From Actinomycetota bacterium (lineage in GTDB: Bacteria > Actinomycetota > Geothermincolia > Geothermincolales > RBG-13-55-18), in assembly GCA_030019255.1 (NCBI GenBank), contig JASEFK010000006.1, positions 88,464 to 152,463 on the forward strand: DNA of 64,000 nucleotides, in the 5' to 3' direction. The stretch's first letter is position 1, and the number at the start of each line of letters is the position of its first letter. Below the pieces are notes generated by a model that was not told the origin of the DNA, made no database searches, and saw nothing but the letters and a program-made list of their open reading frames with translations. A program made the position numbers and the translations under genes. Positions 1 through 64,000 of this stretch are shown here, piece by piece.

Positions 1-595
1 CGAAGAGGCGCACCGTTTTATACTCCCCGTCCAGGAACATGGGGATGTCTATTTCCATGGAATGGAAGCGGTGCTTGATCACCGCCGGACCCTCCACGGG
101 CTCCCCGCCATGGGCGTGGTAGATGTCCACCGAGTCCACCTGGTCGAGCAGGTTCTGGGCGGTGAACTTCACCAGCAGGTTGGCCATCCCCGGGGAGCTT
201 CCCATCCCCACCAGGGCGGAAACCCCCGCCGCCCTGGCCTCCTCGTCCATGGCCAGCATCTCCTGGGTGGCATCCATGTCGTCGCAGATATCCACGTAGT
301 TTACGCCCACCTCGATGGCCGCCCGAAGGATGGGCGGACCGAAGCGGTAGAAGGGACCGATGCAGTTGAGTACCACGTCGGAGCCGGCCATGACCTCCTT
401 GAGAGCCTGCGGATCGTCGGCATCCACGCCCACCGCGGAAACCCTGCCTCCTCCCAGCTCCGCTGCCAGCCGCCGCGCGGCCTCCCCTTCCCGGTCGGCG
501 ATGACCAGCTCCGAGAAATAGTCGCCGGCGGCCAGCGCCCGCGCCGCGGTGCTCCCCACCGCTCCGCATCCGCCAAGAATGGTCAACCTGGACAT
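1..595 (-). CDS. Saccharopine dehydrogenase-like NAD(P)-binding oxidoreductase (3' end outside window)
   Basis: The reading frame starts at ATG 595, just behind an AGGAG-like site, and stays open to the window edge, so only the N-terminal ~198 residues are seen. They begin with a Rossmann fold (LTILGGCGAVGS, glycine-rich loop), then the typical saccharopine-dehydrogenase-family elements VVLNCIGPFYRFGPPIL and VNYVDICDD, followed by SALVGMGSSPGMANLL. Family members reduce or oxidise imine/keto substrates (lysine, carboxynorspermidine or lipid-linked); the substrate cannot be read from this fragment. The upstream neighbour is a TetR gene on the same strand about 180 bases away, so co-regulation is possible but unproven. 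Confidence 0.8.
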   Translation of the reverse strand, partial: MSRLTILGGCGAVGSTAARALAAGDYFSELVIADREGEAARRLAAELGGGRVSAVGVDADDPQALKEVMAGSDVVLNCIGPFYRFGPPILRAAIEVGVNYVDICDDMDATQEMLAMDEEARAAGVSALVGMGSSPGMANLLVKFTAQNLLDQVDSVDIYHAHGGEPVEGPAVIKHRFHSMEIDIPMFLDGEYKTVRLF

Positions 596-775
596 CTCCT
601 ACCTCCTTCTCGTGCTTCCCGCGTTTTCCGGTCGATGGTCGAAAATTCCTGCCACCAAGCCGGGTCTTGCAATCGTCTCCATCTCGCGCCTTACATGGTG
701 TCCAATCGAGGCCCTGCAATCGAGGTTTTGGTCAAATCCCTCCCCGGGCGAAAGCCGTGCCGCTCCCCTCACGGA

Positions 776-1543
776 TCATGACCGCTTACCCTTCATCCTC
801 GTGCTTTGCCTGGCCGCAATTTCCCTTTGTTCTCGCGCTACATCCCCGGACCGCGAACCGGCGATCTTCTTTCCCGCAGGCTCCTTCCGGGAAGGTTCCG
901 CCGCCGCGTTCAACTCCTTCCCGGCCGTGAGGGCGGAAAGGAGATCCATGGCCATGCCCATGGCGCGGCGCAGGTCGAAGGACTTGGAGTCCTCCAGCCA
1001 CTGGATCTCCATGCCCTCCACCAGGCCCATGAGCATACAGGCCAGGTAATAGGGGTCGTAAGGGGGGAACACGCCCTCCGCCACGCCCTGGGCCATGATC
1101 TCCTGCAGCTTCTCCTTGGTGCGGTTGATGTAGGAGTAAAGACGGTCCACGTGCTCGGGCGAAAAGGTCTCCAGCTCCTCGGCGCGCATCTTCCAGGAGA
1201 GCTTGCAATAGTCGCGGTCCCGGTAATAGAGGTCGGTTATCTCCTCTCCCAGCCAGCGCAGCTTTTCCCAGGCGCTGCCCTCCCTCTCCGCCGCCCGTTC
1301 CACCAGGTCCAGGAACTCGCGGTGCATGTCCTCGATGAGGGAAAAATATAGGTCTTCCTTGGACTTCCAGTACCAGTAAAGGGTCCCCTTGCCGAACCCA
1401 GCCTCCAGGGCTATCTCGGACATGGTGGTGCGGTGATATCCCTTGGCGGAGAAGAACTTCAGGGCAGCCCGCTTGAAAGCCTGCTCCCGCTCGTCCTTCA
1501 CCGGGTTTTTCCTGAGACCCAGCGTCCTGGCTTTCCCAGCCAT
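776..1543 (-). CDS. TetR/AcrR-family transcriptional regulator
   Basis: 255 residues with a classic N-terminal TetR helix-turn-helix: residues ~20-66 read KRAALKFFSAKGYHRTTMSE ... GFGKGTLYWYWKSKEDLYF. The rest is the ligand-binding/dimerisation helical domain, and a basic, low-complexity tail of ~45 residues (rich in K/R/A/S) follows, longer than usual. Start chosen at ATG 1543 (MAGKARTLGL) behind an AGAGAGG site. The gene lies downstream of a near-consensus promoter (1713-1741) with an imperfect palindrome at the expected transcription start (1694-1711), which is typical of autorepression. In this family acyl-CoA or lipophilic ligands are common; nothing here identifies the ligand. Confidence 0.88.
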   Translation of the reverse strand: MAGKARTLGLRKNPVKDEREQAFKRAALKFFSAKGYHRTTMSEIALEAGFGKGTLYWYWKSKEDLYFSLIEDMHREFLDLVERAAEREGSAWEKLRWLGEEITDLYYRDRDYCKLSWKMRAEELETFSPEHVDRLYSYINRTKEKLQEIMAQGVAEGVFPPYDPYYLACMLMGLVEGMEIQWLEDSKSFDLRRAMGMAMDLLSALTAGKELNAAAEPSRKEPAGKKIAGSRSGDVAREQREIAARQSTRMKGKRS

Positions 1544-1693
1544 GCCTCTCTTGCCCTTCCCCCACCCTTTTCAGAACGCCTGTAACCTTCGGATGTCCGG
1601 TCCTCCGGGCCATCGTGGCGTGATCGTTACTTTCCCGCCCCGATAAATCCTCCGAACCTGGTTCCTTCGGCCTGAGCTGCCGTTCTGATTATT

Positions 1694-1711
1694 AGACCAA
1701 CCGGTCAGTCT
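1694..1711. promoter_or_regulatory. Putative TetR operator (imperfect 18-bp palindrome)
   Basis: AGACCAACCGGTCAGTCT is an inverted repeat except at two position pairs, centred on ACCGGT. It sits directly after the -10 box of the promoter at 1713-1741 and so covers the expected +1. Its TGACCGGT-type core resembles the operator at 62111-62130, which belongs to a different TetR gene. Confidence 0.6.
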
Positions 1712-1712
1712 T

Positions 1713-1741
1713 ATTATCTACTCCTGCACAAGTTCTGTCAA
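1713..1741 (-). promoter_or_regulatory. Sigma70-type promoter of the TetR gene
   Basis: On the minus strand a perfect -35 TTGACA (1741-1736), a 17-base spacer and a -10 GATAAT (1718-1713). It reads toward the TetR gene starting at 1543, giving a leader of roughly 160 bases. Confidence 0.65.
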
Positions 1742-1743
1742 CT

Positions 1744-2018
1744 GGGCCGCCTCGCACCCCCGCGAGGATGGCGACTTTCCGTCCACTCTGCTTCAAGGTA
1801 CGCACCGCCTACCGTAAGGGGTTTACGCTCCGCTTGCCCTGTACCGTGCGGTTGGTGTAACCTGAGTCTGGTCGACTTGCCCGATGCGCCCGGCTTGCGA
1901 GGCGCTCGTCGGAGTTTGCGAATCCTACCAGCCTCGTCGTGGGGCCGGAAATGGAATCGTCCCGGCGGGACGGTCGGCAAAAGGTCATGTATCGGGCAAG
2001 CCCTGACCCCATTAAAAG
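1744..2018. other. Non-coding stretch upstream of the PP-loop gene
   Basis: No convincing reading frame. The last ~40 bases lead into the ATG at 2019 without a clear ribosome binding site (AAAAG only), so that gene may have a very short leader. No terminator or RNA gene recognised. Confidence 0.4.
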
Positions 2019-2675
2019 ATGAAGGCTTTCGTCTCCTGGAGCGGTGGAAAAGATTCCTGCCTTGCCCTTTACCGGGGGCTGGCGGCGGGGTACCGCATTA
2101 ACGCGCTCTTTTGCATGCTTCACGAGGGCGGCAAGTACTCACGTTCCCATGGGCTTCCCCGGGAACTTTTCGCCGCGCAGGCCAGGGCCATGGGCTTACC
2201 CATAAGTTTCGCTTGCTCCACTTGGGAAGGATACGAGGAGGCGTTCAAAGAGGGCGTGGAAGAACTGAGGAGGAAGGGGGTGCGGGCAGGCATCTTCGGG
2301 GATATAGACCTCGCGGAACACCGCGAATGGGTAGAGAGAATATCAGATGAGCTGGGAATTCTTCCCCTTCTACCGCTTTGGGGAGAGAACCGCCGGAAGC
2401 TGGTGGAGGAGTTCATCGACCTGGGTTTCCGTGCCCTCGTGGTTTCGGTGCGCAAGGATTGCCTGCTCGGAGACTGGCTAGGTCGAACCCTGGATCGGGA
2501 GATCCTGGAGGAAATGGAAAGGGCGGGGATAGATCCGGCCGGGGAAAACGGCGAGTTCCACACCTTCGTCTATGCCGGGCCCTTATTCCGCGAGCCGGTG
2601 AGGTACAGGCTGGTCGGGGAGGCGAAACGCGGGGACCACCTGCAGGCGGTCCTTCAAGGGAGGCAAGGTAAATAG
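2019..2675 (+). CDS. PP-loop ATP pyrophosphatase, diphthine--ammonia ligase (Dph6/DUF71) family
   Basis: 218 residues. The N-terminal PP-loop SGGKDS (residues 8-13) marks an N-type ATP pyrophosphatase that adenylates its substrate. The C-terminal family motif ENGEFHTFVYAGPLF (from about residue 174) is the DUF71/Dph6 signature. In archaea and eukaryotes the family amidates diphthine on EF-2. Bacteria lack diphthamide, so the bacterial substrate is unknown and the eukaryotic name should not be transferred literally. The length is normal for the short prokaryotic form. The gene stands alone between a divergently transcribed TetR gene and a convergent flavoprotein gene. The start ATG lacks an obvious Shine-Dalgarno sequence. 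Confidence 0.85.
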   Translation: MKAFVSWSGGKDSCLALYRGLAAGYRINALFCMLHEGGKYSRSHGLPRELFAAQARAMGLPISFACSTWEGYEEAFKEGVEELRRKGVRAGIFGDIDLAEHREWVERISDELGILPLLPLWGENRRKLVEEFIDLGFRALVVSVRKDCLLGDWLGRTLDREILEEMERAGIDPAGENGEFHTFVYAGPLFREPVRYRLVGEAKRGDHLQAVLQGRQGK

Positions 2676-2699
2676 CTCCGGAAGAGCTGCACCTGCTCC

Positions 2700-3386
2700 T
2701 CATCCCCTGCGGTCCAGCGCCTCCTGGCCGGCCTTGAGCAGGCGGGCGAGCTCCACGGCCCGGTGCACGGTGGAAACGGCACTGGCTACCCCCCACTGGT
2801 CGCGGAGAACCAGCTTCTTATCACCTTCCGCCCTTTTTCCCGTTCCCTCCAGGGAGGAAAAGGCCGCCCCGCCCTGGAGCCCGATGTCCGGCGAGGCGAT
2901 GACCATGTTCACAGCGTAGAAGAACTGGTGGGCGGTGAGTAAGGCCATCTCCAGCCCCCCCATGCGGAACCAGGCCACGGCCAGGGCACCCCCCACCTTG
3001 TCGCGCAGCTTCCCCGCGGTGAGGTTTCCGTGAACGTATATGCGCATGCGGTCTATGAAAGCCGCTAGGTGCCCCGAAAGCCGGCCGAAATACACTGGCG
3101 TGGCCAATATGAGGACATCACAGGATTCCACCCGAGGATATATCTCCTCCATATCGTCTCCACGTGAGCATCGCCTCCCCTCGGTCTGTTTCCGGAGGCA
3201 CCAGTTGCAATGCACGCAGTCCTCCACCCGGAGGTCCGCGAGGTGCACGATCTCCCAACTCACCCCCGGTTGGCCGTCCTGGCTGCGCAGGGCCTCCTCC
3301 AAGAGTGCGACAACGTTCCCGTCTCTCACCGGGCTTCCGCAAATCCCCAGGATGTTTACCTCGGGAAGGGAATCTGCAGGGCTCAT
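2700..3386 (-). CDS. Iron-sulfur flavoprotein / NADPH-dependent FMN reductase family
   Basis: 228 residues with a flavodoxin-like fold. ILGICGSPVRDGN (residues 12-24) is the FMN-phosphate loop, a compact cysteine motif follows (C57, C60, C63, C73), and ATPVYFGRLSGHLAAFIDR is the second flavin-contact motif. This arrangement is that of the Isf family, which carries FMN plus one [4Fe-4S] cluster and moves electrons between ferredoxin and O2, H2O2 or other acceptors in anaerobes. The start ATG overlaps the stop codon of the upstream sensor-kinase gene (ATGA at 3383-3386), so the two are translationally coupled. A link between the sensor and this redox protein is inferred from the overlap only. 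Confidence 0.85.
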   Translation of the reverse strand: MSPADSLPEVNILGICGSPVRDGNVVALLEEALRSQDGQPGVSWEIVHLADLRVEDCVHCNWCLRKQTEGRRCSRGDDMEEIYPRVESCDVLILATPVYFGRLSGHLAAFIDRMRIYVHGNLTAGKLRDKVGGALAVAWFRMGGLEMALLTAHQFFYAVNMVIASPDIGLQGGAAFSSLEGTGKRAEGDKKLVLRDQWGVASAVSTVHRAVELARLLKAGQEALDRRG

Positions 3387-5785
3387 GAGACCTCGCTGAC
3401 GAAGGGAAGGACGGGTATGCGGATGTAGGCCACAGTACCCTCTCCCGGAGCGGCCTTGAAGGACAGCTCCCCGCCCATGGACCTGACGAACCTGCGGCAG
3501 ACCAGGAGGCTCTTGGCCCTCCGGCCCGTGACCCGGAAGGATTCCTCCTCCGCATCCGCACGGGTGATTTCCCGGATCACCTCTTCCGGCATCCCGGGTC
3601 CCTGGTCTTCAACCCGCAGCAGTATCTCGTCTCCCCATCTCTCCGCCCCCAGGACCACCGGGCTTCCGGGAGGGGAGAACCGGAAGGCGTTGTCCAGGAG
3701 GCACATGAGCGCCTCGCGGAGGAGCCTTTTATCCGCATGCACGCGCGGAAGGTCCTCCTCCACCTCGAGGAAGATCTCCCCGGCCCTGCCGCGCCGCGCA
3801 TAGTAGTCCTTGAGGTCCTTGATCATGCCCCACAGGTCGATGCCACGGGGGGAGAGCACTGCCCTGGGGGCCGTACCTTCACCCGGCGCGGCCAGCAAGT
3901 CCGGCGGGTTCTCGCTTCCCCTGGAAAGGCGGGCTATCCGCAGGTAATCGTGTTCCTTTCCCTCGCCGGAACCACCATGAGCCGGCCCTCCGGATGGCTT
4001 CCGTTCTATGGTGTCGGTCCTGCTTCCGGTATCCACTTCCGAGTCGCGGCCGTAATGCGCGCCTTTATCCCACCCACCCGATCCGGGACCGCCCGACCCA
4101 TCCGACCTCTCCGTTCGCGAGGACATGCGTATGCGCATGGCCCGTACCGCCTCGCCCGCATCTCTTCCCAGGGCCTCGAGTGCTTCCCTTACCGCCTCGT
4201 CCAGCCCCTCAGGCCGAAGGTCCGCGAGGGCTATGGCGCCGACCACCGACCCCTCAGCCCTCAGGGGAATCACCAGCAGGGATCGCCACCGCTTCTCCCC
4301 GAGCAGGTCCGTAAGGATATCCGGCCTCTCCAGCATGGAGGCCATCTCCTCCCATCCCTCCCGGGGAACCCCACCGTGGACGCCCAACCGGAACAGGCCC
4401 TCCTCACGGCACTGGCGCATGTAACCTGGGCGCAGCCCGACCCTTCGACACGATTCCAAGTCTTTTTCCTCAAGGCGGCGAGCCGCCTCGAGGGAGGCAA
4501 AGCCCTCCTCCACGAGGAACGCCGCTCCGGCCTCGTAGTCCACCACGTGCCCCGCGAGCTCCAGGCAGAAATCCAGCAGCCCTTCCCAGTCCGCGCTCCT
4601 TGCCGCCTGTTCCATGATCTTCAGGCTGCGCTCGAGGGATTCCACCCTCTTCCGGAGGGCTTTCACCTCGTCCGCTTTCCCGGTAACCTCCTGTATAAGA
4701 AGGGCGTATTCACGGGTCTTGCCCCTTACCTGGTATGCGGGCCGGGCGATCATCTTCAGTTCTTTACTGGCCCGCTTTATTCTCAGGGTAACCGTCGCCT
4801 CTCGCTCTTCCCCCTCGCTTACGGCACTCTCGGCCAGAGCGCTCACCACATCCCTGACCTCGGCCGGAAAGAGTTCCGCCAAGGTAGCCCCGATGGCCCT
4901 GTCGCGGGAGACGCCCAGCAGCTCCTCCGCCCGGGAGCTTACGAGGGTAACACGGTAGTCGGGCGTGAAGCAGAGCAGCGGCGACTGGGTGCTTTCCAGG
5001 AGGTTCCACAAACGCCGCAGCTCCTCGTTCCTCTCCTTCTTCATCCGGGCCTCGGAAGTAACCTCCCTGCCCAGGCCCAGCATCGCCGCCTCCTCACCTT
5101 CCCCCCATAGGACCACCGTGACCGCCACCACGGAGACGGTCCCATCCGGGCGCTTAAACTCCAGCTCGCCCCTCCAGGGGGTCGCGCGCACCGTTTCCGC
5201 CAGGTATTCCAAGGTCTTCCTGGCCTTCTCGTGGGCCAGGAAAAAGGAAAGCGGCCTTCCCATCACCTCGTTGGCACCGTGCCCGAGCGCCTGGCACATG
5301 GCCGCGTTGGCGTAGATGAACCCGGCCTCGTCGTCCAGCAGAAAAGCGGGGTCCGCGATCCTGTCCAGAAATCCCTTTATCTCCCCGGCGGCTTCCGGGA
5401 CGAGCATGGAGAGCTGCGAGCTCTCCGGGCGGCGCGCCTGCCCCAGGCCCCCAGGAAAGGTCGTGGTGATGCTCACCATGCTGCCCGTGCTTCCCAGCGC
5501 TTCCAGCGGATAGGGAGTGATGGAGACGTTCAGGCGCAGGAGGTGTTTTCCCAGCTTGTAGGCCATGGCGTAATTCTCCACCCCGCGCCCCCGCCTGGTC
5601 TTGGCCAGCAGGTCCTTCAGGGCGGAGTAGAGGATGGGGTTGACCTCCCGGAGGGAGGCCTTGCGCGCTTCCTCCAGGGGCCTTTCGAGGAAGACCTCCG
5701 CGTCGCGGTTTCCCTCCAGAATCCGGTCTTCCCCGTCCAGGAGCAAGGATGCATGGAGGACGCCCCGGTCATCCTTCTCTCTCAT
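3383..5785 (-). CDS. Multi-PAS/GAF sensor protein with HATPase_c domain, no recognisable H-box
   Basis: About 800 residues, soluble (no membrane segment seen). Order: PAS-like region (~1-110), PAS (~140-250), PAS (~260-375), coiled coil (~375-410), GAF (~415-570), a Gly/Ser-rich linker (~575-650) and a C-terminal HATPase_c domain. The ATPase has an N-box (LLDNAFRFSPPG), a G1 box (VEDQGPGMP) and a G2-like end (MGGELSF). I cannot find a HisKA H-box before the ATPase domain; the stretch IDLWGMIKDLKDYYARRG occupies that place without a histidine. Start ATG 5785 is chosen because GGGAGGAGG lies just upstream. It overlaps the iron-sulfur flavoprotein gene by four bases. Signal and output partner are unknown. 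Confidence 0.8.
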   Translation of the reverse strand: MREKDDRGVLHASLLLDGEDRILEGNRDAEVFLERPLEEARKASLREVNPILYSALKDLLAKTRRGRGVENYAMAYKLGKHLLRLNVSITPYPLEALGSTGSMVSITTTFPGGLGQARRPESSQLSMLVPEAAGEIKGFLDRIADPAFLLDDEAGFIYANAAMCQALGHGANEVMGRPLSFFLAHEKARKTLEYLAETVRATPWRGELEFKRPDGTVSVVAVTVVLWGEGEEAAMLGLGREVTSEARMKKERNEELRRLWNLLESTQSPLLCFTPDYRVTLVSSRAEELLGVSRDRAIGATLAELFPAEVRDVVSALAESAVSEGEEREATVTLRIKRASKELKMIARPAYQVRGKTREYALLIQEVTGKADEVKALRKRVESLERSLKIMEQAARSADWEGLLDFCLELAGHVVDYEAGAAFLVEEGFASLEAARRLEEKDLESCRRVGLRPGYMRQCREEGLFRLGVHGGVPREGWEEMASMLERPDILTDLLGEKRWRSLLVIPLRAEGSVVGAIALADLRPEGLDEAVREALEALGRDAGEAVRAMRIRMSSRTERSDGSGGPGSGGWDKGAHYGRDSEVDTGSRTDTIERKPSGGPAHGGSGEGKEHDYLRIARLSRGSENPPDLLAAPGEGTAPRAVLSPRGIDLWGMIKDLKDYYARRGRAGEIFLEVEEDLPRVHADKRLLREALMCLLDNAFRFSPPGSPVVLGAERWGDEILLRVEDQGPGMPEEVIREITRADAEEESFRVTGRRAKSLLVCRRFVRSMGGELSFKAAPGEGTVAYIRIPVLPFVSEVS

Positions 5786-6774
5786 CGTCCTCCTCCCGTT
5801 GTTCAACGCGATCGCACACTGCCTTGTCTCCTATATTACCGGGCGCCGTCGCGCGGCTCGGGGACGGCGTAGAACCTCTCACGGTCACCCAGACCGCATT
5901 GCTTGCCCTCCATGGATTATTCGAGTCCGGCCACTTCTCTACCTTCCCCTCCGCTATCGGGGCTCGAGCCGCGGCGGACGATAACCACAATGCCATGGGG
6001 TGGAGGGATGACATGACGGTTCACCTGCTCAGCTTCCCGGTCCAAGTCACCCTTTCTCCCGGGTCGGCCATAGGTTGAGGCCAACCGAACCTTATCGTTC
6101 AATTCGAGACAAGGAAGAGTCGTCCGGGACGCCGCGGGAGCCGGGTTCAGTAGGAGGGGGTTGATCCACGTCATGACGCCTCAGTATGGACGGGGGCTAA
6201 TATTTCTACCAGTGGAATTACGAGAGTGTACAGGGACAGCCTCGAGGATTCCAACTTCTACAAGCGGAAGCTAATATTTCTCCTAATGGAACAGCTCCCG
6301 AGAAAAGCCTGACTATTTCTTCGCCGCGGAGAACCCCGCAATCTCGCTTATCCTCGGGAGCTGATGTTCCCTTTTCGTTCTACATCCTAATTTACCACAT
6401 TCCCCGCACTTCTAAACCTCCAGCATCGGCTAGGTCCCGGGGGGGCGAACATCCTCCTCCGACCACCCGCCGGACACAGCCCTGAGATCAGGGTTCGTGT
6501 CGGGCGCAATCATGAACCATCACCCGATCCATCAAATCCGCAAACTCATGACGGTCCTTGTGAGAAGACGGGACCTGGGGGAGCACGGATCCAAATCCCG
6601 GCTTTTTCGAGGTGCCAAGGGTCGAGGCACGGGCCGTGCGAAGGGCAGGAAGACAGCCTGCGGCTGGTCTTTGCATCCTCGGGTATCTCGCACGACCGCT
6701 TTTATGACCTGAATCATCGGCGACCGCCGGATTCAAGGATAAAATACCCCCATAGGTATACAGAGGTGGTGGCC
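5786..6774. other. Long intergenic region with short direct and inverted repeats
   Basis: Nearly 1 kb without a credible gene. It contains a pair of similar segments built on CTAATATTTCT (6197-6207 and 6271-6281) and an 11-bp inverted repeat CAGCTCCCGAG/CTCGGGAGCTG (6292-6302 and 6353-6363). The only translatable pieces are very short and frame-inconsistent. Confidence 0.4.
6197..6281. repeat. Imperfect direct repeat pair, 74 bp apart
   Basis: CTAATATTTCT occurs at 6197-6207 and 6271-6281, each followed within a few bases by TGGAA. It lies just before an 11-bp inverted repeat. Function unknown. Confidence 0.45.
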
Positions 6775-6990
6775 ATGCGGACCAAGATGCCCTGGATAGA
6801 CGTGGAGAAATGCGACATAGCCGAAAGGTGTGAGGGTTGCAAGGCGGCCCGCTTTTGTCCCCACGGGGCCTTCAGGGTCATCCGGGCGGATAATGGGGGA
6901 GCTTGCCGCGTAGGGATAGATTTCGAGAAATGCAGGTTCTGCGGGAACTGCTCCCACGCCTGCGACCTGGGAGCCGTGCGCATGGTGTGA
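6775..6990 (+). CDS. Small 4Fe-4S ferredoxin-like protein
   Basis: 71 residues from ATG 6775, preceded by GAGGTG with ideal spacing (an in-frame GTG at 6766 sits inside that site and is less likely). There are two cysteine clusters: C-x5-C-x2-C-x5-C-P (CDIAERCEGCKAARFCP) and C-x2-C-x2-C-x3-C (CRFCGNCSHAC). The second is a canonical [4Fe-4S] motif. The first has a stretched leading spacing, so it may bind an atypical cluster or a metal. It is probably a cytosolic electron carrier. The gene is followed after 40 bases by a co-oriented small gene and probably forms a two-gene operon with it. Confidence 0.75.
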   Translation: MRTKMPWIDVEKCDIAERCEGCKAARFCPHGAFRVIRADNGGACRVGIDFEKCRFCGNCSHACDLGAVRMV

Positions 6991-7030
6991 GGTTGGCGTC
7001 ATAACGCACCTAGGAAGGAGGTCATAAAAA

Positions 7031-7462
7031 ATGCCGGAGGTTGACCGGGAGTTCGTGAAAAAATATCACCGGGCGGTGGTCAAGTCCCTTTCCGGGGACC
7101 TGGAGAAGGTTAAATCCCGCATCGGTTCCGAGTGGGCGGAGGATTTCAAGAAGAAGGTAGGAACCGGGCTGGAAGGTGAGGATTTCCGGCGGGCTTTCGA
7201 GGATTATCTCCGGGATGAACTCCGTTTCGGCGAGCAGGTGAGGGTGGAAGGCGAGGACGAGGGCCTGAGGATCGAGGTGCGGGGCTGCCATATCTGCCAC
7301 GGAAACGAGGAACTCCGCCGTGAAGGAGCACCCACCCTTTGCCCCATAATCCCCACCGGGCTCTTTTCCATTTCCCGGGTAGGGGGCAGGAAAGCCTCGC
7401 TCCGGGAAGTGCGCAAGAGCGGTGTGGTCGGGGAATGCGATATATTGTACGAAATTAAATAA
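7031..7462 (+). CDS. Conserved small protein, Cys-containing, V4R-like C-terminal pattern (tentative)
   Basis: 143 residues, start ATG 7031 with a strong AAGGAGGTC site seven bases upstream. The N-terminal half is charged and helical. The C-terminal half has GCHICHGNEEL, then TLCPIIPTGLF and a final ECDILYEI. This Cys-x2-Cys ... Cys-Pro ... Gly ... Cys layout resembles the end of V4R (hydrocarbon/4-vinyl-reductase) domains, but the protein is too short for a full domain and the assignment is only a guess. It follows the ferredoxin gene at 6775 in the same orientation, so it may be its redox or sensor partner. Confidence 0.6.
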   Translation: MPEVDREFVKKYHRAVVKSLSGDLEKVKSRIGSEWAEDFKKKVGTGLEGEDFRRAFEDYLRDELRFGEQVRVEGEDEGLRIEVRGCHICHGNEELRREGAPTLCPIIPTGLFSISRVGGRKASLREVRKSGVVGECDILYEIK

Positions 7463-7612
7463 GGTGCGCGGGAGGAGCCGGGAGGGCCTCATTCCGGGAT
7501 CTCGCTCAAGCGCGGGGGAATACGGTTCCGTGGAACGTCCGCCCGGTAACGTCATCCCGGGTTGACGGATGAGGACAAGGCGGCTGGTGAAGGGGTGGAA
7601 GGAGGTGGAAAA

Positions 7613-7663
7613 GTGAAGCGCTTCATGGTTCCGCGCGTGGCTCACTGCTCGGAAGGCTGCTGA
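7613..7663 (+). CDS. Possible 16-residue leader peptide / mini-ORF
   Basis: GTG at 7613 is preceded by GGAGGT with ideal spacing and gives VKRFMVPRVAHCSEGC before TGA 7661-7663. An 11-bp hairpin starts seven bases after the stop and a terminator follows at 7738. The layout recalls attenuation leaders, but no amino-acid run typical of a classical attenuator is present. It could also be a stand-alone small Cys-containing peptide or a chance ORF. Confidence 0.3.
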   Translation: MKRFMVPRVAHCSEGC

Positions 7664-7669
7664 CATGGG

Positions 7670-7694
7670 CCTCCGCGATCCCGGATCGCGGAGG
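7670..7694 (+). other. Strong RNA hairpin after mini-ORF
   Basis: CCTCCGCGATC (7670-7680) pairs perfectly with GATCGCGGAGG (7684-7694), leaving a three-base loop. No U-run follows, so it is not a simple terminator. Confidence 0.55.
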
Positions 7695-7737
7695 CGGACC
7701 GTGAAACCTTAACCTCCACCCGAATCAGGACGGCAGG

Positions 7738-7762
7738 AAGAGCCCGGCAGGGCTCTTCTTTT
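7738..7762 (+). terminator. Rho-independent terminator
   Basis: The stem AAGAGCCC/GGGCTCTT (7738-7745 and 7750-7757) with a four-base loop is followed by CTTTT. It ends transcripts of the ferredoxin operon and/or the mini-ORF leader. Confidence 0.75.
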
Positions 7763-8134
7763 ACGCCATTCCATGCTCTCTCGCTGCGCAGGGGCCGACC
7801 AACCCCGGTTAATGTGCCTGCGGAGGTCACACTTCCGCTCGCACCGCATCGTTCGCCTTCCCCCGCTCGAGTCCGGTCTCCCCATTCTCAACGCCTTATC
7901 CCGAGCTTGCCTCCTTCGGCGAACTTCAGGTCACCGGGCTTTCACTCCGTAATACGTCTCACGTCGTCCTCCAACCATCACAAGAGGGAAGGGCGTCATC
8001 CCGTTTAGTTTTCCCTCGCTGGATTCTTCCAGGTGCTCCTTCGCCCATACCCCCTTTCGTGGTAGTATCGTTAAGCGAGACCGGACAGGCACGCTTTCGG
8101 GTCGTAGCACGAGGAGAGGGGGAGGAAGAGGGAG

Positions 8135-9733
8135 ATGCCCAAGACCTTCTGGGACCACCTGCCGCCGAGGCAGTACTTGGCGGCACAGGAGCAGCACCTG
8201 GTCCGTTTCATCCGCGAACTCGTCTATCCCACGAGCCCCTACTACCGGGAGCTTTTCGATTACAACCGTATTAAACCTCAGGTCATTCGGACCCTGAGGG
8301 ACCTGTCCTGCATCCCCTTCACCACCAAGGCGGACATCGCCCCCCTCCCCGACGACCCGGAAATTCCCTTCAACCTCGTGCTCAGGCCGGACCGGGAGAG
8401 AATAAGCTCCCGCGTTGCCGTTCGCTGGCGGCATCGCATGCTCAGGCTGACCCACGGAAAGGGGGGCTACGCGAAGCTCATGCATCACGAGTTCTCCCCC
8501 GTGCATTACCACTTCACCATCGGGCGCACGGCCCTTCCCACCCCCATCCTCTACACGCCCTACGACCTGCAAAGGCTGCGGGAAGCCGGCAGGCGCATCT
8601 TCGAGTTGGCCGGGCTGGACCGGAGGGACATGGTCATCAACGCCTTCCCCTTCGCGCCCCACCTGGCCTTCTGGATGACCTACTTCGCCGTCGAGGCGAT
8701 GGGCATGCCCGCCCTGCACACGGGCGGAGGCCGCATACTGGGCACGGAGCGCATCCTGGATGCCCTGGAACGGCTGCGGGGTACGGTACTCACCGCCACC
8801 CCCAGCTACGCTTATCATTTGCTGCGCCTGGCGGCGCGGGAGGGACGCGATCTCTCAAACCTGCACACCATCATCCTGGGAGGGGACGGTCTTCCGCACG
8901 GGCTCAAGGACAAGATGCTCGAGCTGCTGGCGAAGGTGGGCTCGGAAAGACCGGCCGTCATCTCCACCTACGGGTTCACGGAAGGACGCGTGGCCTGGAG
9001 CGAGTGCCGCGCCTCGGCCCTCTCCCGCGAGGAAAGCTCGGGATACCACCTCTTCCCGGACATGGAGTACCTGGAGATCGTGGACCCGGAAACCGGCTCC
9101 CGCGTGGAGGACGGCCGGGACGGGGAGATCGTTTACACCTGCATCGACTGGCGGGGGAGCGTTCTCCTGCGTTTCCGCACCGGCGACCTGGTCAAGGGAG
9201 GGATTGTCCATGAGCCCTGCCCCTACTGCGGGCGTTCCCTCCCCAGGCTGGGAATGGAAATAAGCCGCACCTCGGAGTACAAGGAGTTCGAACTCACCAA
9301 GCTCAAGGGAACCCTGGTGGACCTCAACGCCTTCTACCCCCTGCTCTCTGGGCATAAGGACGTCCTCGAATGGCAGCTGGAGATCCGCAAGCACAACGAC
9401 GACCCCTATGACCTGGACGAACTGCACCTGCATATCGCCCCCGCGGAAGGGATTTCCAGAAAGTACCTGGAAAGGGAGCTTTACGAACTCCTGCAGAAGG
9501 AGGTGGAGATCGCCCCAACCCGGATCGTCTTCCACAGCCTTCCCCGCCTCCTGCAGAGGCTGGGCCTGGAGACCAAGGGGCGCGAGAAGCGCTTCCTGGA
9601 CATGAGACCGGGTGCCCAGGGATTCCGGAGAACGGCGGAACGGGAACCCGGCGAAAGCGAGGAAAGCGGAGGGCTGCAGGTGCCCCTGGACCTGGAAGAG
9701 GACGCGGAAGGAACAAGCGACTCCGAAGGATAA
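8135..9733 (+). CDS. Phenylacetate-CoA ligase (PaaK)-like adenylate-forming enzyme
   Basis: 532 residues, start ATG 8135 behind GGAGGAAGAGGG. The N-terminus YPTSPYYRELF and IPFTTKADI is typical of PaaK-like ANL enzymes. VLTATPSYAYHLLRLA and TYGFTEGRVAW correspond to the acyl-adenylate motif region, RFRTGDLVKGGI to the GD hinge motif, and CPYCGRSLPRLG to the conserved Cys pair near the C-terminal lid. The segment TLVDLNAFYPLLSG resembles the PaaK C-terminal domain. The family activates aryl or other carboxylates to CoA thioesters using ATP. The acidic tail of ~40 residues is unusual. Neighbours (glycerol kinase downstream) do not point to a substrate. Confidence 0.82.
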   Translation: MPKTFWDHLPPRQYLAAQEQHLVRFIRELVYPTSPYYRELFDYNRIKPQVIRTLRDLSCIPFTTKADIAPLPDDPEIPFNLVLRPDRERISSRVAVRWRHRMLRLTHGKGGYAKLMHHEFSPVHYHFTIGRTALPTPILYTPYDLQRLREAGRRIFELAGLDRRDMVINAFPFAPHLAFWMTYFAVEAMGMPALHTGGGRILGTERILDALERLRGTVLTATPSYAYHLLRLAAREGRDLSNLHTIILGGDGLPHGLKDKMLELLAKVGSERPAVISTYGFTEGRVAWSECRASALSREESSGYHLFPDMEYLEIVDPETGSRVEDGRDGEIVYTCIDWRGSVLLRFRTGDLVKGGIVHEPCPYCGRSLPRLGMEISRTSEYKEFELTKLKGTLVDLNAFYPLLSGHKDVLEWQLEIRKHNDDPYDLDELHLHIAPAEGISRKYLERELYELLQKEVEIAPTRIVFHSLPRLLQRLGLETKGREKRFLDMRPGAQGFRRTAEREPGESEESGGLQVPLDLEEDAEGTSDSEG

Positions 9734-9962
9734 TCGCACCGGTCGGGGCAACCGCGGGTTTAACGGCCGGTGCCATGATTGAAGGAGATGAGCTTACCCT
9801 CCGGAAGGAAAGGGCTAATCGATTATGGCATCCTCACAGGTGGCCAAAACAAGTTATGATATCCTCGGTCGTCCCGCACTCCATACAGCTACATCTTCTT
9901 TTTTCCTGAGCCGAGGGAACAATCGTTAAGGGATATGATCGGAAGCTCGTAAGGAGGTCGGC

Positions 9963-11459
9963 ATGATCATCCTGGCCATCGACCAGGGAACTACGGGAAC
10001 CAAGTGCATCTGCTTCGACCGGAGCCAGAGGATAGTGTCCGGCCATTCCCAGGAATTCCCACAATACTATCCCCGCCCGGGGTGGGTGGAGCACGACGCC
10101 GAGGAAATATGGGAATGCACCCTGGACACGGCCCGACGCGCACTAGAAAAGGCCGGAATCTCCCCCCGCGAGGTGGCCGCGGTAGGCATCACCAACCAGA
10201 GGGAGACCACGGTCATCTGGGACCGGGAGAGCGGTAAGCCGGTCCGCCGGGCCATCGTCTGGCAGTGCCGCCGCAGCGCCGACATCTGCGCACGTTGCCG
10301 GGAACGGGGCCTGGAGGACGAGGTACGCCGCCGGACGGGACTGGTGCTCGACCCCTACTTCTCGGGAACCAAGCTCACCTGGGTCATGGAGAATGAGCCG
10401 GAGGTCGTGAAGCGGGCCCAGGCGGGCGAGCTGTGTTTCGGCACCGTGGACTCCTGGCTCCTCTACCGTCTTACCGGGGGTCGCGTACACGCCACCGACG
10501 TCTCCAACGCGAGCCGTACCCTGCTCTTCAACCTTCACGACCTGTCCTGGGACGAGGAGCTGGCGCGCATCTTCGAGGTGCCCATGTCCATGCTCCCCGA
10601 GGTCAGGGACTCGAGCGGCGTGTTCGGGGAGACCGACCCCTCCTCCTTCCTGGGGATAAGCGCCCCGGTGGCGGGAATAGCCGGGGACCAGCAGGCAGCC
10701 CTCTTCGGCCAGGCCTGCTTCCATCCCGGGATGAGCAAGAACACCTATGGGACGGGCAGCTTCGTGCTCATGAACACCGGCGATCGGCCCACCCTCTCCT
10801 CCCGCGGACTCCTCACCACCGTGGCCTGGAGCATCGGCGGCAAGACCACCTACGCGTTGGAAGGCTCCATATTCATCACCGGCGCGGCGGTGAACTGGCT
10901 CCGCGACGGACTGGGAATCATATCCGAGGTCTCAGAGATCGAAGGGCTGGCCTCCCAGGTGGAGGACGCCGGCGGGGTCTACTTCGTCCCCGCCTTCGTG
11001 GGGCTGGGCGCTCCCTACTGGAACCCGCGCGCCCGAGCCCTGCTCATCGGCATGACCCGCGGCACCACGCGGGCTCACGTGGCCCGGGCGGCGATAGAGT
11101 CCATGGCCCTTCAAACCTGCGACGTGGTGGAGGCCATGGTGGAGGAGACGGGTATCCCCCTTAAGGAGCTTCGCGTGGACGGCGGGGCCAGCGTCATGGA
11201 CATGCTCCTCCAGTACCAGGCCGACCTCCTGGGCGTGCCCGTCCGCCGTCCCGTGATCCCGGAGACCACCTCCCTGGGAGCAGCCCTCCTCGCCGGCCTG
11301 GCCACCGGCGTATGGAAGGACCTGGAAGAAATAGAGGAAAGGTGGGAGGTGGACCGCGAAGCCGCTCCCGACCCCGCGGCGGAGGAGCGGGCGCGGAAGA
11401 TGCGCCGGTACTGGAGGCGGGCCGTGGAGCGCAGCCTGGACTGGGTGCTCGAGGAATGA
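9963..11459 (+). CDS. glpK: Glycerol kinase
   Basis: 498 residues, full FGGY-family length. DQGTTGTKC (residues 7-15) is the ATP phosphate loop, and GITNQRETTVIWDRESG and IVWQCRRS are GlpK-specific. GDQQAALFGQ and NTYGTGSF form the second FGGY signature region, and DGGASVMDMLLQYQADLLG binds adenosine. The enzyme phosphorylates glycerol to glycerol-3-phosphate in the cytosol. Start ATG 9963 follows GTAAGGAGGTCGGC. No glycerol facilitator or glpD lies next to it; the nearest related genes are an esterase downstream, which could release glycerol from esters (inference), and the GlcD-like oxidases ~33 kb away. Confidence 0.95.
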   Translation: MIILAIDQGTTGTKCICFDRSQRIVSGHSQEFPQYYPRPGWVEHDAEEIWECTLDTARRALEKAGISPREVAAVGITNQRETTVIWDRESGKPVRRAIVWQCRRSADICARCRERGLEDEVRRRTGLVLDPYFSGTKLTWVMENEPEVVKRAQAGELCFGTVDSWLLYRLTGGRVHATDVSNASRTLLFNLHDLSWDEELARIFEVPMSMLPEVRDSSGVFGETDPSSFLGISAPVAGIAGDQQAALFGQACFHPGMSKNTYGTGSFVLMNTGDRPTLSSRGLLTTVAWSIGGKTTYALEGSIFITGAAVNWLRDGLGIISEVSEIEGLASQVEDAGGVYFVPAFVGLGAPYWNPRARALLIGMTRGTTRAHVARAAIESMALQTCDVVEAMVEETGIPLKELRVDGGASVMDMLLQYQADLLGVPVRRPVIPETTSLGAALLAGLATGVWKDLEEIEERWEVDREAAPDPAAEERARKMRRYWRRAVERSLDWVLEE

Positions 11460-11790
11460 GCCAAGGCCACCGCCCGCGAGGCCCCGGGCATGGGCCACGG
11501 GAACAGACCGGTTGAAGGAAGACGGCCCCGACCGGCTCGCGGCTCACGGGGTACTCGGCCAGGAGAAAGGAAGATGCTGTATCGTCTCAGTAGGCGCTTT
11601 CCGGGTTGAAAAAGGCAGAGAGACCACCCTATGATCCCGGCTGAACAGAATGGTCGATTCCGACGCACTAGGCGCGAAACTTGTATTAATACCTGGTTGG
11701 TACGGGTTAATGGTGGTTGGCGTCACGGGAAAATACTCGGTTCGTGCAGGTTAACGAAGGTTGACATCACGAGAAACGGGAGGTGGAAAA
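11460..11790. other. Intergenic region with imperfect direct repeats
   Basis: No gene seen. Two 30-base segments at 11704-11733 and 11749-11778 agree at 22 of 30 positions (core GGTTRRCRTCACGRGAAA) and lie immediately upstream of the esterase ribosome binding site, a position fit for a regulator. Confidence 0.45.
11704..11778. repeat. Imperfect 30-bp direct repeat upstream of esterase
   Basis: Segments 11704-11733 and 11749-11778 share GGTTAA, GGTTG and TCACG in the same spacing. The second copy ends at the ribosome binding site of the gene at 11791. They may be tandem operator half-sites, or a short duplication. Confidence 0.45.
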
Positions 11791-12543
11791 ATGGCTGAGG
11801 AAGTCTGGCCGGACGCGCAACCTTTCCGCTTCGAGGGCGGAAAGACGGGGGTGCTGGTGGTGCACGGCTTCACGGGATGCACCCAGAGCATGCGTCCCCT
11901 GGGAGAGGGGCTGGCGGAAGCCGGTTTCACGGTCATCGGTCCCCGGCTGCCCGGGCACGGGACCAGCGTGGAGGACCTGGCCGGGCGTACCTGGGAGGAA
12001 TGGACCGGGGAAGCTGAAAAGGGCCTGCGGGAACTCCTGGACCGCTGCGACAAGGTCTTTATCACCGGGCTCTCCATGGGGGGAACCATCACCTGCTACC
12101 TGGGCGAGAGATATGCCGACCGGGTGGCCGGCCTCCTGCCCATCAACGCCGCGGTGGCTAAACTCAGCCCCCTCATGCCCTTGACCCCGGTATTCAAGTA
12201 CCTGCTGAAGACCATTCCCGGGGTGGGGAGCGACATCAAGGATCCCGAATCCAAGGAATTGTGCTACGACAAGGTACCGGTGCGCGCCGCCGCGGAGCTC
12301 TACGAGCTGATGAAGATAACCCGTCGCGACCTGCCCAGGATAACCGCCCCCATCCTGGTGTTCACCTCCCGGGAGGACCACGTGGTCCCGCCCCCCAACG
12401 GCCCTTATATCCTGGACCACGTGAGCTCGTCGGACAAGGAGCTGGTGTGGCTGGAGAACTCCTACCACGTGGCCACCCTGGATTACGACAAGGATCTCAT
12501 CGTCAAGCGCTGCGTGGAGTTCATCCACCGGCTGGGCGGATAA
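11791..12543 (+). CDS. Alpha/beta-hydrolase, Est30-like carboxylesterase/lipase
   Basis: 250 residues from ATG 11791, which has GGGAGGTGG just upstream (an upstream in-frame start at 11761 is rejected for lack of a site). VLVVHGFTG (21-29) supplies the oxyanion hole, GLSMGG (93-98) carries nucleophile Ser95, SREDHVV places Asp196, and NSYHVATLDYD places His226. LPGHGTS and the helical cap region 125-180 match the Est30/monoglyceride-lipase type of thermophilic carboxylesterases that cut short- to medium-chain esters. No signal peptide, so cytosolic. It follows glycerol kinase in the same orientation after ~330 bases, suggesting but not proving a joint role in glyceride use. Confidence 0.88.
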   Translation: MAEEVWPDAQPFRFEGGKTGVLVVHGFTGCTQSMRPLGEGLAEAGFTVIGPRLPGHGTSVEDLAGRTWEEWTGEAEKGLRELLDRCDKVFITGLSMGGTITCYLGERYADRVAGLLPINAAVAKLSPLMPLTPVFKYLLKTIPGVGSDIKDPESKELCYDKVPVRAAAELYELMKITRRDLPRITAPILVFTSREDHVVPPPNGPYILDHVSSSDKELVWLENSYHVATLDYDKDLIVKRCVEFIHRLGG

Positions 12544-12821
12544 CGCCGAAGGTCTCTCGCCCCGGATAGCTACGGCTGCGACATTCGCTGGGCGGCAGGG
12601 CAGGCCCTTCGGTAGGGCGGTGCACAAATACGAGGCGAGCCCGGGAGGGGTCTCGAGAATGCGCTGTCCCTTCCGCATACCTGCCGCGTCTCCGGAGATA
12701 TTCAAGAGGGCCCTGCGCAAGCAATGCCGCATAGAGATGTCCCGGTTGCCCGATTTTCTCCCGGGCCTCTACGCGGTGAGTGTTTCTTCGCCGCGTGAAA
12801 ACGGCGGGGGCTTCTATCCCC

Positions 12822-13610
12822 TCATCCGCCGCGCAGGGTGCCGCCGAAGACCTGCCAGGCCAGGGCGGACTTGGCCAGAAGGCTCAGGAGGATATACACC
12901 TTCTCCCCGAAGAGGTAGTCCCGCCACTTCCCCACCTTCCGGTACTGCAGGACCATGTTCAGGGCGAAGATGTTGAAGAAGACGAAGAGGATGGGGAGGA
13001 TGAAGTAGACGAAGGTGGGCACGTCGGCCTCCGGGTTGGCGACGGCGGAAAAGAAGTACAGGGCGATGACCACCCAGGGGATGATCCCCGCCAGGCAGCC
13101 GAACCAGAAGGCGGTCCACCTCGTCTTCTCCCTGCCCTGGTTGTCCAGCTCCATCATCCACCCGAAGAGGATCATCATGGCGTTGAGGAAGAAGAGCAGG
13201 AGGAGGGTGCTCAGGTCGTAGACCCCGGAGAGCATGGCGATGACCACGATCATCAGGGAGGCGCTGAAGGAATATTCTATCCAGCGGGCGTGGTTGATGC
13301 CCTTCCTCAGGTTCCCCGCGTACCACTCGTATATCCCGGGAAGGGTGAGGAGGAAGTGGGCCAGGGCGCTCATGAAGAGGAAGGCGGCCACCATGGGCCC
13401 GATCCTCAGGTGGCCCACCACCTCGGGCATGCTGGGCTGGGCGAACTGCGTCGGGTCCGCCTTCAGGTAGTTGGTGGTTACGGGAAGGGAGAAGTCGTTG
13501 CTCAGGGCCACCATGAGCAGGCCCTGCAGGAAATGGAGGGCAGCCATCACCCCATTGTACAGCCGCAAGCGGCGATAGACCTTTTCCCCATCCCTCGACG
13601 CCTCTTCCAT
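12822..13610 (-). CDS. Heliorhodopsin
   Basis: 262 residues with seven predicted membrane helices and the diagnostic heliorhodopsin motifs. RWIEYSFSASLM in helix 3 carries the counterion glutamate (E112 here), and LLAKSALAWQVFGGTL in helix 7 carries the retinal-binding lysine (K247). The RKVGKWRDYLFGEKVY loop before helix 7 is also family-typical. Heliorhodopsins bind retinal, show a long photocycle, do not act as ordinary proton pumps and insert with the N-terminus inside; their signalling partner is unresolved. ATG 13610 is preferred over GTG 13613 because TAGGAGGA lies upstream at good spacing. No retinal-synthesis gene (carotenoid oxygenase, crtY) lies in the window. It is convergent with the esterase and downstream of an XRE-cupin regulator on the same strand. 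Confidence 0.93.
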   Translation of the reverse strand: MEEASRDGEKVYRRLRLYNGVMAALHFLQGLLMVALSNDFSLPVTTNYLKADPTQFAQPSMPEVVGHLRIGPMVAAFLFMSALAHFLLTLPGIYEWYAGNLRKGINHARWIEYSFSASLMIVVIAMLSGVYDLSTLLLLFFLNAMMILFGWMMELDNQGREKTRWTAFWFGCLAGIIPWVVIALYFFSAVANPEADVPTFVYFILPILFVFFNIFALNMVLQYRKVGKWRDYLFGEKVYILLSLLAKSALAWQVFGGTLRGG

Positions 13611-13834
13611 CACGAAGTCCTCCTATCCCATTCCGGGAACGCCGCCTTTGGCGAAAGCCCCGGTCTTGGGGCGTGTCCCTGCGGCTTACCGTCACCTTGA
13701 ATATTTTTCCCTGGAGCTTCGGGGTTTAAGCAAGGATCGGGATCTTCTTCGGGCTCGATCGGAGGCTCCGGTCCAAGAAGACAGGCCACGTCCGGCATCT
13801 CCTTGCGTACCCCGAAATTCGATCAGGACCGCTC

Positions 13835-14371
13835 TCACACGCTGGGTGGGGTGATGACCATGAGGAGAACGCCCTCTTCGTCGGAGAGGTTTTCCCAGGC
13901 GTGAGGCTCCTCTCCTCGGAAGTAAACGCAGTCCCCTTCCCTTAAGTGGTGGGCCTCCCTGCCCAGCTCGAAACGGAATTCGCCCTTCAGGGCCATGGCG
14001 AACTCCTCCCCACCATGCTTGATGGGATCGCGGTACCTGGCATGGGGTTGAAAGGTGCCCAGGAGTGTTTCCATCTGGGCCTCGGGGTCGTCAACCAGGA
14101 GTTCCAGGCTCACGTCCTCCGGACTGTCTATCTTGCGCCGGTCCTCACGCCGGTAGGTTATCTTGCGAACCGCCTGGCCAGAAAAAAGTTCCGCGAGGGT
14201 CACACCGTAAGAATTCAGAAGCTTGATGAGGTTCTTGATGGTGATGCTCGTCTTTCCGGTCTCCAGCTTACTCAGGAAGGATACCGAGAATCCCGTTAAC
14301 TCCGCGACCTGGCGTATGGAGAGTTTTCTGCTCCTCCTGAGGTCCCGCAGCTTGCCACCTATATCATCCAC
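13835..14371 (-). CDS. XRE-family HTH regulator with C-terminal cupin domain
   Basis: 178 residues. The N-terminal HTH_3 domain (residues ~5-60: LRDLRRSRKLSIRQVAELTG, SVSFLSKLETGKT) is followed by a cupin_2 domain (~100-178: RDPIKHGGEEFAMALKGEF, GDCVYFRGEEPHAW). This MerR-like pairing of DNA-binding and small-molecule cupin domains is common in regulators of amino-acid, polyamine or redox genes. The ligand is unknown. The region upstream of it is markedly AT-rich. It is transcribed toward the heliorhodopsin gene 220 bases downstream, which makes it a candidate regulator of that gene (inference from position only). Confidence 0.88.
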   Translation of the reverse strand: MDDIGGKLRDLRRSRKLSIRQVAELTGFSVSFLSKLETGKTSITIKNLIKLLNSYGVTLAELFSGQAVRKITYRREDRRKIDSPEDVSLELLVDDPEAQMETLLGTFQPHARYRDPIKHGGEEFAMALKGEFRFELGREAHHLREGDCVYFRGEEPHAWENLSDEEGVLLMVITPPSV

Positions 14372-14669
14372 GGCCTCCCTCCCGCCGTCTCCGTCATCCG
14401 CCGTATCCTGATAAATAATTATTATGCACGATGGATTAATCCTCCATTTACGATATGTTATCGAAAATCGATAAGTATTAAATAATAGGATAAATTTTCC
14501 GGTAATAGATTATTAAATATATATATAATATTACATAAGGTTCACAGGGGATTTTTCTGCGGTAACCTCGCTCCGTTGACCACTGCGGAGCGAAAACAGC
14601 TCCCTTTCCACGCCAATGATGAGAGGAAAGGGAAGGGCACGCGCCACAAAGATGTGATATCCCGCTTTT

Positions 14670-14819
14670 TCAGGCCGCCGCGAGGGGAAGGCCCAAAAAA
14701 ATGCGCTCCACCTCCTCATCATTAAGATAGGGAAACTCGATGGTGGTCGCTTCCCGGCGTTCCTCCTCGAAAGGAAGGCCAAGATACCAGCATTCGATTT
14801 CGTGCTCCGTGTACATCAT
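14670..14819 (-). CDS. Orphan small acidic protein (49 aa) with its own promoter
   Basis: ATG 14819 (ATGATG) to TGA 14672-14670 gives a 49-residue protein with coherent composition: EIECWYLGLPFEEERREATT followed by a stretch ending DEEVERIFLGLPLAAA. It contains a repeated LGLP element. A near-consensus promoter lies 37 bases upstream on the same strand (14856-14884). Ribosome binding is weak (CGGTGGTG). I do not recognise a family; antitoxin-like or regulatory small proteins are possible. Confidence rests on the promoter plus protein-like sequence. Confidence 0.5.
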   Translation of the reverse strand: MMYTEHEIECWYLGLPFEEERREATTIEFPYLNDEEVERIFLGLPLAAA

Positions 14820-14855
14820 CACCACCGTTTCTCTATAGAGTAACATTACAAATTT

Positions 14856-14884
14856 AATATATTACTATCATGGTTTTTTGTCAA
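14856..14884 (-). promoter_or_regulatory. Sigma70-type promoter upstream of 49-aa gene
   Basis: On the minus strand: TTGACA (14884-14879), a 17-base spacer, TATATT (14861-14856). The expected transcript starts about 30 bases before ATG 14819. Confidence 0.65.
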
Positions 14885-15263
14885 TATTGAGAAACAATCG
14901 ATTCGGGGCCATAATTCCATTTCAGAAACCTTTTCTCGGGCCACCTGCATTCCGGTCATCAGGCAATGGTGTTGCTCTTGTCGAACGACTATAATACAGT
15001 TATATTATTTGAAATAAATTAATCATACTTGAGTATACATATCTAAATATTATATTACTATATTAGAAAACAGGTTATATTATTATTAAACATAGTTGGC
15101 GATAAATTGATAAGGGACTTGGAAAATGACCCGGGAAGCACAAATGCCGGCATAGGATTGACTTCCGCCCTGGAAACGGCGCTCCACCAAAAGGACGGAC
15201 CCTTCTACCTGAAGCCCGAGATCTCGACTTGCAGTTGACGACCACGCGGGAAGGCTGAACGAG

Positions 15264-15479
15264 ATGCGAGGGAATATCATAGACCTGGAGGAAAGGGAGC
15301 TGCGGGCAGCGGCCTTGCGGCGTTACCCTTACCTTTCTGAATACTGTCGCGGTAAGCCCATGCATATGGCCTGCTGCCTGTGCTATCCCCGGACGGTCAG
15401 CCGGCCGCTGGAAAAAGGCACCTCCTACGACACTCCCCTCAAGTTCGTATGTTCAAAGGCAAGGCGTAAAGACGTATAG
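15264..15479 (+). CDS. Possible small Cys-rich protein (71 aa)
   Basis: ATG 15264 behind GGAAGG. The sequence starts MRGNIIDLEERELRAAALRR and contains ACCLCYPR and a later FVCSKARRK. Codon choice is compatible with coding and the N-terminal helix is plausible, but there is no recognisable family and the gene lies in a decayed accessory region next to insertion sequences. Confidence 0.35.
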   Translation: MRGNIIDLEERELRAAALRRYPYLSEYCRGKPMHMACCLCYPRTVSRPLEKGTSYDTPLKFVCSKARRKDV

Positions 15480-15591
15480 GCAACAGCCGCAATCTACCTT
15501 TCCCCAGCCACGCCGGCCGGAAGGGAGCGGGGCGGTCCCTGCACTACCTTCCCAATCTTGAAACATCCTTTCAAGCCCCTATCCTGTTCCA

Positions 15592-16548
15592 CTACATGGT
15601 GAACACACCATCCCTATCCTTGCACTCCTCCATCCACTGGCTAAGGAACTCCATGGGGGTGAGATAGCTCAGGCTCTGGTGGGGCCTCACGTAATTGTAG
15701 ACGTAGTTCCATTCCTCCAGGATCTCGTTCAACTCCTCCACCGTATATCCCTCACGGAAGGCCCACAGCTCGTACTTGGTGGTCTGGATCTTTCTCTCCA
15801 CGAAGGCATTGTCCTTGGGGCAGTAGGGGTGGGAGAAGTAGTGGGTGATGAGCCCCTCCTCCGTGGCGCGGTCGAAGTGGCGGAGGAACTCCGATCCGCC
15901 TTCCGTCTTGAGGGCGAGGACGGAAAACGGCATACAAGCCTTCACCTCCTCTAAGAAGGCCCGGGCGCAGGCGGAGCTTGCGGAGGAGTACACCCGGCTG
16001 AAGGCCACCCGGGAGAAGCAGTCTATGGCTGTGAACGGGTAGAACTTCTTGCCCAAGAAGCGCAGGTTCCTGGGCTCTATCTGGATGAGTCACCCTGGGA
16101 AGGCCCTCTTCATCCAGCGCTCCGCCAGCAGGCCCCTTTTCCTCCTTTCTCCCGCCCGGCTCTTCCTTCTTTGCACCCTCCGGTCATAGAGTCCCTTTCT
16201 TCTCATGATCCTTCCCACGCTGGAGGAGGAGATCTCTATGCCGTGGTCCCTTTTTAGGATGACGGCGATCTTATGTTTCGACCAGGCCGGATGCTCCCTC
16301 CTTAAGTCGCAGATGAGCTCCACCGTCTGCCAGGGTATCCTGGATACCCTCCTCCTTTTGGGGGTGCGGGGGAGGTCCTCCAGGCCCCGGGGGCCCTTCT
16401 TGAGGTACCTCTTCACCCACTTATACAGGGTGCTTCTGGATATCCCGAACCTGCGGCAGGTGACGGAGGCGTTCTTGTGCTTCTTGTAATGTCCCACCCA
16501 GTAAAGCCTCACCTTGGCCTCCCTGGATAGATCCGCCACCTTGGCCAT
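15592..16548 (-). pseudogene. IS481-like (DDE integrase-core) transposase, degenerate
   Basis: Reading from ATG 16548, the N-terminal helix-turn-helix (RRFGISRSTLYKWVKRY) and HTH/linker (SVGRIMRRKGLYDRR) lead to AFPG, then an in-frame TGA at 16092-16090. The same frame continues as LIQIEPRNLRFLGKKFYPFT and the rve integrase core to TAG 15592. Besides the stop, two of the three catalytic positions look altered. The usual QIDT reads QIEP and the usual TDNGSEF reads TEGGSEF, while the final glutamate region (NAFVERKIQTT) remains. The element is therefore almost certainly inactive. A short copy of its 3' end recurs at 40115-40180. Confidence 0.85.
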
Positions 16549-16858
16549 CCTGAGTATTTTCCCCTGGTGCGGGAGCCTCGTATGATAGATAATGGTACTG
16601 GTTCCTACTGAACCTTTCCTGGACACCTTGTATAGAAAAAGTCGCCCCTTGCGGGCGGCTTTCCCGTTTAGAATGACAATCAAAGTGTCGGGGGAGGCCT
16701 CGGAGGTTCCTTGGGGCGAAGGCCCTTGGAAGGAGACTGGTCCTCCGGACCCCGTGACCGATTCCTGATAGACTTCCTGGGGCTTTAGACCTCTGATCAT
16801 TGCGCAAGGCTGGAGTCGCGGGCTCCCGGAGGCCTCCCGACAGAGGAAAGGAGGCGAT
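16549..16858. other. Spacer between two decayed insertion sequences
   Basis: About 310 bases. A hairpin with flanking A/T runs (16636-16663; GTCGCCCC with GGGCGGC, then TTT on one strand and CTTTTT on the other) looks like a bidirectional terminator. No gene recognised. The open frame on the minus strand that runs through here into the IS481-like gene does not look like protein. Confidence 0.45.
16636..16663 (-). terminator. Possible terminator hairpin upstream of IS481-like gene
   Basis: On the minus strand GCCGCCC pairs with GGGCGAC (one mismatch) and is followed by CTTTTT. It may shield the transposase from outside transcription. Confidence 0.4.
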
Positions 16859-18235
16859 GTGGAGAAGATCTTTTTCGGACTGGATGTGGGAGGAAGATTC
16901 CATAGAATATGCTTCCTCGACGAGAACAAGAACCCCCTGGGAAGGGAACTCACCATTCCCGATGACCTAGAGGGCTTCGAGGCCCTCAAGGAGGAGATGG
17001 AAAACTGAGAAAGAGGTATCCGGAGGCTATCTTTCATGGGGGAGCGGAGGAGGGCGGGATCTATTGGCGCAACATCTTCTCCTTCTTCCGAAGGACCATG
17101 CCCTGGGCGAAGCTCTCCCTCCTTAATCCCCTGCAGACGAGGCGCTTCAAGGAACTGGAGCTCCACCGGGTGAAGACCGACGCAGAAGATGCCCGGACCA
17201 TAGCCCGCTTCGTGGCCACCTTTGAGCCCGAGCCAGCGCCGGATCTTCCCTCCGAGTACCTCGACCTCTGCGAGCTCTGCCGCTTCCGAAAGCTCAAGGC
17301 TTCCGAGCACGCCCGCTACCTTAACCACCTGCACAAGTACCTGAAACAGGCCTTCCCTTAAGCTCTGTGGGAAGGTCAAGAGGGGCTCAGGCCTCAGGTA
17401 TCTGGCCCTGCTCATGCACTTCCCCACCGCTTGCGAAGTGCGCCGGGCGGAAGTATCCGAGATCGCATCCCTCACCTTCGGGAAGAGGAACTTCCGGCTG
17501 GGAGAGAAGTTCGCCCATGAGGTGAAAGATCTGGCTGCCCGCTCCTGCGCCTCACAGCATGGACCGGGCATGGGGTTCGCCCTGCGCTCCATTCAGGCCA
17601 ACCTCCTCCGCATAAGGGAAGACTCTCTTTGATCGAGGAGAAGATCTCCGAGCTCTACCAAGCCTTCCCCGCCACCCCTCTCTTCACTGTCCCCGGGATA
17701 AGTCCCCTGCAGGCGGCGGTGATGGAGGCGGAGACAGGAAGCGTGGGACGCTTCCCCTCCGCCAAGCATCTGGTGGGGGAGGTAGGGGGCCTACCCGGAG
17801 CTCCGGGAATCCGGGGAGTCCAGGCTCGCAAAACCCCGCATGACCAGGAAGGGCAACCGCTACCTGAACCAGGCGGTCTACCTCTCGGTGCTCGCGGCCA
17901 TCTCCCCCCGCTCACCGGATAACGCCATCAAGCATTTCTACTGTTCCAAGGTGGCGAAGGGGAAGGACCGTATGGTGGCCCTGGGACCTTCCATGCGCAA
18001 GCTGACCCACATCATCTACGGGGTGCTCATGAGCGGCAAGCGCTACGACCCCGCCTACGAGTACCCGGAGGAGGGGTTCGAGATACGCTTCGTGGACCGG
18101 GAGAAGGGCTGTTTGGTTGCGGAGAAGGACCTCTCCTCCCTGAAGAAGGTTATGCCCATCCGTTACAAGAGGGCCACCGCCCCAAGGCCTCGCCAGGCCG
18201 CTGCAAGAGGTCGAGTGGCCCTTAACCAACAATAG
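16859..18235 (+). pseudogene. IS110-family (DEDD) transposase, multiply frameshifted
   Basis: A GTG at 16859 behind AAAGGAGG starts EKIFFGLDVGGRFHRICFLD, the IS110 N-terminus with the first catalytic Asp. The frame then stops at 17006. Pieces in other frames continue the protein: GIYWRNIFSFFRR, VKTDAEDARTIARFVATFEP (catalytic DxxD), a central helical part, VPGISPLQAAVMEAETGSVG (Transposase_20 helix-hairpin-helix) and TRKGNRYLNQAVYLSVLAA, to a TAG at 18235. At least four frame changes are needed, so it is a pseudogene. It lies back-to-back with the IS481-like pseudogene. Confidence 0.85.
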
Positions 18236-18753
18236 CATATGGGTATTTCCTCATCCCAGGATCCCGTGGAAAATTGGTCCTCTGCGGGTCTTTCTTGACC
18301 ATTGCCAGAATCGGAAGCAACATGCCTATATCTCTTGGGGTTGACTTTTTCTATGACTTCTCCTTGCTTCGCTTCTTTTACTACAAAGCAAGTATAGGGG
18401 GAGTCCACCATGTTTCTGAACCTGGGCAACCCCGAAAAGAACCCGCCCCATGACCACGACCGTCCTTGATACACCATATGGACCTCCTCAACGGAGGCCT
18501 TCCGACCGGTTCCTGACGATACCGGGAAGATATTTGAAAAATGCCTGGGAAAGCGATTAACCGGTGATGAGGGGCTTTCGAGAGCCGGAAGTGTCTAAGT
18601 GCAAGTCAAGCGAATCGTCTTTGGTTTCAGGATCACTCGGCAAGGGTCCGTATAGGGAAGACGTTGAAAAAACTTTGTATTTATGTTGGTATCATGCAAT
18701 AATACAGCCCCTAAGATAATAAAATACCAAAATCTATATGATAAACTTTATTT
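18236..18753. other. Intergenic region downstream of IS110 remnant
   Basis: A minus-strand open frame around 18240-18477 with lower GC codon use (for example SPYTCFVVKEAKQGEV) could be a further mobile-element scrap, but I recognise no family. The last ~70 bases before the DUF3343 gene are AT-rich and promoter-like (TTGTAT at ~18672; TATGAT at ~18738). Confidence 0.35.
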
Positions 18754-18999
18754 ATGGAACATCATAATTGTTACGTCGTGCTGTTCGATTCCACCCACCA
18801 GGCCCTGAGGGCCGAGGCGGTCCTCAAGGAAGCTGGGATCCCGCATGCGGTCATCAACACCCCCAGGGAATTCAGCGTGGACTGCGGGATCTCCCTGCGT
18901 ATAGATACCGCTTCCGAAAAGGCAGCCGGGAGAGCCCTTCGGGAAGCCGGGGTGGTCTTCACGGGCATCGTCCCCTACACGATGCGGAAACGGAAATAG
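18754..18999 (+). CDS. DUF3343 family protein (putative Se/S carrier-like)
   Basis: 81 residues. YVVLFDSTHQALRAEAVLKE at the N-terminus, VDCGISLRID in the middle and GIVPYTMRK at the end fit DUF3343, a short protein often found beside selenium/sulfur-transfer genes and beside double-cubane reductases. It keeps one conserved Cys (in DCGISL). The ATG lacks a Shine-Dalgarno site; an AT-rich TATGAT box 16 bases upstream suggests a nearly leaderless transcript. It is followed after 78 bases by the 2-hydroxyacyl-CoA dehydratase-type reductase and its activator, so the three probably work together. Confidence 0.82.
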   Translation: MEHHNCYVVLFDSTHQALRAEAVLKEAGIPHAVINTPREFSVDCGISLRIDTASEKAAGRALREAGVVFTGIVPYTMRKRK

Positions 19000-19077
19000 G
19001 AACAAAATAGCAGGACCTGAAACTCGAGCGCGGCTACACGAAAGGGATCGTGTTCGTGACCGGAAAGGAGGCTGGAA

Positions 19078-20364
19078 ATGTCGGATTACCGCGAGATGTG
19101 GAAGGAACTGGGGCTGGACCTGGAAACGCACGACAAGCTGCTCGAGGTGCTTCCTCCCCTCTACCAGGAGGCCATCTTGAGCCAGGAGGGCCGGCCGCGA
19201 GGCATGGAGTACTTCGACTACGTGTTCTCCGAGATCCACGGGTTGAGGGTCAAGGAGCTGGTGGACCACAGGGCCCGGGGCGGCGTAGTGGTGGGCACCT
19301 TCTGCACCTACGTCCCGGAGGAGCTGATCATCGCCGCGGGAGGAATCTGCGTGGGCCTCTGCGCCGGGGCCCAGGTAGCCGAGGAAGCCGCGGAAGAATA
19401 CCTGCCCCGCAATCTCTGCGCCCTCATCAAGTCCTCCCTGGGGTTCAAGCTGGCCAAGGTATGCCCCTACATCGAGTCCTGCGACCTGCTGGTGGGAGAG
19501 ACCACCTGCGACGGGAAAAAGAAGTACTACGAGATACTGGGGCAGTTCCAGCCGGTGCACGTCATGGAACTCCCCCAGAGAAAGGAGGAGCCGGACCGGG
19601 CCCTCTGGAGATCGGAGGTCAGGCGCCTGGCGGCCAGGTTGGAGGAGTTGTCCGGGAGGAAAATAACCCCCGAATCCCTGCGCGAGGCCATACGGGTGGT
19701 CAACGAAAAGCGCCGCGCCCTCCTGCGCCTGGCCGAACTGCGCAAGAGCGACCCGCCGCTTATCTCCGGCCGCGACGCCCTCCTGGTCAACCAGATCGCC
19801 TTTTACGACGACCCCGAGCGCCTGGCGGAGAAGGTCCATGCCCTCTGCGACGAGCTGGAGGAGAGGCGGGACAGGGGTATCTCTATCCGCGGCGCGCACC
19901 GTCCGCGTATCCTGCTCTCCGGATGCCCCATGGCCATACCCAACTGGAAGCTAGCCACGGTCATCGAGACCTCCGGGGCCCTGGTGGCCATGGACGAGAT
20001 GTGCACCGGGATAAGGTACTTCCGGCACCTGGTGGACGAGGAACCCTCCGACCTGGAGGGGATGCTGGACGCCATTGCCGAGCGCTACCTGAAGATCGAC
20101 TGCGCGGTTTTCACCCCCAACCGGGAACGGATCGAGCATATCAAGGAGCTGGTTGCCGATTACTCTATAGACGCCGTGGTCTACTACGCCCTGCAGTTCT
20201 GCGACCCCTATACCATAGAGGCCTTCCAGGTGAAACAGGAACTGGAAAAGGAGGGAATACCCTTCCTCTACGTGGAGACCGACTACAGCCCGGAGGACGT
20301 GGGGCAGTTGACCACCCGGGTACAGGCCCTGCTGGAGATGGTGGAAAGCCCAGGCCCGGCCTAG
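19078..20364 (+). CDS. Double-cubane-cluster / 2-hydroxyacyl-CoA dehydratase D-component-type reductase
   Basis: 428 residues, start ATG 19078 behind AAAGGAGG. The family signature is visible: GTFCTYVPEELIIAAGGICV (Cys76, Cys91), RNLCALIKSS (Cys114), CPYIESCDLLVGETTCDGKK (Cys129, Cys135, Cys144), and the second half LLSGCPMAIPNWK and ALQFCDPYTIE. A single large subunit together with one activase fits the stand-alone double-cubane-cluster proteins (YjiM-like), which hold an [8Fe-9S]-type cluster and do ATP-driven low-potential reduction of small molecules. Two-subunit acyl-CoA dehydratases would need a second homologous gene, absent here. Natural substrate unknown. Oxygen-sensitive chemistry is expected. 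Confidence 0.85.
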   Translation: MSDYREMWKELGLDLETHDKLLEVLPPLYQEAILSQEGRPRGMEYFDYVFSEIHGLRVKELVDHRARGGVVVGTFCTYVPEELIIAAGGICVGLCAGAQVAEEAAEEYLPRNLCALIKSSLGFKLAKVCPYIESCDLLVGETTCDGKKKYYEILGQFQPVHVMELPQRKEEPDRALWRSEVRRLAARLEELSGRKITPESLREAIRVVNEKRRALLRLAELRKSDPPLISGRDALLVNQIAFYDDPERLAEKVHALCDELEERRDRGISIRGAHRPRILLSGCPMAIPNWKLATVIETSGALVAMDEMCTGIRYFRHLVDEEPSDLEGMLDAIAERYLKIDCAVFTPNRERIEHIKELVADYSIDAVVYYALQFCDPYTIEAFQVKQELEKEGIPFLYVETDYSPEDVGQLTTRVQALLEMVESPGPA

Positions 20365-20446
20365 CCGGCGAAGCGCGGCTCGTCTCCCCCCCGCATGGAC
20401 AGCGTGTTCTGCCTCGGTTATCATTCTTGGGGTAAAGGAGGCGGGG

Positions 20447-21196
20447 ATGAGAACGGCGGGACTGGACATCGGTTCGCGGACCATCGCCCTGGTGGAGATG
20501 GAGGACGGGGAGATATCCTTCAGCCAGGTGGTGGACACCACCTTCGACCCCCTGGAGCAGTGCCGCCGCCTCCTGGAGGACCGCGATTTCGACCTCCTGG
20601 TGGCCACGGGTTACGGGCGGCACCTGGCCCAGGCCAACTTCGCCCACAGGGTGGTAACCGAGATAAAGGCCTTCGCCCTGGGCTGCCACTACCTCTTCCC
20701 CGAGTGTAGGACCATCCTGGACATCGGGGGCCAGGATACCAAAGCCATCTCGGTGGGACCCAGGGGCAAGGTGGTTGACTTCCAGATGAACGACCGCTGC
20801 GCCGCCGGGACGGGCAAGTTCCTGGAGGTGATGGCCTCCGCCCTGGGGTTGTCCCTGCAGGGGTTCGGCGAGGTGGCCATGGAGGCGAATGAAGAGGTAA
20901 AAATTTCCAGCATGTGCACCGTCTTCGCCGAGTCCGAGGTCACTGGGCTGATCGCCCGTGGGACCCCTCGCCCCCTCATAGCCCGCGGCCTGCACGAGGC
21001 GGTATGCGACCGGGCGGCAGCCCTGCTCAAGCGGGTGGGCGTGCGGAGGGAGCTGGTCTTCGCCGGAGGTGTGGCCCGCAACCCTTGCCTGAAAGCCCTG
21101 CTGGAGGAGCGCCTCGGCTTTCCCCTCCTGGTGCCGGAAAACCCCCAGATAGTGGGCGCCCTCGGCGCCGCTCTCTCCGCCCACGAGGAGGCCTGA
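20447..21196 (+). CDS. ASKHA-type ATP-dependent activator (BadF/HgdC/YjiL family)
   Basis: 249 residues from ATG 20447 (AAAGGAGGCGGGG upstream). GLDIGSRTI (5-13) is the phosphate-1 loop, DIGGQDTKAI the phosphate-2 loop, and FAGGVARNP the adenosine motif. The two cysteines that hold the bridging [4Fe-4S] cluster between the monomers are present in NDRCAAGTGKF and SSMCTVFAESEV. Activators of this family hydrolyse ATP to push one electron at very low potential into the partner reductase, here the product of the gene 82 bases upstream. Length is normal for the single-domain form. Confidence 0.92.
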   Translation: MRTAGLDIGSRTIALVEMEDGEISFSQVVDTTFDPLEQCRRLLEDRDFDLLVATGYGRHLAQANFAHRVVTEIKAFALGCHYLFPECRTILDIGGQDTKAISVGPRGKVVDFQMNDRCAAGTGKFLEVMASALGLSLQGFGEVAMEANEEVKISSMCTVFAESEVTGLIARGTPRPLIARGLHEAVCDRAAALLKRVGVRRELVFAGGVARNPCLKALLEERLGFPLLVPENPQIVGALGAALSAHEEA

Positions 21197-21225
21197 CCCA
21201 GCCGGCAGGATTCACAAAGCCGCGT

Positions 21226-21990
21226 TCAATCCCCTTGGGAGAGAAGGCCGCGCACGGAACGAAGCAGTTCCGCCCCGCTCTCCCTCTCCAGGGAGGAGGC
21301 ATCCAGGAGCACGCCGGCGGCGCCGTCGCGGAGGGCTCTGCCGGCCACCCCCAACAGGTCCTCCCCGGCCCGCGATTCGCCCAGCGCCACCAGGACGGGA
21401 ACGGGGCACCCATCGACCGCCTCCGCCAGGTTCCCGCCCTTGACCGGGTACTTCAGGATCACCACGTCGGCTCCCATTTCGGCGGCCACCCGCGCCGTCA
21501 CTGCCAGGGCCTCCTCCTCGCTCAGCCCCGCGCTCCCGCGCAAGGCCACCATGGCCTCCACCAGCAGGGGTACCCCCCAGCGGTCACAGGCGTCGGAGAG
21601 GGCGGAGACCGCCTGTATGAATTCGCCCTCCAGCTCGTGGCCGAACTTCACCGCCGCCGCTACCCCATCGGCTCCCCAGCGAAGGGCCTCCTCCACCCCG
21701 GTGATCAGCCGGTCCCGGAACTCGCGCGCCCCTTCCAGCACGGTGAAACCTCCGCTGGCGCGCATGACCAGGCCGGGGCGCGAGGACATCTCCTGCAGCC
21801 CGTGGCGGAACATGCCCCGGGTGAGAAGGAGGGAGTCCGGAGAGGCCGCTTCCACCAGCCGTATCGCCTCCCCGGGTCGCGTTAGCAAACCCGCCGGACC
21901 CATCACCGCCGCCTGGTCCATGGCCACCATGAGCGTACCGCCCGCCTCGCCGAGGATACGCTTCAACCTGACCTCTTTTCCCGTGGACAT
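21226..21990 (-). CDS. DhnA/LacD-type class I aldolase family protein
   Basis: 254 residues, TIM-barrel class I aldolase of the FbaB/LsrF/AroA' type. AMDQAAVMGP at the N-terminus replaces the usual D-H-G motif, GADGVAAAVKFG is the third strand, and DVVILKYPVKGG places the probable Schiff-base lysine at K180. The C-terminal phosphate-binding elements are diverged (ALGESRAGED and LLDASSLER, where relatives have GG and GRN motifs), so the substrate may lack the usual phosphate. Start ATG 21990 follows GGGAGGTGA. It converges with the activase gene, 29 bases away, and is not part of that operon. Confidence 0.75.
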   Translation of the reverse strand: MSTGKEVRLKRILGEAGGTLMVAMDQAAVMGPAGLLTRPGEAIRLVEAASPDSLLLTRGMFRHGLQEMSSRPGLVMRASGGFTVLEGAREFRDRLITGVEEALRWGADGVAAAVKFGHELEGEFIQAVSALSDACDRWGVPLLVEAMVALRGSAGLSEEEALAVTARVAAEMGADVVILKYPVKGGNLAEAVDGCPVPVLVALGESRAGEDLLGVAGRALRDGAAGVLLDASSLERESGAELLRSVRGLLSQGD

Positions 21991-22181
21991 CCGACGTTCA
22001 CCTCCCGGGCCTCGAGCATGGCGGACCGCTGAACCGCCATGGGCCTTATCCGTCCCCGGCCGCCGATCTCCGCCGCGACGGCACCGAACTCCGCCGTCGT
22101 CACCGGGTCACGACTCCGATTATACATGCGAGACGCCCGACTCAGGCAGGAAAACGGAAGCGGCGTGAAAACAGGAAGGCA

Positions 22182-24722
22182 TCATCCTCCCGTGTAGCCC
22201 TCGGCGAAGAAACGCCGCTGGTAAGGACCCTCCTGGGCCGTGCAGTTGGTCCCCCCGGAACGATCCTTGTAGAAGAAGTACATGGAACGCTCCATGAACA
22301 GCGGAAGGTCGGACTCCATACGGGTGGCGAAGGAGCAGGCGCCCATACCTGCGATCTCGTCCACGCAGCGGCTCACCCGTGAACCGGCGGGCACGGTCAG
22401 CTCCACGCTCACCGTGGAGGAGTCCTCCCTGCAGAACACCAGCCTCACGTGCGCCGCCTCCGGGTTGGGATTGGCCAGGAGTATCCAGGTATCGAAGCCG
22501 CCGCCGGTGTACCCTTCCGCCAGGAAGAGGCGGGTGGAAGGATTTTCCACGGCCGCCGAGCAGTGCCCGCCGCGCTTTCCGAAGTAGTCGAAGTACATGG
22601 CCCGCTCCGCCACCACTCCCACACCATTGAGGGATTCGATCACCGTTCCGAAGGACGCTCCCGGCACTCTGTCCCGCGCGTTTATGGTGACCCGCGAGTG
22701 GGCGGGGACCGTCCTGCGCTCGCTGACGTTCTCCCCACCCTGCACCAAGTAAGTGACCTCCACCTCCGCCGCCTCCGGGTTGGGATTGGCCAGAAGTATC
22801 CAGGTATCGAAGCCGCCGCCGGTGTACCCTTCCGCCAGGAAGAGGCGGGTGGAAGGATTTTCCACGGCCGCCGAGCAGTGCCCGCCGCGCTTTCCGAAGT
22901 AGTCGAAGTACATGGCCCGCTCGGCGGCTATCGGCACCCCGTTCAACGAGCGGTAACTCAGGCCTACGCTGCCGGCGGGCAGGCCGGGCACTCCGTTGAC
23001 CCGTACGGTGAATCGGCTGCGGGGAGGAATGGAATAGTTCACCGTCACCGGTGACCTGCCCTCGGGGAGGTAAGCGACCTCCACCAGCGCCTCCGCATCG
23101 TTGGGGTTGACCATGAGCAGCCAGGTGTGAAATCCCTGTCCCGTGTACCCCTCGGCGAAATATCCCTCCGTAGATGGTTCACTCGCTCCTTCGCCGGCAT
23201 GTCCGTCGTCCGCCCAGTCACCGTAGTCGAAGTACATGGCCCGCTCCGCCACCACTCCGGGAGCGGGTGCCTCCACCTCCATGGAGAGCTCGTCGTAGGC
23301 GTAGAGGTTGTCCACGGGCAGGGTGAAACGGCTGTGGGGCGCCAGCTGATAAGACCTGGTTTCCGGTGCGCGGCCGGAACGCATGAACCTCACGTTCACC
23401 GGCTGGGTGCCCTCTCCGGGATTGTAGAGGAGCAGCCAGGTATCGAAGCGGTCGTTGTACGGGCCTCCCACCACCCGCCTTCCCCATGCGAAATGGGTAC
23501 GCCAGTAGTCGTTGTTGTCCAGGCAGTCGAAGCTCACCCCGCCGTTGGACCCCGTGGAGTGGATGAAGATCCCATTCCCCACGTACATTCCCGCGTGGCC
23601 TATGTATCCATCGGGGTTATCGCCGGCGCTCTCGTAGAAGAATATGGCATCGCCGGGCTGCAACGCCTCGCGGGACACGAAAAGGTAGCGGTTGTCCCTG
23701 GCCTGGTCGTCCGCCACCCGCATCATCGGGTATCCCATGCGGATGGAGAGGGTGTTGTAGACGAAACCCGAGCAGTCAAAGCCCCCTTCCGATTCCCGCT
23801 CCCCCCCGTAGACGTAAGGGCATCCCAGGCGCTCGAAGCCGTAACGGATCGCCTGAAGCTGCTCCTCGGAAGCGAGGGGCACGGCGCAACGGGAGGGGGA
23901 GAAGGAGTCCCTCACGTACCAAGGCCTCCAGCTCTCCATATGGTCAAGGCGATAGAGGGTATAAGCCATCTCCCCCCGGGGGTAAGCCTGCCCCGGCCAG
24001 ACCCGGCTGTAGCGATACTTGCAGTGCAAGTCCATGAAAACGGCCATGGCTCCCCCGTAGTATGGGTATCCGCCGGTCAGAGCGTTCACGTTGGCCGCAA
24101 CATCGTTCAACCCCATGCCCGCCGTCACCCCGATGGCCACCCTCTCGAAAACCACGCCCTGCGAAGGCTGGAAGGATCCGTCGGGAAGACGGTCCATGAG
24201 CCCGTGTTTCACCGCCAGGTTGGCCCATATGAAATCGGGGTGGGATTCCGCGAGGTCGGTGAAGGTGATGCCCGGGTCGGCACTCTCGCCCGCGTGCCCG
24301 AAGACGCGCACCAGCGCCTTAGCGCAGTCCAGCCTGGTCAGAGCGTCGTTGGGGTGAAAGCCTCCGTCCGGGAAACCCTGCATGTAACCCATCTGGACGG
24401 AATATTCGATGGCCTGCCTGATTTCCGCTGGCTGCCCGGACAGGTCGTTGAAGGCCTGGGCCAGGGCCTTCCCCGGTGCCATGGGGAAGAGGAAAAGGAC
24501 CAGAACGAGGCTCAGGGTCAAAAGGAGGGGCGCCCAACAACGCTTGCCTCCGCTTCGTTTGACGAAACGGGGCTTTCCGAGGGAATGGTTCCAAAAAACA
24601 TCCACTCTCGCCACTCGAACCGGCGAGGTCCCTGGCAGGTTCGGAGACCCGCATTCCTTCCCGGACGCGAAGAAGCCTGTTTCGCCACCAACGTCACTCG
24701 GACAACCGTGCTTGATCCTCAT
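22182..24722 (-). CDS. Secreted SLH + NlpC/P60 protein with tandem DUF5719-like repeats
   Basis: Up to 846 residues. A signal-peptide-like segment (LLLTLSLVLVLFLFP, then ALAQA) begins ~60 residues after ATG 24722, so the true start may lie further in; no alternative has a good ribosome site. Next come SLH-type repeats (FPDGGFHPNDALTRLDCAKA, LPDGSFQPSQGV), which attach proteins to cell-wall polymers. A NlpC/P60 domain follows, with catalytic Cys in GGFDCSGFVYN and His in YIGHAGMYVG. The C-terminal half is four to five copies of a ~105-residue beta-rich unit (VAERAMYFDY ... EGYTGGGFDTWILLANPNPEAA). The protein ends abruptly inside a repeat at EGYTGG. It probably hydrolyses peptidoglycan peptides at the surface. 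Confidence 0.85.
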   Translation of the reverse strand: MRIKHGCPSDVGGETGFFASGKECGSPNLPGTSPVRVARVDVFWNHSLGKPRFVKRSGGKRCWAPLLLTLSLVLVLFLFPMAPGKALAQAFNDLSGQPAEIRQAIEYSVQMGYMQGFPDGGFHPNDALTRLDCAKALVRVFGHAGESADPGITFTDLAESHPDFIWANLAVKHGLMDRLPDGSFQPSQGVVFERVAIGVTAGMGLNDVAANVNALTGGYPYYGGAMAVFMDLHCKYRYSRVWPGQAYPRGEMAYTLYRLDHMESWRPWYVRDSFSPSRCAVPLASEEQLQAIRYGFERLGCPYVYGGERESEGGFDCSGFVYNTLSIRMGYPMMRVADDQARDNRYLFVSREALQPGDAIFFYESAGDNPDGYIGHAGMYVGNGIFIHSTGSNGGVSFDCLDNNDYWRTHFAWGRRVVGGPYNDRFDTWLLLYNPGEGTQPVNVRFMRSGRAPETRSYQLAPHSRFTLPVDNLYAYDELSMEVEAPAPGVVAERAMYFDYGDWADDGHAGEGASEPSTEGYFAEGYTGQGFHTWLLMVNPNDAEALVEVAYLPEGRSPVTVNYSIPPRSRFTVRVNGVPGLPAGSVGLSYRSLNGVPIAAERAMYFDYFGKRGGHCSAAVENPSTRLFLAEGYTGGGFDTWILLANPNPEAAEVEVTYLVQGGENVSERRTVPAHSRVTINARDRVPGASFGTVIESLNGVGVVAERAMYFDYFGKRGGHCSAAVENPSTRLFLAEGYTGGGFDTWILLANPNPEAAHVRLVFCREDSSTVSVELTVPAGSRVSRCVDEIAGMGACSFATRMESDLPLFMERSMYFFYKDRSGGTNCTAQEGPYQRRFFAEGYTGG
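22453..22922. repeat. 155-bp near-identical internal coding repeat, period 315 bp
   Basis: Segments 22453-22607 and 22768-22922 agree at nearly every base; one difference seen is G versus A in the GGCCAG(G/A)AGT stretch. The 315-bp spacing equals 105 codons, so the reading frame is kept. This points to recent unequal crossing-over or gene conversion inside the repeat array of the surface protein. Confidence 0.85.
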
Positions 24723-25335
24723 GGCCGATATTCACTCCCCCACCTTTTCGCTTTCCAGCCATGAACCTAAAAATCCACCGTGTTCCCACTCTTGAATCGT
24801 CTCCGGGTTCCCTCCCCTTTAACCGCATCATGTCCTGCTCTAGCGAGCCGGGAGTTCCAGGCACCCCGGGTGAACGGGAAAGCGCCCGAGGGGAGATGAC
24901 TTTAACCGCCTCCTGCCTTGACCATGCGAACTGGGGTAACGCCGAAGGCGAGGCGAACTTTAGCTTCTCCAAGGCGTCCATTCCTCGCTCTCTCGTCCTC
25001 CCCGAGGGAAGCGATTCCCGCTCTTCCTTTCCTGCCTGAGCGTTCCCTGCCTTATCCGTGATCGATCGGTAACTACCCCGCATTTTACTCACCCCCGCAC
25101 TCCCCCATCGAACCCCGGCCTTGCGGGAGCAGGCGCGCAGGCCGGAAATGGATCGGGGCATGAACTTTGCCCTCGTTCCTTGCCATCCGGGCCAATGGGT
25201 TTTCCGTAGAAACAGGTTTGCCAGGTATCCCCCGCGAAAAACCTGCCGGTCACGCGAATCCCGGCGGAGAGAGGTTTAAGGCCATGCTATTATTTTCTTG
25301 CCCGCTGCTTGGCCGGAGGACAGCGAGGAGACGTC
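24723..25335. other. Intergenic region, nothing recognised
   Basis: About 610 bases between the divergent surface-protein gene and the aminotransferase gene. Short open frames on both strands have no protein-like pattern. No hairpin or operator stands out. Confidence 0.4.
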
Positions 25336-26487
25336 ATGAGCGAAGACATATACCTGGATAACGCGGCCACCACCTATCCCAAGCCGGAAGCCGTCTACCG
25401 GGCCATGGACCGCTTCGCCCGCCAGGTTGGTGGTAACCCGGGACGGAGCGGACATCACCGGGCGCTGGACTCGGGGCGCGAGGTGCTCATGGCGAGGGAG
25501 GTCCTGGCCCGCCTTTTCCAGGTGGACGACCCCTCGCGCATCATCTTCACCAAGAACGCCACCGAAGCCCTCAACCTGGTCATTCAGGGAAGGATGAGGG
25601 ACGGCGGTCACGCGGTGATAACCTCGCTGGAACATAATTCCGTCTGGAGGCCCATGGAAGCCCTTGCCAGGAGAAAGGGCGTTACCTACACCATCCTCGA
25701 ATGCGGGGCGGACGGAAGCCTGAATCTCACGGAACTGAGAGAGGTTATTACCCCCGAAACTCGCCTGGTGGCCTGCACCCATGCCTCCAACGTCAGCGGG
25801 GCCCTTCTTCCCATCACCGGGATCGCGGAGGTGGCGGCGGAGAAAGGGGTCCCCCTGCTTGTCGACGCCGCCCAGACCGCGGGCCGGGTGGAGATACATC
25901 CGCGCAAGATAGGCATCGCCTATCTTGTGTTCACCGGCCACAAGGAACTCTTCGGACCCCAGGGCACGGGAGGCCTATACATCGCTCCCGGCTGGGAGGT
26001 CGAACCCCTCACCTACGGGGGGACCGGCAGCCGTTCGGAGAGTTCCCTGCAGCCCGATTTCCTGCCCGACCGCTACGAGAGCGGCACCCTTAACGCCCAC
26101 GGACTGGCTGGCCTGCGGGCCGGGGTGGAATACGTCCTGGAGACGGGCATCGCGAGGATAAGGAGGCACGAGCGGGAGCTCACCGAAAGGCTCCTTGAGG
26201 GCCTCTCCCGGATACCGGGCGCCATCGTTTACGGGCCGCTGGAATGGGAGAGGCGCGTGGGCATCGTCTCCTTCAACCTGGGAGATTATTCCTCCTCCGA
26301 GCTGGCCTCCCTGCTGGACGAGGAGTACGGCATCTGCGTGCGCTCCGGCTTGCACTGTTCCCCCCTGGCCCATCGCACCCTGGGGACCTTGCAGCGCGGT
26401 GTGGTCCGCGCCAGCCTCAGCTACCTGAACAACGAGGACGACGTGGATTCGCTGATACAGGCGCTCCGCGAGTTGTCGCGCCGATAG
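25336..26487 (+). CDS. Class V aminotransferase, cysteine desulfurase-like
   Basis: 383 residues from ATG 25336 (GAGGAG upstream). IYLDNAATTYPKP at the N-terminus, TKNATEALNLV, SLEHNSVWRP (His100 stacks on PLP), LLVDAAQTAG (Asp177, Gln180) and FTGHKELFGPQGTGGL (PLP-binding Lys203) are all class V hallmarks. RSGLHCSPLAHRT carries the probable persulfide cysteine in the flexible loop. The LDNAATTYPKP start and overall length fit the cysteine-desulfurase subfamily found in anaerobes near Se/S genes rather than housekeeping IscS/NifS. It may supply S or Se to the metal clusters made nearby (inference). No scaffold gene (iscU) is adjacent. Confidence 0.87.
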   Translation: MSEDIYLDNAATTYPKPEAVYRAMDRFARQVGGNPGRSGHHRALDSGREVLMAREVLARLFQVDDPSRIIFTKNATEALNLVIQGRMRDGGHAVITSLEHNSVWRPMEALARRKGVTYTILECGADGSLNLTELREVITPETRLVACTHASNVSGALLPITGIAEVAAEKGVPLLVDAAQTAGRVEIHPRKIGIAYLVFTGHKELFGPQGTGGLYIAPGWEVEPLTYGGTGSRSESSLQPDFLPDRYESGTLNAHGLAGLRAGVEYVLETGIARIRRHERELTERLLEGLSRIPGAIVYGPLEWERRVGIVSFNLGDYSSSELASLLDEEYGICVRSGLHCSPLAHRTLGTLQRGVVRASLSYLNNEDDVDSLIQALRELSRR

Positions 26488-26653
26488 CTCGAGCGACGCT
26501 GCCGGAGTGCAAATAACAACGCCAACCTCGGGCTTGGAGACTGGAAATTGACGAAACGTTAACCTGAGCGCTGCTTGACTCCCAAACTCGCGGAAGCGTT
26601 CGGGGCGCGGTTGCCCGCGCCCCGCAACTTCCCTCCCCGCCCGGTTGCCGGAT

Positions 26654-26758
26654 CCTTAAAGGCCCTTCTGGCCTTTATCCCCCAGCCGGCCTTCAGTGGA
26701 CCGGAGGCTTCCCGCTCCAGATACCCCAGGGGGTATCAAAATTCAAGACCTGACCCCT
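26654..26758. repeat. Inverted repeats and REP-like tail
   Basis: AAAGGCC(CTTCT)GGCCTTT lies near 26655-26673 and ATACCCC/GGGGTAT at 26721-26736, followed by TTCAAGACCTGACCCC, which resembles sequences I recall from dispersed intergenic repeats in other bacteria. It may act as terminator or REP-like element for the converging genes on either side. Confidence 0.4.
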
Positions 26759-27202
26759 TTATTCGGGGATGAAGCTCTCCATGTCCTGGAGGTTGCCGAC
26801 CCTATGTTCGGCCCACTTTATCTTGACCCGCATGCCGATGTGCACATCCTCGGGCTTCATCTCCTCGCCGGCGCCCATGATCCAGGTGTCCGAGCCGTCC
26901 AGCTTGACCATGAGGGAAACCCGCGGCTCATCCAGGGGATTGCCGCGCACGTCCGCGTAGCCCACGGTGTAGCTCATCACCTCGCCGTGGTCGCTGATCT
27001 CCGCCGGCTCGTGGATGGCGATGTGGCACTTGCGGCAATAGAAGTTGGCCGGGAGGTACACCGTGCCGCACTGGTGGCAGCGGTTCCCCAGGAGTTTGGC
27101 CTCCTTCATCTCCTTGAGCATGTTATTGATGCCCTCCCCCTCGATGCGGAACTTGAACGTGGAGAGATCCCACGTGCCCTGCACCTGCCTGGTCTCTTCC
27201 AT
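26759..27202 (-). CDS. DUF35 Zn-ribbon/OB-fold protein (thiolase partner)
   Basis: 147 residues. N-terminal helical hook, rubredoxin-like Zn ribbon (CHQCGTVYLPANFYCRKC, two CxxC pairs), then an OB-fold (GEVMSYTVGYADVRG, IGMRVKIKWAE). Proteins of this family bind thiolase-fold or dehydratase enzymes and channel CoA intermediates, as in archaeal acetoacetyl-CoA thiolase/HMG-CoA synthase and in steroid side-chain aldolase complexes. Last gene of a four-gene operon (30098 to 26759) with the order DUF35, thiolase-like, thiolase-like, DUF35; 29 bases separate it from the thiolase-like gene upstream. Start ATG 27202 follows GGAGGTGCAGGG. Confidence 0.87.
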   Translation of the reverse strand: MEETRQVQGTWDLSTFKFRIEGEGINNMLKEMKEAKLLGNRCHQCGTVYLPANFYCRKCHIAIHEPAEISDHGEVMSYTVGYADVRGNPLDEPRVSLMVKLDGSDTWIMGAGEEMKPEDVHIGMRVKIKWAEHRVGNLQDMESFIPE

Positions 27203-27231
27203 CCCTGCACCTCCTTAATCCCTGCACCTCC

Positions 27232-28464
27232 CTACAGCTTCTTCGGCTTATCGGCCAGGATGGTGATGGTCACGTACTGCATGAGCCCTCCCCAGCCGTG
27301 GGCCAGGGCCTTGTGCACCTCCTTCTCCACCTGGTGCTCGCCGGCCTGTCCCATGATCTGGAGGGCGCACTCGGTGACCCGGTTGAGGGCCGAGGTCCCG
27401 ATGGCGTTGGTGCTCACCACCCCGCCGGAGGCATTCACCGGTAGCCTCCCGCTCATCTCCAGCTCGCCCTTCTCCAGTAGCTTGTGGGCCTCCCCCACCT
27501 CGCACATCCCTATTCTCTCCAGGAACATGAGAGTCTGGTGGGCGAACCCGTTGTAGATCTCCACGTAGTCGATCTCCTTCCGGGGATCCTCGATGCCTGC
27601 CCGCTCGTAGGCCTGCTTGGCCGCTATGGTCGCCGGCCTCTGTTCTCCCGGATCGGTGATGATGCCCTCGATTAGGTTCCCGGTTGTAGCGTCGGAGGCG
27701 CAGTTGGCCACCGCCCACACCCAGGCCGCCTTGTCCGCCAGCTTGGCCGCCTTCTCCTCCGAGGCCAGGATGCACACCGTGGCTCCGTCGGTGGTGGGGC
27801 AGACGTGGCCGAAGCGGATGGGCCAGGAGATGAGCGGGGTCTGGGCTATCTTCTCCGCTGTGGCCTCGGGGTCCTTGAGGTGGGCGTAAGGATTCTTGGC
27901 CGCGTTGCGCCTCTCCATGGCGGCGACGGCGTCGATGTGCTCGATGCCCGCCCCGGAATGGTGGAGGTAGGAGGAAGCCTGGTAGGATATACCTCCCGCG
28001 CTGCCGCCCCCGATGGCCCCCATGCCCTTCTGGCCGGTGACGTCGATTCCCGCCGCCAGCATGGCCATGATCTCCGGAGTGATGATGCCCATGAGGCCCA
28101 CCTGGGCGTCGCCCTCGGAGTGCTTCTCGTAGGTGACCACCATGACCACGTCGTGCAGCCCGGAGGCGATGTGATAATAGGCGGCGTGGAAGGCGGACAT
28201 GCCCGTGGTTCCCCCCGTGGCGACGCGCATCACCGGCTTACCCAGGGAGGCGATGTAGTCCGCCGCCCAGAGGTGGGGGAGGTTCACCCCCTCGAAGGTT
28301 TGCATGTTGCCGAAGATTACGGCCTCGATGTCCGCAGGGGTGAGGCCGGAGTTCTGGAAGGCATTCTCCACCGCCTCGGAGATCATCTCCGGTATACACA
28401 CGTCCCGGCGCTTGCTGACGAATACCGGGGTGTATCCTATCCCGATAATGGCCACGTTACGCAT
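27232..28464 (-). CDS. Thiolase-fold enzyme lacking the nucleophilic cysteine
   Basis: 410 residues from ATG 28464 (AGGAGGTGGTGAAG upstream). The fold is a SCP2/acetyl-CoA C-acetyltransferase type (VAIIGIGYTPVF, AAMERRNAAKNPYAHLK, YNGFAHQTLMFLERIG). The usual Cys-Ala-Ser-Gly nucleophile site reads RVATGGTTGMSAFHAAYY, with no Cys. The GHPxGATG motif reads NASGGVVSTNAIGTSALNR, with no His-Pro. The enzyme therefore cannot do standard thiolysis. The closest functional precedent is Ltp-type retro-aldolases, thiolase-fold enzymes that act with DUF35 partners and also lack the thiolase cysteine. Substrate unknown. Confidence 0.8.
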   Translation of the reverse strand: MRNVAIIGIGYTPVFVSKRRDVCIPEMISEAVENAFQNSGLTPADIEAVIFGNMQTFEGVNLPHLWAADYIASLGKPVMRVATGGTTGMSAFHAAYYHIASGLHDVVMVVTYEKHSEGDAQVGLMGIITPEIMAMLAAGIDVTGQKGMGAIGGGSAGGISYQASSYLHHSGAGIEHIDAVAAMERRNAAKNPYAHLKDPEATAEKIAQTPLISWPIRFGHVCPTTDGATVCILASEEKAAKLADKAAWVWAVANCASDATTGNLIEGIITDPGEQRPATIAAKQAYERAGIEDPRKEIDYVEIYNGFAHQTLMFLERIGMCEVGEAHKLLEKGELEMSGRLPVNASGGVVSTNAIGTSALNRVTECALQIMGQAGEHQVEKEVHKALAHGWGGLMQYVTITILADKPKKL

Positions 28465-28476
28465 CTTCACCACCTC

Positions 28477-29622
28477 CTACACTCCCAGCACCACGACGGC
28501 GTTCTGCTGGGCGCAGGGTCCGTCCTGGCCGTGCACCACGGCGACTTCCGCCTTCCCCACCTGGTTCTCGCCCGCCTCGCCGCGCAGCTGGCGGACGGCC
28601 TCCGCGGCGCGCATGAGTCCGGTGGCGGAAATGGGATGCCCGCCCAGGGCCCCGCCGGAGGGGTTGAGGGGCATCTTGCCGGTGATGGAGGTGTCGCCGG
28701 ACCTGTAAGCCGCTTCCGCCGTGCCCTCCTCAAGGAGACCCAGGGCCTCCGCCAGGAGGGGTTCCTGGTGAGCGAAGAGGGCGGATATCTCCGCCAGGTC
28801 GACCTCGGCCCGGGGGTCCTTGATGCCCGCCATGGCATAGGCACGCTGCGCCGCCTGGGCGGTGGAAGGCGACTTGGAGAGGTCGCGCTCCCCGAGGTAG
28901 AAGGTCTCGATGCTCTGCCCCATGCCCAGCACCCACACCGGCTTGTCGGTGAGCTCCTTCGCCCGTTCCTCCGAGGCCAGGAGCATCACGCAACCGCCGT
29001 CGGTGGGAGGATAGCAGTGAAGCTCCCGCAGCGGCTCGTAGTAGGGAGCGGAGGAAGCCACCTGCTCCGCGCTCACCCCCGGGAGCTTCCGCGCCTGGAA
29101 GGGATTGGCAGCGGCGTTGGAGAGGGCCTGCGCTGCCACCTCGTGCAGCAGCTCCTCGGAGTAGCCGAACTTCGCCAGGTAGCTCCGCGCCTGGAAGGCG
29201 GCGGCGCTGAGCTCGTTGAGCATCTTCATCTGCCGGTCGTAGATGGGGCTCAACTGGTACTCGACGTGCAGGTAGGGGCTCGCCTGGTACCCGGTGAGGG
29301 CTAGGGAAACCACCATGGCCGTCCGGTACTGCCCGGAGAGGATGCGCATGCAGGCGTACATGAGCCCGTTCAGGGCATCCATCTCCACCTTGCTCTCGTC
29401 CCGCATGTAGCACCCCGCGGGCCCCTCGAGGAAGCAGTTGGATATGGTGCGCCCGTCCAGGAAATCGTTGGTGCAGAAGATGGTGGTGTCCACGGCGGTG
29501 CGGTCGATTCCCAGGTCGTCGAAGAGGCCCCGGGTGAGCTCGAAGGTGAGGCGCTCGCGGGTAGTGACCAGGTCCGGCGCGCTCTTCATGCGGAATCCGA
29601 CGATGGCAACCTTCTTATCCAT
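28477..29622 (-). CDS. Thiolase-fold enzyme, second of the operon, also without CxSG motif
   Basis: 381 residues from ATG 29622 behind GGGAGGTGAGGGAT. MDKKVAIVGFRMK, a long helical middle and NPSGGALGGHPISATGLMRA (GHP motif intact) define a thiolase-fold protein. At the expected nucleophile position the sequence reads KVEMDALNGLMYACMRI and no Cys-x-Ser/Gly is seen. ISALFAHQEPLLAE takes the place of the HDCF region. It ends 12 bases before the next thiolase-like gene. Together the two probably form a heterodimer, one member keeping GHP and the other not (inference). Confidence 0.8.
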   Translation of the reverse strand: MDKKVAIVGFRMKSAPDLVTTRERLTFELTRGLFDDLGIDRTAVDTTIFCTNDFLDGRTISNCFLEGPAGCYMRDESKVEMDALNGLMYACMRILSGQYRTAMVVSLALTGYQASPYLHVEYQLSPIYDRQMKMLNELSAAAFQARSYLAKFGYSEELLHEVAAQALSNAAANPFQARKLPGVSAEQVASSAPYYEPLRELHCYPPTDGGCVMLLASEERAKELTDKPVWVLGMGQSIETFYLGERDLSKSPSTAQAAQRAYAMAGIKDPRAEVDLAEISALFAHQEPLLAEALGLLEEGTAEAAYRSGDTSITGKMPLNPSGGALGGHPISATGLMRAAEAVRQLRGEAGENQVGKAEVAVVHGQDGPCAQQNAVVVLGV

Positions 29623-29636
29623 ATCCCTCACCTCCC

Positions 29637-30098
29637 TCACGCCGGCTCGAAGTGGTCGAGGTCCCAGTAGTCCCCCTCGACCTGGTCCTTCCAGACCGCC
29701 TTCACCTTCATCCCCACGCTGACCTTGCCAGGATCCACCCCCTCCACCTTGTGCAGGAGAAGGGAAGCGTTGTCGTCGAGCCTTATGAGGCCCAGCACGT
29801 AGGGCTCCTCGGCGGGGCTCAGCTTGCCGCCCTTCTCCATGACCACGTGCCCCACGGTGAAGTTCTCCAGGATCCCCTCCTGGGGAAGCTCCACCATCTC
29901 CTCCATGACCTTGTTGCACACGCCGCAGTACTTGCGCGGAGGAACGGCTATCTTAGCGCAGCCCGGGCACTTGGAGCCGAGTATCTTCTTCTCCTTGAAT
30001 CCCTCGAAGTACCGGGTCAGGTACTGCCCGATGTAATAGTTGTAGGTGAAATCCAAGGGGACTACCGGCGTAAGAAAGGTCTCCTCCGTCGCTCCCAT
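29637..30098 (-). CDS. DUF35 Zn-ribbon/OB-fold protein (first gene of operon)
   Basis: 153 residues. Start ATG 30098 is chosen because AAGGAGGGA is just upstream; an earlier in-frame ATG at 30113 lies before that site. The N-terminal part contains YIGQYLTRYFEGFKEKKI, followed by a Zn ribbon (CPGCAKIAVPPRKYCGVC) and an OB-fold (EGILENFTVGHVV, VGMKVKAVW, ending DLDHFEPA). As with its paralogue at 26759, it likely docks on a thiolase-fold partner encoded directly downstream (14 bases). Two different DUF35 proteins for two thiolase-like proteins suggests a 2+2 complex. Confidence 0.87.
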   Translation of the reverse strand: MGATEETFLTPVVPLDFTYNYYIGQYLTRYFEGFKEKKILGSKCPGCAKIAVPPRKYCGVCNKVMEEMVELPQEGILENFTVGHVVMEKGGKLSPAEEPYVLGLIRLDDNASLLLHKVEGVDPGKVSVGMKVKAVWKDQVEGDYWDLDHFEPA

Positions 30099-30762
30099 AA
30101 CTCCCTCCTTCATCCGTAGAAGTCCTCCTCCCGCGATGCCGCCGGTTGCCGGTAACTGTCCCGCAGCGGCCCGGGGAACCCCTTCTCCCTCTCCATCATC
30201 CTCCCCTCCGGCAAGCTATCGCCTCACCTCCCTCGACGGAAAGACGGCCATGGATAGCCTCTCCATGCACCCCAATCCTAAAACCTTTAGCGCGTATGAA
30301 CCCTGCAAGCCAAGACCGTCCGGCGCCGCAAATCTTGTGCCGTTCGCCGCCCGGGAAAGCTTGCCCTCCTTTCGCCCTCGGTATGTCCCACCCGGAAAAG
30401 TCTCTCTTCCCAGCCGGGACGGAGCAACACCCATGCCCCTTGCCCCGCTCCATCAAGCCGACCCCTTATCTCCCGGACGGTCTCCCTTGCTTTCCTCGAA
30501 AATTTTTTCCCTTTTTCCGGCCGTCGGAAACCGCTCCAAGCCTTATGCCAAGGATTTACACAGACGTTCCCGGGGCTTTCTCCCTCCATATAGCGACAGG
30601 CAGTTCCCACAAGCACGCCCTGGGTCAGCGATGGCCTCAAGCCCGAAATTCCGAACTGACGTGGAATACTCTCTCATCGGGCCCGGCACCGGTCCAAATA
30701 CTTCATGTCACTCTGATGGATGGACCATTAATAATCTTAACTGACGCTTAATACTTGTTATT
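30099..30762. other. Intergenic region, nothing recognised
   Basis: About 660 bases. The overlapping open frames on both strands are rich in Pro/Ser/Arg and look like non-coding GC-rich shadows. No RNA gene or clear terminator found. Confidence 0.45.
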
Positions 30763-31500
30763 CTACCTCTTTTCTGCCAGGACCGCAAGAGAGGTTCCAC
30801 CCCGCAGGTCGAACCGCCGGACGAGGCGGGATTCCAGATCCAGGAGCAGCTGGAGGACTTGGTGTGTGGCTGGGAAAAGCGTCTCCATGCCCTGGGTATA
30901 ATTCCCCCTTCCTCCCACGAAATTGCCCCGCCACATGTAATAGCGGACCAGTGGCTGGACCAGCACGGTGTAGGAGGTGAGGCGCAGCAGGCGCAGGCCC
31001 GTGGCACGCAGGAGGCGCTTCGCCTCTTCCCGCGTGTAGCGGCGGAGGTGGCCGGCCAGGCAATCGAAGTCGCTGTACAGCTCGGGGCGGCTGGGGATGG
31101 TGAGGAGGAGATGGCCGCCCGGCTTGAGCACCCTCTCCAGTTCCCGCAGGGCGGGAAGGTCCAGTCGCAGGTGCTCGAGTACGTCCAGGCAGGTCACCAG
31201 GTCGAAGGAAGCATCGGGATAGGGCAGGTCATAGATGCTGGCTTCGCGGACGGGTGCGATTCCCCGCAGGCGGCAGAAGCGCACCGCTTCCTCGGAGTAG
31301 TCGCAGCCCTCCACCTCCCCGTAGCGGGAGAGGAAGGGGAAATTGCCTCCCGTTCCGCAGCCCACGTCGAGGACGCGGCGGCCCTCCCCCAGCGGAAGCC
31401 CGTCCAGGAGGGAGGCCAGGACCATGCGCCGACCCACGAACCACCAGTGTTCGTCCTCCTTCTCGAATATGGTGGCGTAAGCCCTTTTTTCCAGTTTCAT
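30763..31500 (-). CDS. Class I SAM-dependent methyltransferase
   Basis: 245 residues. VLDVGCGTGGNFPFL (43-57) is motif I, VEGCDYSEEAVRF motif II, and FDLVTCLDVLEHL and RVLKPGGHLLLTIPS the later motifs. A Methyltransf_11/UbiE-like fold with a C-terminal helical region resembling methyltransferases of lipid, polyketide or quinone side reactions. Start ATG 31500 follows GAGGAGCCGGC and lies 9 bases after the DUF362 gene; it is the last gene of a three-gene operon begun by the putative selenoprotein. Methyl acceptor unknown. Confidence 0.85.
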   Translation of the reverse strand: MKLEKRAYATIFEKEDEHWWFVGRRMVLASLLDGLPLGEGRRVLDVGCGTGGNFPFLSRYGEVEGCDYSEEAVRFCRLRGIAPVREASIYDLPYPDASFDLVTCLDVLEHLRLDLPALRELERVLKPGGHLLLTIPSRPELYSDFDCLAGHLRRYTREEAKRLLRATGLRLLRLTSYTVLVQPLVRYYMWRGNFVGGRGNYTQGMETLFPATHQVLQLLLDLESRLVRRFDLRGGTSLAVLAEKR

Positions 31501-31509
31501 GCCGGCTCC

Positions 31510-32616
31510 TCAAGCTCGGGAGAGGGCACCCCGTGGGCAGGCCTCGGCGCAGCAGAAACAGGCGATACAGGCTCTGTCGTCGATGCTCGGAAGTTCCCCG
31601 CGCATGGACACCGCCTCCACGGGACAGGCCTTCACGCAGATACGGCAGCCGTCGCACCTTCCCGCATCCAGGCGCACCTCCCCGAAGCGGAAGGAGGGGG
31701 CGCGTCCCGCGAGGCGGTCCAGGGGGCGGCGCAAAAGGTCGTATATCCTGAGGAGGATGCCGGAGATCATGAGGCGGTTGAGGTCCGGCCGGGTGGGAAG
31801 CTCAAGCTTCCTGCGCACGGCCTCGATGCCGTCACCCAGGACCTCGAATCCCTCCAGGCGGCCCAGCCCCCTCTCCGCCGCCAGCCGGATATGGGTGATC
31901 TCCCGGGGGTCCGCTCCCATGATGCGGGCACAGGTCGCGTCCACCTCCACCACGTTGTCCCCGGCCACGATGGTCCCCAACCGCACCGGCCTCCCGTTGG
32001 TGGGCCCCAGGGCTCCTTCCATGCCCACCAGGCCGTCCACCACTACCAGCCGGGAGCGGATGACCGTGTTGAGGTCCACGATGCCCTGGTCCAGGCCGTG
32101 GAGGTGGATGATGAGCTTGTCCCTGGTGGGGACCACTCCCTTGAGGTTCTTAAGGCCCAGGGAGACCACAGTCTGGAGGTGGGTCTTCATCACCGGCACG
32201 TTGATCAGGGCATCGCACTCCAGTACCGGCCTGGCCACCACCTCCTCCTTCACCGCCACGCCCCCGGGGATACGTATCTCCACCTTCTCCGCCGTGTCCA
32301 GGTCGATCAGGGGAAACCCGTAGCGTTCCCGGAAATCACCGTACCCGGCGCGGGGAAAGACACGGGAGGAGCGGAAGGGGTGGATGGGGCTCTCCCCCAC
32401 CGTCACCTCAGCGCCCTCCGCCGCCGCCATCCGGCACACCTCGGCCACCAGCTCCGGGTCGGTGACCGCCCCGGTATCGCTGCTCTTAGCGGCGCAGATG
32501 TTCGGCTTGACCAGGACCTTGTCCCCGGGCGAGACAAACCTTCCCATGCCTCCCAGGAGCTCTATGGCTCTCCTCACCTCTTGAGGGCTTTCCGCCCTTA
32601 TCACCGCGACCGTCAA
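31510..32616 (-). CDS. DUF362 protein with C-terminal 2[4Fe-4S] ferredoxin domain
   Basis: 368 residues. Residues ~10-270 are DUF362 (VLVKPNICAAKSSDTGAVTD, INVPVMKTHLQTVVSLGLKNLKG, VVEVDATCARIMGADP), and the C-terminus carries two [4Fe-4S] motifs (CDGCRICVKACP and CIACFCCAEACP). Such proteins occur in anaerobes as electron carriers of unknown partner. The start is TTG 32616, supported by AGGAGGTG eight bases upstream. It sits between the putative selenoprotein (34 bases upstream) and the methyltransferase, so a shared redox role is inferred. Confidence 0.87.
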   Translation of the reverse strand: MTVAVIRAESPQEVRRAIELLGGMGRFVSPGDKVLVKPNICAAKSSDTGAVTDPELVAEVCRMAAAEGAEVTVGESPIHPFRSSRVFPRAGYGDFRERYGFPLIDLDTAEKVEIRIPGGVAVKEEVVARPVLECDALINVPVMKTHLQTVVSLGLKNLKGVVPTRDKLIIHLHGLDQGIVDLNTVIRSRLVVVDGLVGMEGALGPTNGRPVRLGTIVAGDNVVEVDATCARIMGADPREITHIRLAAERGLGRLEGFEVLGDGIEAVRRKLELPTRPDLNRLMISGILLRIYDLLRRPLDRLAGRAPSFRFGEVRLDAGRCDGCRICVKACPVEAVSMRGELPSIDDRACIACFCCAEACPRGALSRA

Positions 32617-32650
32617 CCCGGAACACCTCCTAGAGGATCTCCGCCGCGTC

Positions 32651-33658
32651 TCATCTCAGGATCTTTACCGCCTCGTCGACGCACCAGTCTCTTATTCCTT
32701 CGCACACTTTGGAATCATTTACATATTCTTCCAGGTCTTCCCGGTCACCGAAGTGCCGGCCCGTGAGCTTCCGGCATTCCAGGGAACCGAAGCGGCTCCG
32801 GAATCCCCGCACCAGGGGATTCCCTACCGCCCACAATCCCTTCTTCCCCCTGCCCGCGTAGAGGTTGAGGTGGCCGCGGACGAAGAAGCGCAGGGTCCCA
32901 AGGATGCCTTCCTCGCGGGGGTCGATGCCCCAGACCTCGCCCAGGGGTAACAGGGCTCCCGCCAGGGCCCCGCAAAGGCCCCCGGACAGGCCCACGCCCC
33001 CGTCCAGGGCTATGGATATTTCTTCCAGGAACTCGCTTCCCAACCCGGTCGCCTCGCGGATGCGGCGCAGGACCGGGGCGGCGCAGTGACCGCCAGCCGG
33101 GCTCCCGGCTCCGCCCCTCGTTCCTCCCGCACCAGGAGCCGTGGCTCCCCCGCTGGACGTCTCCGCGGTCCCCGCTTCCGCCGCTCCCTCCCCGAGGGGA
33201 CGGTTCACCAGCTCGATGAGCTTCTCCACCGCCTTCCCGATGTGGTTCACGCAGCGGGTGAAGACCTTGCCGGTGAGGACGTAATCGGCGAACCCGGACG
33301 CTTTCCGGAGGTCGGCCCCGCAGCGCTCCCGGCACAAGGTGCTACCGAAACTCTCCTCAAACCAGGCGGTGTACTCGCGCATGCGCCGGTAAAGGGCCTC
33401 CGCCTTCGCGGCGTCTTGTTCCAGGAGGTCCCCCAGGTGCCCCAGGGCCAGGGCCATGCACCCCCCGGAGACCACCCCGCAAGTGGAGCCCTCGCTCACC
33501 CCTCCCCCTTCCAGGGGACAGGCGGCCCTCACCGCGCTGCGGTCGGTCAATCCCAGGTACCCTACCAGGGTACCGAAGGTGGCCTGGCTTCAGTTCAGGT
33601 AGGTGATGAGACGCACGCGCGCCAGGGTGGCTATCCAGCGGTTTACCAGTTCGTCCAC
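32651..33658 (-). CDS. C_GCAxxG_C_C family redox protein, probable selenoprotein (in-frame UGA)
   Basis: Read with UGA 33592-33590 as selenocysteine, the product is 335 residues, two tandem copies of the C_GCAxxG_C_C module. Copy 1: LITYLN-U-SQATFGTLVGYLG, then STCGVVSGGC and GSTLCRERC. Copy 2, after a Gly/Ala linker: GHCAAPVLRRIREATG, GGLCGALAGALL and GSLECRKLTG. The UGA falls exactly where copy 2 has Cys. A hairpin with a UGGUA loop begins 15 bases after UGA (SECIS-like). Start GTG 33658 is preferred (AGGAGG five bases upstream; promoter -10 TATAAT at 33708-33703), giving Sec23. ATG 33697 is also in frame. Without Sec decoding only 22-35 residues would be made. First gene of an operon with DUF362 and methyltransferase genes. 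Confidence 0.8.
33556..33574 (-). other. Candidate bacterial SECIS hairpin
   Basis: On the minus strand GGTACCC (33574-33568) pairs with GGGTACC (33562-33556), leaving the loop UGGUA. The loop starts 22 bases after UGA 33592-33590 and contains GGU, as in known bacterial SECIS loops, and the distance is within the accepted range. It lies in coding sequence, as expected for bacteria. Confidence 0.65.
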
Positions 33659-33702
33659 AACGGCCTCCTCCCGCCGAAATCCAAGGGAAGCGGACATGGA
33701 AC

Positions 33703-33708
33703 ATTATA
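33703..33708 (-). promoter_or_regulatory. -10 box of the selenoprotein operon
   Basis: A perfect TATAAT on the minus strand (33708-33703). The predicted start of transcription is near 33697, giving a ~39-base leader with AGGAGG before GTG 33658. The -35 region is weak. Confidence 0.5.
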
Positions 33709-34174
33709 ACCCGTACAAGTCATGCAGTTTACGAGTGCCGCCCGCTCCCGCTCGCCGGATCTTTTACGTCAAGGGGGAAGGACATGTCTCCAAGAGGAAA
33801 CCAGGAGGATGTTCTAACGGCGGGGAGGAAAGTGGGAAATTGGCCCCTGTCGCGTCGGAACTTTTCGGGGATACCAAGAGGATGTTTTAACGGCGGGGAT
33901 GAAAGGGCATGATATCCTCGAAAAGCAAGGTGCCTGTTGGAGGGAGCTCGAGGATAGCAAACACCGGGACTCTTGCCGTCAACCTGAAACTCGGGGATTG
34001 GAACAAGCGAAGGGGAAGGACGGGGAAGGGAAAGCGCGGGAACGACCCGATTCGCTCGTGTTCCCTGAAGGTCGTTCGCGCAGCGGCGCCGTCCCCATAT
34101 AACGGCACGGGAAAGGCGGGAAACAGCCCATGTCCCCGTCCTTTTACCGAGGGGCCGGAACGGAGGTGAAGAGC
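33709..34174. other. Intergenic region with a 29-bp direct repeat pair
   Basis: Nearly 470 bases upstream of the crotonase gene. Apart from the repeat pair described separately, no gene or terminator is seen. Confidence 0.45.
33803..33904 (+). repeat. Two 29-bp direct repeats, 73 bp apart
   Basis: 33803-33831 and 33876-33904 share GATGTTYTAACGGCGGGGA plus flanks, with three or four differences over 29 bases. The 44-base gap shows no similarity. They lie ~270 bases upstream of the crotonase gene and may be regulator sites. Confidence 0.6.
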
Positions 34175-34969
34175 TTGTCGTACCGCAACCTCGTGGTGGA
34201 GCGAAAGGGACACTTGGCCGTGGTTACCCTCAACCGCCCGGAGCGCGGAAACGCCCTCAGCGTGGAGATGATGAGGGAGCTGGAGGACGCCGCCCTCTCC
34301 TTTCGGGAGGACACGGAGACCCGGGTGGTGATCTTCACCGGGGCGGGCAAACACTTCTGCGTGGGCATCGACCTGCGGGACCCGGAACACGTGGAATCCG
34401 TGTCCGCACCCCTTCTCGCCCGCCAGCGCCTCTTCCACCTCGGCCCCCGCATGATACGGGCCCTGCGGGGAATGGACCAGGTGACCATCGCCGCTATAAA
34501 CGGGGCGGCCATGGGCGGCGGGGCCTGCATAGCTTCCGCCCTGGACTTCCGCCTGGGAGCGGCAGACTGCCGGGTGGGTTATCCGGAGAGCAGCCTGGCC
34601 ATTCCCCTGAGCTGGGTGAGCCTGCCCCTCTGCGTGCACCTGGTGGGCCCGGCCCGGGCCAAGCGCTGGCTCATGCTGGGGGAGAAGCTGGGTGCGGAAA
34701 TGCTCCTGCAATGGAGTTTCCTGGACGAGGTGGTACCCACGGACGAGCTCCTGGAGAGGGCGCTGAAAATGGCCGAGTCCTATGCCTCCCGCGCCCCGGT
34801 GGCTGTGCAGATGATCAAGCGCAGCGTGAACGCCGTAGTCGGCGCCCTGGACGAGGCCATCATGCACATGGACAGCGACCAGGTGCTCCTGGCGGAGACC
34901 ACCCGCGACTTCAGGGAAGCGGTGCAGGCCTTCCTGGAGAAAAGGGAGCCGGAATTCCGGGGCGAGTGA
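34175..34969 (+). CDS. Enoyl-CoA hydratase/isomerase (crotonase) family protein
   Basis: 264 residues with TTG start at 34175, chosen because GGAGGTG lies six bases upstream. FCVGIDLRD and NGAAMGGGACIASALDFR give the two oxyanion-hole loops. One catalytic glutamate is kept (E138 in GYPESSLAI), but the other hydratase glutamate (after GGG) is replaced (ACI). The ...GIDLRDPEHV... element resembles dienoyl-CoA isomerases. The reaction is therefore more likely isomerisation or another crotonase chemistry than simple hydration. Single gene with its own upstream repeats; it converges with the thiolase/HMG-CoA-synthase-like operon. Confidence 0.85.
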   Translation: MSYRNLVVERKGHLAVVTLNRPERGNALSVEMMRELEDAALSFREDTETRVVIFTGAGKHFCVGIDLRDPEHVESVSAPLLARQRLFHLGPRMIRALRGMDQVTIAAINGAAMGGGACIASALDFRLGAADCRVGYPESSLAIPLSWVSLPLCVHLVGPARAKRWLMLGEKLGAEMLLQWSFLDEVVPTDELLERALKMAESYASRAPVAVQMIKRSVNAVVGALDEAIMHMDSDQVLLAETTRDFREAVQAFLEKREPEFRGE

Positions 34970-35274
34970 CCGCCAGCACGAGACGACAGCATAGGGAAGC
35001 GACCCGTTTCGCTGTGAAACCAGGGGGGTCACCTGGCTCCCCAGGTGTGCTGGGTAACCATGGAGACCGCGTTCATCATGATAATTATTTCCAGGACGGG
35101 ATCGCCTTCCACCCGGTAAACCCACGCCCGGGAACGAGCGTTCGTCCATGGGTCCCTGATCTGCCAGCGAAAGGATAGAAAAGCCCGGACCAACCCACAG
35201 TCTCGGCCGGTCCGGGCGAAATGTCCCCTCATCCGCCCGGGTCATCCAACCCGGAGGGTATCCGTGGTCCCGGA
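34970..35274. other. Convergent intergenic region
   Basis: About 300 bases. A small hairpin CACCTGG/CCAGGTG lies near 35032-35049 and a strong terminator for the minus-strand operon is at 35177-35217. No gene seen. Confidence 0.5.
35177..35217 (-). terminator. Rho-independent terminator of the thiolase / HMGS-like operon
   Basis: On the minus strand GCCCGGACC (35217-35209) pairs perfectly with GGTCCGGGC (35191-35183) across a 17-base loop and is followed by TTTTCT. It lies ~60 bases after the stop codon of the thiolase gene. Confidence 0.75.
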
Positions 35275-36480
35275 TCAGTCAACCCCGAAGATGGCTACCG
35301 AGCAGACGTTCTGGGTGGGCACGCCGCCCAGATTGTGGGTGAGACCGAACTTGGGGTTCTTCACCGCGCGGTCCTCCGGCCAGCGGCCCAGGAGCTGGTT
35401 GTAAATCTCGTAGATCATGCGGATCCCCGAGGCCCCGATGGGATGCCCGAAGCACTTCAGGCCCCCGTCCGGCTGGCAGGGTATCTGCCCGTCCAGGTCG
35501 AAGAAGCCGTTGAGGATGTCCTCCGGAGCTCCTCCAGGCGGGGAGATGCCAAGATCTTCCATGGTCACCAGCTCGGTGATGGAGAAGCAGTCGTGCACTT
35601 CCATCATGGAAATCTCCTTGCGCGGGTCCTTTATCCCCGCTTCCTCGTAGGCCTTCCGGGAGGCCGTCTGGGTGGTGATGATCCCCGCTCCGTCCCAGCG
35701 GGTGAACATGGCTTCCTCGCCGGAACTCACCGAAATCTGCAGGGCCTTGACCTTGACCATGGGCTCGTTGGGCTTGAGCTTCTTGAAGACCTCCGGGGTG
35801 CACACGATGGCCGCCGCCGACCCGTCGCTCACCCCGCAGCAATCGAAGAGGCCCAGCGGATAGGCCACCATGGGGGCCCCCATGATCTGCTCCTTGGTCA
35901 CCGCCCTCCTCAAATGGGCGCGGGGGTTCTTGGCCCCGTTCTGGTGGCTCTTCCAGGAGACGTGGGTGATGGCCTCCTTGAGCTTGTCCATGGGGATCTT
36001 GTACTTGGCGGCGTAGGCCGTGGCCAGCTGGGCGAACATCCCGGGAGCGGTGGCGTTGGGCCCGATCATTACCGCCTCCTGCCCGAAGGCCGGACTATCG
36101 GGAAGTCCTCCGTACCCGGTGTCCTTGAGCTTCTCCACCCCGATGGCCAGGGCGATCTCGCAGGCCCCCGAGGCCACGGCGTAGGTGGCGCCGCGGAAGG
36201 CCTCCGTCCCCGAGGCGCAGAAGTTGTCCACGCGGGTGAAGGGGATGAAGGGGGTGTGCAGGGCCCCGCTGGCATAAGTGGCGCCCTTGCCGATGTTTAT
36301 CTCGTCGATGTGGATGCCCAGCCAGGCGGCCTGGATGTCCTTCTTCTCTATCCCTGCGTCCTGCAGGGCCTCGGTGAGCGCCTCTATGAGGAGGTCGTCG
36401 GAACCGGCGTCCCAGCGCTCCCCGAACCTGGTGCATCCCATGCCCAGGATGACCACCTTGTCCCGGATTCCCTCGGCCAT
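35275..36480 (-). CDS. Acetyl-CoA acetyltransferase (thiolase), catalytically complete
   Basis: 401 residues. Unlike the two thiolase-fold proteins at 27-29 kb it keeps all catalytic elements: nucleophile Cys in VDNFCASGTEAF, EVHDCFSITEL, and the KCFGHPIGASGIRM motif with its His, plus the LTHNLGG end. It resembles archaeal-type acetoacetyl-CoA thiolases that work with HMG-CoA synthase and DUF35. The gene starts one base after the stop of the HMGS-like/DUF35 fusion (ATG 36480, GAGGTGA upstream), so the two are tightly co-expressed and probably form a complex. Confidence 0.9.
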   Translation of the reverse strand: MAEGIRDKVVILGMGCTRFGERWDAGSDDLLIEALTEALQDAGIEKKDIQAAWLGIHIDEINIGKGATYASGALHTPFIPFTRVDNFCASGTEAFRGATYAVASGACEIALAIGVEKLKDTGYGGLPDSPAFGQEAVMIGPNATAPGMFAQLATAYAAKYKIPMDKLKEAITHVSWKSHQNGAKNPRAHLRRAVTKEQIMGAPMVAYPLGLFDCCGVSDGSAAAIVCTPEVFKKLKPNEPMVKVKALQISVSSGEEAMFTRWDGAGIITTQTASRKAYEEAGIKDPRKEISMMEVHDCFSITELVTMEDLGISPPGGAPEDILNGFFDLDGQIPCQPDGGLKCFGHPIGASGIRMIYEIYNQLLGRWPEDRAVKNPKFGLTHNLGGVPTQNVCSVAIFGVD

Positions 36481-36481
36481 C

Positions 36482-37939
36482 TCACTTCACCTCCCCCACC
36501 GCCGGTATGGCTTTCCAGAAGTAATTGGTGATGTCGCGCTTGGGATCGTAGAACTTGATGCGGAAGCTGAAGTCCACCGGCATGCCCACGGAAAGGTCTT
36601 CCACCGTGCAGTCGGTGAAGTCCATGAGGGTGCGTCCGCCGCCGTTGAAGTTCACGTTCCCGTAGATGGCAGGCGGATTCACCGAGGCGGCCAGCATGTC
36701 CCCGGTGTAGGTGAACACCGTCCCGCCCTTGTCCGCCAGGTAGACGGGGTCCATCTCGTCCAGGGCCTGGCAGTCGGGGTTAATGCAGATGCGCTGCGGC
36801 GGGTACTGCTGGGTCCCGCACTTGCGGCACTTGCTGCCCCAGAGCCCCAGGATAGCCTTGTGCTCCCGCCACACCAGTGACCAGCGGGTCTCCTTGTCCG
36901 TCTCCCCGCGGATGCCCGTCTCCGCCGGCGCCATCCCCCTCCATACCAGGTACTTCTGGTAGTTGTCCAGGTCGGCGCGGCGGGCCAGCCAGCGGGAGAC
37001 GCCCCGCCCGTCCTGCATCTTGGTTATGTTGTCCGTGACCTCGAACCACAGGGCGTCGCACCCGCTTCCATAACTTACCAGGAGGATCTTCTCCCCTGGC
37101 TTCGCATTCTCCAGGGCGGCGGCCAGCATGAGCAGAGGATGGGCGCTTCCGGAATCGCCCACCGTGGTCAGCATGTCGTCCTGCACTTTCTCCTGCTCCA
37201 CCTGGAGTACCTTGTTGATGTTTTTACGGGCCCCGCCGTAGTAGCAAGGGTAAATGATGCGGTCGAAGTCGGAGGGGTTAAGCCCGTACTTGGCGCACAG
37301 CCCCTGCACCGCCTGGGGGATGAACTGCTGGTAGCCGACGTCCCGTATCCAGCGTTCCTCCCACATGCGGTCGTACCTGGTGTTGGCGCCCCGCAGGTGA
37401 TCCACGAAATCGTGGGACACGGAGAAGGAACCCTTGTACTCCGCGATGACGTCCTGGTCGGAGACCATGATCGCCGCCCCCGCGTCACCGAAGACCATCT
37501 CCTGGGTGGAGGCCATCTTGCCCAGCCGGCAGTCGGCGGCGCAGACCACCGCCTTTCCGCCGTTATAGGCCACGAACTCCAGGGCCGAGAGCAGGGCGCT
37601 GGTTCCGGACTTCAGGGACCCGGTGAAGTCCGCGGACCGTATCTCGTCCCTAGCCCCCAGGGCCCCGGCCACGATGTTGGCGTTCTGCCTCTCCTTGTAG
37701 GGGGCGGTGGTGGTGGCGAAATACACCGCGTCGATGCTCTGGCGCTCCACCCCCCGCAGGCAGTCCATGCCCGCGGCCACGGCCATGGTGATGGAATCCT
37801 CGTCGAAGTTGGCGACGGCCTTCTCCCCGCGGGCGTTGGTGATGATCACCGGGTTCAGCCAGCCCATGCTGCCGAAGATGATCATGCGGTTCAGCCGGTA
37901 GCGGGGCACGTAGCCGCCGAAGGAGCCGATCCCAACCAT
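36482..37939 (-). CDS. HMG-CoA synthase-like enzyme fused to DUF35, nucleophilic Cys replaced
   Basis: 485 residues. Residues 1-~345 have the HMG-CoA synthase/KAS-III fold (IGSFGGYVPRYRL, MVFGDAGAAIMVSD, VGDSGSAHPLLMLAAALE, VSYGSGCDALWFEV). Residues ~355-485 are a DUF35 module with Zn ribbon (CRKCGTQQYPPQRICINPDC) and OB-fold. In archaeal HMG-CoA synthases the nucleophile lies in a motif like ACKAGT; here it reads SLKSGT, so the position is Leu109 and acyl-enzyme chemistry through Cys seems impossible. Fusion of the DUF35 partner, separate in archaea, is notable. Start ATG 37939 follows GGGAGGAAGAG. Confidence 0.85.
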   Translation of the reverse strand: MVGIGSFGGYVPRYRLNRMIIFGSMGWLNPVIITNARGEKAVANFDEDSITMAVAAGMDCLRGVERQSIDAVYFATTTAPYKERQNANIVAGALGARDEIRSADFTGSLKSGTSALLSALEFVAYNGGKAVVCAADCRLGKMASTQEMVFGDAGAAIMVSDQDVIAEYKGSFSVSHDFVDHLRGANTRYDRMWEERWIRDVGYQQFIPQAVQGLCAKYGLNPSDFDRIIYPCYYGGARKNINKVLQVEQEKVQDDMLTTVGDSGSAHPLLMLAAALENAKPGEKILLVSYGSGCDALWFEVTDNITKMQDGRGVSRWLARRADLDNYQKYLVWRGMAPAETGIRGETDKETRWSLVWREHKAILGLWGSKCRKCGTQQYPPQRICINPDCQALDEMDPVYLADKGGTVFTYTGDMLAASVNPPAIYGNVNFNGGGRTLMDFTDCTVEDLSVGMPVDFSFRIKFYDPKRDITNYFWKAIPAVGEVK

Positions 37940-38009
37940 CTCTTCCTCCCTTCCCTCTTGTCTTTCTGCCGATGAAGGTCGAGCCCTGCCTCGTCGCGAC
38001 CTCTCTTAC

Positions 38010-38384
38010 TCAGGCGAAGATTATCTGATGAAAACCGGGGTGCCTGGCCTTCAGCTCCCTGGTTATTTCCCTTCGCTCCCCCTCGTCCTCCACGCGGTCG
38101 ACCTCCGAGACCCAGAGGCCGTCCTCGTTCTTCCGCCCCCGCAGCTCCCTTATGTACCCGGGAACCATGATGAATCCCATGCCCGCTCCCCCGCAGCAGG
38201 AGGTGTCCGCCGCGGCGGCCTCCAGGAGGTACAGGACTTCGCGGTCCCTATATTTTAACATGCCCTCTTCCAGGACCATGTAGTATCCAGCGATACTTCT
38301 TATTTCCTCGCCGATGGGCTGGTGCACGTGCTGCGCCATCGCCTTGCGCACCTCCCTCCCAAGTCCGACCGGTGTCCCTTCCAT
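38010..38384 (-). CDS. Conserved hypothetical protein with TSCCGGAGMGF motif
   Basis: About 124 residues from ATG 38384; an inner ATG at 38339 with GGAGG 11 bases upstream is an alternative (109 residues). The core reads IAGYYMVLEEGMLKY, VLYLLEAAAADTSCCGGAGM, GFIMVPGYIRELRG, and the end HPGFHQIIFA. The vicinal cysteines in a glycine-rich turn suggest a metal or cofactor contact. I do not recognise a named family. No membrane segment. It follows the radical SAM gene and precedes the HMGS-like operon on the same strand; 70 bases separate it from the latter. Confidence 0.65.
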   Translation of the reverse strand: MEGTPVGLGREVRKAMAQHVHQPIGEEIRSIAGYYMVLEEGMLKYRDREVLYLLEAAAADTSCCGGAGMGFIMVPGYIRELRGRKNEDGLWVSEVDRVEDEGERREITRELKARHPGFHQIIFA

Positions 38385-38471
38385 GCAAAGCTCGCCCTCG
38401 CGAGCCCCACGGCACTTTTTCTTCACGCGGCCCGGTGCGTGATGCGTCTCTTCCTGCGCGCCTCCCTCCGA

Positions 38472-40019
38472 CTAACCGATATTAAACCCCCCGGCCTCAT
38501 CGGGCATTGACTCCCGGTAACCGGAAGCGGCTTCCATTCCCGGTTCCGCCAGTCCAGGATGGAACTTCACCTCCGGGGAGCCGCGGTGCCACTTCGCCCG
38601 CTTACGCAATCCCCCGTTGGCGATGGCCCGATGGAGGCGGATGAGGGGACGGTGGGAATATATCTCCGCCATGGCCACCAGCCAGAGGCATTCCGAGAGG
38701 GGCCGGTGACCGCGGTAGACCATGAAGGGGAACCAGGTCCTGCGCCATCCCACCTGCCACCTGGAAAATCCCGGAAGATCCAGGGCCGGCTTCCTTCTCT
38801 CCAGGGTGGGGTCGGGATCGCGCTCCAGGAGGCCCTGCTCCCGGCACCTCTCGTAGAGCTCCGTTCCCGGGTAGGGGAAGAACACGGAGAGCAGGAACCA
38901 GTCCGGCTGGCATACGCGGTTTACCCGCACCGTCTCCCGGAATTCCCGGGGAGTCTCCCCCGGGAGCCCGATGAGGTTGTATATCCCCACCTGCAGGCCG
39001 TACTTGCGCGCGGTCTCCACGGCGCGGATGATGTCCTGGTTGGAATACATGCGCTTGAGCACCTGGCGGCGTATTTTCTCGCTCCCCGATTCCAGCCCGA
39101 TATTCACGAAGCGGAAGTTGCTCTCCGCGAAGGCCGCGAAAAGCTCCTCGTAATCGGCGTTGGGGGTTACCCGGAGGTTGGCCCCGAAGGCGATGGGGAC
39201 CTCCAGGCGGGCGTTGAGCTTCCGCAGCTCCGCGCAAAGCTCCAGGGCCCACTCCCGCTTCGCCCCCAGGGTTTCCACCTCCAGGTAGACCTCGGCGAAG
39301 GAGGGGTCCTTCTGTTTCATGCTCTCCAGCTCCTGAACGATGTTCCCCGGGCTGCGGACGCGAACGTACCGGCCCGGCGCCGCCTTCCGCAGGGCGTGAT
39401 TACAGCAGTAGGTGCAGCTGAAAGGGCATCCCCTTCCCACCAGCACCGAGGGGCGGGAGGAAGGGTTGGCCACCCAGGGCGTCCACATCTCCCGGTCCGG
39501 GAAGGGGAGGGAATCCAGGTCCTCGAGGAAGGGACGAGGGGCGTTCCGCTCTATGGAACCATCGGGCCTCCTGATGTAGAGGTTGGGGATCCCCGAGGGG
39601 AAACGCCCTTTCTCCAGCTGCTCCACGAGCTCCAGGGTGGGGAACTCCCCCTCCCCCACGCACACGGCGTCGAAGGAAGCCTCTTCCAGGCAGCGGTCGG
39701 GATTGAGGGAGGCGTGAGGCCCTCCCAGGAGGAGGAAGACATCCGGGTACTTTCTCTTTATACGCGCCGCCACCCGGGATAGAAAAAGGTACTCGGTGTA
39801 CACGGCGGTAAAGCAGGCCAGGTCGGGGTGGAAGGATTGGATGTATTCCTCGAGGAGATGAGGGGTCTCGCGGCAGAGTACCACCAGAGAGGTCCGATGC
39901 CCGTGCGCCCGGAGGAAGGAGGAGATGTAGGAGATGCCGAATTGCACGCGTTCCTGTATCTCCAGGGGTTTTTCCGGCGAGTAGGCATCCTCCTCGGAGT
40001 GCACAAAAAGTACATTCAT
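38472..40019 (-). CDS. B12-binding radical SAM protein
   Basis: 515 residues. N-terminal cobalamin-binding-like domain (residues ~1-150, with LLLGGPHASLNPD and VCVGEGEFPTLELV), then a radical SAM core whose cluster cysteines are C198, C202 and C205 (GRGCPFSCTYC), NIGLESGSEKIRRQVLKR and LIGLPGETPREF. The C-terminal ~110 residues are basic. This class does methylations, ring changes or other radical steps on lipids, tetrapyrroles or antibiotics; substrate unknown. The B12-domain lacks a clear DxHxxG motif, so cobalamin may bind base-off without His or not at all. Start ATG 40019 follows ACGAGGCGAAT. Confidence 0.87.
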   Translation of the reverse strand: MNVLFVHSEEDAYSPEKPLEIQERVQFGISYISSFLRAHGHRTSLVVLCRETPHLLEEYIQSFHPDLACFTAVYTEYLFLSRVAARIKRKYPDVFLLLGGPHASLNPDRCLEEASFDAVCVGEGEFPTLELVEQLEKGRFPSGIPNLYIRRPDGSIERNAPRPFLEDLDSLPFPDREMWTPWVANPSSRPSVLVGRGCPFSCTYCCNHALRKAAPGRYVRVRSPGNIVQELESMKQKDPSFAEVYLEVETLGAKREWALELCAELRKLNARLEVPIAFGANLRVTPNADYEELFAAFAESNFRFVNIGLESGSEKIRRQVLKRMYSNQDIIRAVETARKYGLQVGIYNLIGLPGETPREFRETVRVNRVCQPDWFLLSVFFPYPGTELYERCREQGLLERDPDPTLERRKPALDLPGFSRWQVGWRRTWFPFMVYRGHRPLSECLWLVAMAEIYSHRPLIRLHRAIANGGLRKRAKWHRGSPEVKFHPGLAEPGMEAASGYRESMPDEAGGFNIG

Positions 40020-40370
40020 ATTCGCCTCGTATGCTGGCTCTTCGCGGCGGAGGATCCGCCGGTCGCGAAAGGATTATATATTCTCCGCCGGTAAAAGGGA
40101 AAGGGGTGTGCTGGTCCACTGCATGGTGAACATTCCATCCCTATCCTTGCACTCCTCCATCCAGGACTTCAAGAACTTGTTCTGGTCCACCCGACCCCAG
40201 GCGGGTAGCCGCTCACCGTCGAGAACTCCCAGGGGCGGCCTCGTCAATTTTCAAACCGTGGCCTATAAAGGGCTACCATGGCCTTAACGGAAAACCCATG
40301 GGCCCCGGGCTCCCATCGGTGCCTGGAGGTCAACCGGGGCGAAACCCTTTCATGTCTCTTCTCGGTCCGT
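40020..40370. other. Intergenic region with IS remnant
   Basis: Upstream of the radical SAM gene and downstream of ferritin. Apart from the IS481-like scrap at 40115-40180 no gene is seen. Confidence 0.5.
40115..40180 (-). mobile_element. Remnant of IS481-like element (3' end)
   Basis: The minus strand encodes KFLKSWMEECKDRDGMFTM, nearly the same as the last residues of the transposase pseudogene at 15592 (SQWMEECKDRDGVFTM). Nucleotide identity is high across TGGTGAACA, CCATCCCTATCC and TTGCACTCCTCC, then it decays. A relic of a second insertion. Confidence 0.8.
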
Positions 40371-40886
40371 TTATTCCGCTGCCGTGGCAGGTGGGGTGAA
40401 GACCCTCTGGGCCAGCTCGCGGTCCAGCATCATGAGGGCGTGCCCGTCCTCCTTGACCAGCTCCAACTGGTCCAGGATTTTCTGCGGCGAGGCCACCTCC
40501 TCCACCTGTTCCTTCACGAACCAGTCCAGGAAATTGGCCGTGGCGTGGTCTTTCTCCTCCAGGGCCAGAGTCATGAGGTCGTTGATACGACGGGTGACCA
40601 GCTTCTCGTGCTCCACCGTTTTCCGGAACACCTCGGTCACCGAGGGGTACTCGTTCTCCACCTGGTCGAAGGCCCTGATCTCGGGGCGTCCACCGGCCTC
40701 GGCTATGTAGTTGAAGAACATGAGGGCGTGGGTACGTTCCTCCTCCGCCTGCACCAGCATCCAGTTGGCGAACCCATCCAGGCTCCGGGACTTGAAATAC
40801 CCGGCCATGGCCAGGTAGAGGAACTCGGAGTAGAACTCCCACTTCATCTGGTCGTTGAGCGCTTCCTGCATCCTCTCTGAAAGCAT
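40371..40886 (-). CDS. ftnA: Bacterial ferritin (FtnA type)
   Basis: 171 residues. The ferroxidase ligands align with E. coli FtnA at the same numbers: E17, E50, H53, E94, Q127 and E130. Four-helix bundle with short C-terminal helix; no haem-binding Met52-type bacterioferritin motif. It stores iron as ferric mineral and, in anaerobes, protects from oxidative stress. Start ATG 40886 behind AAAGGAGTGGTGG. Upstream on the same strand TATAGG/TATAAA boxes near 40940 may be its promoter, but no matching -35 is convincing. Confidence 0.93.
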   Translation of the reverse strand: MLSERMQEALNDQMKWEFYSEFLYLAMAGYFKSRSLDGFANWMLVQAEEERTHALMFFNYIAEAGGRPEIRAFDQVENEYPSVTEVFRKTVEHEKLVTRRINDLMTLALEEKDHATANFLDWFVKEQVEEVASPQKILDQLELVKEDGHALMMLDRELAQRVFTPPATAAE

Positions 40887-41233
40887 CGTCCACCACTCCT
40901 TTCCTGGATGAACATCCTTCTCAATACACCAACCTCATTATTTATACCTATACCGCTTGCTCTGCGTCCCCAAACAGGATACAGGTCATGGACACGGCAC
41001 TCCGCATCCCCGGAGGAGAAGCAGGCCCCGGGCGAAGGAGGAGATGGGTGGTCCGTCATCTCTTTCACCTTTGCGTTCGGGCCAGGCCTGAATGCCGCTT
41101 GCTCCGGGTTCCCGAATCGGACCCAAGTCCTGGACGAGGGAGGACGAGAGTATTTACCGGACTCGTTACCGGACGGTGAGCAAGCCGTCTCCCATCCCCT
41201 CTCCTCGATTCCATACAAATTTAAAAATTTTGA

Positions 41234-41262
41234 TTGACTTTGCGCATAAGTGGTGATATAAA
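41234..41262 (+). promoter_or_regulatory. Near-consensus sigma70 promoter of the ETF cluster
   Basis: TTGACT (41234-41239), exactly 17 bases, TATAAA (41257-41262). Transcription would start near 41269 and run through the leader hairpin into etfA. Confidence 0.75.
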
Positions 41263-41280
41263 ATGACTACCAGTCACATT

Positions 41281-41336
41281 TGAGAAGCGGCTTTCGTCGC
41301 AGCACACACGCAGCCGGGACGAAAGCCGCCTTCTCA
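41281..41336 (+). other. Long leader hairpin upstream of etfA
   Basis: 41281-41298 (TGAGAAGCGGCTTTCGTC) pairs with 41318-41336 along 18 bp with a single bulged base and a ~19-base loop. No U-run follows, so it is not a terminator as it stands. It begins about a dozen bases after the predicted transcription start and could control mRNA stability or bind a ligand or protein. Confidence 0.7.
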
Positions 41337-41490
41337 TTGGGGAGGGAAAACGGGATGCCGCGGGGGATGAGGATTCACATCCAGCACAAGCGGAGGGCAG
41401 GTTTTTCCATCTTTTACCACCTCCATCCGACATCCTGCATCCCATACACATGATCCTTATGGCGTGTATGACGGCGCAACGGAGGCACAA

Positions 41491-42480
41491 ATGGGAGATA
41501 TCGACCGCGAGATCATGGTGATAGCCGAGATCGACGAGGAGGGAACCCCCACCCGGCTCACTCTGGAGCTCCTGGGCCTGGGGAGGGGCCTGGCCCCACC
41601 GGAGGGCGGGGTCTCAGCCCTGGTCCTGGGAAGCGGGGTGGAGAAGGCCTGCTCCGAGCTGGCCTCCCGGGGAGCGGAGCGGGTCTTCTTCCTGGACCGC
41701 CCGGAACTTACCCCCTACAACCCCGAGGTATGGACGCCCCTCCTGGAGGCCTTCCTCCGGGAGCGCTCCCCGGCCCTGGTGCTCGCCGGACACACCCCCC
41801 TGGGGCAGGACCTCCTCCCCCGCCTGGCCTTCTCCCTGGAAGCGGGGCTGGTCACCGACTGCGTGGGGGTCCGGGCGAGGGAGGGCGGCCTCCTCTTCAC
41901 CAAGCCGGTCTACGGAGGGAACGCCCTGGCGGGGATGAGGATCACCACCCCCTTGGCCCTGGCCACGGTGCGGGCCCGGGTGGGGGAGGCGCTCCCCGCA
42001 TCCGGGCCGGGAGGAGAGCTCCTCCCCCTGGACCTGGACCCCCCGGCGGAAGCAGGGATGGCGGTGCGGGAGAGGCACCGCCTGGAGGCCTCCGAATGCC
42101 CCCTGGAGGAGGCCCGGGTGGTGGTCTCCGGGGGCCGGGGCATGGGCGGGGAGGAGGGTTTCAAAATACTGCGGGAGCTGGCTCGGCTACTGGGCGGGGC
42201 GGTGGGGGCCTCCCGCCCCCCGGTGGACGCGGGCTGGGCCCCCACCACCTGCCAGGTGGGGATCACCGGGAAGGTGGTGGCCCCCGACCTCTACATCGCC
42301 GTGGCCATCTCCGGCTCCAGCCAGCACCTCTCCGGGATGGGGGACTCCGGGAAGATCGTGGCCATCAACCGCGATCCCGAGGCCTACATCTTCCAGGTCT
42401 CCGACTACGGGGTGGTGGGGGACTGGCGGGAGGTGCTCCCCGCCTTCCTCTCCAAGGTGAAAGAGCTGGCCGCGGAATGA
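41491..42480 (+). CDS. etfA: Electron transfer flavoprotein, alpha subunit
   Basis: 329 residues from ATG 41491 (GGAGG upstream). N-terminal ETF domain (IMVIAEIDEEG, LVLAGHTPLGQDLLPRLA) and a C-terminal FAD-binding domain (VVVSGGRGMGGEEGFKILRELA, GASRPPVDAGWAP, QVGITGKVVAPDLYIAVAISG, DSGKIVAINRDPEAYIF). It holds the electron-carrying FAD. Gene order alpha-then-beta is the reverse of the common etfB-etfA order. First coding gene after the promoter and hairpin leader; followed six bases later by etfB. Confidence 0.95.
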   Translation: MGDIDREIMVIAEIDEEGTPTRLTLELLGLGRGLAPPEGGVSALVLGSGVEKACSELASRGAERVFFLDRPELTPYNPEVWTPLLEAFLRERSPALVLAGHTPLGQDLLPRLAFSLEAGLVTDCVGVRAREGGLLFTKPVYGGNALAGMRITTPLALATVRARVGEALPASGPGGELLPLDLDPPAEAGMAVRERHRLEASECPLEEARVVVSGGRGMGGEEGFKILRELARLLGGAVGASRPPVDAGWAPTTCQVGITGKVVAPDLYIAVAISGSSQHLSGMGDSGKIVAINRDPEAYIFQVSDYGVVGDWREVLPAFLSKVKELAAE

Positions 42481-42498
42481 GGGGAGGTGAAGAGGGGC

Positions 42499-43287
42499 AT
42501 GCACATCGTGGTCCTGGCCAAGGTGGTCCCCGACCCCGAGGGCCCTCCCTCCTCCTTCGAGGTGGATCCCGCGGGAAGGAGGGTGGTGGCCCGAGGCATC
42601 CCCCCGGTGATCAACCCCTTCGACGAGAACGCCCTGGAGGCGGCCATCCGCATCAAGGAGCGGGCCAGGGGGACCATCACCCTGCTCTCCCTGGGGAGGA
42701 ACCTCTCCCGGGCGGTGATCTTAAAGGCGGTGGCCTCAGGGGCCGACGCCTCGGTGCTCGTGGAGGACGACTCGTTGGACCAGGCGCTTTTAGACTCCCG
42801 GGCCACGGCCGCCCTTCTGGCCGCCGCCCTGCGCTCCCTGGAGCCCTTCGACCTCCTCCTCTGCGGCAGGCAGGCCTCGGACAGCAACGCCGGGGTGGTG
42901 GGCCTGGGGGTGGCCCGCATCCTGGGCCTTCCCGCCGTCACCTTCGCCCAGAGGGTGGAGGTGGAGAACGGGAAGGTGGTGGTGGAGCGGGTGCTCTCCG
43001 AGGGCTACGAGGTGGTGGAGTGCTCCCTCCCCGCCCTGGTCACGGTGAGCGGGGAGGTGGGGGATTTGCGCTATCCCAGCCTGCAGGCCATCCGGGCGGC
43101 CAAGGAGCTGCCCCAGAGGGTGATGAAGCCGCAGGAGCTGGGAATCGACCTTCCCTCCCCCTGGGTGGAGACGGTCTCCCTGGAGCCTCCCCGCCGGGAG
43201 AGGAGGTGCCGCCTGGTGGAGGCCGACTCCCCGGCGGAGGCGGGGGAGAAGCTGGCCCTGCTCCTGCGGGAGGAGAAGGTACTGTGA
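42499..43287 (+). CDS. etfB: Electron transfer flavoprotein, beta subunit
   Basis: 262 residues from ATG 42499, preferred over an in-frame GTG at 42487 that overlaps its GGAGGTGA site. HIVVLAKVVPDPE at the start, GIPPVINPFDENALEAAIRI and LLCGRQASDSNAGVVGLGVA are the beta-subunit nucleotide-binding elements. This subunit carries AMP in ordinary ETF, or a bifurcating FAD in NADH-dependent ETF; which applies here cannot be settled by eye. The FixC/FixX-like genes 6 kb downstream favour electron delivery to quinone. Confidence 0.93.
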   Translation: MHIVVLAKVVPDPEGPPSSFEVDPAGRRVVARGIPPVINPFDENALEAAIRIKERARGTITLLSLGRNLSRAVILKAVASGADASVLVEDDSLDQALLDSRATAALLAAALRSLEPFDLLLCGRQASDSNAGVVGLGVARILGLPAVTFAQRVEVENGKVVVERVLSEGYEVVECSLPALVTVSGEVGDLRYPSLQAIRAAKELPQRVMKPQELGIDLPSPWVETVSLEPPRRERRCRLVEADSPAEAGEKLALLLREEKVL

Positions 43288-43368
43288 ATCGATATTCCCG
43301 GGGTAAAACCCTTGATCATCAACCGAAAACAACGGCTGGCCGGTACGGTTAGACGGGAGGTGAGGACG

Positions 43369-43767
43369 GTGGCCATCGACCCCCAGGAAGTCTTCTGGGT
43401 AATGCAGTGCGCCTACCGCAACGGCGTGCTGGACAAGTTCATGTCCATCCAGGGCAGGGCCCTGGAGCTGGTCATGGAGGAGACCGGCGCGGACATGGGG
43501 GACCTGCTCAACCGCATGGACGAGGCCAAGGAGGAGACGGTGATGAAGGTGGACCGCCTCCTGGACCGGGCCGGCCCCTTCCTGAAATACCTGAACAACG
43601 ACCGCCTCATGCGCCTGGCGGACCGGCTGCTCTCCTCCGAGAAGGTGCAGGCCTTTATGGCCAGGCGAATGGCGGACTCCATAAAGAGGACCCTCACCGG
43701 TGAGGCCCCGCCCTCCCTTCCGGAGAGGGTGAAGTCCGCGGTCTCGAGACTGCGCAGGGCGGCATGA
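43369..43767 (+). CDS. Small helical protein of unknown function in the ETF operon
   Basis: 132 residues with GTG start at 43369 (GGGAGGTG upstream; an earlier ATG at 43312 has no site). All-helical, amphipathic: VFWVMQCAYRNGVLDKFM, LLDRAGPFLKYLNN, LMRLADRLLSSEKVQAFMAR. No Cys cluster, no signal, no clear membrane helix. Similar DUF1641-like helical proteins accompany redox enzymes, but I cannot confirm that family here. It sits between etfB and the first GlcD-like oxidase and is probably an accessory or assembly subunit. Confidence 0.65.
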   Translation: MAIDPQEVFWVMQCAYRNGVLDKFMSIQGRALELVMEETGADMGDLLNRMDEAKEETVMKVDRLLDRAGPFLKYLNNDRLMRLADRLLSSEKVQAFMARRMADSIKRTLTGEAPPSLPERVKSAVSRLRRAA

Positions 43768-43780
43768 GGGGGTGTGGTCG

Positions 43781-45256
43781 ATGGCCGAGCTGAGCGTGGC
43801 ACTTGAAAAACTGGCCTCCGTGGTGGGAAGGGAGAACGTGTCCACCGACGAGGAGGTCCTCTCCACCTTCAGGAAGGCCGGCACGGTGGAGGGGGGAGAG
43901 CCCCTGGCCGTGGTCCGGCCGGCAGACACCCGGGAGGTGCAGGAGCTCATCAAGCTGGCCCGCGAGGAGAAGTACAACCTGGTCTTCTCCTCCTCCGCCC
44001 CACCCCGCCTGAGGGGGGATTCAGTCCCCAACGGGGAGGGGATCATCGTGGACATGTCCCGCATGGACAAGATCGTCCGCCTGGACCGCAGGAACAAGGT
44101 GGCCCTGATCGAAGCGGGAGTGACCTACGAGAAGCTCATCCCCGAGGTGGACAAGTTGGGGCTCAAGGTGCTCATGCCCCTTTTGCCCAAGCGGGGCAAG
44201 TCCATCCTAGCCTCCTGCCTGGAGCGGGAGCCCATCATCATCCCCAAGTACCACTGGGACATGACCGACCCCATGCTCTGCACCGAGCTGGTCTTCGGAA
44301 CCGGGGACCTCTTCCGCACCGGGTCGGCGGCCGGTCCCGGTTCGCTGGAGCAGCAGTGGGCAGCGGGGGCGGCACAGAAGAACCCCATGGGCCCCGCCCA
44401 GACGGACTTCGTGCGCGTGGTGCAGGGCTCGCAGGGGACCATGGCCGCGGTCACCTGGTGCTCCCTCAAGCTGGAGGTGAAGCCCACCATCCACAGGATA
44501 TACTTCGTCCCCGACCGCAAGCTGGAGAGGCTCATCGACTTCACCTACCGGGCCCTCCGGCCCCGGCTGGGTGACGAGTGGCTTATCCTCAACTCCTTCG
44601 CCCTGGCCACGGTGATCGCCGAGGACCCGGAGCGCATCCAGGAGCTGGCCGAGGAGCAGGCCCCCTGGACGGTGGTCTACGGGGTCTCCGGGTACCAGTA
44701 CCTGCCGGAGCAGCGGGTGGCCTACCAGGAACACGACCTGGCGAGACACGCCCAGGCCGCCGGGGTCGCGGCGTCCTACGAAGTCCCGGGATGCTCCTGG
44801 AAGCGGATGGAAAGAATCCTCGCCGCCCCCTCCCCCGAGCCCTACTACAAGACCCGCCCCAAGGGGGACTTTCTGGATATCTTCTTCCTCACCACCCTGG
44901 ACCAGGTGCCCCGCTTCATCTCCGTCATGGAGGCCGAGGCGGAGCGCTTCGGCTATCCCACCTGGCGCCTGGGCGTGTACATCCAGCCCATCCAGCAGGG
45001 CAGGAACGCCCACCTGGAGTTCACTCTCTACTTCAACCCCGAGGACGCCGGAAAGGCCCGGGAGCTCCACGCCTCCGCCTCCCGGGCCCTCTCGGAGGCG
45101 GGGGCCTTCTTCTCCCGCCCCTACGGGATCTGGGCCGACCTGGCCTACGCCCGCTGCCCGGACACGGTGCGGGTGCTGCGCAAGGTGAAGGACATGTTGG
45201 ACCCCGACCACGTTCTCAACCGGGGCAAGCTCTGCTTTGCGGAGGAGGTGGTGTGA
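43781..45256 (+). CDS. FAD-binding (PCMH/VAO-type) oxidoreductase, GlcD-like
   Basis: 491 residues from ATG 43781. N-terminal FAD-binding PCMH domain (PLAVVRPADTREVQELIKLA, SRMDKIVRLDRRNKVALIEAGVTYEKL, GSQGTMAAVTWCSLKLEVKP), with a C-terminal cap domain ending LDPDHVLNRGKLCF. Relatives oxidise 2-hydroxy acids such as glycolate or lactate, and in anaerobes couple to ETF (confurcating lactate dehydrogenase). It lies 14 bases downstream of the helical protein gene and upstream of a CCG Fe-S protein, the usual electron partner of GlcD/LldE/GlpC systems. Substrate not identifiable. Confidence 0.87.
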   Translation: MAELSVALEKLASVVGRENVSTDEEVLSTFRKAGTVEGGEPLAVVRPADTREVQELIKLAREEKYNLVFSSSAPPRLRGDSVPNGEGIIVDMSRMDKIVRLDRRNKVALIEAGVTYEKLIPEVDKLGLKVLMPLLPKRGKSILASCLEREPIIIPKYHWDMTDPMLCTELVFGTGDLFRTGSAAGPGSLEQQWAAGAAQKNPMGPAQTDFVRVVQGSQGTMAAVTWCSLKLEVKPTIHRIYFVPDRKLERLIDFTYRALRPRLGDEWLILNSFALATVIAEDPERIQELAEEQAPWTVVYGVSGYQYLPEQRVAYQEHDLARHAQAAGVAASYEVPGCSWKRMERILAAPSPEPYYKTRPKGDFLDIFFLTTLDQVPRFISVMEAEAERFGYPTWRLGVYIQPIQQGRNAHLEFTLYFNPEDAGKARELHASASRALSEAGAFFSRPYGIWADLAYARCPDTVRVLRKVKDMLDPDHVLNRGKLCFAEEVV

Positions 45257-45320
45257 ATGGCCGCTCCAGCCATGAAGTCCGCCACCCACCCTTCCCGGTC
45301 ACGGTTTTCAGGAATTAAGA

Positions 45321-45411
45321 GGGGGTATCTGGAGATGGTTCCTTGTCGCCGTCACCTACGGTCATCCGCCCCGGGGCTTGTAGCGCGAGAGGGGGTGTCT
45401 TGAGATGGCTC
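45321..45411 (+). repeat. Duplicated translation-start region (70-bp spacing)
   Basis: GAGGGGGTRTCTKGAGATGGYTC occurs at ~45319-45341 and ~45389-45411. Both copies contain a ribosome site and an ATG. The second ATG (45405) starts the CCG Fe-S gene; the first (45335) starts a 22-codon ORF that ends on top of the second site. It may be a leader peptide coupled to the gene or a chance duplication. Confidence 0.6.
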
Positions 45412-46685
45412 TTTCCGATTACCAGAGGGACATGGAAGGTTGCTCCCGCTGCTCCTCCTGCAAGTGGGTGCCCTACAACCAGATTAAGAGCTGGCGCTTC
45501 GCCAAGAACTGCCCCTCCATCTGCCGCTACAACTTCCACGCCTACTCCGGTTCCGGGCGCATGATCATCGGACTCTCCCTGCTTCTCGGGCGCTCGGAAC
45601 TCAACGACGCCGTGGCGGAGATCATCTATAAATGCCAGTTGTGCGGGGCCTGCGACACCGCCTGCAAGGTCTACCGGGACGACATCGACCTGACCGAAGT
45701 CCTCCTCGAGCTCCGCGCCCACTGCGTGGAGCAGGGCTTCCTCATGGTGGAGCACATGGCGCTCATCGACGCCCTCAAACGCGAGGACAACGTCCTGGGA
45801 GAGCCCAAGGCCAAGCGGGGAGAATGGGCGGAAGGGCTTCCGGTCAAGGACATCAACCGCGAGAGGTGCGAGGTCCTCTTCCACGCCGGCTGCCGTTACT
45901 CCTACGACCCTGACCTCCGGGAGACGGTGCGGGGGGCGGTGAGGCTCCTCCTGGAGGCCGGGCTGGACGTGGGCATCGCCGGGGCCGAGGAGTCCTGCTG
46001 CGGGGGCCGGGCCTACGAGCTGGGATACCGGGGGGAGGCGGAGAACTACGCCGAGGATCTCCTCTCCCGGGTGAAGGCCTCCGGGGCGCGCATCCTGGTC
46101 ACCCCCTGCGCGGACGGGTACGCCCACTTCCGCTACCTCTATCCCCGCATGGGCAAGGAGCTTCCCTGCGAGGTCCTGCACATCACCCAGCTCCTGGAGA
46201 GGCTGGTCTCCGAGGGCAGGCTGCGCCTCCGGGAGCAGGTTCCCCTCCTCTTCACCTACCACGACCCCTGCCACCTGGGAAGGATGGGGGAGCCCTACCT
46301 GGGGGACTGGAAGGGGGACAAGCTGCAGCGCCCCATGTCCCTGAAGAGGTCGGGACGCAAGGGGGTCTACGAGGCCCCGCGCAACCTCCTGCGCGCCCTG
46401 CCCGGCGCCGAGCTCACGGAGATGGAGCGCATCCGGGAATACGCCTGGTGCTGCGGGGCGGGAGGCGGGGTGCTGGAGGCCTACCCGGACTTCGCTGCCT
46501 GGACGGCCGCCGAGAGGATCGAAGAGGCACTGGCCACGGGGGCGGAGGCGCTGGCCACCGCCTGTCCCTGGTGCGTGCGCGTGCTGCGCGACGCCTCCGA
46601 GGAAATGGGGGCGGAACTCCCGGTCTACGACCTGGTGGACCTGGCGCTCCAGGCGGCAGGGATCGCGGAAAAAGAGCGGGTGTGA
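45405..46685 (+). CDS. CCG-domain (Fe-S)-binding oxidoreductase subunit (GlpC/HdrD/LldE-like)
   Basis: 426 residues. The N-terminal part has a cysteine set in CSRCSSCKWVP and NCPSICRYNF, then a [4Fe-4S] motif CQLCGACDTACK. Two CCG domains follow: AGCRYSYDP with EESCCGGRAYELG, and HDPCHLGRMG with YAWCCGAGGG and TACPWCVRVL. CCG motifs hold non-cubane [4Fe-4S] clusters that take electrons from flavin dehydrogenases, as in glycerol-3-phosphate, lactate and heterodisulfide systems. It lies between two GlcD-like genes, so it probably wires one or both to the ETF or quinone side. No membrane anchor seen. Confidence 0.9.
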   Translation: MALSDYQRDMEGCSRCSSCKWVPYNQIKSWRFAKNCPSICRYNFHAYSGSGRMIIGLSLLLGRSELNDAVAEIIYKCQLCGACDTACKVYRDDIDLTEVLLELRAHCVEQGFLMVEHMALIDALKREDNVLGEPKAKRGEWAEGLPVKDINRERCEVLFHAGCRYSYDPDLRETVRGAVRLLLEAGLDVGIAGAEESCCGGRAYELGYRGEAENYAEDLLSRVKASGARILVTPCADGYAHFRYLYPRMGKELPCEVLHITQLLERLVSEGRLRLREQVPLLFTYHDPCHLGRMGEPYLGDWKGDKLQRPMSLKRSGRKGVYEAPRNLLRALPGAELTEMERIREYAWCCGAGGGVLEAYPDFAAWTAAERIEEALATGAEALATACPWCVRVLRDASEEMGAELPVYDLVDLALQAAGIAEKERV

Positions 46686-46878
46686 GGCCGGAAGAGGCTC
46701 GCCTTGCGAAGATGAGGGCCTGAAAGAGGGGACGTCTCCCCGTGTGGAACATCGGCGGAGTTACGGAACCACGGAGCCGGCGTCGAGTAATCAGGCCGCA
46801 ATCCGGACGCGACGGCGCCGTGGGCACGAATAAGGAATCACGTCGCAGCGGGAAGAAGGCTGGAAGGGGGAACAAGGC

Positions 46879-48552
46879 ATGACCACAGCTACTCTCGAGA
46901 CCTGGAGGGAGATATCGGATACCGCTTACCGGGAGCTGGAAAACGCGGTAGGCGAGGAGAACGTCTCCCGTGAACCGGCGGTCCTGGACGGGTACGCCTG
47001 GCAGCCGACCATCAACGACGACCCGGCCAAGTGGGTGAAGCGCCCCGTGGCCGTGGTCCTCCCCTCCTCCACCGAGGAGGTGCAGGAGGTGGTCCGGGTA
47101 TGCAACCGCCATGGCCTGAAGTTCAAGGCCTTCTCCACCGGGTGGGGCGTTTATTCCGGCCCCACCTACGACAACGTGGTCCAGATCGACCTGCGGCGCA
47201 TGAACCGCATCCTGGACATCGACGAGAAGAATATGTACGCGCTGGTGGAACCCTACGTCTGCGGGGCCCAGCTGCAGGCGGAGGCCATGAAGCGGGGTCT
47301 CAACTGCCACATCATCGGCGCCGGTCCCGCCTGCTCTCCCCTGGCCAGCGCCACCTCCGGCTGGGGAGTGGGCTGGGACGGCATCTACATGAGCTACGGG
47401 CACCGCAACCTCCTGGGAGCGGAATGGGTGCTCCCCAGCGGTGAGGTCATCCGGGTGGGATCAGCGGATTCCGGGTTGGGGTGGTTCTCTCCCGACGGGC
47501 CCGGCCCCTCCCTGCGGGGGCTGATGCGCGGGTCCACGGGAGCCCTATCCGGCCTGGGAGTATTTACCAAGTGTGCCCTGAAGCTCTATCCTTGGCCGGG
47601 GCCCTCGCGGGTGAACATCAAGGGCCTGCTCCTGGACGCCAAGGCGGAGATCCCGGAGAACGTGCGCTTCCACCTCTGCTTCTTCCCCGACCGCAAGAGG
47701 CTGGCCGACGCCGTGTACCGCATGGGCGAGGCGGAGATCGGCTATCTGGCCACCCGAACGGCGGTGGCCGCCTTCATCTATACCTTCGCCCCCCACCTGC
47801 TGCGCCGCATCGCCGGCACCCGCGCCCTGCGCGACGTGCTGAGCAAGGGCGTGAAGTGGGGTTTCGTTATCATGCTGGTGGGGGCCTCCGAGGAGGAGAT
47901 CGAGTACCAGGACGCCGTGCTGCACCGTATCCTAACCGACCACGACGGGCTCTCCATCGAAGCCATGGGGGTCCCCTCCATCGGTTCCATGGTCTTCATG
48001 AACTTCTTCCGGGTCACGGCCATCCCCATGGTCTTCCGCATGGGCGGCCTCTTCTCCACCGCCCTGGACCGCAACGACACCTGGGACACCCAGCTGGACT
48101 GGGCGGAGATCGGGGAGGCCATCAAGAAGAAGTGGATTGAGCGGGGTGGCATCCTGGACGACCTGGCCGACAACCCCTTCATGGCCCTCTACGAGAGCAA
48201 CATGTGGGCCCACTGCGAGGAGATTTTCCAGTACGACGCCCGGGATCCCAAGCACCTGGCCTCCCTGGAGCCCATGTTCATCGAGTTCTCCGTGGCGGCC
48301 ATCGAGAAGTGCATGGAGCCCCTCTCCGCCACGGACGCCAGGCTGCGCAAGATAGTAAGTCCCCTCATGGGCCATTACAACGAGTGGCAGAAGAAGGTCT
48401 CGGCCATGGTGGACGCCAACCGGGCCGCGGACACCGGCATGTACTGCGACGAGGTGGACTTCGACTTCTCCAAGGTGGAGCCGGAGTTGAAGGCCAAGTT
48501 GGACCGCCTGGTGGAGAAGTTCCGCTGGACGGAGGAGGGTCCTCCGTCCTGA
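46879..48552 (+). CDS. Second FAD-binding (PCMH/VAO-type) oxidoreductase
   Basis: 557 residues from ATG 46879 (GGAAGGGGGAACAAGGC upstream). FAD domain: RPVAVVLPSSTEEVQEVVRV, FSTGWGVYSGPTYDNVVQID, IGAGPACSPLASATSGWGVG, GSTGALSGLGVFTKCALKLY. Its large C-terminal domain differs from the 43781 paralogue and includes hydrophobic stretches such as WGFVIMLVGASEEE, so the two are not recent duplicates. The long substrate domain resembles alkyldihydroxyacetone-phosphate synthase/vanillyl-alcohol-oxidase relatives. It is probably an alternative dehydrogenase feeding the same CCG/ETF partners. Confidence 0.85.
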   Translation: MTTATLETWREISDTAYRELENAVGEENVSREPAVLDGYAWQPTINDDPAKWVKRPVAVVLPSSTEEVQEVVRVCNRHGLKFKAFSTGWGVYSGPTYDNVVQIDLRRMNRILDIDEKNMYALVEPYVCGAQLQAEAMKRGLNCHIIGAGPACSPLASATSGWGVGWDGIYMSYGHRNLLGAEWVLPSGEVIRVGSADSGLGWFSPDGPGPSLRGLMRGSTGALSGLGVFTKCALKLYPWPGPSRVNIKGLLLDAKAEIPENVRFHLCFFPDRKRLADAVYRMGEAEIGYLATRTAVAAFIYTFAPHLLRRIAGTRALRDVLSKGVKWGFVIMLVGASEEEIEYQDAVLHRILTDHDGLSIEAMGVPSIGSMVFMNFFRVTAIPMVFRMGGLFSTALDRNDTWDTQLDWAEIGEAIKKKWIERGGILDDLADNPFMALYESNMWAHCEEIFQYDARDPKHLASLEPMFIEFSVAAIEKCMEPLSATDARLRKIVSPLMGHYNEWQKKVSAMVDANRAADTGMYCDEVDFDFSKVEPELKAKLDRLVEKFRWTEEGPPS

Positions 48553-49130
48553 GGGAGGATCGCCTCTTATATTTAAGCGTGTCGTCGCCATCTCTTCCCA
48601 GCTCGAGGGCTGACCCCGGGAGCGGGAAAGGGATGGGTGGCTGACCAAGTTGACGAGGGCTGCCTGAAGATCGCTGCCGGAGTCGATGGGGGGCTGCTTG
48701 GCCCGAGTCGATGGGGGCTGCTTGAAAAGAAAAAGGCGGTCCGTCGCCTTGCCCTCGCTGTAGCACCGGTCGCGCTCCATCCGCCGCAACTTCCAAACCC
48801 CGACGATGCCGGGCGGCGCGCTTGCGTCGCGATGATGAAGACCGTCGTGGTCCGGGGTAAGCCCGGCGAGAAGCGATCGCCGGCCTTTAAGAAGCCTGGA
48901 CATGCAGGGCCGCGAGATATCCCTGGCGGAGAGGGATACCTAGGGCCGAAGGGCAGCTGGGGTTCCTGGTCCCTGTCCCGGTAAGGGCCTTTTCCCGACC
49001 CAGGAAGGGCGGAATCCGTTAAGCGGGACCTGCAGGGAGAAAAGGACTACGATCCGGCGACAAGGCGGACGTTTCTCTATAGATAAAGGGAACCGAGAGA
49101 ATGAAGACCCTTTGAGGGAGGTGACTGCGG
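48553..49130. other. Intergenic region inside the redox cluster
   Basis: About 580 bases. It contains a tandem repeat GAGTCGATGGGGG(G)CTGCTTG (two copies, ~48681-48724) and a short hairpin AAGGCG/CGCCTT at 48733-48750 flanked by A-rich sequence on one side. No gene recognised. FixC-like expression may therefore start from its own promoter. Confidence 0.45.
48681..48724 (+). repeat. Short tandem repeat (two ~22-bp copies)
   Basis: GAGTCGATGGGGGGCTGCTTG is followed after three bases by GAGTCGATGGGGGCTGCTTG. A similar GGGCTGCCTGAAG lies just before, hinting at an older third copy. Confidence 0.55.
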
Positions 49131-50624
49131 ATGGAAAAGTGGGACGTGGTGGTGGTGGGAGCCGGACCCGGCGGTTCCTACGCCGCCAAGACCGCGGCCG
49201 AGCTCGGCCTGAAGACGGTCTTCTTCGAGAGGGGCCGCAAGCCGGGGGACAAGAACTCCTCGGGCTGCGGCCTGGGGCAGCGCTGGTGGCGTGACTTCCC
49301 GGACATCATGGAGGCCCTGCAGGGGTTGCCCTCCGTGCGCAAGGTGGAGATGGTGGTGATCAACCTCGTCGACGAGAACAACCGCCTGCGCTACCGCTGC
49401 GGGACCACCGGCTCCGACCTCTGCGCCAACCGGTGGCCGCACGGCATGGACGGCATCAGCATCTACCGCCGGGACCTGGATCCCTTCCTGGCCGACCTGG
49501 CGGTCAAGGCGGGGGCGGAGCTGCGCACCTCCACCCTGGTGAGCGACGTGATCATGGAGAACGGGCAGGTGAAGGGGGTGCGCACGGAGAAGGGGGAACC
49601 CTTCTACGCCGAGGTGGTCATCGCCGCCGACGGTGCCATGTCCACCATGGCCCGCAAGTCGGGGATGCGCAACCGCTGGGGAGGTGGCTGCACCCTGGTG
49701 CCGCAGCTGGACTTCTCCGCCGACCCGGACAAGATGGACGACGTCATCGGGAACGCGGAGTGGGTGTGGTTCGGCGCCCTCTACGGGGCCTACCAGGTCA
49801 ACTTCCGCGACGGTTTCCACATCGGCGCCGGCCAGTGGCTGCGGGAGGACTGGGACGAGAAGCCCACGGACATGGTCAAGAAGGTGCTGCAGTTCCCGGC
49901 CTTCCAGGCCATGTGCCGGGCCATCGACGCCAAGCCCCGCGAGTACCAGGCCCACCTCCTTCCCTGGTTGAAGAAGCCGCCCAAGACCTACACCGGGGGC
50001 ATGATGCTGGTGGGGGACGCGGCGGGTTTCCCCTGTCCCCTGGAGGCGGAGGGGATCTGGCACGCCCTGACCTCGGGGAAGATCGCCGCGGAGACCGCCG
50101 CCTGGGCCATCTCCCGCGGGGACACCTCGGAGAGAGCCCTTGCCGAGTACGAGCGCCGCTGGAAGGCCTCTCCCCTGGGCAAGGAGCACGAGTTCGGGCC
50201 GGAGTTCGTGGACCTCTGGAACAGCACCATCTTCGACCCCAAGCTCATGGCCCGACAGATACAGCTCCTGCTGGAGTTCTCCATGCTCCATCCATTCTCG
50301 GTGGTCTTCGACTGGGGCGACGCGCACATAGACTGCTTCAACCAGCACCTGGAGCATCTCCTGGACCTGGCCCCGCAGTTCGCCGACTTCGGGCGTACCT
50401 ACCTGGCCCCCCTGGCCCGGGGCATCTGGCCCAAGAACGTGAAGCGGATCCTGCTCTCCGTGAAACCCAGGATCCCGGTGCTGAACAAGCTCCCGGACAA
50501 TACCTTCCTGCGTGTGGTGGCAAAACTTTCCAAGTCTCTGGCCCCCTACCTCGACCCCACGGTGGACCAGGAGGCCCCCCTGCCCCGGGAGGTCTTCGAG
50601 CGGAGCAGGGCCGGGAAGAAGTAG
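49131..50624 (+). CDS. fixC: FixC-like flavoprotein (ETF:quinone oxidoreductase family)
   Basis: 497 residues from ATG 49131 (GGGAGGTGA upstream). VVVVGAGPGGSYAAKTAAEL (residues 6-25) is the dinucleotide loop. IYRRDLDPFLADLAVKAGAEL, VVIAADGAMSTMARKSG and MLVGDAAGFPCPLEAEGIWHA are FixC/geranylgeranyl-reductase-family motifs. FixC takes electrons from ETF and, with the ferredoxin-like FixX, passes them to quinone. The last ~130 residues are longer and more hydrophobic than in typical FixC. It is followed by fixX after 44 bases. Confidence 0.88.
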   Translation: MEKWDVVVVGAGPGGSYAAKTAAELGLKTVFFERGRKPGDKNSSGCGLGQRWWRDFPDIMEALQGLPSVRKVEMVVINLVDENNRLRYRCGTTGSDLCANRWPHGMDGISIYRRDLDPFLADLAVKAGAELRTSTLVSDVIMENGQVKGVRTEKGEPFYAEVVIAADGAMSTMARKSGMRNRWGGGCTLVPQLDFSADPDKMDDVIGNAEWVWFGALYGAYQVNFRDGFHIGAGQWLREDWDEKPTDMVKKVLQFPAFQAMCRAIDAKPREYQAHLLPWLKKPPKTYTGGMMLVGDAAGFPCPLEAEGIWHALTSGKIAAETAAWAISRGDTSERALAEYERRWKASPLGKEHEFGPEFVDLWNSTIFDPKLMARQIQLLLEFSMLHPFSVVFDWGDAHIDCFNQHLEHLLDLAPQFADFGRTYLAPLARGIWPKNVKRILLSVKPRIPVLNKLPDNTFLRVVAKLSKSLAPYLDPTVDQEAPLPREVFERSRAGKK

Positions 50625-50668
50625 TCGGAAAGCTGCTTCCGGGAGGGCGCAATGAGGAGGTATAGGAG

Positions 50669-50953
50669 ATGGAGGACATCAAGCTGGATTTCACCAAGCT
50701 AGTGAAGAGGGTGGACGCCGACAAGACCGGCGACTTCATCCGCTACGACGAGAGCAAGTGCAACGGATGCGGGCTGTGCAACATGGTCTGCTCCTTCAAC
50801 CTTTGGTCGATGAAGGACGGCAAGGCCCGCCTGGCCCCGCGCTACCAGGAGCTGTGCCTGGAGTGCGCCGCCTGCTGGGAGATCTGTCCCACGGAGGCCA
50901 TCGACTTCTCCTACCCCGCCGGCGGCACCGGGGTGGTCATCGAGTACGGATAA
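50669..50953 (+). CDS. fixX: FixX-like ferredoxin
   Basis: 94 residues from ATG 50669 (GAGGAGGTATAGG upstream). Two cluster motifs: CNGCGLCNMVCSFN and CLECAACWEICPTEAIDF. The C-terminal motif PTEAI and overall size match FixX/ETF-QO ferredoxin domains, which form the Fe-S half of ETF:quinone oxidoreductase with FixC. It completes the cluster etfA-etfB-helical protein-GlcD-like-CCG-GlcD-like-fixC-fixX. Confidence 0.9.
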   Translation: MEDIKLDFTKLVKRVDADKTGDFIRYDESKCNGCGLCNMVCSFNLWSMKDGKARLAPRYQELCLECAACWEICPTEAIDFSYPAGGTGVVIEYG

Positions 50954-51119
50954 TAGCTGTGCGCCCGTAGTCGAGCTACGAACCGCGTCGCAGTCGATAC
51001 GTGCCGGGGGCGTACCGCATGGTTTACGCCCCGAGACGTAGGCGCGTCGGCGGGGCATTCCCGCCATCGACGGGAGAGACAAAATGGCGTTCGCGGGGAG
51101 AGACGAGCGGAGGGAAAGA

Positions 51120-52082
51120 ATGGAAAATCCCACGCCGAAAATCGACGTGCACCACCACATAGCTCCGCCGCCATACCGCACCGCCCTGGCCGCCCGGGGC
51201 GTGGAGAGCGTCGGGGGGCGGCCCATCCCGGCCTGGGACCTGGAGGAGACCCTGGGCTTCATGGACCGGCAGGGCATCGAGACGGCGATGCTTTCGGTCT
51301 CCGCGCCCGGCGTGTTCATCGGCGACCTCTCCTTGGCCCGGGAGCTGGCCCGCTCGTGCAACGAGTACCTCGCCGGGCTGGTGCGCGAACAACCGCGCCG
51401 CTTCGGCGCCTTCGCCGTCCTGCCTCTCCCGGACGTGGAGGCCGCCCTGGAAGAGGTTGCCTACGCCCTGGACGAGCTGGGTCTTGATGGAATAAGCCTC
51501 TTGAGCAGCGTTGACGGGCGCTACATGGGAGACCCTGCCTACCGGCCGCTCTTCGAGGAGCTGGACCGCCGCGGGGCGGTGGTCTTCATGCATCCCCATA
51601 CCCCGGAGGAGGACGAGGCGCCCAAGACCGGCCTCCCTCCGTCCTTAATCGAGTTCGTCTTCGAGACCACCCGCGCCGTGGCCTCGCTGCTCTTCCGCGG
51701 GACCCTGGAAAGGTGTCCCCGGGTGAGGCTCATCCTGCCCCACGCCGGGGGCACCGTCCCCTTCATCGCTATAAGACTCACCCTGGGACAGTTCTGGCCC
51801 GGCCTCCAGGAACACGTCCCCAAGGGGGTCGTCGCCTACCTGCGGGAGCTCTACTACGACACCGCCATCTCCGCGGCGCCCTTCGCCCTGCGTTCCCTGC
51901 AGGAACTGGTGGACGATTCGCACATCCTCTTCGGGAGCGATTATCCCTTCGCCCCGGAGCTGGCTGCCGTGGCCACCGTTTCCGGCCTGAACGAGTACCC
52001 GGGGTTCGACGAGGCCTCCCGGGAGGCCGTGTTCCACCGCAACGCCCGGGCGCTCTTCCCCCGCCTGCGGATGATGTCATGA
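51120..52082 (+). CDS. Amidohydrolase-2 (ACMSD-like) metal-dependent hydrolase/decarboxylase
   Basis: 320 residues from ATG 51120 (GGAGGGA upstream; an in-frame ATG at 51084 with GGGAGAG is also possible). KIDVHHHIAPP gives the metal-binding HxH, FMHPHTP the next His, LILPHAGGTVPF the third, and HILFGSDYPFAPE the Asp. This is the Amidohydro_2 set used by ACMSD, gamma-resorcylate decarboxylase and related enzymes that act on aromatic or cyclic carboxylates. It lies between fixX and AOR in the same orientation. Substrate unknown. Confidence 0.87.
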   Translation: MENPTPKIDVHHHIAPPPYRTALAARGVESVGGRPIPAWDLEETLGFMDRQGIETAMLSVSAPGVFIGDLSLARELARSCNEYLAGLVREQPRRFGAFAVLPLPDVEAALEEVAYALDELGLDGISLLSSVDGRYMGDPAYRPLFEELDRRGAVVFMHPHTPEEDEAPKTGLPPSLIEFVFETTRAVASLLFRGTLERCPRVRLILPHAGGTVPFIAIRLTLGQFWPGLQEHVPKGVVAYLRELYYDTAISAAPFALRSLQELVDDSHILFGSDYPFAPELAAVATVSGLNEYPGFDEASREAVFHRNARALFPRLRMMS

Positions 52083-52503
52083 GCTCTACTCACTCCCACC
52101 CGTGATTCGGCGGCCAGCCCGACCCTGGCGGGAGAATAGGGAATCCACGGGAGGGGAATCCATGGGAGGATGCGGTTGGGGGAGCCGCAAACCTCGCCTG
52201 CCGGTGGTCCGCGGGATCTAGGCGATGTGGGTCGCGGAGGAATATAGAGGAAATCGTGCAGGCATGGACCACAGCTCTTGACCGCGGATCTGGGTGGTGT
52301 GGGTCGCTTAGGAAAGGGGCACAAAACATAATCTTATCGCGGACACGGTAGCCGGGCACCTCGGAACAGAAGGTCCCTCCATGGCCGGAAGCCCACCCTT
52401 CATCGGGAACGGCGAGGCAGGCGACGAACCCGCCAGGGGAGGGCGCGGGAAACCGAGGCTCGGATATGGGCAGTCCGGAAATGGTAAAAAGAGGTGACCT
52501 TCG
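52083..52503. other. Intergenic region upstream of AOR with direct repeat
   Basis: About 420 bases. 52211-52235 and 52284-52307 are imperfect direct repeats (GCGG-ATCT-GG-G-TGTGGGTCGC). No gene or terminator recognised. Confidence 0.45.
52211..52307. repeat. Imperfect ~25-bp direct repeat, ~72 bp apart
   Basis: Both copies share GCGG, ATCTRGG and TGTGGGTCGC. They lie ~200 bases upstream of the AOR start and may be regulatory. Confidence 0.5.
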
Positions 52504-54588
52504 ATGCTTCATGAACCGGTAAAGCTGCTTTGGGTGGACCTGTCCACGGGGGAGTTGTCCGAATTCCGGCTGGAAGAGGACGCCTGCCGAAGGTTCCTGG
52601 GCGGCTCCGGGCTGGCGGCCTACATGTTCTTCCAACTAAGGGGTTGGGAGGCTCAACCCCTGTCCTCCGGAAACCCCCTCCTGATCCTCAACGGACCCCT
52701 CTCCGGGACCAACCTGCTTGGCTGTTCCCGCCTCTCCATCTGCGCCCGCTCCCCCCAGACCGGCATATGGGGGGAGTCCAGCATGGGCGGCCCCTTCGCC
52801 CGCCAACTGCGGGGCACGGGCTACGAGGGCGTCGTCCTCGTGGGGGCCTCGGAACGACCGGTATACCTCCTCCTCACGGAGAGGGGCGGCGAGCTGCGCG
52901 ACGCCTCCCACCTTTGGGGCAGGGGCACCTTCGAGACGGAGGAGATCCTGAAGGAGGAGGTGGGCAACCGCAGGGCGGCGGTGGCGAGCATCGGCCCGGC
53001 CGGTGAACACATGGTAAAATATGCCAGCGTGGTCGGTAACCGCGGGAACCTGGCGGCGCGCTGCGGCCTGGGCGCGGTGATGGGCTCCAAGAAGCTGAAG
53101 GCCGTGGTGGTCAGGGGCGACCTCAAGCCCCGCCCCGCGGACCGCGAGGCCTGCGAGGCCGTGCGCCGCCGGGCCCTGGAGAACATGGAGAGGAGCGCCT
53201 TCGCCGAGGGCCTCCGCCTCTTCGGGACCGCGGGAGGCGTGGACCTCTCCTCGGCCATCTGCGACCTGCCGGTGAAGAACTGGCGGGAACCCCGCTGGGT
53301 GGAGGGGATGGAAGAGCTCTCCGGGGTGAACATGGCCGACACCATCCTGGTCGGCAGGCGCTCCTGCTACGCCTGCCCCATCGCCTGCAAGCGGGTGGTG
53401 GAGATTAAGGGAGGAAAATACGCCATGCCGGAGGGGCCGGGCCCGGAATACGAGGGGGTGGGGTCCCTGGGGTTCATGCTCAAGATCGGCGACCTCCGGG
53501 CGGTGGCCCGGGCCAACGCGCTGTGCAACGACTACGGGATGGACGCCATCTCCACCGGCGGGACGCTGGCCTATGCCGTGGAGGCCTTCCGCGAGGGACT
53601 CATCGACGAGGAGGTCACGGGAGGCCTGGCCTTGGACTGGGGGCGGCCGGACCTCCTCGTGGAGCTCATCCCCCGCATAGCCCGCCGCGAGGGCTTCGGC
53701 GACCAACTCGCGGAGGGCAGCCGCTTCCTTTCCGCCAGGTACGGCGGCGAGGAATTCGCCATCCAGGTCAAGGGGCTGGAATGCCCCATGCACGATCCGC
53801 GCGCCCTCTGGTCCATGGCCCTGGGCTACGCCACCAGCATCCGGGGCGGATGCCACAACCGGGACACCAACCTGGGCCTGGAGATGGGCATGGACAGCCT
53901 GGAGGAGATAGGTTTCCCGGGGACCCTCCCGCAGCGCCGGGTGGGCAAAGCCCAGATGACCGTCCATTCCCAGGCCATAGGAGCGATCTGCGACGCGGCG
54001 GTCATCTGCCTCTTCGCCTGGAAGGGAGCGGGGTCCAGCCTGGCCCTCCTCAGGGACATGGTCAACGCGGTCACCGGGTACGGGTTCTCCCTGGAGGACC
54101 TCATGGAGACCGGGAACCGCATCTGGTACCTCAAGAGGGCCCTGTGCAACCTCTGCGGCACCACCCGGGAGGATGACCGGGTGCCGCGGCGGATAATCGA
54201 GCCGCACCTCGACGGGGAGGCCTCCTTCCTTCTTGGAGCCCTCAACCCCCTCCTACGATCCACCAACCGGCTGGTGGGCAGGATAAGGAGCGAGAGGCTG
54301 CTGCACTGGGTCAAGGAGTTCAACCGCCGCGTGATCTTGCGCCACACCTTCCGGATAGTCACCTTGGCCGCGAAGGTGCTGCCCTCAGCCCGGCCTTCCA
54401 CCCGCGGAAGCCGCGCCGACGGGCCCGCGGGACCGGAAGGCGGCCGCGTGGACTTCGATTTCATGCTCGAGGAGTTCTACCGCCTGAGAAGGCTGGACGC
54501 GCGCGGCTTCCCGGAAACCGCGGTCCTGGAGAGGTACGGGCTGGAGGAGGTCTCCCGGGTCCTGCACGGGAATAACCAGGCCGGATAG
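52504..54588 (+). CDS. aor: Aldehyde:ferredoxin oxidoreductase (tungsten/molybdenum bis-pterin family)
   Basis: 694 residues, longer than the usual ~600 because of an extended, charged C-terminal tail. KLLWVDLSTGELSEFRLEED and FLGGSGLAAYMFF at the start, GCSRLSICARSPQTGIWGES (pterin-binding region), and the cluster cysteines C288, C291 and C295 (RSCYACPIACKR) with a fourth in RALCNLCG near residue 550. It oxidises aldehydes to acids with ferredoxin as acceptor, or the reverse at low potential, in the cytosol. Start ATG 52504 follows AAGAGGTGACCTTCG. No pterin-synthesis or tungstate-uptake gene is adjacent. Confidence 0.92.
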   Translation: MLHEPVKLLWVDLSTGELSEFRLEEDACRRFLGGSGLAAYMFFQLRGWEAQPLSSGNPLLILNGPLSGTNLLGCSRLSICARSPQTGIWGESSMGGPFARQLRGTGYEGVVLVGASERPVYLLLTERGGELRDASHLWGRGTFETEEILKEEVGNRRAAVASIGPAGEHMVKYASVVGNRGNLAARCGLGAVMGSKKLKAVVVRGDLKPRPADREACEAVRRRALENMERSAFAEGLRLFGTAGGVDLSSAICDLPVKNWREPRWVEGMEELSGVNMADTILVGRRSCYACPIACKRVVEIKGGKYAMPEGPGPEYEGVGSLGFMLKIGDLRAVARANALCNDYGMDAISTGGTLAYAVEAFREGLIDEEVTGGLALDWGRPDLLVELIPRIARREGFGDQLAEGSRFLSARYGGEEFAIQVKGLECPMHDPRALWSMALGYATSIRGGCHNRDTNLGLEMGMDSLEEIGFPGTLPQRRVGKAQMTVHSQAIGAICDAAVICLFAWKGAGSSLALLRDMVNAVTGYGFSLEDLMETGNRIWYLKRALCNLCGTTREDDRVPRRIIEPHLDGEASFLLGALNPLLRSTNRLVGRIRSERLLHWVKEFNRRVILRHTFRIVTLAAKVLPSARPSTRGSRADGPAGPEGGRVDFDFMLEEFYRLRRLDARGFPETAVLERYGLEEVSRVLHGNNQAG

Positions 54589-55021
54589 AGTCCATCGGCC
54601 ATCTTGCAAGATTGCCAAGTTTCTCCACCGGAGCCCAGATCCATCGCCGCAAAGCCGTTGTGGTGACCCTTTGCATTCATGAAACCCGGGTTTCTTGCCC
54701 CATGTGGTGACACAAGGACCTCCCGGGCGACATCGAGACTCAACCGTAGTTCGAACCCGGCGTCTCGCCGCTGTCCGGGGAATTCAGCCTGGTTTATCCT
54801 TGATGGTCTTGCCATCCCGCCGGCGGGGTGGCGATATGAGCGGGATCATGGTTGGAATGCTTGCCCTCCGCTTGTATAAGATCGTGGGTGGAAGGGAATA
54901 TTAACGGAGTATGGGTGGAGGTCCGTGCTCCGCGGCAGGACCAGCGGGGCTGATGCCACGAGGCCCGGCCCGCCCGGCAGACGGCGGGCAGGGAAGGGAC
55001 GGAAGACGAGGAGGTATTCGG
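54589..55021. other. Intergenic region carrying the rubrerythrin promoter
   Basis: About 430 bases without a gene. A promoter lies at 54852-54880. The rest shows nothing I can name. Confidence 0.45.
54852..54880 (+). promoter_or_regulatory. Sigma70-type promoter of the rubrerythrin gene
   Basis: TTGGAA (54852-54857), 17 bases, TATAAG (54875-54880). The start would be near 54887, leaving a ~135-base leader. Confidence 0.5.
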
Positions 55022-55513
55022 ATGAGCACCATGGACAACCTCAGGGAGGCCTTCGCCGGTGAATCCCAGGCCAACCGCAAGTACCTGGCCTTCGCCAAGA
55101 AGGCGGAGGAAGAAGGGTACGCCCAGGTGGCCAGGCTCTTCCGGGCCGCCGCCGAGGCGGAGACGGTGCACGCCCACGCCCACCTGCGGGTCATGGGGGG
55201 CATCGGCACCACAGAGGATAACCTGCGCCAGGCCATCGAGGGGGAGACGGCGGAGTTCCGCTCCATGTACCCGAAGATGATGGAGGAAGCCAAGGCGGAG
55301 GGCAACGACGCCGCCTACATCTCCTTCGCCAACGCCAACGCGGTGGAGGAGATCCACGCCGGGCTCTACCAGAAGGCGCTGGACAACCTGGGGAACAACG
55401 AGGAGGTTGATTATTACGTCTGCCAGGTGTGCGGGAACACGGTGGAAAGGGAGGCACCGGAGAAGTGCCCCATCTGCGGCGCCCCCAGGAAGATGTTCAA
55501 GAAGATAGACTAA
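55022..55513 (+). CDS. rbr: Rubrerythrin
   Basis: 163 residues from ATG 55022 (GAGGAGGTATTCGG upstream). The diiron four-helix bundle shows E in GESQANRKY, E..H in AEAETVHAHAH, E in GETAEF and E..H in EEIHAGLY. The C-terminal rubredoxin-like Fe(Cys)4 site is CQVCGN and CPICGAP. It reduces hydrogen peroxide with electrons from rubredoxin or NADH-linked carriers and protects anaerobes from oxidative stress. It is monocistronic, with its own promoter and a terminator after the stop. Confidence 0.95.
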   Translation: MSTMDNLREAFAGESQANRKYLAFAKKAEEEGYAQVARLFRAAAEAETVHAHAHLRVMGGIGTTEDNLRQAIEGETAEFRSMYPKMMEEAKAEGNDAAYISFANANAVEEIHAGLYQKALDNLGNNEEVDYYVCQVCGNTVEREAPEKCPICGAPRKMFKKID

Positions 55514-55538
55514 GCCCCGTCGGCTTGAAGGAGTCGTA

Positions 55539-55565
55539 AAGGCCCTCTACAAGGGCCTTCCTCTT
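55539..55565 (+). terminator. Rho-independent terminator of rubrerythrin
   Basis: AAGGCCCT (55539-55546) pairs with AGGGCCTT (55552-55559), five-base loop, then CCTCTTT. Confidence 0.75.
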
Positions 55566-56096
55566 TCATGCAACTTGGAAACCCGACCAGGATGCGGGAA
55601 CACCTTGGGTAAGCGGAGTTGGGATAGGGGGTCTCGACCCCCCCTTCCGAAAGGGAGCACGTCCTTTCCGCCGGACTTCCGGATGTGCCGCCACCAGGTT
55701 ACGACTTCTACGAAAGGCGCGTGCGGGGTTTGATGGAGCCCTTACGGTAACCGGGCGGCCAGAGCACGAAGAGCATGGCATAGGGAAAAGAATCCGGTCA
55801 TAGGTGGAGAGGATGATCCTGCTGAGCGGCCTTAACAGAAAATGAGGAAGGTATTCCCGCATCTTTCGAAAGAGGAACTGCGGCCAGAAGAGGGGCGCCA
55901 GCCGCCGAAACTCCTTCCGTGCCTCATCGGAGTCCTCCACGGCCAAGGCGGCGATTCCGCCGGAAAACAGGGCTCCGTGCACCCCGAAGAGGAGCACGGG
56001 ACTGACCAGGCCGGCCAGCGTTCCGGCAAATCCGCATTCTGCCCGCCGCCAAGCAAGAACCTTCCTACATCCCTTATACCCCAGGGGACGAGATGC
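55566..56096 (-). pseudogene. C-terminal remnant of an NAD(P)/FAD-dependent (geranylgeranyl-reductase-like) oxidoreductase
   Basis: The minus strand codes WRRAECGFAGTLAG, VSPVLLFGVHGALFSGGIAA, LAVEDSDEARKEFRRLAP and LRPLSRIILSTYDRI, which look like the C-terminus of flavin-dependent oxidoreductases. An in-frame stop (56099-56097) lies just upstream and no N-terminal FAD domain is found, so most of the gene is missing. After RILFPMP the frame runs on without recognisable protein. It may have been cut down by deletion when the flanking genes were rearranged. The name is tentative. Confidence 0.55.
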
Positions 56097-56293
56097 TCAA
56101 GGGCCAGGAGGCATCGCCAGCAAGGGAGATGGGGAACGCGGTCACTCGCTAGGGCCGGTTGGCCGGTGTCGCCGTCATGGGCATGATTTATATTAAGCTT
56201 GGCAGCGGATACAAAGCATGTCTGAATTCTGGGGTTCGGAATCTTCACGGCCCCCTACGGCCGAAATACTTAGGGGGGTGAGGGAGCGAGGCG

Positions 56294-58150
56294 ATGGGCT
56301 GGGAAAACCTGGTGTTGAGCGCCGTGGGCATACTGGCGGGCGGCGGCGTGACCGCGGTCATCCTGAACCACGAGCTAGCCGAGCGCCGCGGGGCGCGGGA
56401 GGATGCGGTGCGCCTCTATGCCGAGCCGCTGGAGAAACTGGCCCATGCGGGCGGGTCGGCGTTCCGCGAGGCGCAGAAAGATCGCCTGCCGAGGCTGGAC
56501 CTGCATTCCTTCGTGTCGGAGGAATTTGATCGCCGCCTTCAGGAGATCCCAGGCCTGGAGAGGCTCTCCAGCCTCCCGGAGGGTTTCGATCGCCTCCCCC
56601 TTCTCTACCGGAGGTTGTTGAAGGCGTACGCCGACTGCCGGCTGGCCATCCGGGATCGGCTGCGCCGGGGAGAGGACGCTTCCGCGGAGGAGGTAAAAAG
56701 GCAGGAGCTTGAGGACCTCTTTGCGGAAGTGGGGAGGTCAGTGGCCACTGCTTACTCGCGCATCCGCTGCCTTCGCGCCTGGAGCTACGACCGAATGCTG
56801 GAGAGGGTCCGCCGGGATGAAGAACTGGTCTCCTGCGGCCAGCGCCTGCTGGACCTGGAGGAATCCCTGGAGGCGCTCCAGGGAGCGGTGCCCGGCGAGA
56901 ACCACCCGCCGGGCGACGAGGGCGGTCTTTCCGCCACGGGCGGCGGAGTAACCGAAACGGCGAAAAGGCCGGGGGCTCCCGGGGAACCGGAATCACACCT
57001 GGCTGAACTCATCGCGGATCATGAAAACCTGCGCCGCGTGGGTATCAACCTGGTGGCCTCCGAGAACCGTCTTCCTCCCGCCGCGCTGCGAGCCCTGGGA
57101 AGCGACCTCGCCGGCCGCTACCACGCGGAAGGTTACGGGGGTTCGATCCACGCGCGTCGTATCACCAAGGAGGTGGAACGACTGGCCCGCGAGACCTTCG
57201 GGGCCGACCACGCCCTGGTGACGCCCCTTTCCGGGAACATGTGCGTTTTAGCCGTCCTTTTCGCCTTCACCTCTCCGGGAGAATCCGTCGGCCTCATCCC
57301 CTTCCAGTCAGGCGGATACCCCTTCGGGGTGGAGAAATTTCATCGCCGACCCGCCTGGATCCCCGTGCACCCTGACACCCTGGAAATAAATCCTGCCGAG
57401 GCCGTGGAAATCCTGGTCCGCGAGAAAGCGAGGGTGGCTTTCCTGGGGGCTTCCTTCATCCCCTTTCCCCACCCGGTGGCGGAGATACGCCGCGGTCTTC
57501 TGGAGGCGGGGCACGAGTGCCTCCTGGCCTATGACGGGTCCCACGTCCTGGGCCTCGTAGCCTGCGGGGAGTTCCAGGATCCCTTGCGGGAGGGAGCGGA
57601 TATCCTCATGGGAAGCACACACAAGTCCCTCTTCGGTCCCCAGGGCGGGATCATCATCACCAACCGGGGCGAGCTCGCCAAACGCCTCAGGAAATTCCTG
57701 GAACTGGACCTGGAAGCGGGCATCGGCCTGGTGGACAACCCCCACCTCAACCGCATCGCCGCCCTCGGGATCGCCCTGGAAGAACTGCAGGTTGACCCGA
57801 CCTACGGCCGCCGGGTGGTGGAAAACGCCAGGGCCCTGGCGGAGGCCCTGCACGCCGATGGTGTACCGGTGCGTTTCGCAGGAAGGGGCTTCACCGCCTC
57901 CCACCAGGTACTCCTGGACCTGGGAGAAAAAGAGGCGGAACGGATGTGCCGGGACCTGGAACGTCACGGAATCTTCATCGACGCCTGGGGGAGGCTGGGC
58001 ACCGCGGAGGTGACCCGCCAGGGCATGGGAACCGGGGAGATGCGCCGCATCGCCGGCTGGATAGCGGCCGTCTACCACGGCGATCCACCCCCCGGCTTGG
58101 CCTCCGAGGTTAAGCGCATGGCCGAACGTTTCTCTTCACCGGCGTTTTAA
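56294..58150 (+). CDS. Membrane-anchored fusion: N-terminal helical domain + SHMT-like PLP enzyme
   Basis: 618 residues. Residues 5-24 (NLVLSAVGILAGGGVTAVIL) form one membrane helix, 25-195 are charged, coiled-coil-like helices, and 196-235 are a disordered linker. Residues ~236-615 are a serine-hydroxymethyltransferase-like fold: INLVASENRLPPAALRALGS, YHAEGYGGS, PLSGNMCVLAVL, AYDGSHVLGLVA (Asp414, His417) and STHKSLFGPQGGIIITN (PLP Lys444). The glycine/THF contacts of true SHMT are changed (YHAEGYGGSIHARRITKEVE instead of YAEGYPGxRYYGG), so it is probably a paralogue using another amino acid or aldehyde. SHMT is normally soluble; membrane tethering is odd. Start ATG 56294 has GAGGCG nearby and GGGGTGAGGGAG further up. 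Confidence 0.85.
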   Translation: MGWENLVLSAVGILAGGGVTAVILNHELAERRGAREDAVRLYAEPLEKLAHAGGSAFREAQKDRLPRLDLHSFVSEEFDRRLQEIPGLERLSSLPEGFDRLPLLYRRLLKAYADCRLAIRDRLRRGEDASAEEVKRQELEDLFAEVGRSVATAYSRIRCLRAWSYDRMLERVRRDEELVSCGQRLLDLEESLEALQGAVPGENHPPGDEGGLSATGGGVTETAKRPGAPGEPESHLAELIADHENLRRVGINLVASENRLPPAALRALGSDLAGRYHAEGYGGSIHARRITKEVERLARETFGADHALVTPLSGNMCVLAVLFAFTSPGESVGLIPFQSGGYPFGVEKFHRRPAWIPVHPDTLEINPAEAVEILVREKARVAFLGASFIPFPHPVAEIRRGLLEAGHECLLAYDGSHVLGLVACGEFQDPLREGADILMGSTHKSLFGPQGGIIITNRGELAKRLRKFLELDLEAGIGLVDNPHLNRIAALGIALEELQVDPTYGRRVVENARALAEALHADGVPVRFAGRGFTASHQVLLDLGEKEAERMCRDLERHGIFIDAWGRLGTAEVTRQGMGTGEMRRIAGWIAAVYHGDPPPGLASEVKRMAERFSSPAF

Positions 58151-59067
58151 CCGCAAATCCAATAGGAACCTTGAACGACTTGATACACCTCTGCGACCCG
58201 GGGCGGGACCGTGCTCACGCCTGCAACCTGTACAACTGGATCATCACCCGGGCGGACACCGGCCCGGTACTTGGCCCCGCAACGCTGCAAAGGAATGCAC
58301 TCCCTCGTCGACCATGCCTTGAAAGGCAGAAAATCCCCGGGGGGATTTTCGACACATGGATCATGGATATACTTTCTCCGTTACTTACCGGATTGTTATC
58401 ATCGGCCAAACGCTTCCCTGCACCGCTTTTCTCCCATGCCGGACCGGTACGAAAAGTGAAAGGATGCCGGTTTCATGCGGCCGTTGAACTTTCCACGCGC
58501 TGGTAATAATATATTGCCAGGAGTTTCCAGGTATCCTGTCAGGCAGGTCCGGAAGGAGAACGCTCCCGTGGTAGCGATGACGGCCCACATTGTAGCCATC
58601 AATGAAAGCCGAAGGGTCGGGTAAGGCGGTTGGAATCATGAACGCGACTATGTTTTCCAGGGCATTCCCCAGGTGGCGCCTCCTGGCTGCGGCAGGTATC
58701 CTCCCTTTCCACTTCCCTGGGTACACCGGTGACCATACACGGAGACATGGCCACCGTTCCCTGAGGGCAAGGCGGTTGCTCCGGGTGAGGGCCCGGATTC
58801 CACTTGACTTTCCTACCTCCCCGACCCAGCGGAAATCCGGCGGAGGGCGCGCGGCGACGTGGCCTCGTCCCCTGCTTCACGGGCTCGCGACAAGGCGACC
58901 GGAAAACGGCATGATCCATAGACGTTTCTTTTATTTGCCACGATCGCGTGGGAAAAACACCGGGTTTCATCCCGCAAGGTTTCGATTTTCGGTCCGCCTG
59001 CCAAAGCCCTGTCAGGGACTCGGCTCTCGATCCGTGGTTAAGGCCCTGGATTTTCACGGTGGGCGGT
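58151..59067. other. Long intergenic region with a 22-bp palindrome
   Basis: About 920 bases between convergent genes. GAAAATCCCC/GGGGATTTTC (58329-58350) is a perfect inverted repeat with a two-base centre. The open frames here have no protein-like features. Cause of its length unknown; it could hold decayed genes. Confidence 0.45.
58329..58350. repeat. Perfect 10-bp inverted repeat
   Basis: GAAAATCCCC-GG-GGGGATTTTC. It may work as a bidirectional terminator between the convergent SHMT-like and crotonase genes, or as a protein-binding palindrome. Confidence 0.5.
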
Positions 59068-59844
59068 CTAAAAAACCCCGTGCTTTCCCTCTCCCTCGCT
59101 GAAGCGGGTGGCGCCCCGCACCGCCTCGCCGCTGGCCAGGGTCTCCATGCCCAGGCGGAACTCCAGCTCCAGGCCCTCCTCGAAGGGCCTTCCCATTCCG
59201 CGGTAGACGGCCAGCCGGTCGTTGCGCATACACACCTGGGGAAATTCGGCCAGCTGTGCGGCCAGCTTCTCCGCCTCCTCCCTGGCCTTTCCCTTGGGCA
59301 CCACGCGGTTCACCAGACCCATGGCCAGCGCCTCCTCCGCCCCCACCGGTCGACCGGTGAGGATGAGGTCCAGGGCCCGGCTCATCCCTATCAGACGCGG
59401 GAGTCGCTGGGTCCCGCCGTCGATCAGGGGCACGCCGAAACGCCTCTCGAATATGCCCAGAACGGCGTCCTCCTCCGCCACCCGCAGGTCACACCAGATG
59501 GCCAGCTCCAGGCCGCCCGCCACAGCATACCCGGATATGGCAGCGATCACCGGCTTGCCGAGGAGCATCCGCGTGGGTCCCAGGGGAGCGTCCGCGGTCA
59601 TGTCCTGGTTAAGGCGTTGGGCCTCCCGCAGAGGATCGGCGGCCAGGGCCTTGAGGTCGGCTCCCGCGCAGAAGGTCCCTCCCGCCCCCCAGAGCACCGC
59701 GACGCAGGACTCCTCGTCGGCGTCGAACTCGCGGAAGGCTTCCGCCAGTTGCCGCGAGGTGTGGTAGTCGATAGCGTTCCGGACCTCCGGGCGGTTGATG
59801 ATCACCGTCCACACCTTTCCGTTCCTCACCACTTCGACTTCCAA
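59068..59844 (-). CDS. Enoyl-CoA hydratase (crotonase) family protein
   Basis: 258 residues with TTG start at 59844, chosen because AAAGGAGGA lies just upstream and the resulting length is normal (an ATG at 59910 would add 22 unrelated residues). Oxyanion loops FCAGADLKAL and GYAVAGGLELAIWCD. Both hydratase glutamates appear present: E113 in GGLELA and E133 in IFERRFGVPL, and GGTQRLPRLIG follows. It is therefore the more plausible true enoyl-CoA hydratase of the two crotonases in the window. Stand-alone gene. Confidence 0.88.
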   Translation of the reverse strand: MEVEVVRNGKVWTVIINRPEVRNAIDYHTSRQLAEAFREFDADEESCVAVLWGAGGTFCAGADLKALAADPLREAQRLNQDMTADAPLGPTRMLLGKPVIAAISGYAVAGGLELAIWCDLRVAEEDAVLGIFERRFGVPLIDGGTQRLPRLIGMSRALDLILTGRPVGAEEALAMGLVNRVVPKGKAREEAEKLAAQLAEFPQVCMRNDRLAVYRGMGRPFEEGLELEFRLGMETLASGEAVRGATRFSEGEGKHGVF

Positions 59845-60012
59845 GCCGTCCTCCTTTCTCTTCCCAGCCCGCTCACGCCCTCCAGGGGCCAGGTCCAGGG
59901 CGGACACCATCCCCTATCCTGGAGTCCCCCCGCCCGGGCGTTTCCTGCCTCCTCTCTCCTCGCTCCTTCCCCGAATCCCCCGTAGTGATGCGATTACCGG
60001 GCAGGCGGGGGC

Positions 60013-60867
60013 TCAGCGCATCACGGCCGCCGTCCCGAAGAGGGCACACAGGGTCAGGGCCTTCATGAGCAGGGAAAGGATGGTGTCCGGCCGGCGCTCG
60101 AAGTGGCCGCCGATGACCGCGGTGTCGGGGTGCAGGTAGAGGTCGTCCGGGGAAACCCCGAAGGAACCCATCCCTACCTCCAGGTTCAACCGCCCTCCCG
60201 TGGCCCTACGGTACACCGCCCAGGGGAGCTCGCTGCAGTACCACGTCTCCCCGTCCTCCTGCTCCGAGAACCAGTTCAGGTCGTACGAGGTACCCACCTC
60301 CCCCTCCGCCAGCTCCGCCGCCATTCTCCTCTCCTCCTCCGTGGCCGAGGTCACGCGAAGGCAGACCACCCAGGTCATCCTGGGAAACTCCCACGATTCC
60401 ACCGGGGCCCGCACCGTCCCCTGGTAAGGATTGGCGGCCACCACGATGTCGCCATCACCCACGTATAGTGCGGCATGGGTCCATCCCCGCGGGGGATTCG
60501 TGGAGGGAACCAGGCTGAGCCGGCACCTCCCAAGGAGGATGTCTCCAGGGAGCAGGTAGTCCCTCATGCGGGGGGTCCCCTCACTTTCCTCTCCCGGAAC
60601 CGGACCGCCGACCCGCTTCTCCGGCAACGCGGCCAGGGCACGATCTCCCTCCGCGCTCCCGAGGCAGGCCGGGCTCCTGTCCACGCCGGGGGGCGAGGGG
60701 ATGAAGAGCAGGCAGGCCACCGGCACGGCCAGGGCCACCAGCACCAGCCATGACCACCAGGGCCTGGATTTCCCCAGGCTATCCGGATACGCGTACACTG
60801 TACGCCGCCCTTTCCTCAGAATCTTCCCCCCCGCGAGAGCCCGACGCTCATCCCGGGTACCAGCCAA
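60013..60867 (-). CDS. YiiX-like permuted NlpC/P60 (papain-fold) cysteine peptidase, membrane-anchored
   Basis: 284 residues. A basic N-terminus and a membrane helix (37-56, WWSWLVLVALAVPVACLLF) precede an outside domain: YLLPGDILLGR, GWTHAALYVGDGD (His131), TSYDLNWFSEQE and WYCSELPWAVY (Cys211, Glu213). The order His before Cys is the circularly permuted YiiX/DUF830 arrangement. The last ~20 residues are again hydrophobic (SLLMKALTLCALFGTAAVM). It probably cleaves amide or ester bonds in cell-envelope material. It lies just downstream of the unknown membrane-protein gene but behind a terminator. Confidence 0.8.
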   Translation of the reverse strand: MAGTRDERRALAGGKILRKGRRTVYAYPDSLGKSRPWWSWLVLVALAVPVACLLFIPSPPGVDRSPACLGSAEGDRALAALPEKRVGGPVPGEESEGTPRMRDYLLPGDILLGRCRLSLVPSTNPPRGWTHAALYVGDGDIVVAANPYQGTVRAPVESWEFPRMTWVVCLRVTSATEEERRMAAELAEGEVGTSYDLNWFSEQEDGETWYCSELPWAVYRRATGGRLNLEVGMGSFGVSPDDLYLHPDTAVIGGHFERRPDTILSLLMKALTLCALFGTAAVMR

Positions 60868-60895
60868 ATTCTAACCCGTCCAGCCCGGCACAAGG

Positions 60896-60922
60896 AAAGG
60901 AGGGCGCCCGGCGCCCTCCTTT
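60896..60922 (-). terminator. Strong terminator hairpin after the membrane-protein gene
   Basis: AAAGGAGGGCGC (60896-60907) pairs perfectly with GCGCCCTCCTTT (60911-60922), three-base loop, and on the minus strand is followed by CCTTG. It ends the transcript of the gene stopping at 60946. Confidence 0.7.
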
Positions 60923-60945
60923 CGCCTCCCTCACTTGGGGGTGGC

Positions 60946-62061
60946 TCAGACTCCGGCCGGGGCGGCGGCCTTCTCCTCCTCCAGGGCCTTGCGCACCAGC
61001 TCCTCCACCGGGACGTCTCGAAGCGTCTCCACTCCCAGGAGGCGCTTGCACAGGATCGGTCCTATTCCCACCCTGCTGAGCATGAGCGCGATGACGGCCG
61101 TCGTGGCGGCGAGACCCCTGGTCCATCCCAGCCTGCGGATGAGGATGGTGGCCAGCACCGCGGGTCCCAGGGTCCCCCCGAAGATGGCCGCGTTCTCCAG
61201 GGCGAAGAGGCGGGCGGCCTCCGGCAGGCGCTCGAAGATGTCCGCCTCCCCCGCCATTCCCTTCTCCATGTCCTGGCCCTCCATGAGCCACTTGGTGATC
61301 CAGTAGTACATGAGGGGCAGGAAGGCGGCGCCGTAGACCAGCAGGATGGCCACCACGTCCGAGCCCAGCCACCCGATGACGTTGCTCCACTTCCAGTTCT
61401 CGAAGGCCTCGCGGTTCTTGGAGAAGAAGCGCTGGTAACCCCGGTTGTCCCAGCCGTTGGCCAGGATGAAGAAGAATCCCAGGTAGGCCAGGACGGTCTG
61501 CAGGGCGGCCTGGTAATACTTGCCTTTCATGAGCAGGTTGTAGGTGACCAGGAAGCCCAGGATGCCCTGGGTGACGTTGGTGGTGGTGAATATGCCCACC
61601 AGCCACTGGGGAATGGTCTCGTAGCTCCCCACCTGCATGGTCTCCCAGTTGGGGTTGGACCACAGGAGCACGGAGCCCGAGGGGACGAAGAGCAGGGAGA
61701 GGAACAGCAGGTTCTTCAGGAAATACTCGTTGTGGAAGGCGTCGCTGTACCTCTCCGCCCAGGCCTTCACTACCTTCACCACCTTCCCCAGGTCGCGGAA
61801 GGTCACCTGGCCGGGACGCAGCCCGTTGGCCTTGAGTTCCCTTACCAGTTCCTGGAAGGCGCGGTGGTTCTCCTCGCTCAACCCCGCCGGCACGGTCTCC
61901 GCCGCCGGGGCCCCGGCGCCGACGGCTTCCGGCGCGCCCTTCCATCCCAGCTTCCAGCGGCGGACCTCGTTCTCCACCTTGAGTTTCCTCAGCTGCCGGA
62001 AGGCGGCCAGCGCGAAGCTGGAACCTATCCCGTAGCTCCAGAACACGTCGACCTGTACCAT
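60946..62061 (-). CDS. Unknown multi-pass membrane protein under TetR control
   Basis: 371 residues from ATG 62061 (AGGAGGTGGAGG upstream; an earlier ATG at 62091 precedes that site). About six membrane helices: FLKNLLFLSLLFVPSGSVLL, WLVGIFTTTNVTQGILGFLV, TVLAYLGFFFILANG, VVAILLVYGAAFLPLMYYWI, IFGGTLGPAVLATIL and LAATTAVIALMLSRVG. They are preceded by a soluble ~95-residue helical part (residues ~25-120) that includes an Ala/Pro-rich stretch. No transporter signature recognised. A perfect 20-bp TetR-type palindrome lies 50 bases upstream and the TetR gene is next upstream, so it is the likely target, perhaps a lipid or solvent-responsive membrane protein (inference). Confidence 0.75.
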   Translation of the reverse strand: MVQVDVFWSYGIGSSFALAAFRQLRKLKVENEVRRWKLGWKGAPEAVGAGAPAAETVPAGLSEENHRAFQELVRELKANGLRPGQVTFRDLGKVVKVVKAWAERYSDAFHNEYFLKNLLFLSLLFVPSGSVLLWSNPNWETMQVGSYETIPQWLVGIFTTTNVTQGILGFLVTYNLLMKGKYYQAALQTVLAYLGFFFILANGWDNRGYQRFFSKNREAFENWKWSNVIGWLGSDVVAILLVYGAAFLPLMYYWITKWLMEGQDMEKGMAGEADIFERLPEAARLFALENAAIFGGTLGPAVLATILIRRLGWTRGLAATTAVIALMLSRVGIGPILCKRLLGVETLRDVPVEELVRKALEEEKAAAPAGV

Positions 62062-62110
62062 CCTCCACCTCCTGTCCCAAGAGCCTGCCACGCACTACCC
62101 TGAGCGGTTT

Positions 62111-62130
62111 CGGAATGACCGGTCATTCCG
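62111..62130. promoter_or_regulatory. TetR operator, perfect 20-bp palindrome
   Basis: CGGAATGACCGGTCATTCCG reads the same on both strands. It lies 50 bases upstream of the membrane-protein start and shares GAATGAC-N2-GTCATTC with the site in front of the TetR gene (62937-62952). Confidence 0.85.
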
Positions 62131-62310
62131 TCCCGAGCTCACCGAGTTCCCATCCCAAATCATCCCCCGGTTGTCATCCCCCCTTCCAGCGCAAATCGCC
62201 GAGCCTGCTCGCTCTCACCCCCCCGACCCGTCAGCCCTCGGCGGGATGTTCCGCCACCGGGACCGAACGGACCCCGTGCGGCGGTGTCACCGGGCCACGT
62301 AAAAGCCTCC

Positions 62311-62922
62311 TCATGGCCGCGCTTTCATCCCCTCCAGCATGAGGGTGATGATGGTCTCCTTCCACACCTTCACCGCCCGGTCTGGATCCTCGGAAGAAAC
62401 CACCCTCCGGCAGGCCTCGAAGAGAGCGGCGTTCACTGCCAGGGCGGTCTCCTTTATGTGAAGGTCACGGCGCAGGTATCCCTTGCGTACCCCGTTCTCC
62501 AGGTACATGGCGGTGAACTTACCGAAGAGGTCGAAGATGTCCCTGATCCTCTTCTGCATGGATTCGTCGTTTATTCCGAATGCCTCGTAGAAAAGGACGC
62601 GTGATATCTGCGGGTAGCTTTTGAAGAGTTCGAACAGTCGATCCCCTATGGTTTCCAGTTGTTCGCGGTACTCTTCCAGGGTATTCGGTTCCCGCGGGTC
62701 GATGTCGGACACGAACTCCGTGGCCCTGGAGATGATATCCTCCACCACGTGGTTGAAGATGTCCAGCTTGTTCTTGAAGTAGCGGTAAAAGGTGCCATGC
62801 CCTATGTTCAGACGGGCCGCGATATCCTCTATTTTTGCCGCGTGGTAACCCTTCTCGGAAAAGACCTCCAGCGCGGCTTCGATTATCTCGCTGCGCCGGC
62901 GCTCAACCAGGGTGAGGTCCAT
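62311..62922 (-). CDS. TetR/AcrR-family transcriptional regulator
   Basis: 203 residues. TetR HTH at ~9-56: RRSEIIEAALEVFSEKGYHA, IEDIAARLNIGHGTFYRYF. The ligand domain has LFKSYPQISRVLFYEAFG and YLENGVRKGYLRRDLHIKET, as in regulators answering to fatty acyl-CoA or other lipophilic ligands. Start ATG 62922. Promoter TTGACG-16-TTAAAT (62988-62961) and a perfect palindrome over the expected transcription start indicate autoregulation. A matching palindrome before the next gene downstream (62061) marks its target. Confidence 0.93.
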   Translation of the reverse strand: MDLTLVERRRSEIIEAALEVFSEKGYHAAKIEDIAARLNIGHGTFYRYFKNKLDIFNHVVEDIISRATEFVSDIDPREPNTLEEYREQLETIGDRLFELFKSYPQISRVLFYEAFGINDESMQKRIRDIFDLFGKFTAMYLENGVRKGYLRRDLHIKETALAVNAALFEACRRVVSSEDPDRAVKVWKETIITLMLEGMKARP

Positions 62923-62936
62923 TCATCCCCCTTTCT

Positions 62937-62952
62937 GAATGACATGTCATTC
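62937..62952. promoter_or_regulatory. TetR operator, perfect 16-bp palindrome
   Basis: GAATGACATGTCATTC, 15 bases upstream of the TetR start codon and directly after the -10 box. It has the same half-site (GAATGAC) as 62111-62130. Confidence 0.85.
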
Positions 62953-62960
62953 CGCATTGA

Positions 62961-62988
62961 ATTTAACCCGGTCTTTTTCTCCCGTCAA
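62961..62988 (-). promoter_or_regulatory. Promoter of the TetR gene
   Basis: On the minus strand TTGACG (62988-62983), 16 bases, TTAAAT (62966-62961). Confidence 0.6.
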
Positions 62989-63474
62989 TATCTCTTTCCT
63001 CTGAATATCGATGGAACTCGTTTCTTCCCGCTTTCGACACCGCTTTCCCACGCCATGCCATCCCGATCCCGAGCGCTCTTACTTTGAAGCCCTGCTTTTG
63101 ACTCCAGGTTTCGGAAACAAACCATATGTCCTTTCCCCTTTTCCAGATTCCACGCGCGGGGAGGAAGCGTTTTACGGTTTTCCACGATCTAAGTTTTCAC
63201 CTAATCGCAGGCAAAAAACCGGCGAATATCGAGGGCGGCCTGGGAAAGATCCTATCCGCATTCACCCGGGCGGGGACCGGAAGCCGCCCCGCGAGGAGTG
63301 ATACGGGGTTCCGGCTATCGCTGGATTCGCTTTTCACTGTAACGGGGTCCCAAAAGCCGCGGGAGTAGCAGTTGTGACCGGCCTGTCCCACCCGGCTCCA
63401 TCTCCGCATAACACATCCACGGCAAGGCGCCTATAAATGTGGAATCTTCGGGCTCTTCTGGACCGCGACTTCTC
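62989..63474. other. Intergenic region, nothing recognised
   Basis: Nearly 490 bases between the TetR promoter and the antiporter stop codon. Short open frames only; no hairpin with a clear U-run seen. Confidence 0.4.
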
Positions 63475-64000
63475 TCAGTGTCCTCTCCCCGCCTCCGCGG
63501 ATTCCCTCTCACCGACCCTTCGAAAGGCCAACTTGAGCAGCAGGGGCGTGAGCAGGTTGGTCACGAAAACCATGAGCACGGTCATGGCAAAGACCTTGTT
63601 CCCTATTGCACCGGCCTGCAGTCCGATGGTGGCCATGATCAGGGCCACTTCCGCCCTGGGTATCATGCCCACCCCGATGGCCAAAGAGCTGCGGTTGCTG
63701 AACCAGGGACGCGCTCCAAGCCCGCACCCGACGATCTTCCCCAGGATGGCAATCAGGAGGAAGAGGATGGACATGATACCCGCTTCCCGGAGAGCCCCCA
63801 GCTTCATGTTCACGCCTATATAGGTGAAAAAAAGGGGGATGAAGAAACCATATCCGATGGTGTTCAACCTTTCCGCGATGGCCTTCTTCTCCCGCGTAGG
63901 GTTGAGCACCAAGCCGGCCAGAAAGGCTCCCGTGATCTCCGCCACCTTCACGCTGGAGGCCATCCATCCCAAAGCGATGGCGAAACAGATACTTATAGCC
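63475..64000 (-). CDS. Cation/proton antiporter (CPA2, NhaP/KefB-like), N-terminus outside window
   Basis: The frame is open to the window edge; ~174 C-terminal residues are seen. VAEITGAFLAGLVLNPTREK, IPLFFTYIGVNMKLGAL, GKIVGCGLGARPW, IGVGMIPRAEVALIMATIGL and FAMTVLMVFVTNLLTPLLLK are the conserved final helices of the Na+/H+ exchanger family (PF00999). MIPRAEVALI is the motif near the ion site of CPA2 proteins. The C-terminus is short, with no TrkA-N domain. Integral membrane protein for pH or ion balance; ion not determinable. Confidence 0.88.
   Translation of the reverse strand, partial: AISICFAIALGWMASSVKVAEITGAFLAGLVLNPTREKKAIAERLNTIGYGFFIPLFFTYIGVNMKLGALREAGIMSILFLLIAILGKIVGCGLGARPWFSNRSSLAIGVGMIPRAEVALIMATIGLQAGAIGNKVFAMTVLMVFVTNLLTPLLLKLAFRRVGERESAEAGRGH

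What the first reader, a model, noticed from the sequence alone, without database searches (positions are those of the whole stretch)
12822..13610. Heliorhodopsin in an apparently anaerobic genome
The helix-3 motif RWIEYS and the helix-7 motif LLAKSALAWQVFGGTL identify a heliorhodopsin with counterion E112 and retinal lysine K247. The surrounding genes (AOR, double-cubane reductase, ferredoxins, rubrerythrin) speak for anaerobic life, where retinal synthesis by an O2-dependent carotenoid oxygenase is a problem. An XRE-cupin regulator lies directly upstream on the same strand and could be its regulator or output.
Basis: partly seen in the sequence, partly recalled or inferred. Interest (0 to 1): 0.75.

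Follow-up and report, generated by a model that had tools for sequence, protein, structure and literature searches.

The report
Heliorhodopsin in a retinal-less anaerobe lineage
This is a genuine light-sensing heliorhodopsin gene in an oxygen-avoiding bacterium that shows no known way of making its retinal pigment, a situation already described for other heliorhodopsins; the less expected part is that close relatives have repeatedly lost two histidines thought to catch the protein's proton.

Summary
Window 12822-13610 (minus) encodes a full-length heliorhodopsin (PF18761 340 bits, NF038020 346 bits) with counterion E112 and retinal lysine K247. The genome groups with Candidatus Solincola (class Geothermincolia). 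A heliorhodopsin clears the cut-off in 23 of 31 genomes of the class, under purifying selection (dN/dS 0.09-0.17). None of the 31 has phytoene/squalene synthase, Blh or RPE65-type oxygenase, cytochrome bd, or heme-copper oxidase above cut-off. Most likely it is a sensory opsin loaded with retinal from neighbours. That is not new: heliorhodopsins of strict anaerobes, and uptake of external retinal, are published. The XRE-cupin gene is adjacent in 10 of 14 loci of the own family but in none of 10 outside it, so it is no general partner. An unexpected by-product: both proton-accepting histidines (48C12 H23, H80) are leucine in 10 of 22 class members. This double change arose at least twice in the class and once elsewhere, and S111T occurs only with it (9 of 12 against 0 of 128). 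The window's own protein keeps both histidines.

The parts
12822..13610 (-). heliorhodopsin gene, 262 aa, seven helices, N terminus inside
   Evidence: PF18761 340 bits, NF038020 346 bits, AlphaFold model pLDDT 87, Foldseek to 6is6 TM 0.86/0.90
12870..12872 (-). codon of the retinal-binding lysine K247 (48C12 K241)
   Evidence: sequence; invariant in 22 of 22 class and 39 of 39 other heliorhodopsins aligned
13275..13277 (-). codon of the counterion glutamate E112 (48C12 E107)
   Evidence: sequence; invariant in 22 of 22 class and 39 of 39 others
13356..13358 (-). codon of H85 (48C12 H80), proton-accepting group; leucine in 10 of 22 class members
13533..13535 (-). codon of H26 (48C12 H23), proton-accepting group; leucine in the same 10 class members
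13835..14371 (-). XRE-family regulator with cupin domain, adjacent upstream; role in heliorhodopsin function unproven
   Evidence: HTH_3 and Cupin_2; adjacent in 10 of 14 loci of family f1, none of 10 loci elsewhere in the class
11791..12543 (+). alpha/beta hydrolase, convergent neighbour, syntenic in family f1
   Evidence: Hydrolase_4
3383..5785 (-). PAS-GAF histidine kinase about 7 kb from the heliorhodopsin gene, candidate downstream partner only by analogy
   Evidence: syntenic in family f1

Best explanation
A functional type-3 (helio-) rhodopsin that acts as a light sensor, not a pump. The cell does not make retinal; the opsin in the membrane picks up all-trans retinal released by other organisms around it, probably through the membrane opening known from solved heliorhodopsins, and forms the Schiff base on K247 with E112 as counterion. 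Green light (predicted absorption maximum about 530-540 nm from the M153/M219/A246 colour triplet) isomerises the retinal, the Schiff-base proton passes to E112 and the H26/H85 water network and back, and the slow conformational change alters a cytoplasmic partner. The partner is unknown. Shown here: identity, residues, predicted fold, inverted topology by charge, purifying selection, lack of the tested retinal and carotenoid genes. Inferred: retinal uptake, photocycle, signalling.
For: Family and fold. All 15 checked residues of the published 48C12 Schiff-base and hydrogen-bond network are identical in the window protein (residue list from PMC9726877). Retinal Lys, counterion Glu and TM7 Ser invariant in 22 of 22 class members. 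dN/dS 0.09-0.17 in nine class pairs, against neutral decay. 23 of 31 class genomes carry it over the cut-off; in G016 it has decayed visibly (three reading frames, middle part missing, Glu at the lysine position). No Blh, PSY/SQS or RPE65 in any of 31 genomes, with positive controls ringing. Positive-inside count 12 Lys+Arg in the N-terminal-side loops against 2 in the others = N-in, C-out. DNA photolyase in 11 of 23 heliorhodopsin-positive genomes (G000 included) and 0 of 8 without (Fisher one-sided p 0.016), which suggests that these cells meet light. Precedent: heliorhodopsins below 540 nm with the Met/Met pair, among them those of Mesotoga and Dehalogenimonas (539 nm each), were purified with retinal (PMC7807009).
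Against: No direct evidence that the protein holds retinal in vivo, nor any conserved partner gene across the class. HMM absence does not exclude an unrelated retinal route. The photolyase association is small and not corrected for kinship. 17 of 29 heliorhodopsin genomes outside the class also lack phytoene synthase, so the lack is not special to this class, and many of those are MAGs of unknown completeness.
Confidence: 0.7

Rival explanations
1. The organism makes its own retinal or another retinoid by an unrecognised, oxygen-independent route.
For: Lysine, counterion and pocket are conserved in 22 of 22 class members although 0 of 31 genomes have the tested enzymes; conserved need without a known supplier. 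FAD oxidoreductases of the CrtI-like and geranylgeranyl-reductase-like superfamilies lie near the gene in some members (G002).
Against: Without phytoene/squalene synthase there is no known C40 precursor; the CrtI-like protein of G002 scores 90 bits against a cut-off of 238. Retinal uptake is an established simpler alternative (PMC9296517, PMC9385722).
Confidence: 0.07
2. The XRE-cupin protein is the dedicated regulator or signalling output of the heliorhodopsin.
For: Same strand, directly upstream, kept in 10 of 14 loci of family f1 at 71-85% identity.
Against: Gap varies from 72 to 1027 bp; absent beside the gene in 4 of 14 f1 loci and in all 10 loci of other families; other neighbours are as well conserved; no shared short dyad in front of the two genes. 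Its best full-length NCBIfam kin is PuuR-like, far below cut-off.
Confidence: 0.15
3. The opsin works without retinal (as a scaffold or binding another ligand).
For: No tested supplier of retinal in any class genome; two histidines of the photochemical network are lost in relatives.
Against: The retinal lysine, counterion and SxxxK serine never vary among the 22 full-length class copies; the one class copy with a changed lysine is a decayed gene.
Confidence: 0.1
4. The gene is a relic or a binning contaminant of an anaerobic MAG.
For: Draft genome in 43 contigs.
Against: Same locus and flanking genes in the named genus relatives; 23 of 31 class genomes; dN/dS 0.09-0.17.
Confidence: 0.02

Closest known systems
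TaHeR, Thermoplasmatales archaeon SG8-52-1 heliorhodopsin (PDB 6is6, 7u55)
   Same: Closest solved relative: phmmer E 1.8e-76, TM 0.86/0.90 at 50% identity; PMC9385722 (passages) says its host lacks a means of making retinal and that the fenestration could bind external retinal.
   Different: Archaeal; the window protein is bacterial and its opening was not examined in atomic detail here.
48C12 heliorhodopsin (PDB 6su3, 6uh3)
   Same: All 15 checked network residues identical, H23/H80/E107/K241 included.
   Different: 48C12 has Gln148/Gln213 (PMC7807009); the window has Met/Met, as in the blue-shifted group.
Heliorhodopsins of strict anaerobes (MORN-HeR of Syntrophomonadaceae, Dictyoglomus; PMC8612252; Mesotoga, Thermococcus, Dehalogenimonas; PMC7807009)
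   Same: Heliorhodopsin in oxygen-avoiding hosts; several shown to bind added retinal.
   Different: No MORN or zinc-finger extension in the window protein; different lineage.
Saccharibacteria type-1 rhodopsins (PMC9296517)
   Same: Rhodopsin without retinal synthesis, proposed to be loaded with retinal from other organisms.
   Different: Type-1 outward proton pump, not a heliorhodopsin.

Membership tests
Heliorhodopsin (type-3 rhodopsin) | Match to curated family models | tested here: met
   PF18761 340.4 vs 26.7 bits; NF038020 346 vs 100 bits
Heliorhodopsin (type-3 rhodopsin) | Retinal lysine in TM7 with SxxxK | tested here: met
   S243-x3-K247
Heliorhodopsin (type-3 rhodopsin) | Glu counterion in TM3 | tested here: met
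   E112
Heliorhodopsin (type-3 rhodopsin) | Seven helices and long A-B loop with two antiparallel strands | tested here: met
   Model: helices plus strands 41-46 and 63-69; Foldseek best ten hits are all heliorhodopsins
Heliorhodopsin (type-3 rhodopsin) | Inverted topology, N terminus inside | tested here: met
   Lys+Arg 12 in N-side loops against 2 in the others, helix boundaries set by hand from the model; a prediction, not a measurement
Heliorhodopsin (type-3 rhodopsin) | Proton-accepting histidine pair H23/H80 | tested here: met
   H26 and H85 present in the window; both Leu in 10 of 22 class relatives
Heliorhodopsin (type-3 rhodopsin) | Binds retinal, visible absorption, slow photocycle, no pumping | not testable with these tools
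   needs expressed protein
Type-1 microbial rhodopsin (PF01036) | Match to the family model | tested here: not met
   no Pfam family other than PF18761 at E <= 0.001
Znf-HeR / MORN-HeR fusions (PMC8612252) | N-terminal zinc ribbon or MORN repeats | tested here: not met
   only about 12 residues before TM1, no other Pfam domain

The most novel reading that the evidence does not exclude
Within this anaerobic class and in one other actinobacterial family, heliorhodopsins have repeatedly evolved into a natural histidine-less form: H23 and H80 both become Leu, often with S111T and, in the class, A77G around the counterion, while retinal lysine, counterion and purifying selection are kept. These would be working photoreceptors whose photocycle runs without the canonical proton-accepting group, with a different signalling output; the window's protein is the two-histidine state from which they came.
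Probability: 0.5. Interest if true: 0.6.

Novelty: new member of a known kind. Interest (0 to 1): 0.42.

Why it matters
The gene itself adds an oxygen-avoiding actinobacterial class to the hosts of heliorhodopsins and gives a clean genomic case (31 genomes, no tested retinal or carotenoid gene, opsin kept by selection) for dependence on foreign retinal. The histidine-less relatives would let the role of the proton-accepting group be tested on natural proteins: related genera, with the gene at the same genomic spot, differ in exactly this feature.

Tried and rejected
XRE-cupin as a class-wide partner: rejected. A conserved operator (6+6 dyad, gap 0-8) before heliorhodopsin or XRE genes: none shared. 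Carotenoid genes near the gene in relatives: the CrtI-like protein of G002 is far under the family cut-off. Contamination: rejected by synteny. A single origin of the Leu/Leu form: rejected by AU test, p 0.004, with the caveat that the group was named after seeing the residues and that only four columns of the trait were left out of that tree; six were left out of the larger, quicker tree. Viral heliorhodopsins: one scan gave 3 loci; two entered the alignment, neither Leu/Leu. Wood-Ljungdahl marker CdhC: strong in 27 of 31 class genomes, but G000 itself shows only a 50-bit short match, so acetogenesis is not claimed for this genome. Rows dropped: 6 of 67 loci (L044, L048, L050, L053, G010, G016) were too short or broken, 2 of 82 (L141, L146) were dropped because the automatic reading frame held a stop; of the phylum matches the short or fragmentary ones and one with a stop inside (G411) were not fetched; L047 was left out of the first tree. 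The sets from genome contigs and the genome search overlap partly, so one search counts distinct sequences only. Papers: PMC8612252, PMC7110647, PMC9726877, PMC7807009, PMC9385722, PMC9296517, PMC9769723, PMC10238734, PMC9875498, PMC5459899, PMC9601134, PMC11109279, PMC10746217 by found passages; PMC9448325 searched for histidine terms without a hit; PMC6951262 first part of the text.

Full report
What is there. Window 12822-13610 on the minus strand is an open frame of 262 codons from ATG. It matches the Pfam heliorhodopsin family over its whole length with 340 bits (cut-off 26.7) and NCBI's heliorhodopsin equivalog with 346 bits (cut-off 100). The six PDB sequences that match are all heliorhodopsins, TaHeR 6is6 first (E 1.8e-76). 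The AlphaFold model (mean pLDDT 87) matches heliorhodopsin structures in its ten best Foldseek hits (TM 0.86/0.90 to 6is6, 50% identity); other microbial rhodopsins follow far behind. Fifteen residues of the 48C12 Schiff-base and hydrogen-bond network named in PMC9726877 are all identical here. The charge distribution over the loops (12 against 2 Lys+Arg) gives the inverted topology of heliorhodopsins.

Whose genome. The nearest named relatives by this protein are an Actinomycetota MAG (89%) and Candidatus Solincola quzhuomuensis (87%), then S. sediminis and S. daggyaiensis (69-72%); NCBI places the genus in class Geothermincolia. The genome has 2.93 Mb in 43 contigs, 98.8% complete.

Anaerobic life and retinal. 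The window holds a double-cubane anaerobic reductase with activase, an aldehyde:ferredoxin oxidoreductase, ferredoxins and rubrerythrin. Over 31 genomes of the class, cytochrome bd is found in 0 and heme-copper oxidase above cut-off in 0 (one sub-cut-off match in G012). Phytoene/squalene synthase is found in 0 of 31, Blh in 0 of 31, RPE65-type oxygenase in 0 of 31. The same searches did ring in control genomes or, for Blh, in one other heliorhodopsin genome (G035), so the negatives carry weight; 19 of the 31 are at least 90% complete with at most 5% contamination. Yet heliorhodopsin is over the cut-off in 23 of 31 (24 with weak fragments), at dN/dS 0.09-0.17 in nine pairs, with the retinal lysine, counterion and TM7 serine in 22 of 22 full-length copies. 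In G016 it has decayed into three frames, with the middle missing and Glu at the lysine position. The lack of phytoene synthase is not peculiar to the class: 17 of 29 heliorhodopsin genomes of other groups lack it too (1 of 5; 16 of 24 outside the class).

How it most likely works. A retinal-scavenging light sensor. The literature already supports this: PMC9385722 (passages) reports the membrane opening near the ionone ring and the proposal that TaHeR, whose host cannot make retinal, takes it up from outside; PMC9296517 (passages) says that heliorhodopsin binds added retinal fast and is used by microbes without the pathway; PMC7807009 (passages) measured 13 heliorhodopsins, among them those of Thermococcus, Mesotoga and Dehalogenimonas, with the Met/Met group below 540 nm. 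The window protein has the Met/Met/Ala colour triplet of that group, hence the prediction of about 530-540 nm. PMC8612252 (passages) describes heliorhodopsins in strictly anaerobic Firmicutes and in Dictyoglomota, and PMC7110647 (passages) in Bathyarchaeota without a full retinal route.

Partner. The XRE-cupin gene sits next to heliorhodopsin in 10 of 14 loci of the own family (f1), but not in G018, G019, G020 or G024, nor in any of 10 loci of families f2-f5, one of which (G010) is cut by a contig end. The whole block is syntenic in f1, so adjacency says little. Photolyase occurs in 11 of 23 genomes with heliorhodopsin and 0 of 8 without (one-sided p 0.016, not corrected for kinship); it lies on another contig in G000. 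PMC9769723 (passages) reports a heliorhodopsin that binds and boosts photolyase in Trichococcus, so photolyase is one candidate; the syntenic PAS-GAF kinase is another. Neither is shown.

The unexpected part. The two histidines that serve as the proton-accepting group in 48C12 (H23, H80; PMC9726877, PMC10238734) are both Leu in 10 of 22 class heliorhodopsins, and both His in the other 12 and in 39 of 39 first-round relatives from other groups. In a second sample drawn from 396 genomes of the phylum plus viral contigs (80 of 82 loci usable) 77 are His/His, two Leu/Leu (family f32) and one Leu/His. On a tree without the main trait columns the class copies fall into two separate clades (f4 with f2g8; f1g4 with f1g6), a single clade being rejected with p 0.004; a 140-row quick tree needs three changes for H80 and five for H23. 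Among 140 distinct sequences S111T occurs in 9 of 12 Leu/Leu copies and in none of the 128 others, and A77G in 8 of 12 against 1 of 128. In 48C12, S111 and S76, the neighbour of A77, bond to the counterion. Leu/Leu pairs are under the same constraint (0.09-0.17), and in f1 both forms sit at the same genomic spot. So the pair behaves as a unit that can be dropped. I found no mention of natural histidine-less heliorhodopsins in my searches or in the passages read; most subscription papers are not held. According to PMC9726877 the M state still forms in the H23F/H82F mutant of TaHeR, so photoactivity of the natural forms is plausible.

Verdict. The gene is a new member of a known kind; the histidine-less relatives are the part a specialist would want to test.

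Noticed in passing
L005, L006, L007, L026 and unnamed class genomes G002-G005, G015, G021, G022, G028-G030: Heliorhodopsins with both proton-accepting histidines replaced by Leu, two origins in the class, a third in family f32 (L149, L151).
   Followed up: yes
L114 1908-2292 (G016): Decayed heliorhodopsin in three frames with Glu at the retinal lysine position.
   Followed up: partly
L010, L012 genomes (Cryosericum and a Caldiserica MAG): RPE65-type carotenoid oxygenase present without phytoene synthase and without heme-copper oxidase: another possible case of retinal made from imported carotenoid.
   Followed up: no
window about 15592-18235: Transposase genes (rve-type, IS110-type pieces) between the XRE-cupin gene and the Se/S carrier-like gene; the relatives compared lack genes of these clusters.
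   Followed up: partly
window 14670-14846, minus strand: Small ORF (50-64 aa in relatives) with repeated YLGLPF-like motifs, kept near the XRE-cupin gene in 9 loci, no Pfam match.
   Followed up: no
window 18754-18999: Putative Se/S carrier protein (PF11823) next to the double-cubane reductase, conserved in the family.
   Followed up: no
G000 C7:135704-136111: Only a short 50-bit CdhC-like match in the window's genome, whereas 27 of 31 class genomes have a full acetyl-CoA synthase-type match.
   Followed up: no

Follow-up and report, generated by a model that had tools for sequence, protein, structure and literature searches.

The window, a 64,000-nucleotide stretch of DNA, holds on its minus strand a gene that very probably (at a probability of about 0.97) encodes a selenoprotein whose single in-frame UGA is read as selenocysteine (Sec). 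Twelve homologous genes have a UGA at the same codon, which is more than chance would give. In the mechanism that we propose, SelB carrying Sec-tRNA-Sec would bind a hairpin just past the UGA and insert selenocysteine. The product would be a 335-residue redox protein of two tandem modules, the first with the residues Sec-Cys-Cys-Cys and the second with Cys-Cys-Cys-Cys.

An in-frame UGA in a gene of two C_GCAxxG_C_C modules

The reading frame runs on the minus strand from ATG 33697 or GTG 33658 to TGA 32653-32651, and its sole internal stop is the UGA at 33592-33590. The first-pass annotation had described the same frame and single UGA, and re-reading of the sequence gave identical coordinates. 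The gene and its parts are as follows.

32651..33658, minus strand: predicted selenoprotein gene; GTG start, 335 aa by readthrough of one UGA, terminal TGA
33590..33592, minus strand: in-frame UGA, predicted to be read as selenocysteine; residue 23 from GTG 33658; 12 homologous genes have UGA here and 7 have Cys
33664..33669, minus strand: Shine-Dalgarno sequence AGGAGG for GTG 33658, 5 nt before the GTG; similar sites in most homologues
33703..33708, minus strand: TATAAT, a -10-like element recognised by sequence; recurs in homologues of the window's family
33212..33595, minus strand: module 1, C_GCAxxG_C_C domain (PF09719), from Pfam and alignment; Sec predicted in place of the first Cys
32681..33088, minus strand: module 2, C_GCAxxG_C_C domain (PF09719), from Pfam and alignment; four Cys
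33556..33574, minus strand: SECIS-like hairpin GGUACCC-UGGUA-GGGUACC, beginning 15 nt after the UGA and agreeing with the bSECIS rules of PMC13188914

Among the 20 homologues, an ATG or GTG lies exactly 22 codons before the UGA column in 19 and 18 codons before it in the remaining one. Because of this constant distance, GTG 33658 rather than ATG 33697 is almost certainly the true start. Of the 15 genes in the window gene's family, 11 have the TATAAT 46-54 bases upstream of the start and two more have it 73 bases upstream. To assess the segment before the UGA, its 22 codons were compared between the window and the five closest homologues. The differences at codon positions 1, 2 and 3 summed to 9, 4 and 29, a pattern that is the signature of protein-coding constraint and bears out the earlier suggestion of coding character in this segment.

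These data bear on the alternative that translation starts past the UGA, for example at TTG 33550, so that the UGA would end a short leader peptide and the protein would be an N-truncated form of 299 aa. Such an ORF does exist, and automatic annotation would pick it; however, its product would lack the first conserved Cys and the first helix of module 1, and the Cys-bearing sisters read that region uninterrupted from the same start, 22 codons upstream. The Shine-Dalgarno sequence and the TATAAT, both given correctly in the first-pass annotation, belong to the start upstream of the UGA, and the protein sequence in between is under coding constraint. We consider a downstream start very improbable. 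Reading the gene through the UGA from GTG 33658 puts right an annotation that would be cut short by ordinary gene calling.

The sole Pfam family in the product was PF09719 (C_GCAxxG_C_C), which matched two stretches with a total E-value of 1.4e-33 and a score of 116 bits against a gathering cut-off of 27; each module was separately above the cut-off. This confirms the two tandem modules that had been recognised by eye from the sequence. The product was also matched by TIGR01909, the NCBIfam model 'C-GCAxxG-C-C family (seleno)protein' (61.5 bits, cut-off 47.4). Both modules were then aligned by column with four single-module PF09719 proteins from the same phylum. The UGA residue fell in the invariant first Cys column, where module 2 has Cys, as the first-pass annotation had stated, with the UGA itself sitting in module 1. 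Both modules also have the GxCGA Cys and the third and fourth Cys, so that across the four Cys columns of the GxCGAxxG pattern module 2 has four Cys and module 1 has the predicted Sec and three Cys.

In genomes G013 and G014, single-module PF09719 genes carry a TGA in the same column (..FASGYG-U-AEA..), and both are candidate selenoproteins: L101 (G013:C39:16706-17119) and L096 (G014:C54:9494-9907), each with the TGA at the first Cys column (..SGYG-U-AEA..). This suggests that several branches of the family, at least two, use the first Cys position for Sec.

Conservation of the UGA, the hairpin and the selenium machinery

Full-length homologues turned up at every rank from the same genus to the same class in a protein search of 99 related genomes, metagenome-assembled genomes among the relatives compared. 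At the UGA column, 12 genes from 11 genomes read TGA, seven genes read TGT or TGC, and a single divergent gene reads GCA; TAA or TAG occurred in none of the 20. The 12 UGA-form genes span two families. The expectation that C_GCAxxG_C_C homologues would show Cys or Sec at this column thus held on alignment. Viewed in isolation, one internal stop in one assembled genome might be a nonsense mutation, the mark of a pseudogene or a sequencing error. However, the same UGA stands in 11 separately assembled genomes, which excludes sequencing error, and its column is Cys elsewhere; the frame past the UGA is moreover intact, and frame and protein sequence are conserved on both sides of it. We regard this explanation as vanishingly improbable, even beside a downstream start.

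The genome itself encodes the machinery for Sec. SelA (E=7e-160), SelB (382.5 bits, cut-off 242) and tRNA-Sec (81.8 bits) are neighbours on contig C14, SelD lies upstream of them on the same contig, and ARAGORN called the tRNA as tRNA-SeC with anticodon TCA (UCA). A second tRNA-Sec match above the cut-off was a tRNA-Cys, leaving one genuine tRNA-Sec. Absence of selA, selB and selC had been named beforehand as evidence against a selenoprotein; all are present, together with a selD that has its own UGA (L018, ..SKSG-U-AAKVG..). Three formate-dehydrogenase-like matches of the Fdh-alpha type (L106, L107 and L108) have one in-frame TGA each; with SelD and the window gene, this genome thus has at least five genes that contain a UGA. 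By its gene content, then, the genome is one that decodes UGA as Sec.

The hairpin had been described as a 7-bp stem with the loop UGGUA, 15 nt past the UGA, and these coordinates are correct. Under the bSECIS rules of PMC13188914 (energy limit -7.5; energies from a simple-stem calculation), it has a spacing of 22-23 nt, a stem of 7-8 bp and a stability of -11.8 kcal/mol. Of the 1358 TGAs in the window, 24 (1.8%) are followed by an equally stable hairpin under the same rules, and the stability of the observed hairpin is reached in 1.6% of synonymous shuffles. Taken alone, the hairpin is modest evidence for Sec for this reason; as an argument for Sec, its earlier use stands as to fit with the published rules and is weakened by the frequency with which other TGAs in the window do as well. 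Rfam gave no match within the window or around the UGA.

Conservation across relatives turns the hairpin into strong evidence. In the window's family, the GGTACCC-TGGTA-GGGTACC stem persists, altered in one genome by a single GC-to-GU change. Family f4 (protein identity 46-50%) has a different 7-bp stem, GTACCGT-CGTGG-ACGGTAC, displaced downstream by one nucleotide; its first pair is A-T in one genome (ATACCGT/ACGGTAT), another genome has a G-U variant, and the synonymous-shuffle frequencies are 0.1-0.5%. The -7.5 limit is passed by 10 of the 12 UGA genes. L040 has a 7-bp stem of -5.8, short of the published limit, and L051, the second UGA copy in G014, has a weak 5-bp stem only.

SelA and SelB scored above curated cut-offs in all 11 UGA-form genomes. 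The only homologue-bearing genome without SelA and SelB (G017) carries the Cys form. A strict tie of the Cys form to loss of the Sec machinery was rejected, since, of the seven Cys-form genomes, the other six retain both proteins.

The gene with GCA at this column (L037, G004:C48:41401-42297) has Ala in a genome that encodes SelA and SelB; its module 1 may have lost activity.

A maximum-likelihood tree, built without the trait residue of the Sec forms and leaving the direction of changes unset, requires four changes among Sec, Cys and other residues, at least two of them forced by well-supported branches. The gene family shows several Sec/Cys exchanges. The three genomes of genus g4 carry the Cys form, and two of their three genes (L030 and L032) keep a good stem in the same register. 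These stems are possible SECIS fossils after replacement of Sec by Cys, on a branch of moderate support and for a change that the tree does not orient.

Possible redox function and gene neighbourhood

To look for remote structural relatives, a profile of six family members was compared with solved structures. Only split-Soret cytochrome c (1h21) rose above noise (E=3.1e-6), in an alignment over the first Cys and the G-x-CGA motif, with a weak extension to the region of the fourth Cys. A novel iron centre has been reported in split-Soret cytochrome c (Abreu et al., PMID 12589573, cited in PMC5701242). With the tandem proteins only, the match was not significant (E=0.36). The iron centre of this cytochrome is possibly of the [2Fe-2S] type. 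A PDB sequence search with the protein alone returned only weak matches to a secretion-system ATPase, which arose through the Gly/Ala-rich linker region. AlphaFold models (pLDDT 48 for the full protein and 66.6 for module 1) were too uncertain for structural claims, and Foldseek found nothing in the PDB with these low-confidence models.

The four conserved thiols and the remote 1h21 match suggest that a PF09719 module may bind an Fe-S cluster through these thiols or serve as a thiol redox site; we put the odds of a redox-centre role at about even. In our model, the four residues of each module would form one redox or metal centre, possibly Fe-S, Sec would make module 1 more reactive than module 2, and the tandem protein might exchange electrons with a ferredoxin encoded next to it. 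A more specific picture is unlikely: the four residues of module 1 would ligate an Fe-S cluster, with Sec as a natural selenolate ligand beside an all-Cys module in the same chain, and the class would swap Sec and Cys there repeatedly, leaving SECIS-like fossils in the Cys forms.

Downstream of the gene in the window lie:

31510..32616, minus strand: DUF362 protein with a C-terminal ferredoxin domain of the two-[4Fe-4S] type; a neighbour in the genus and some sister genera
30763..31500, minus strand: class I SAM methyltransferase; matches the DVU_1556 family weakly, at a score under the cut-off
29637-30113: OB-fold-type small protein, a label of our own reading

In the window's genus, g5 and g3, the order is the Sec (or Cys) gene, the DUF362-ferredoxin, the methyltransferase, the OB-fold-type small protein and thiolases. 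No DUF362 gene lies between the tandem-module gene and the methyltransferase in g4 and g6; in g4 the methyltransferase stays and another gene (L064:6269-7204) takes the place of DUF362. In f4 (G019), the homologue adjoins genes for a YchF-like GTPase and a thioredoxin-domain protein, both labelled by eye. The DUF362 partner is common, not obligatory. The gene order noted in the first pass is present, but it is less unusual than was claimed, given the replacement or absence of DUF362 in some relatives. PADLOC and a plasmid collection gave no match.

The product of L064:6269-7204 begins like a nitronate-monooxygenase or FabK-like flavoprotein, as recognised by eye.

As a rule, Sec is inserted with low efficiency, and polar effects could plausibly reach the genes downstream. 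The three genes of the window lie close together on one strand, and the Sec form could be made while the UGA also acts as a selenium-sensitive switch, with termination at low selenium lowering expression of the downstream DUF362 and methyltransferase genes. The Cys-form genomes, however, keep the same downstream methyltransferase without a UGA, and a regulatory role is unneeded to explain anything observed. Such a switch seems unlikely. A UGA that serves to insert Sec remains our preferred reading.

Comparison with known systems

PMC9312934 includes PF09719 among the selenoprotein families, and PMC13188914 gives its selenoproteins as two forms (1 and 2). The fusion of a Sec and a Cys module had been called unusual; the tandem form is the new part, and the selenoprotein nature of the family was already recognised. 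As in that family (PF09719/TIGR01909), both modules match and have the four Cys columns, with Sec predicted in place of Cys; the window protein differs in joining two modules in tandem, one with Sec and one with Cys. No established biochemistry was found for the PF09719 family, and no description of the tandem Sec/Cys protein or its spread in the actinobacterial class was found in the searchable literature.

The HUGP/GUXX-star fusion selenoprotein (NF045501) resembles the window protein through the N-terminal half of its model, which matches module 1 at 59.7 bits. This is far below the 325-bit cut-off, and the window protein is without the GUXX-star half and has one Sec only. Since the N-terminal half of the model also covers ordinary PF09719 proteins, the HUGP half is apparently a domain of the PF09719 type.

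Five small ORFs from other actinobacteria (L109 to L113) match the GUXX-star half of NF045501 and have an in-frame TGA; these are probable selenoproteins of another kind.

DVU_1555 (NF045669) and the DVU_1556 methyltransferase (NF045667) likewise place a C-GCAxxG-C-C protein near a class I methyltransferase, and both models match weakly (56.9 and 64.5 bits). The scores are below the cut-offs of 103 and 155, however, and the window has a DUF362 gene in between and a tandem Sec form. Split-Soret cytochrome c (1h21) shares the remote profile match over the first Cys, G-x-CGA and fourth Cys regions; it is a haem protein, whereas no haem-binding was identified in the window protein.

A 2026 review describes Sec-to-Cys substitutions as rare and documented mainly in FdhA and SelD (PMC13188914). 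Sister genera that carry the same protein with either Sec or Cys offer a natural comparison in which the Cys module is an internal control, and a tandem architecture is added to a poorly understood selenoprotein family. Set against the known systems, the new parts are the pairing of a Sec and a Cys module in tandem, the spread of this architecture through one class of actinobacteria and the repeated exchange of Sec and Cys.
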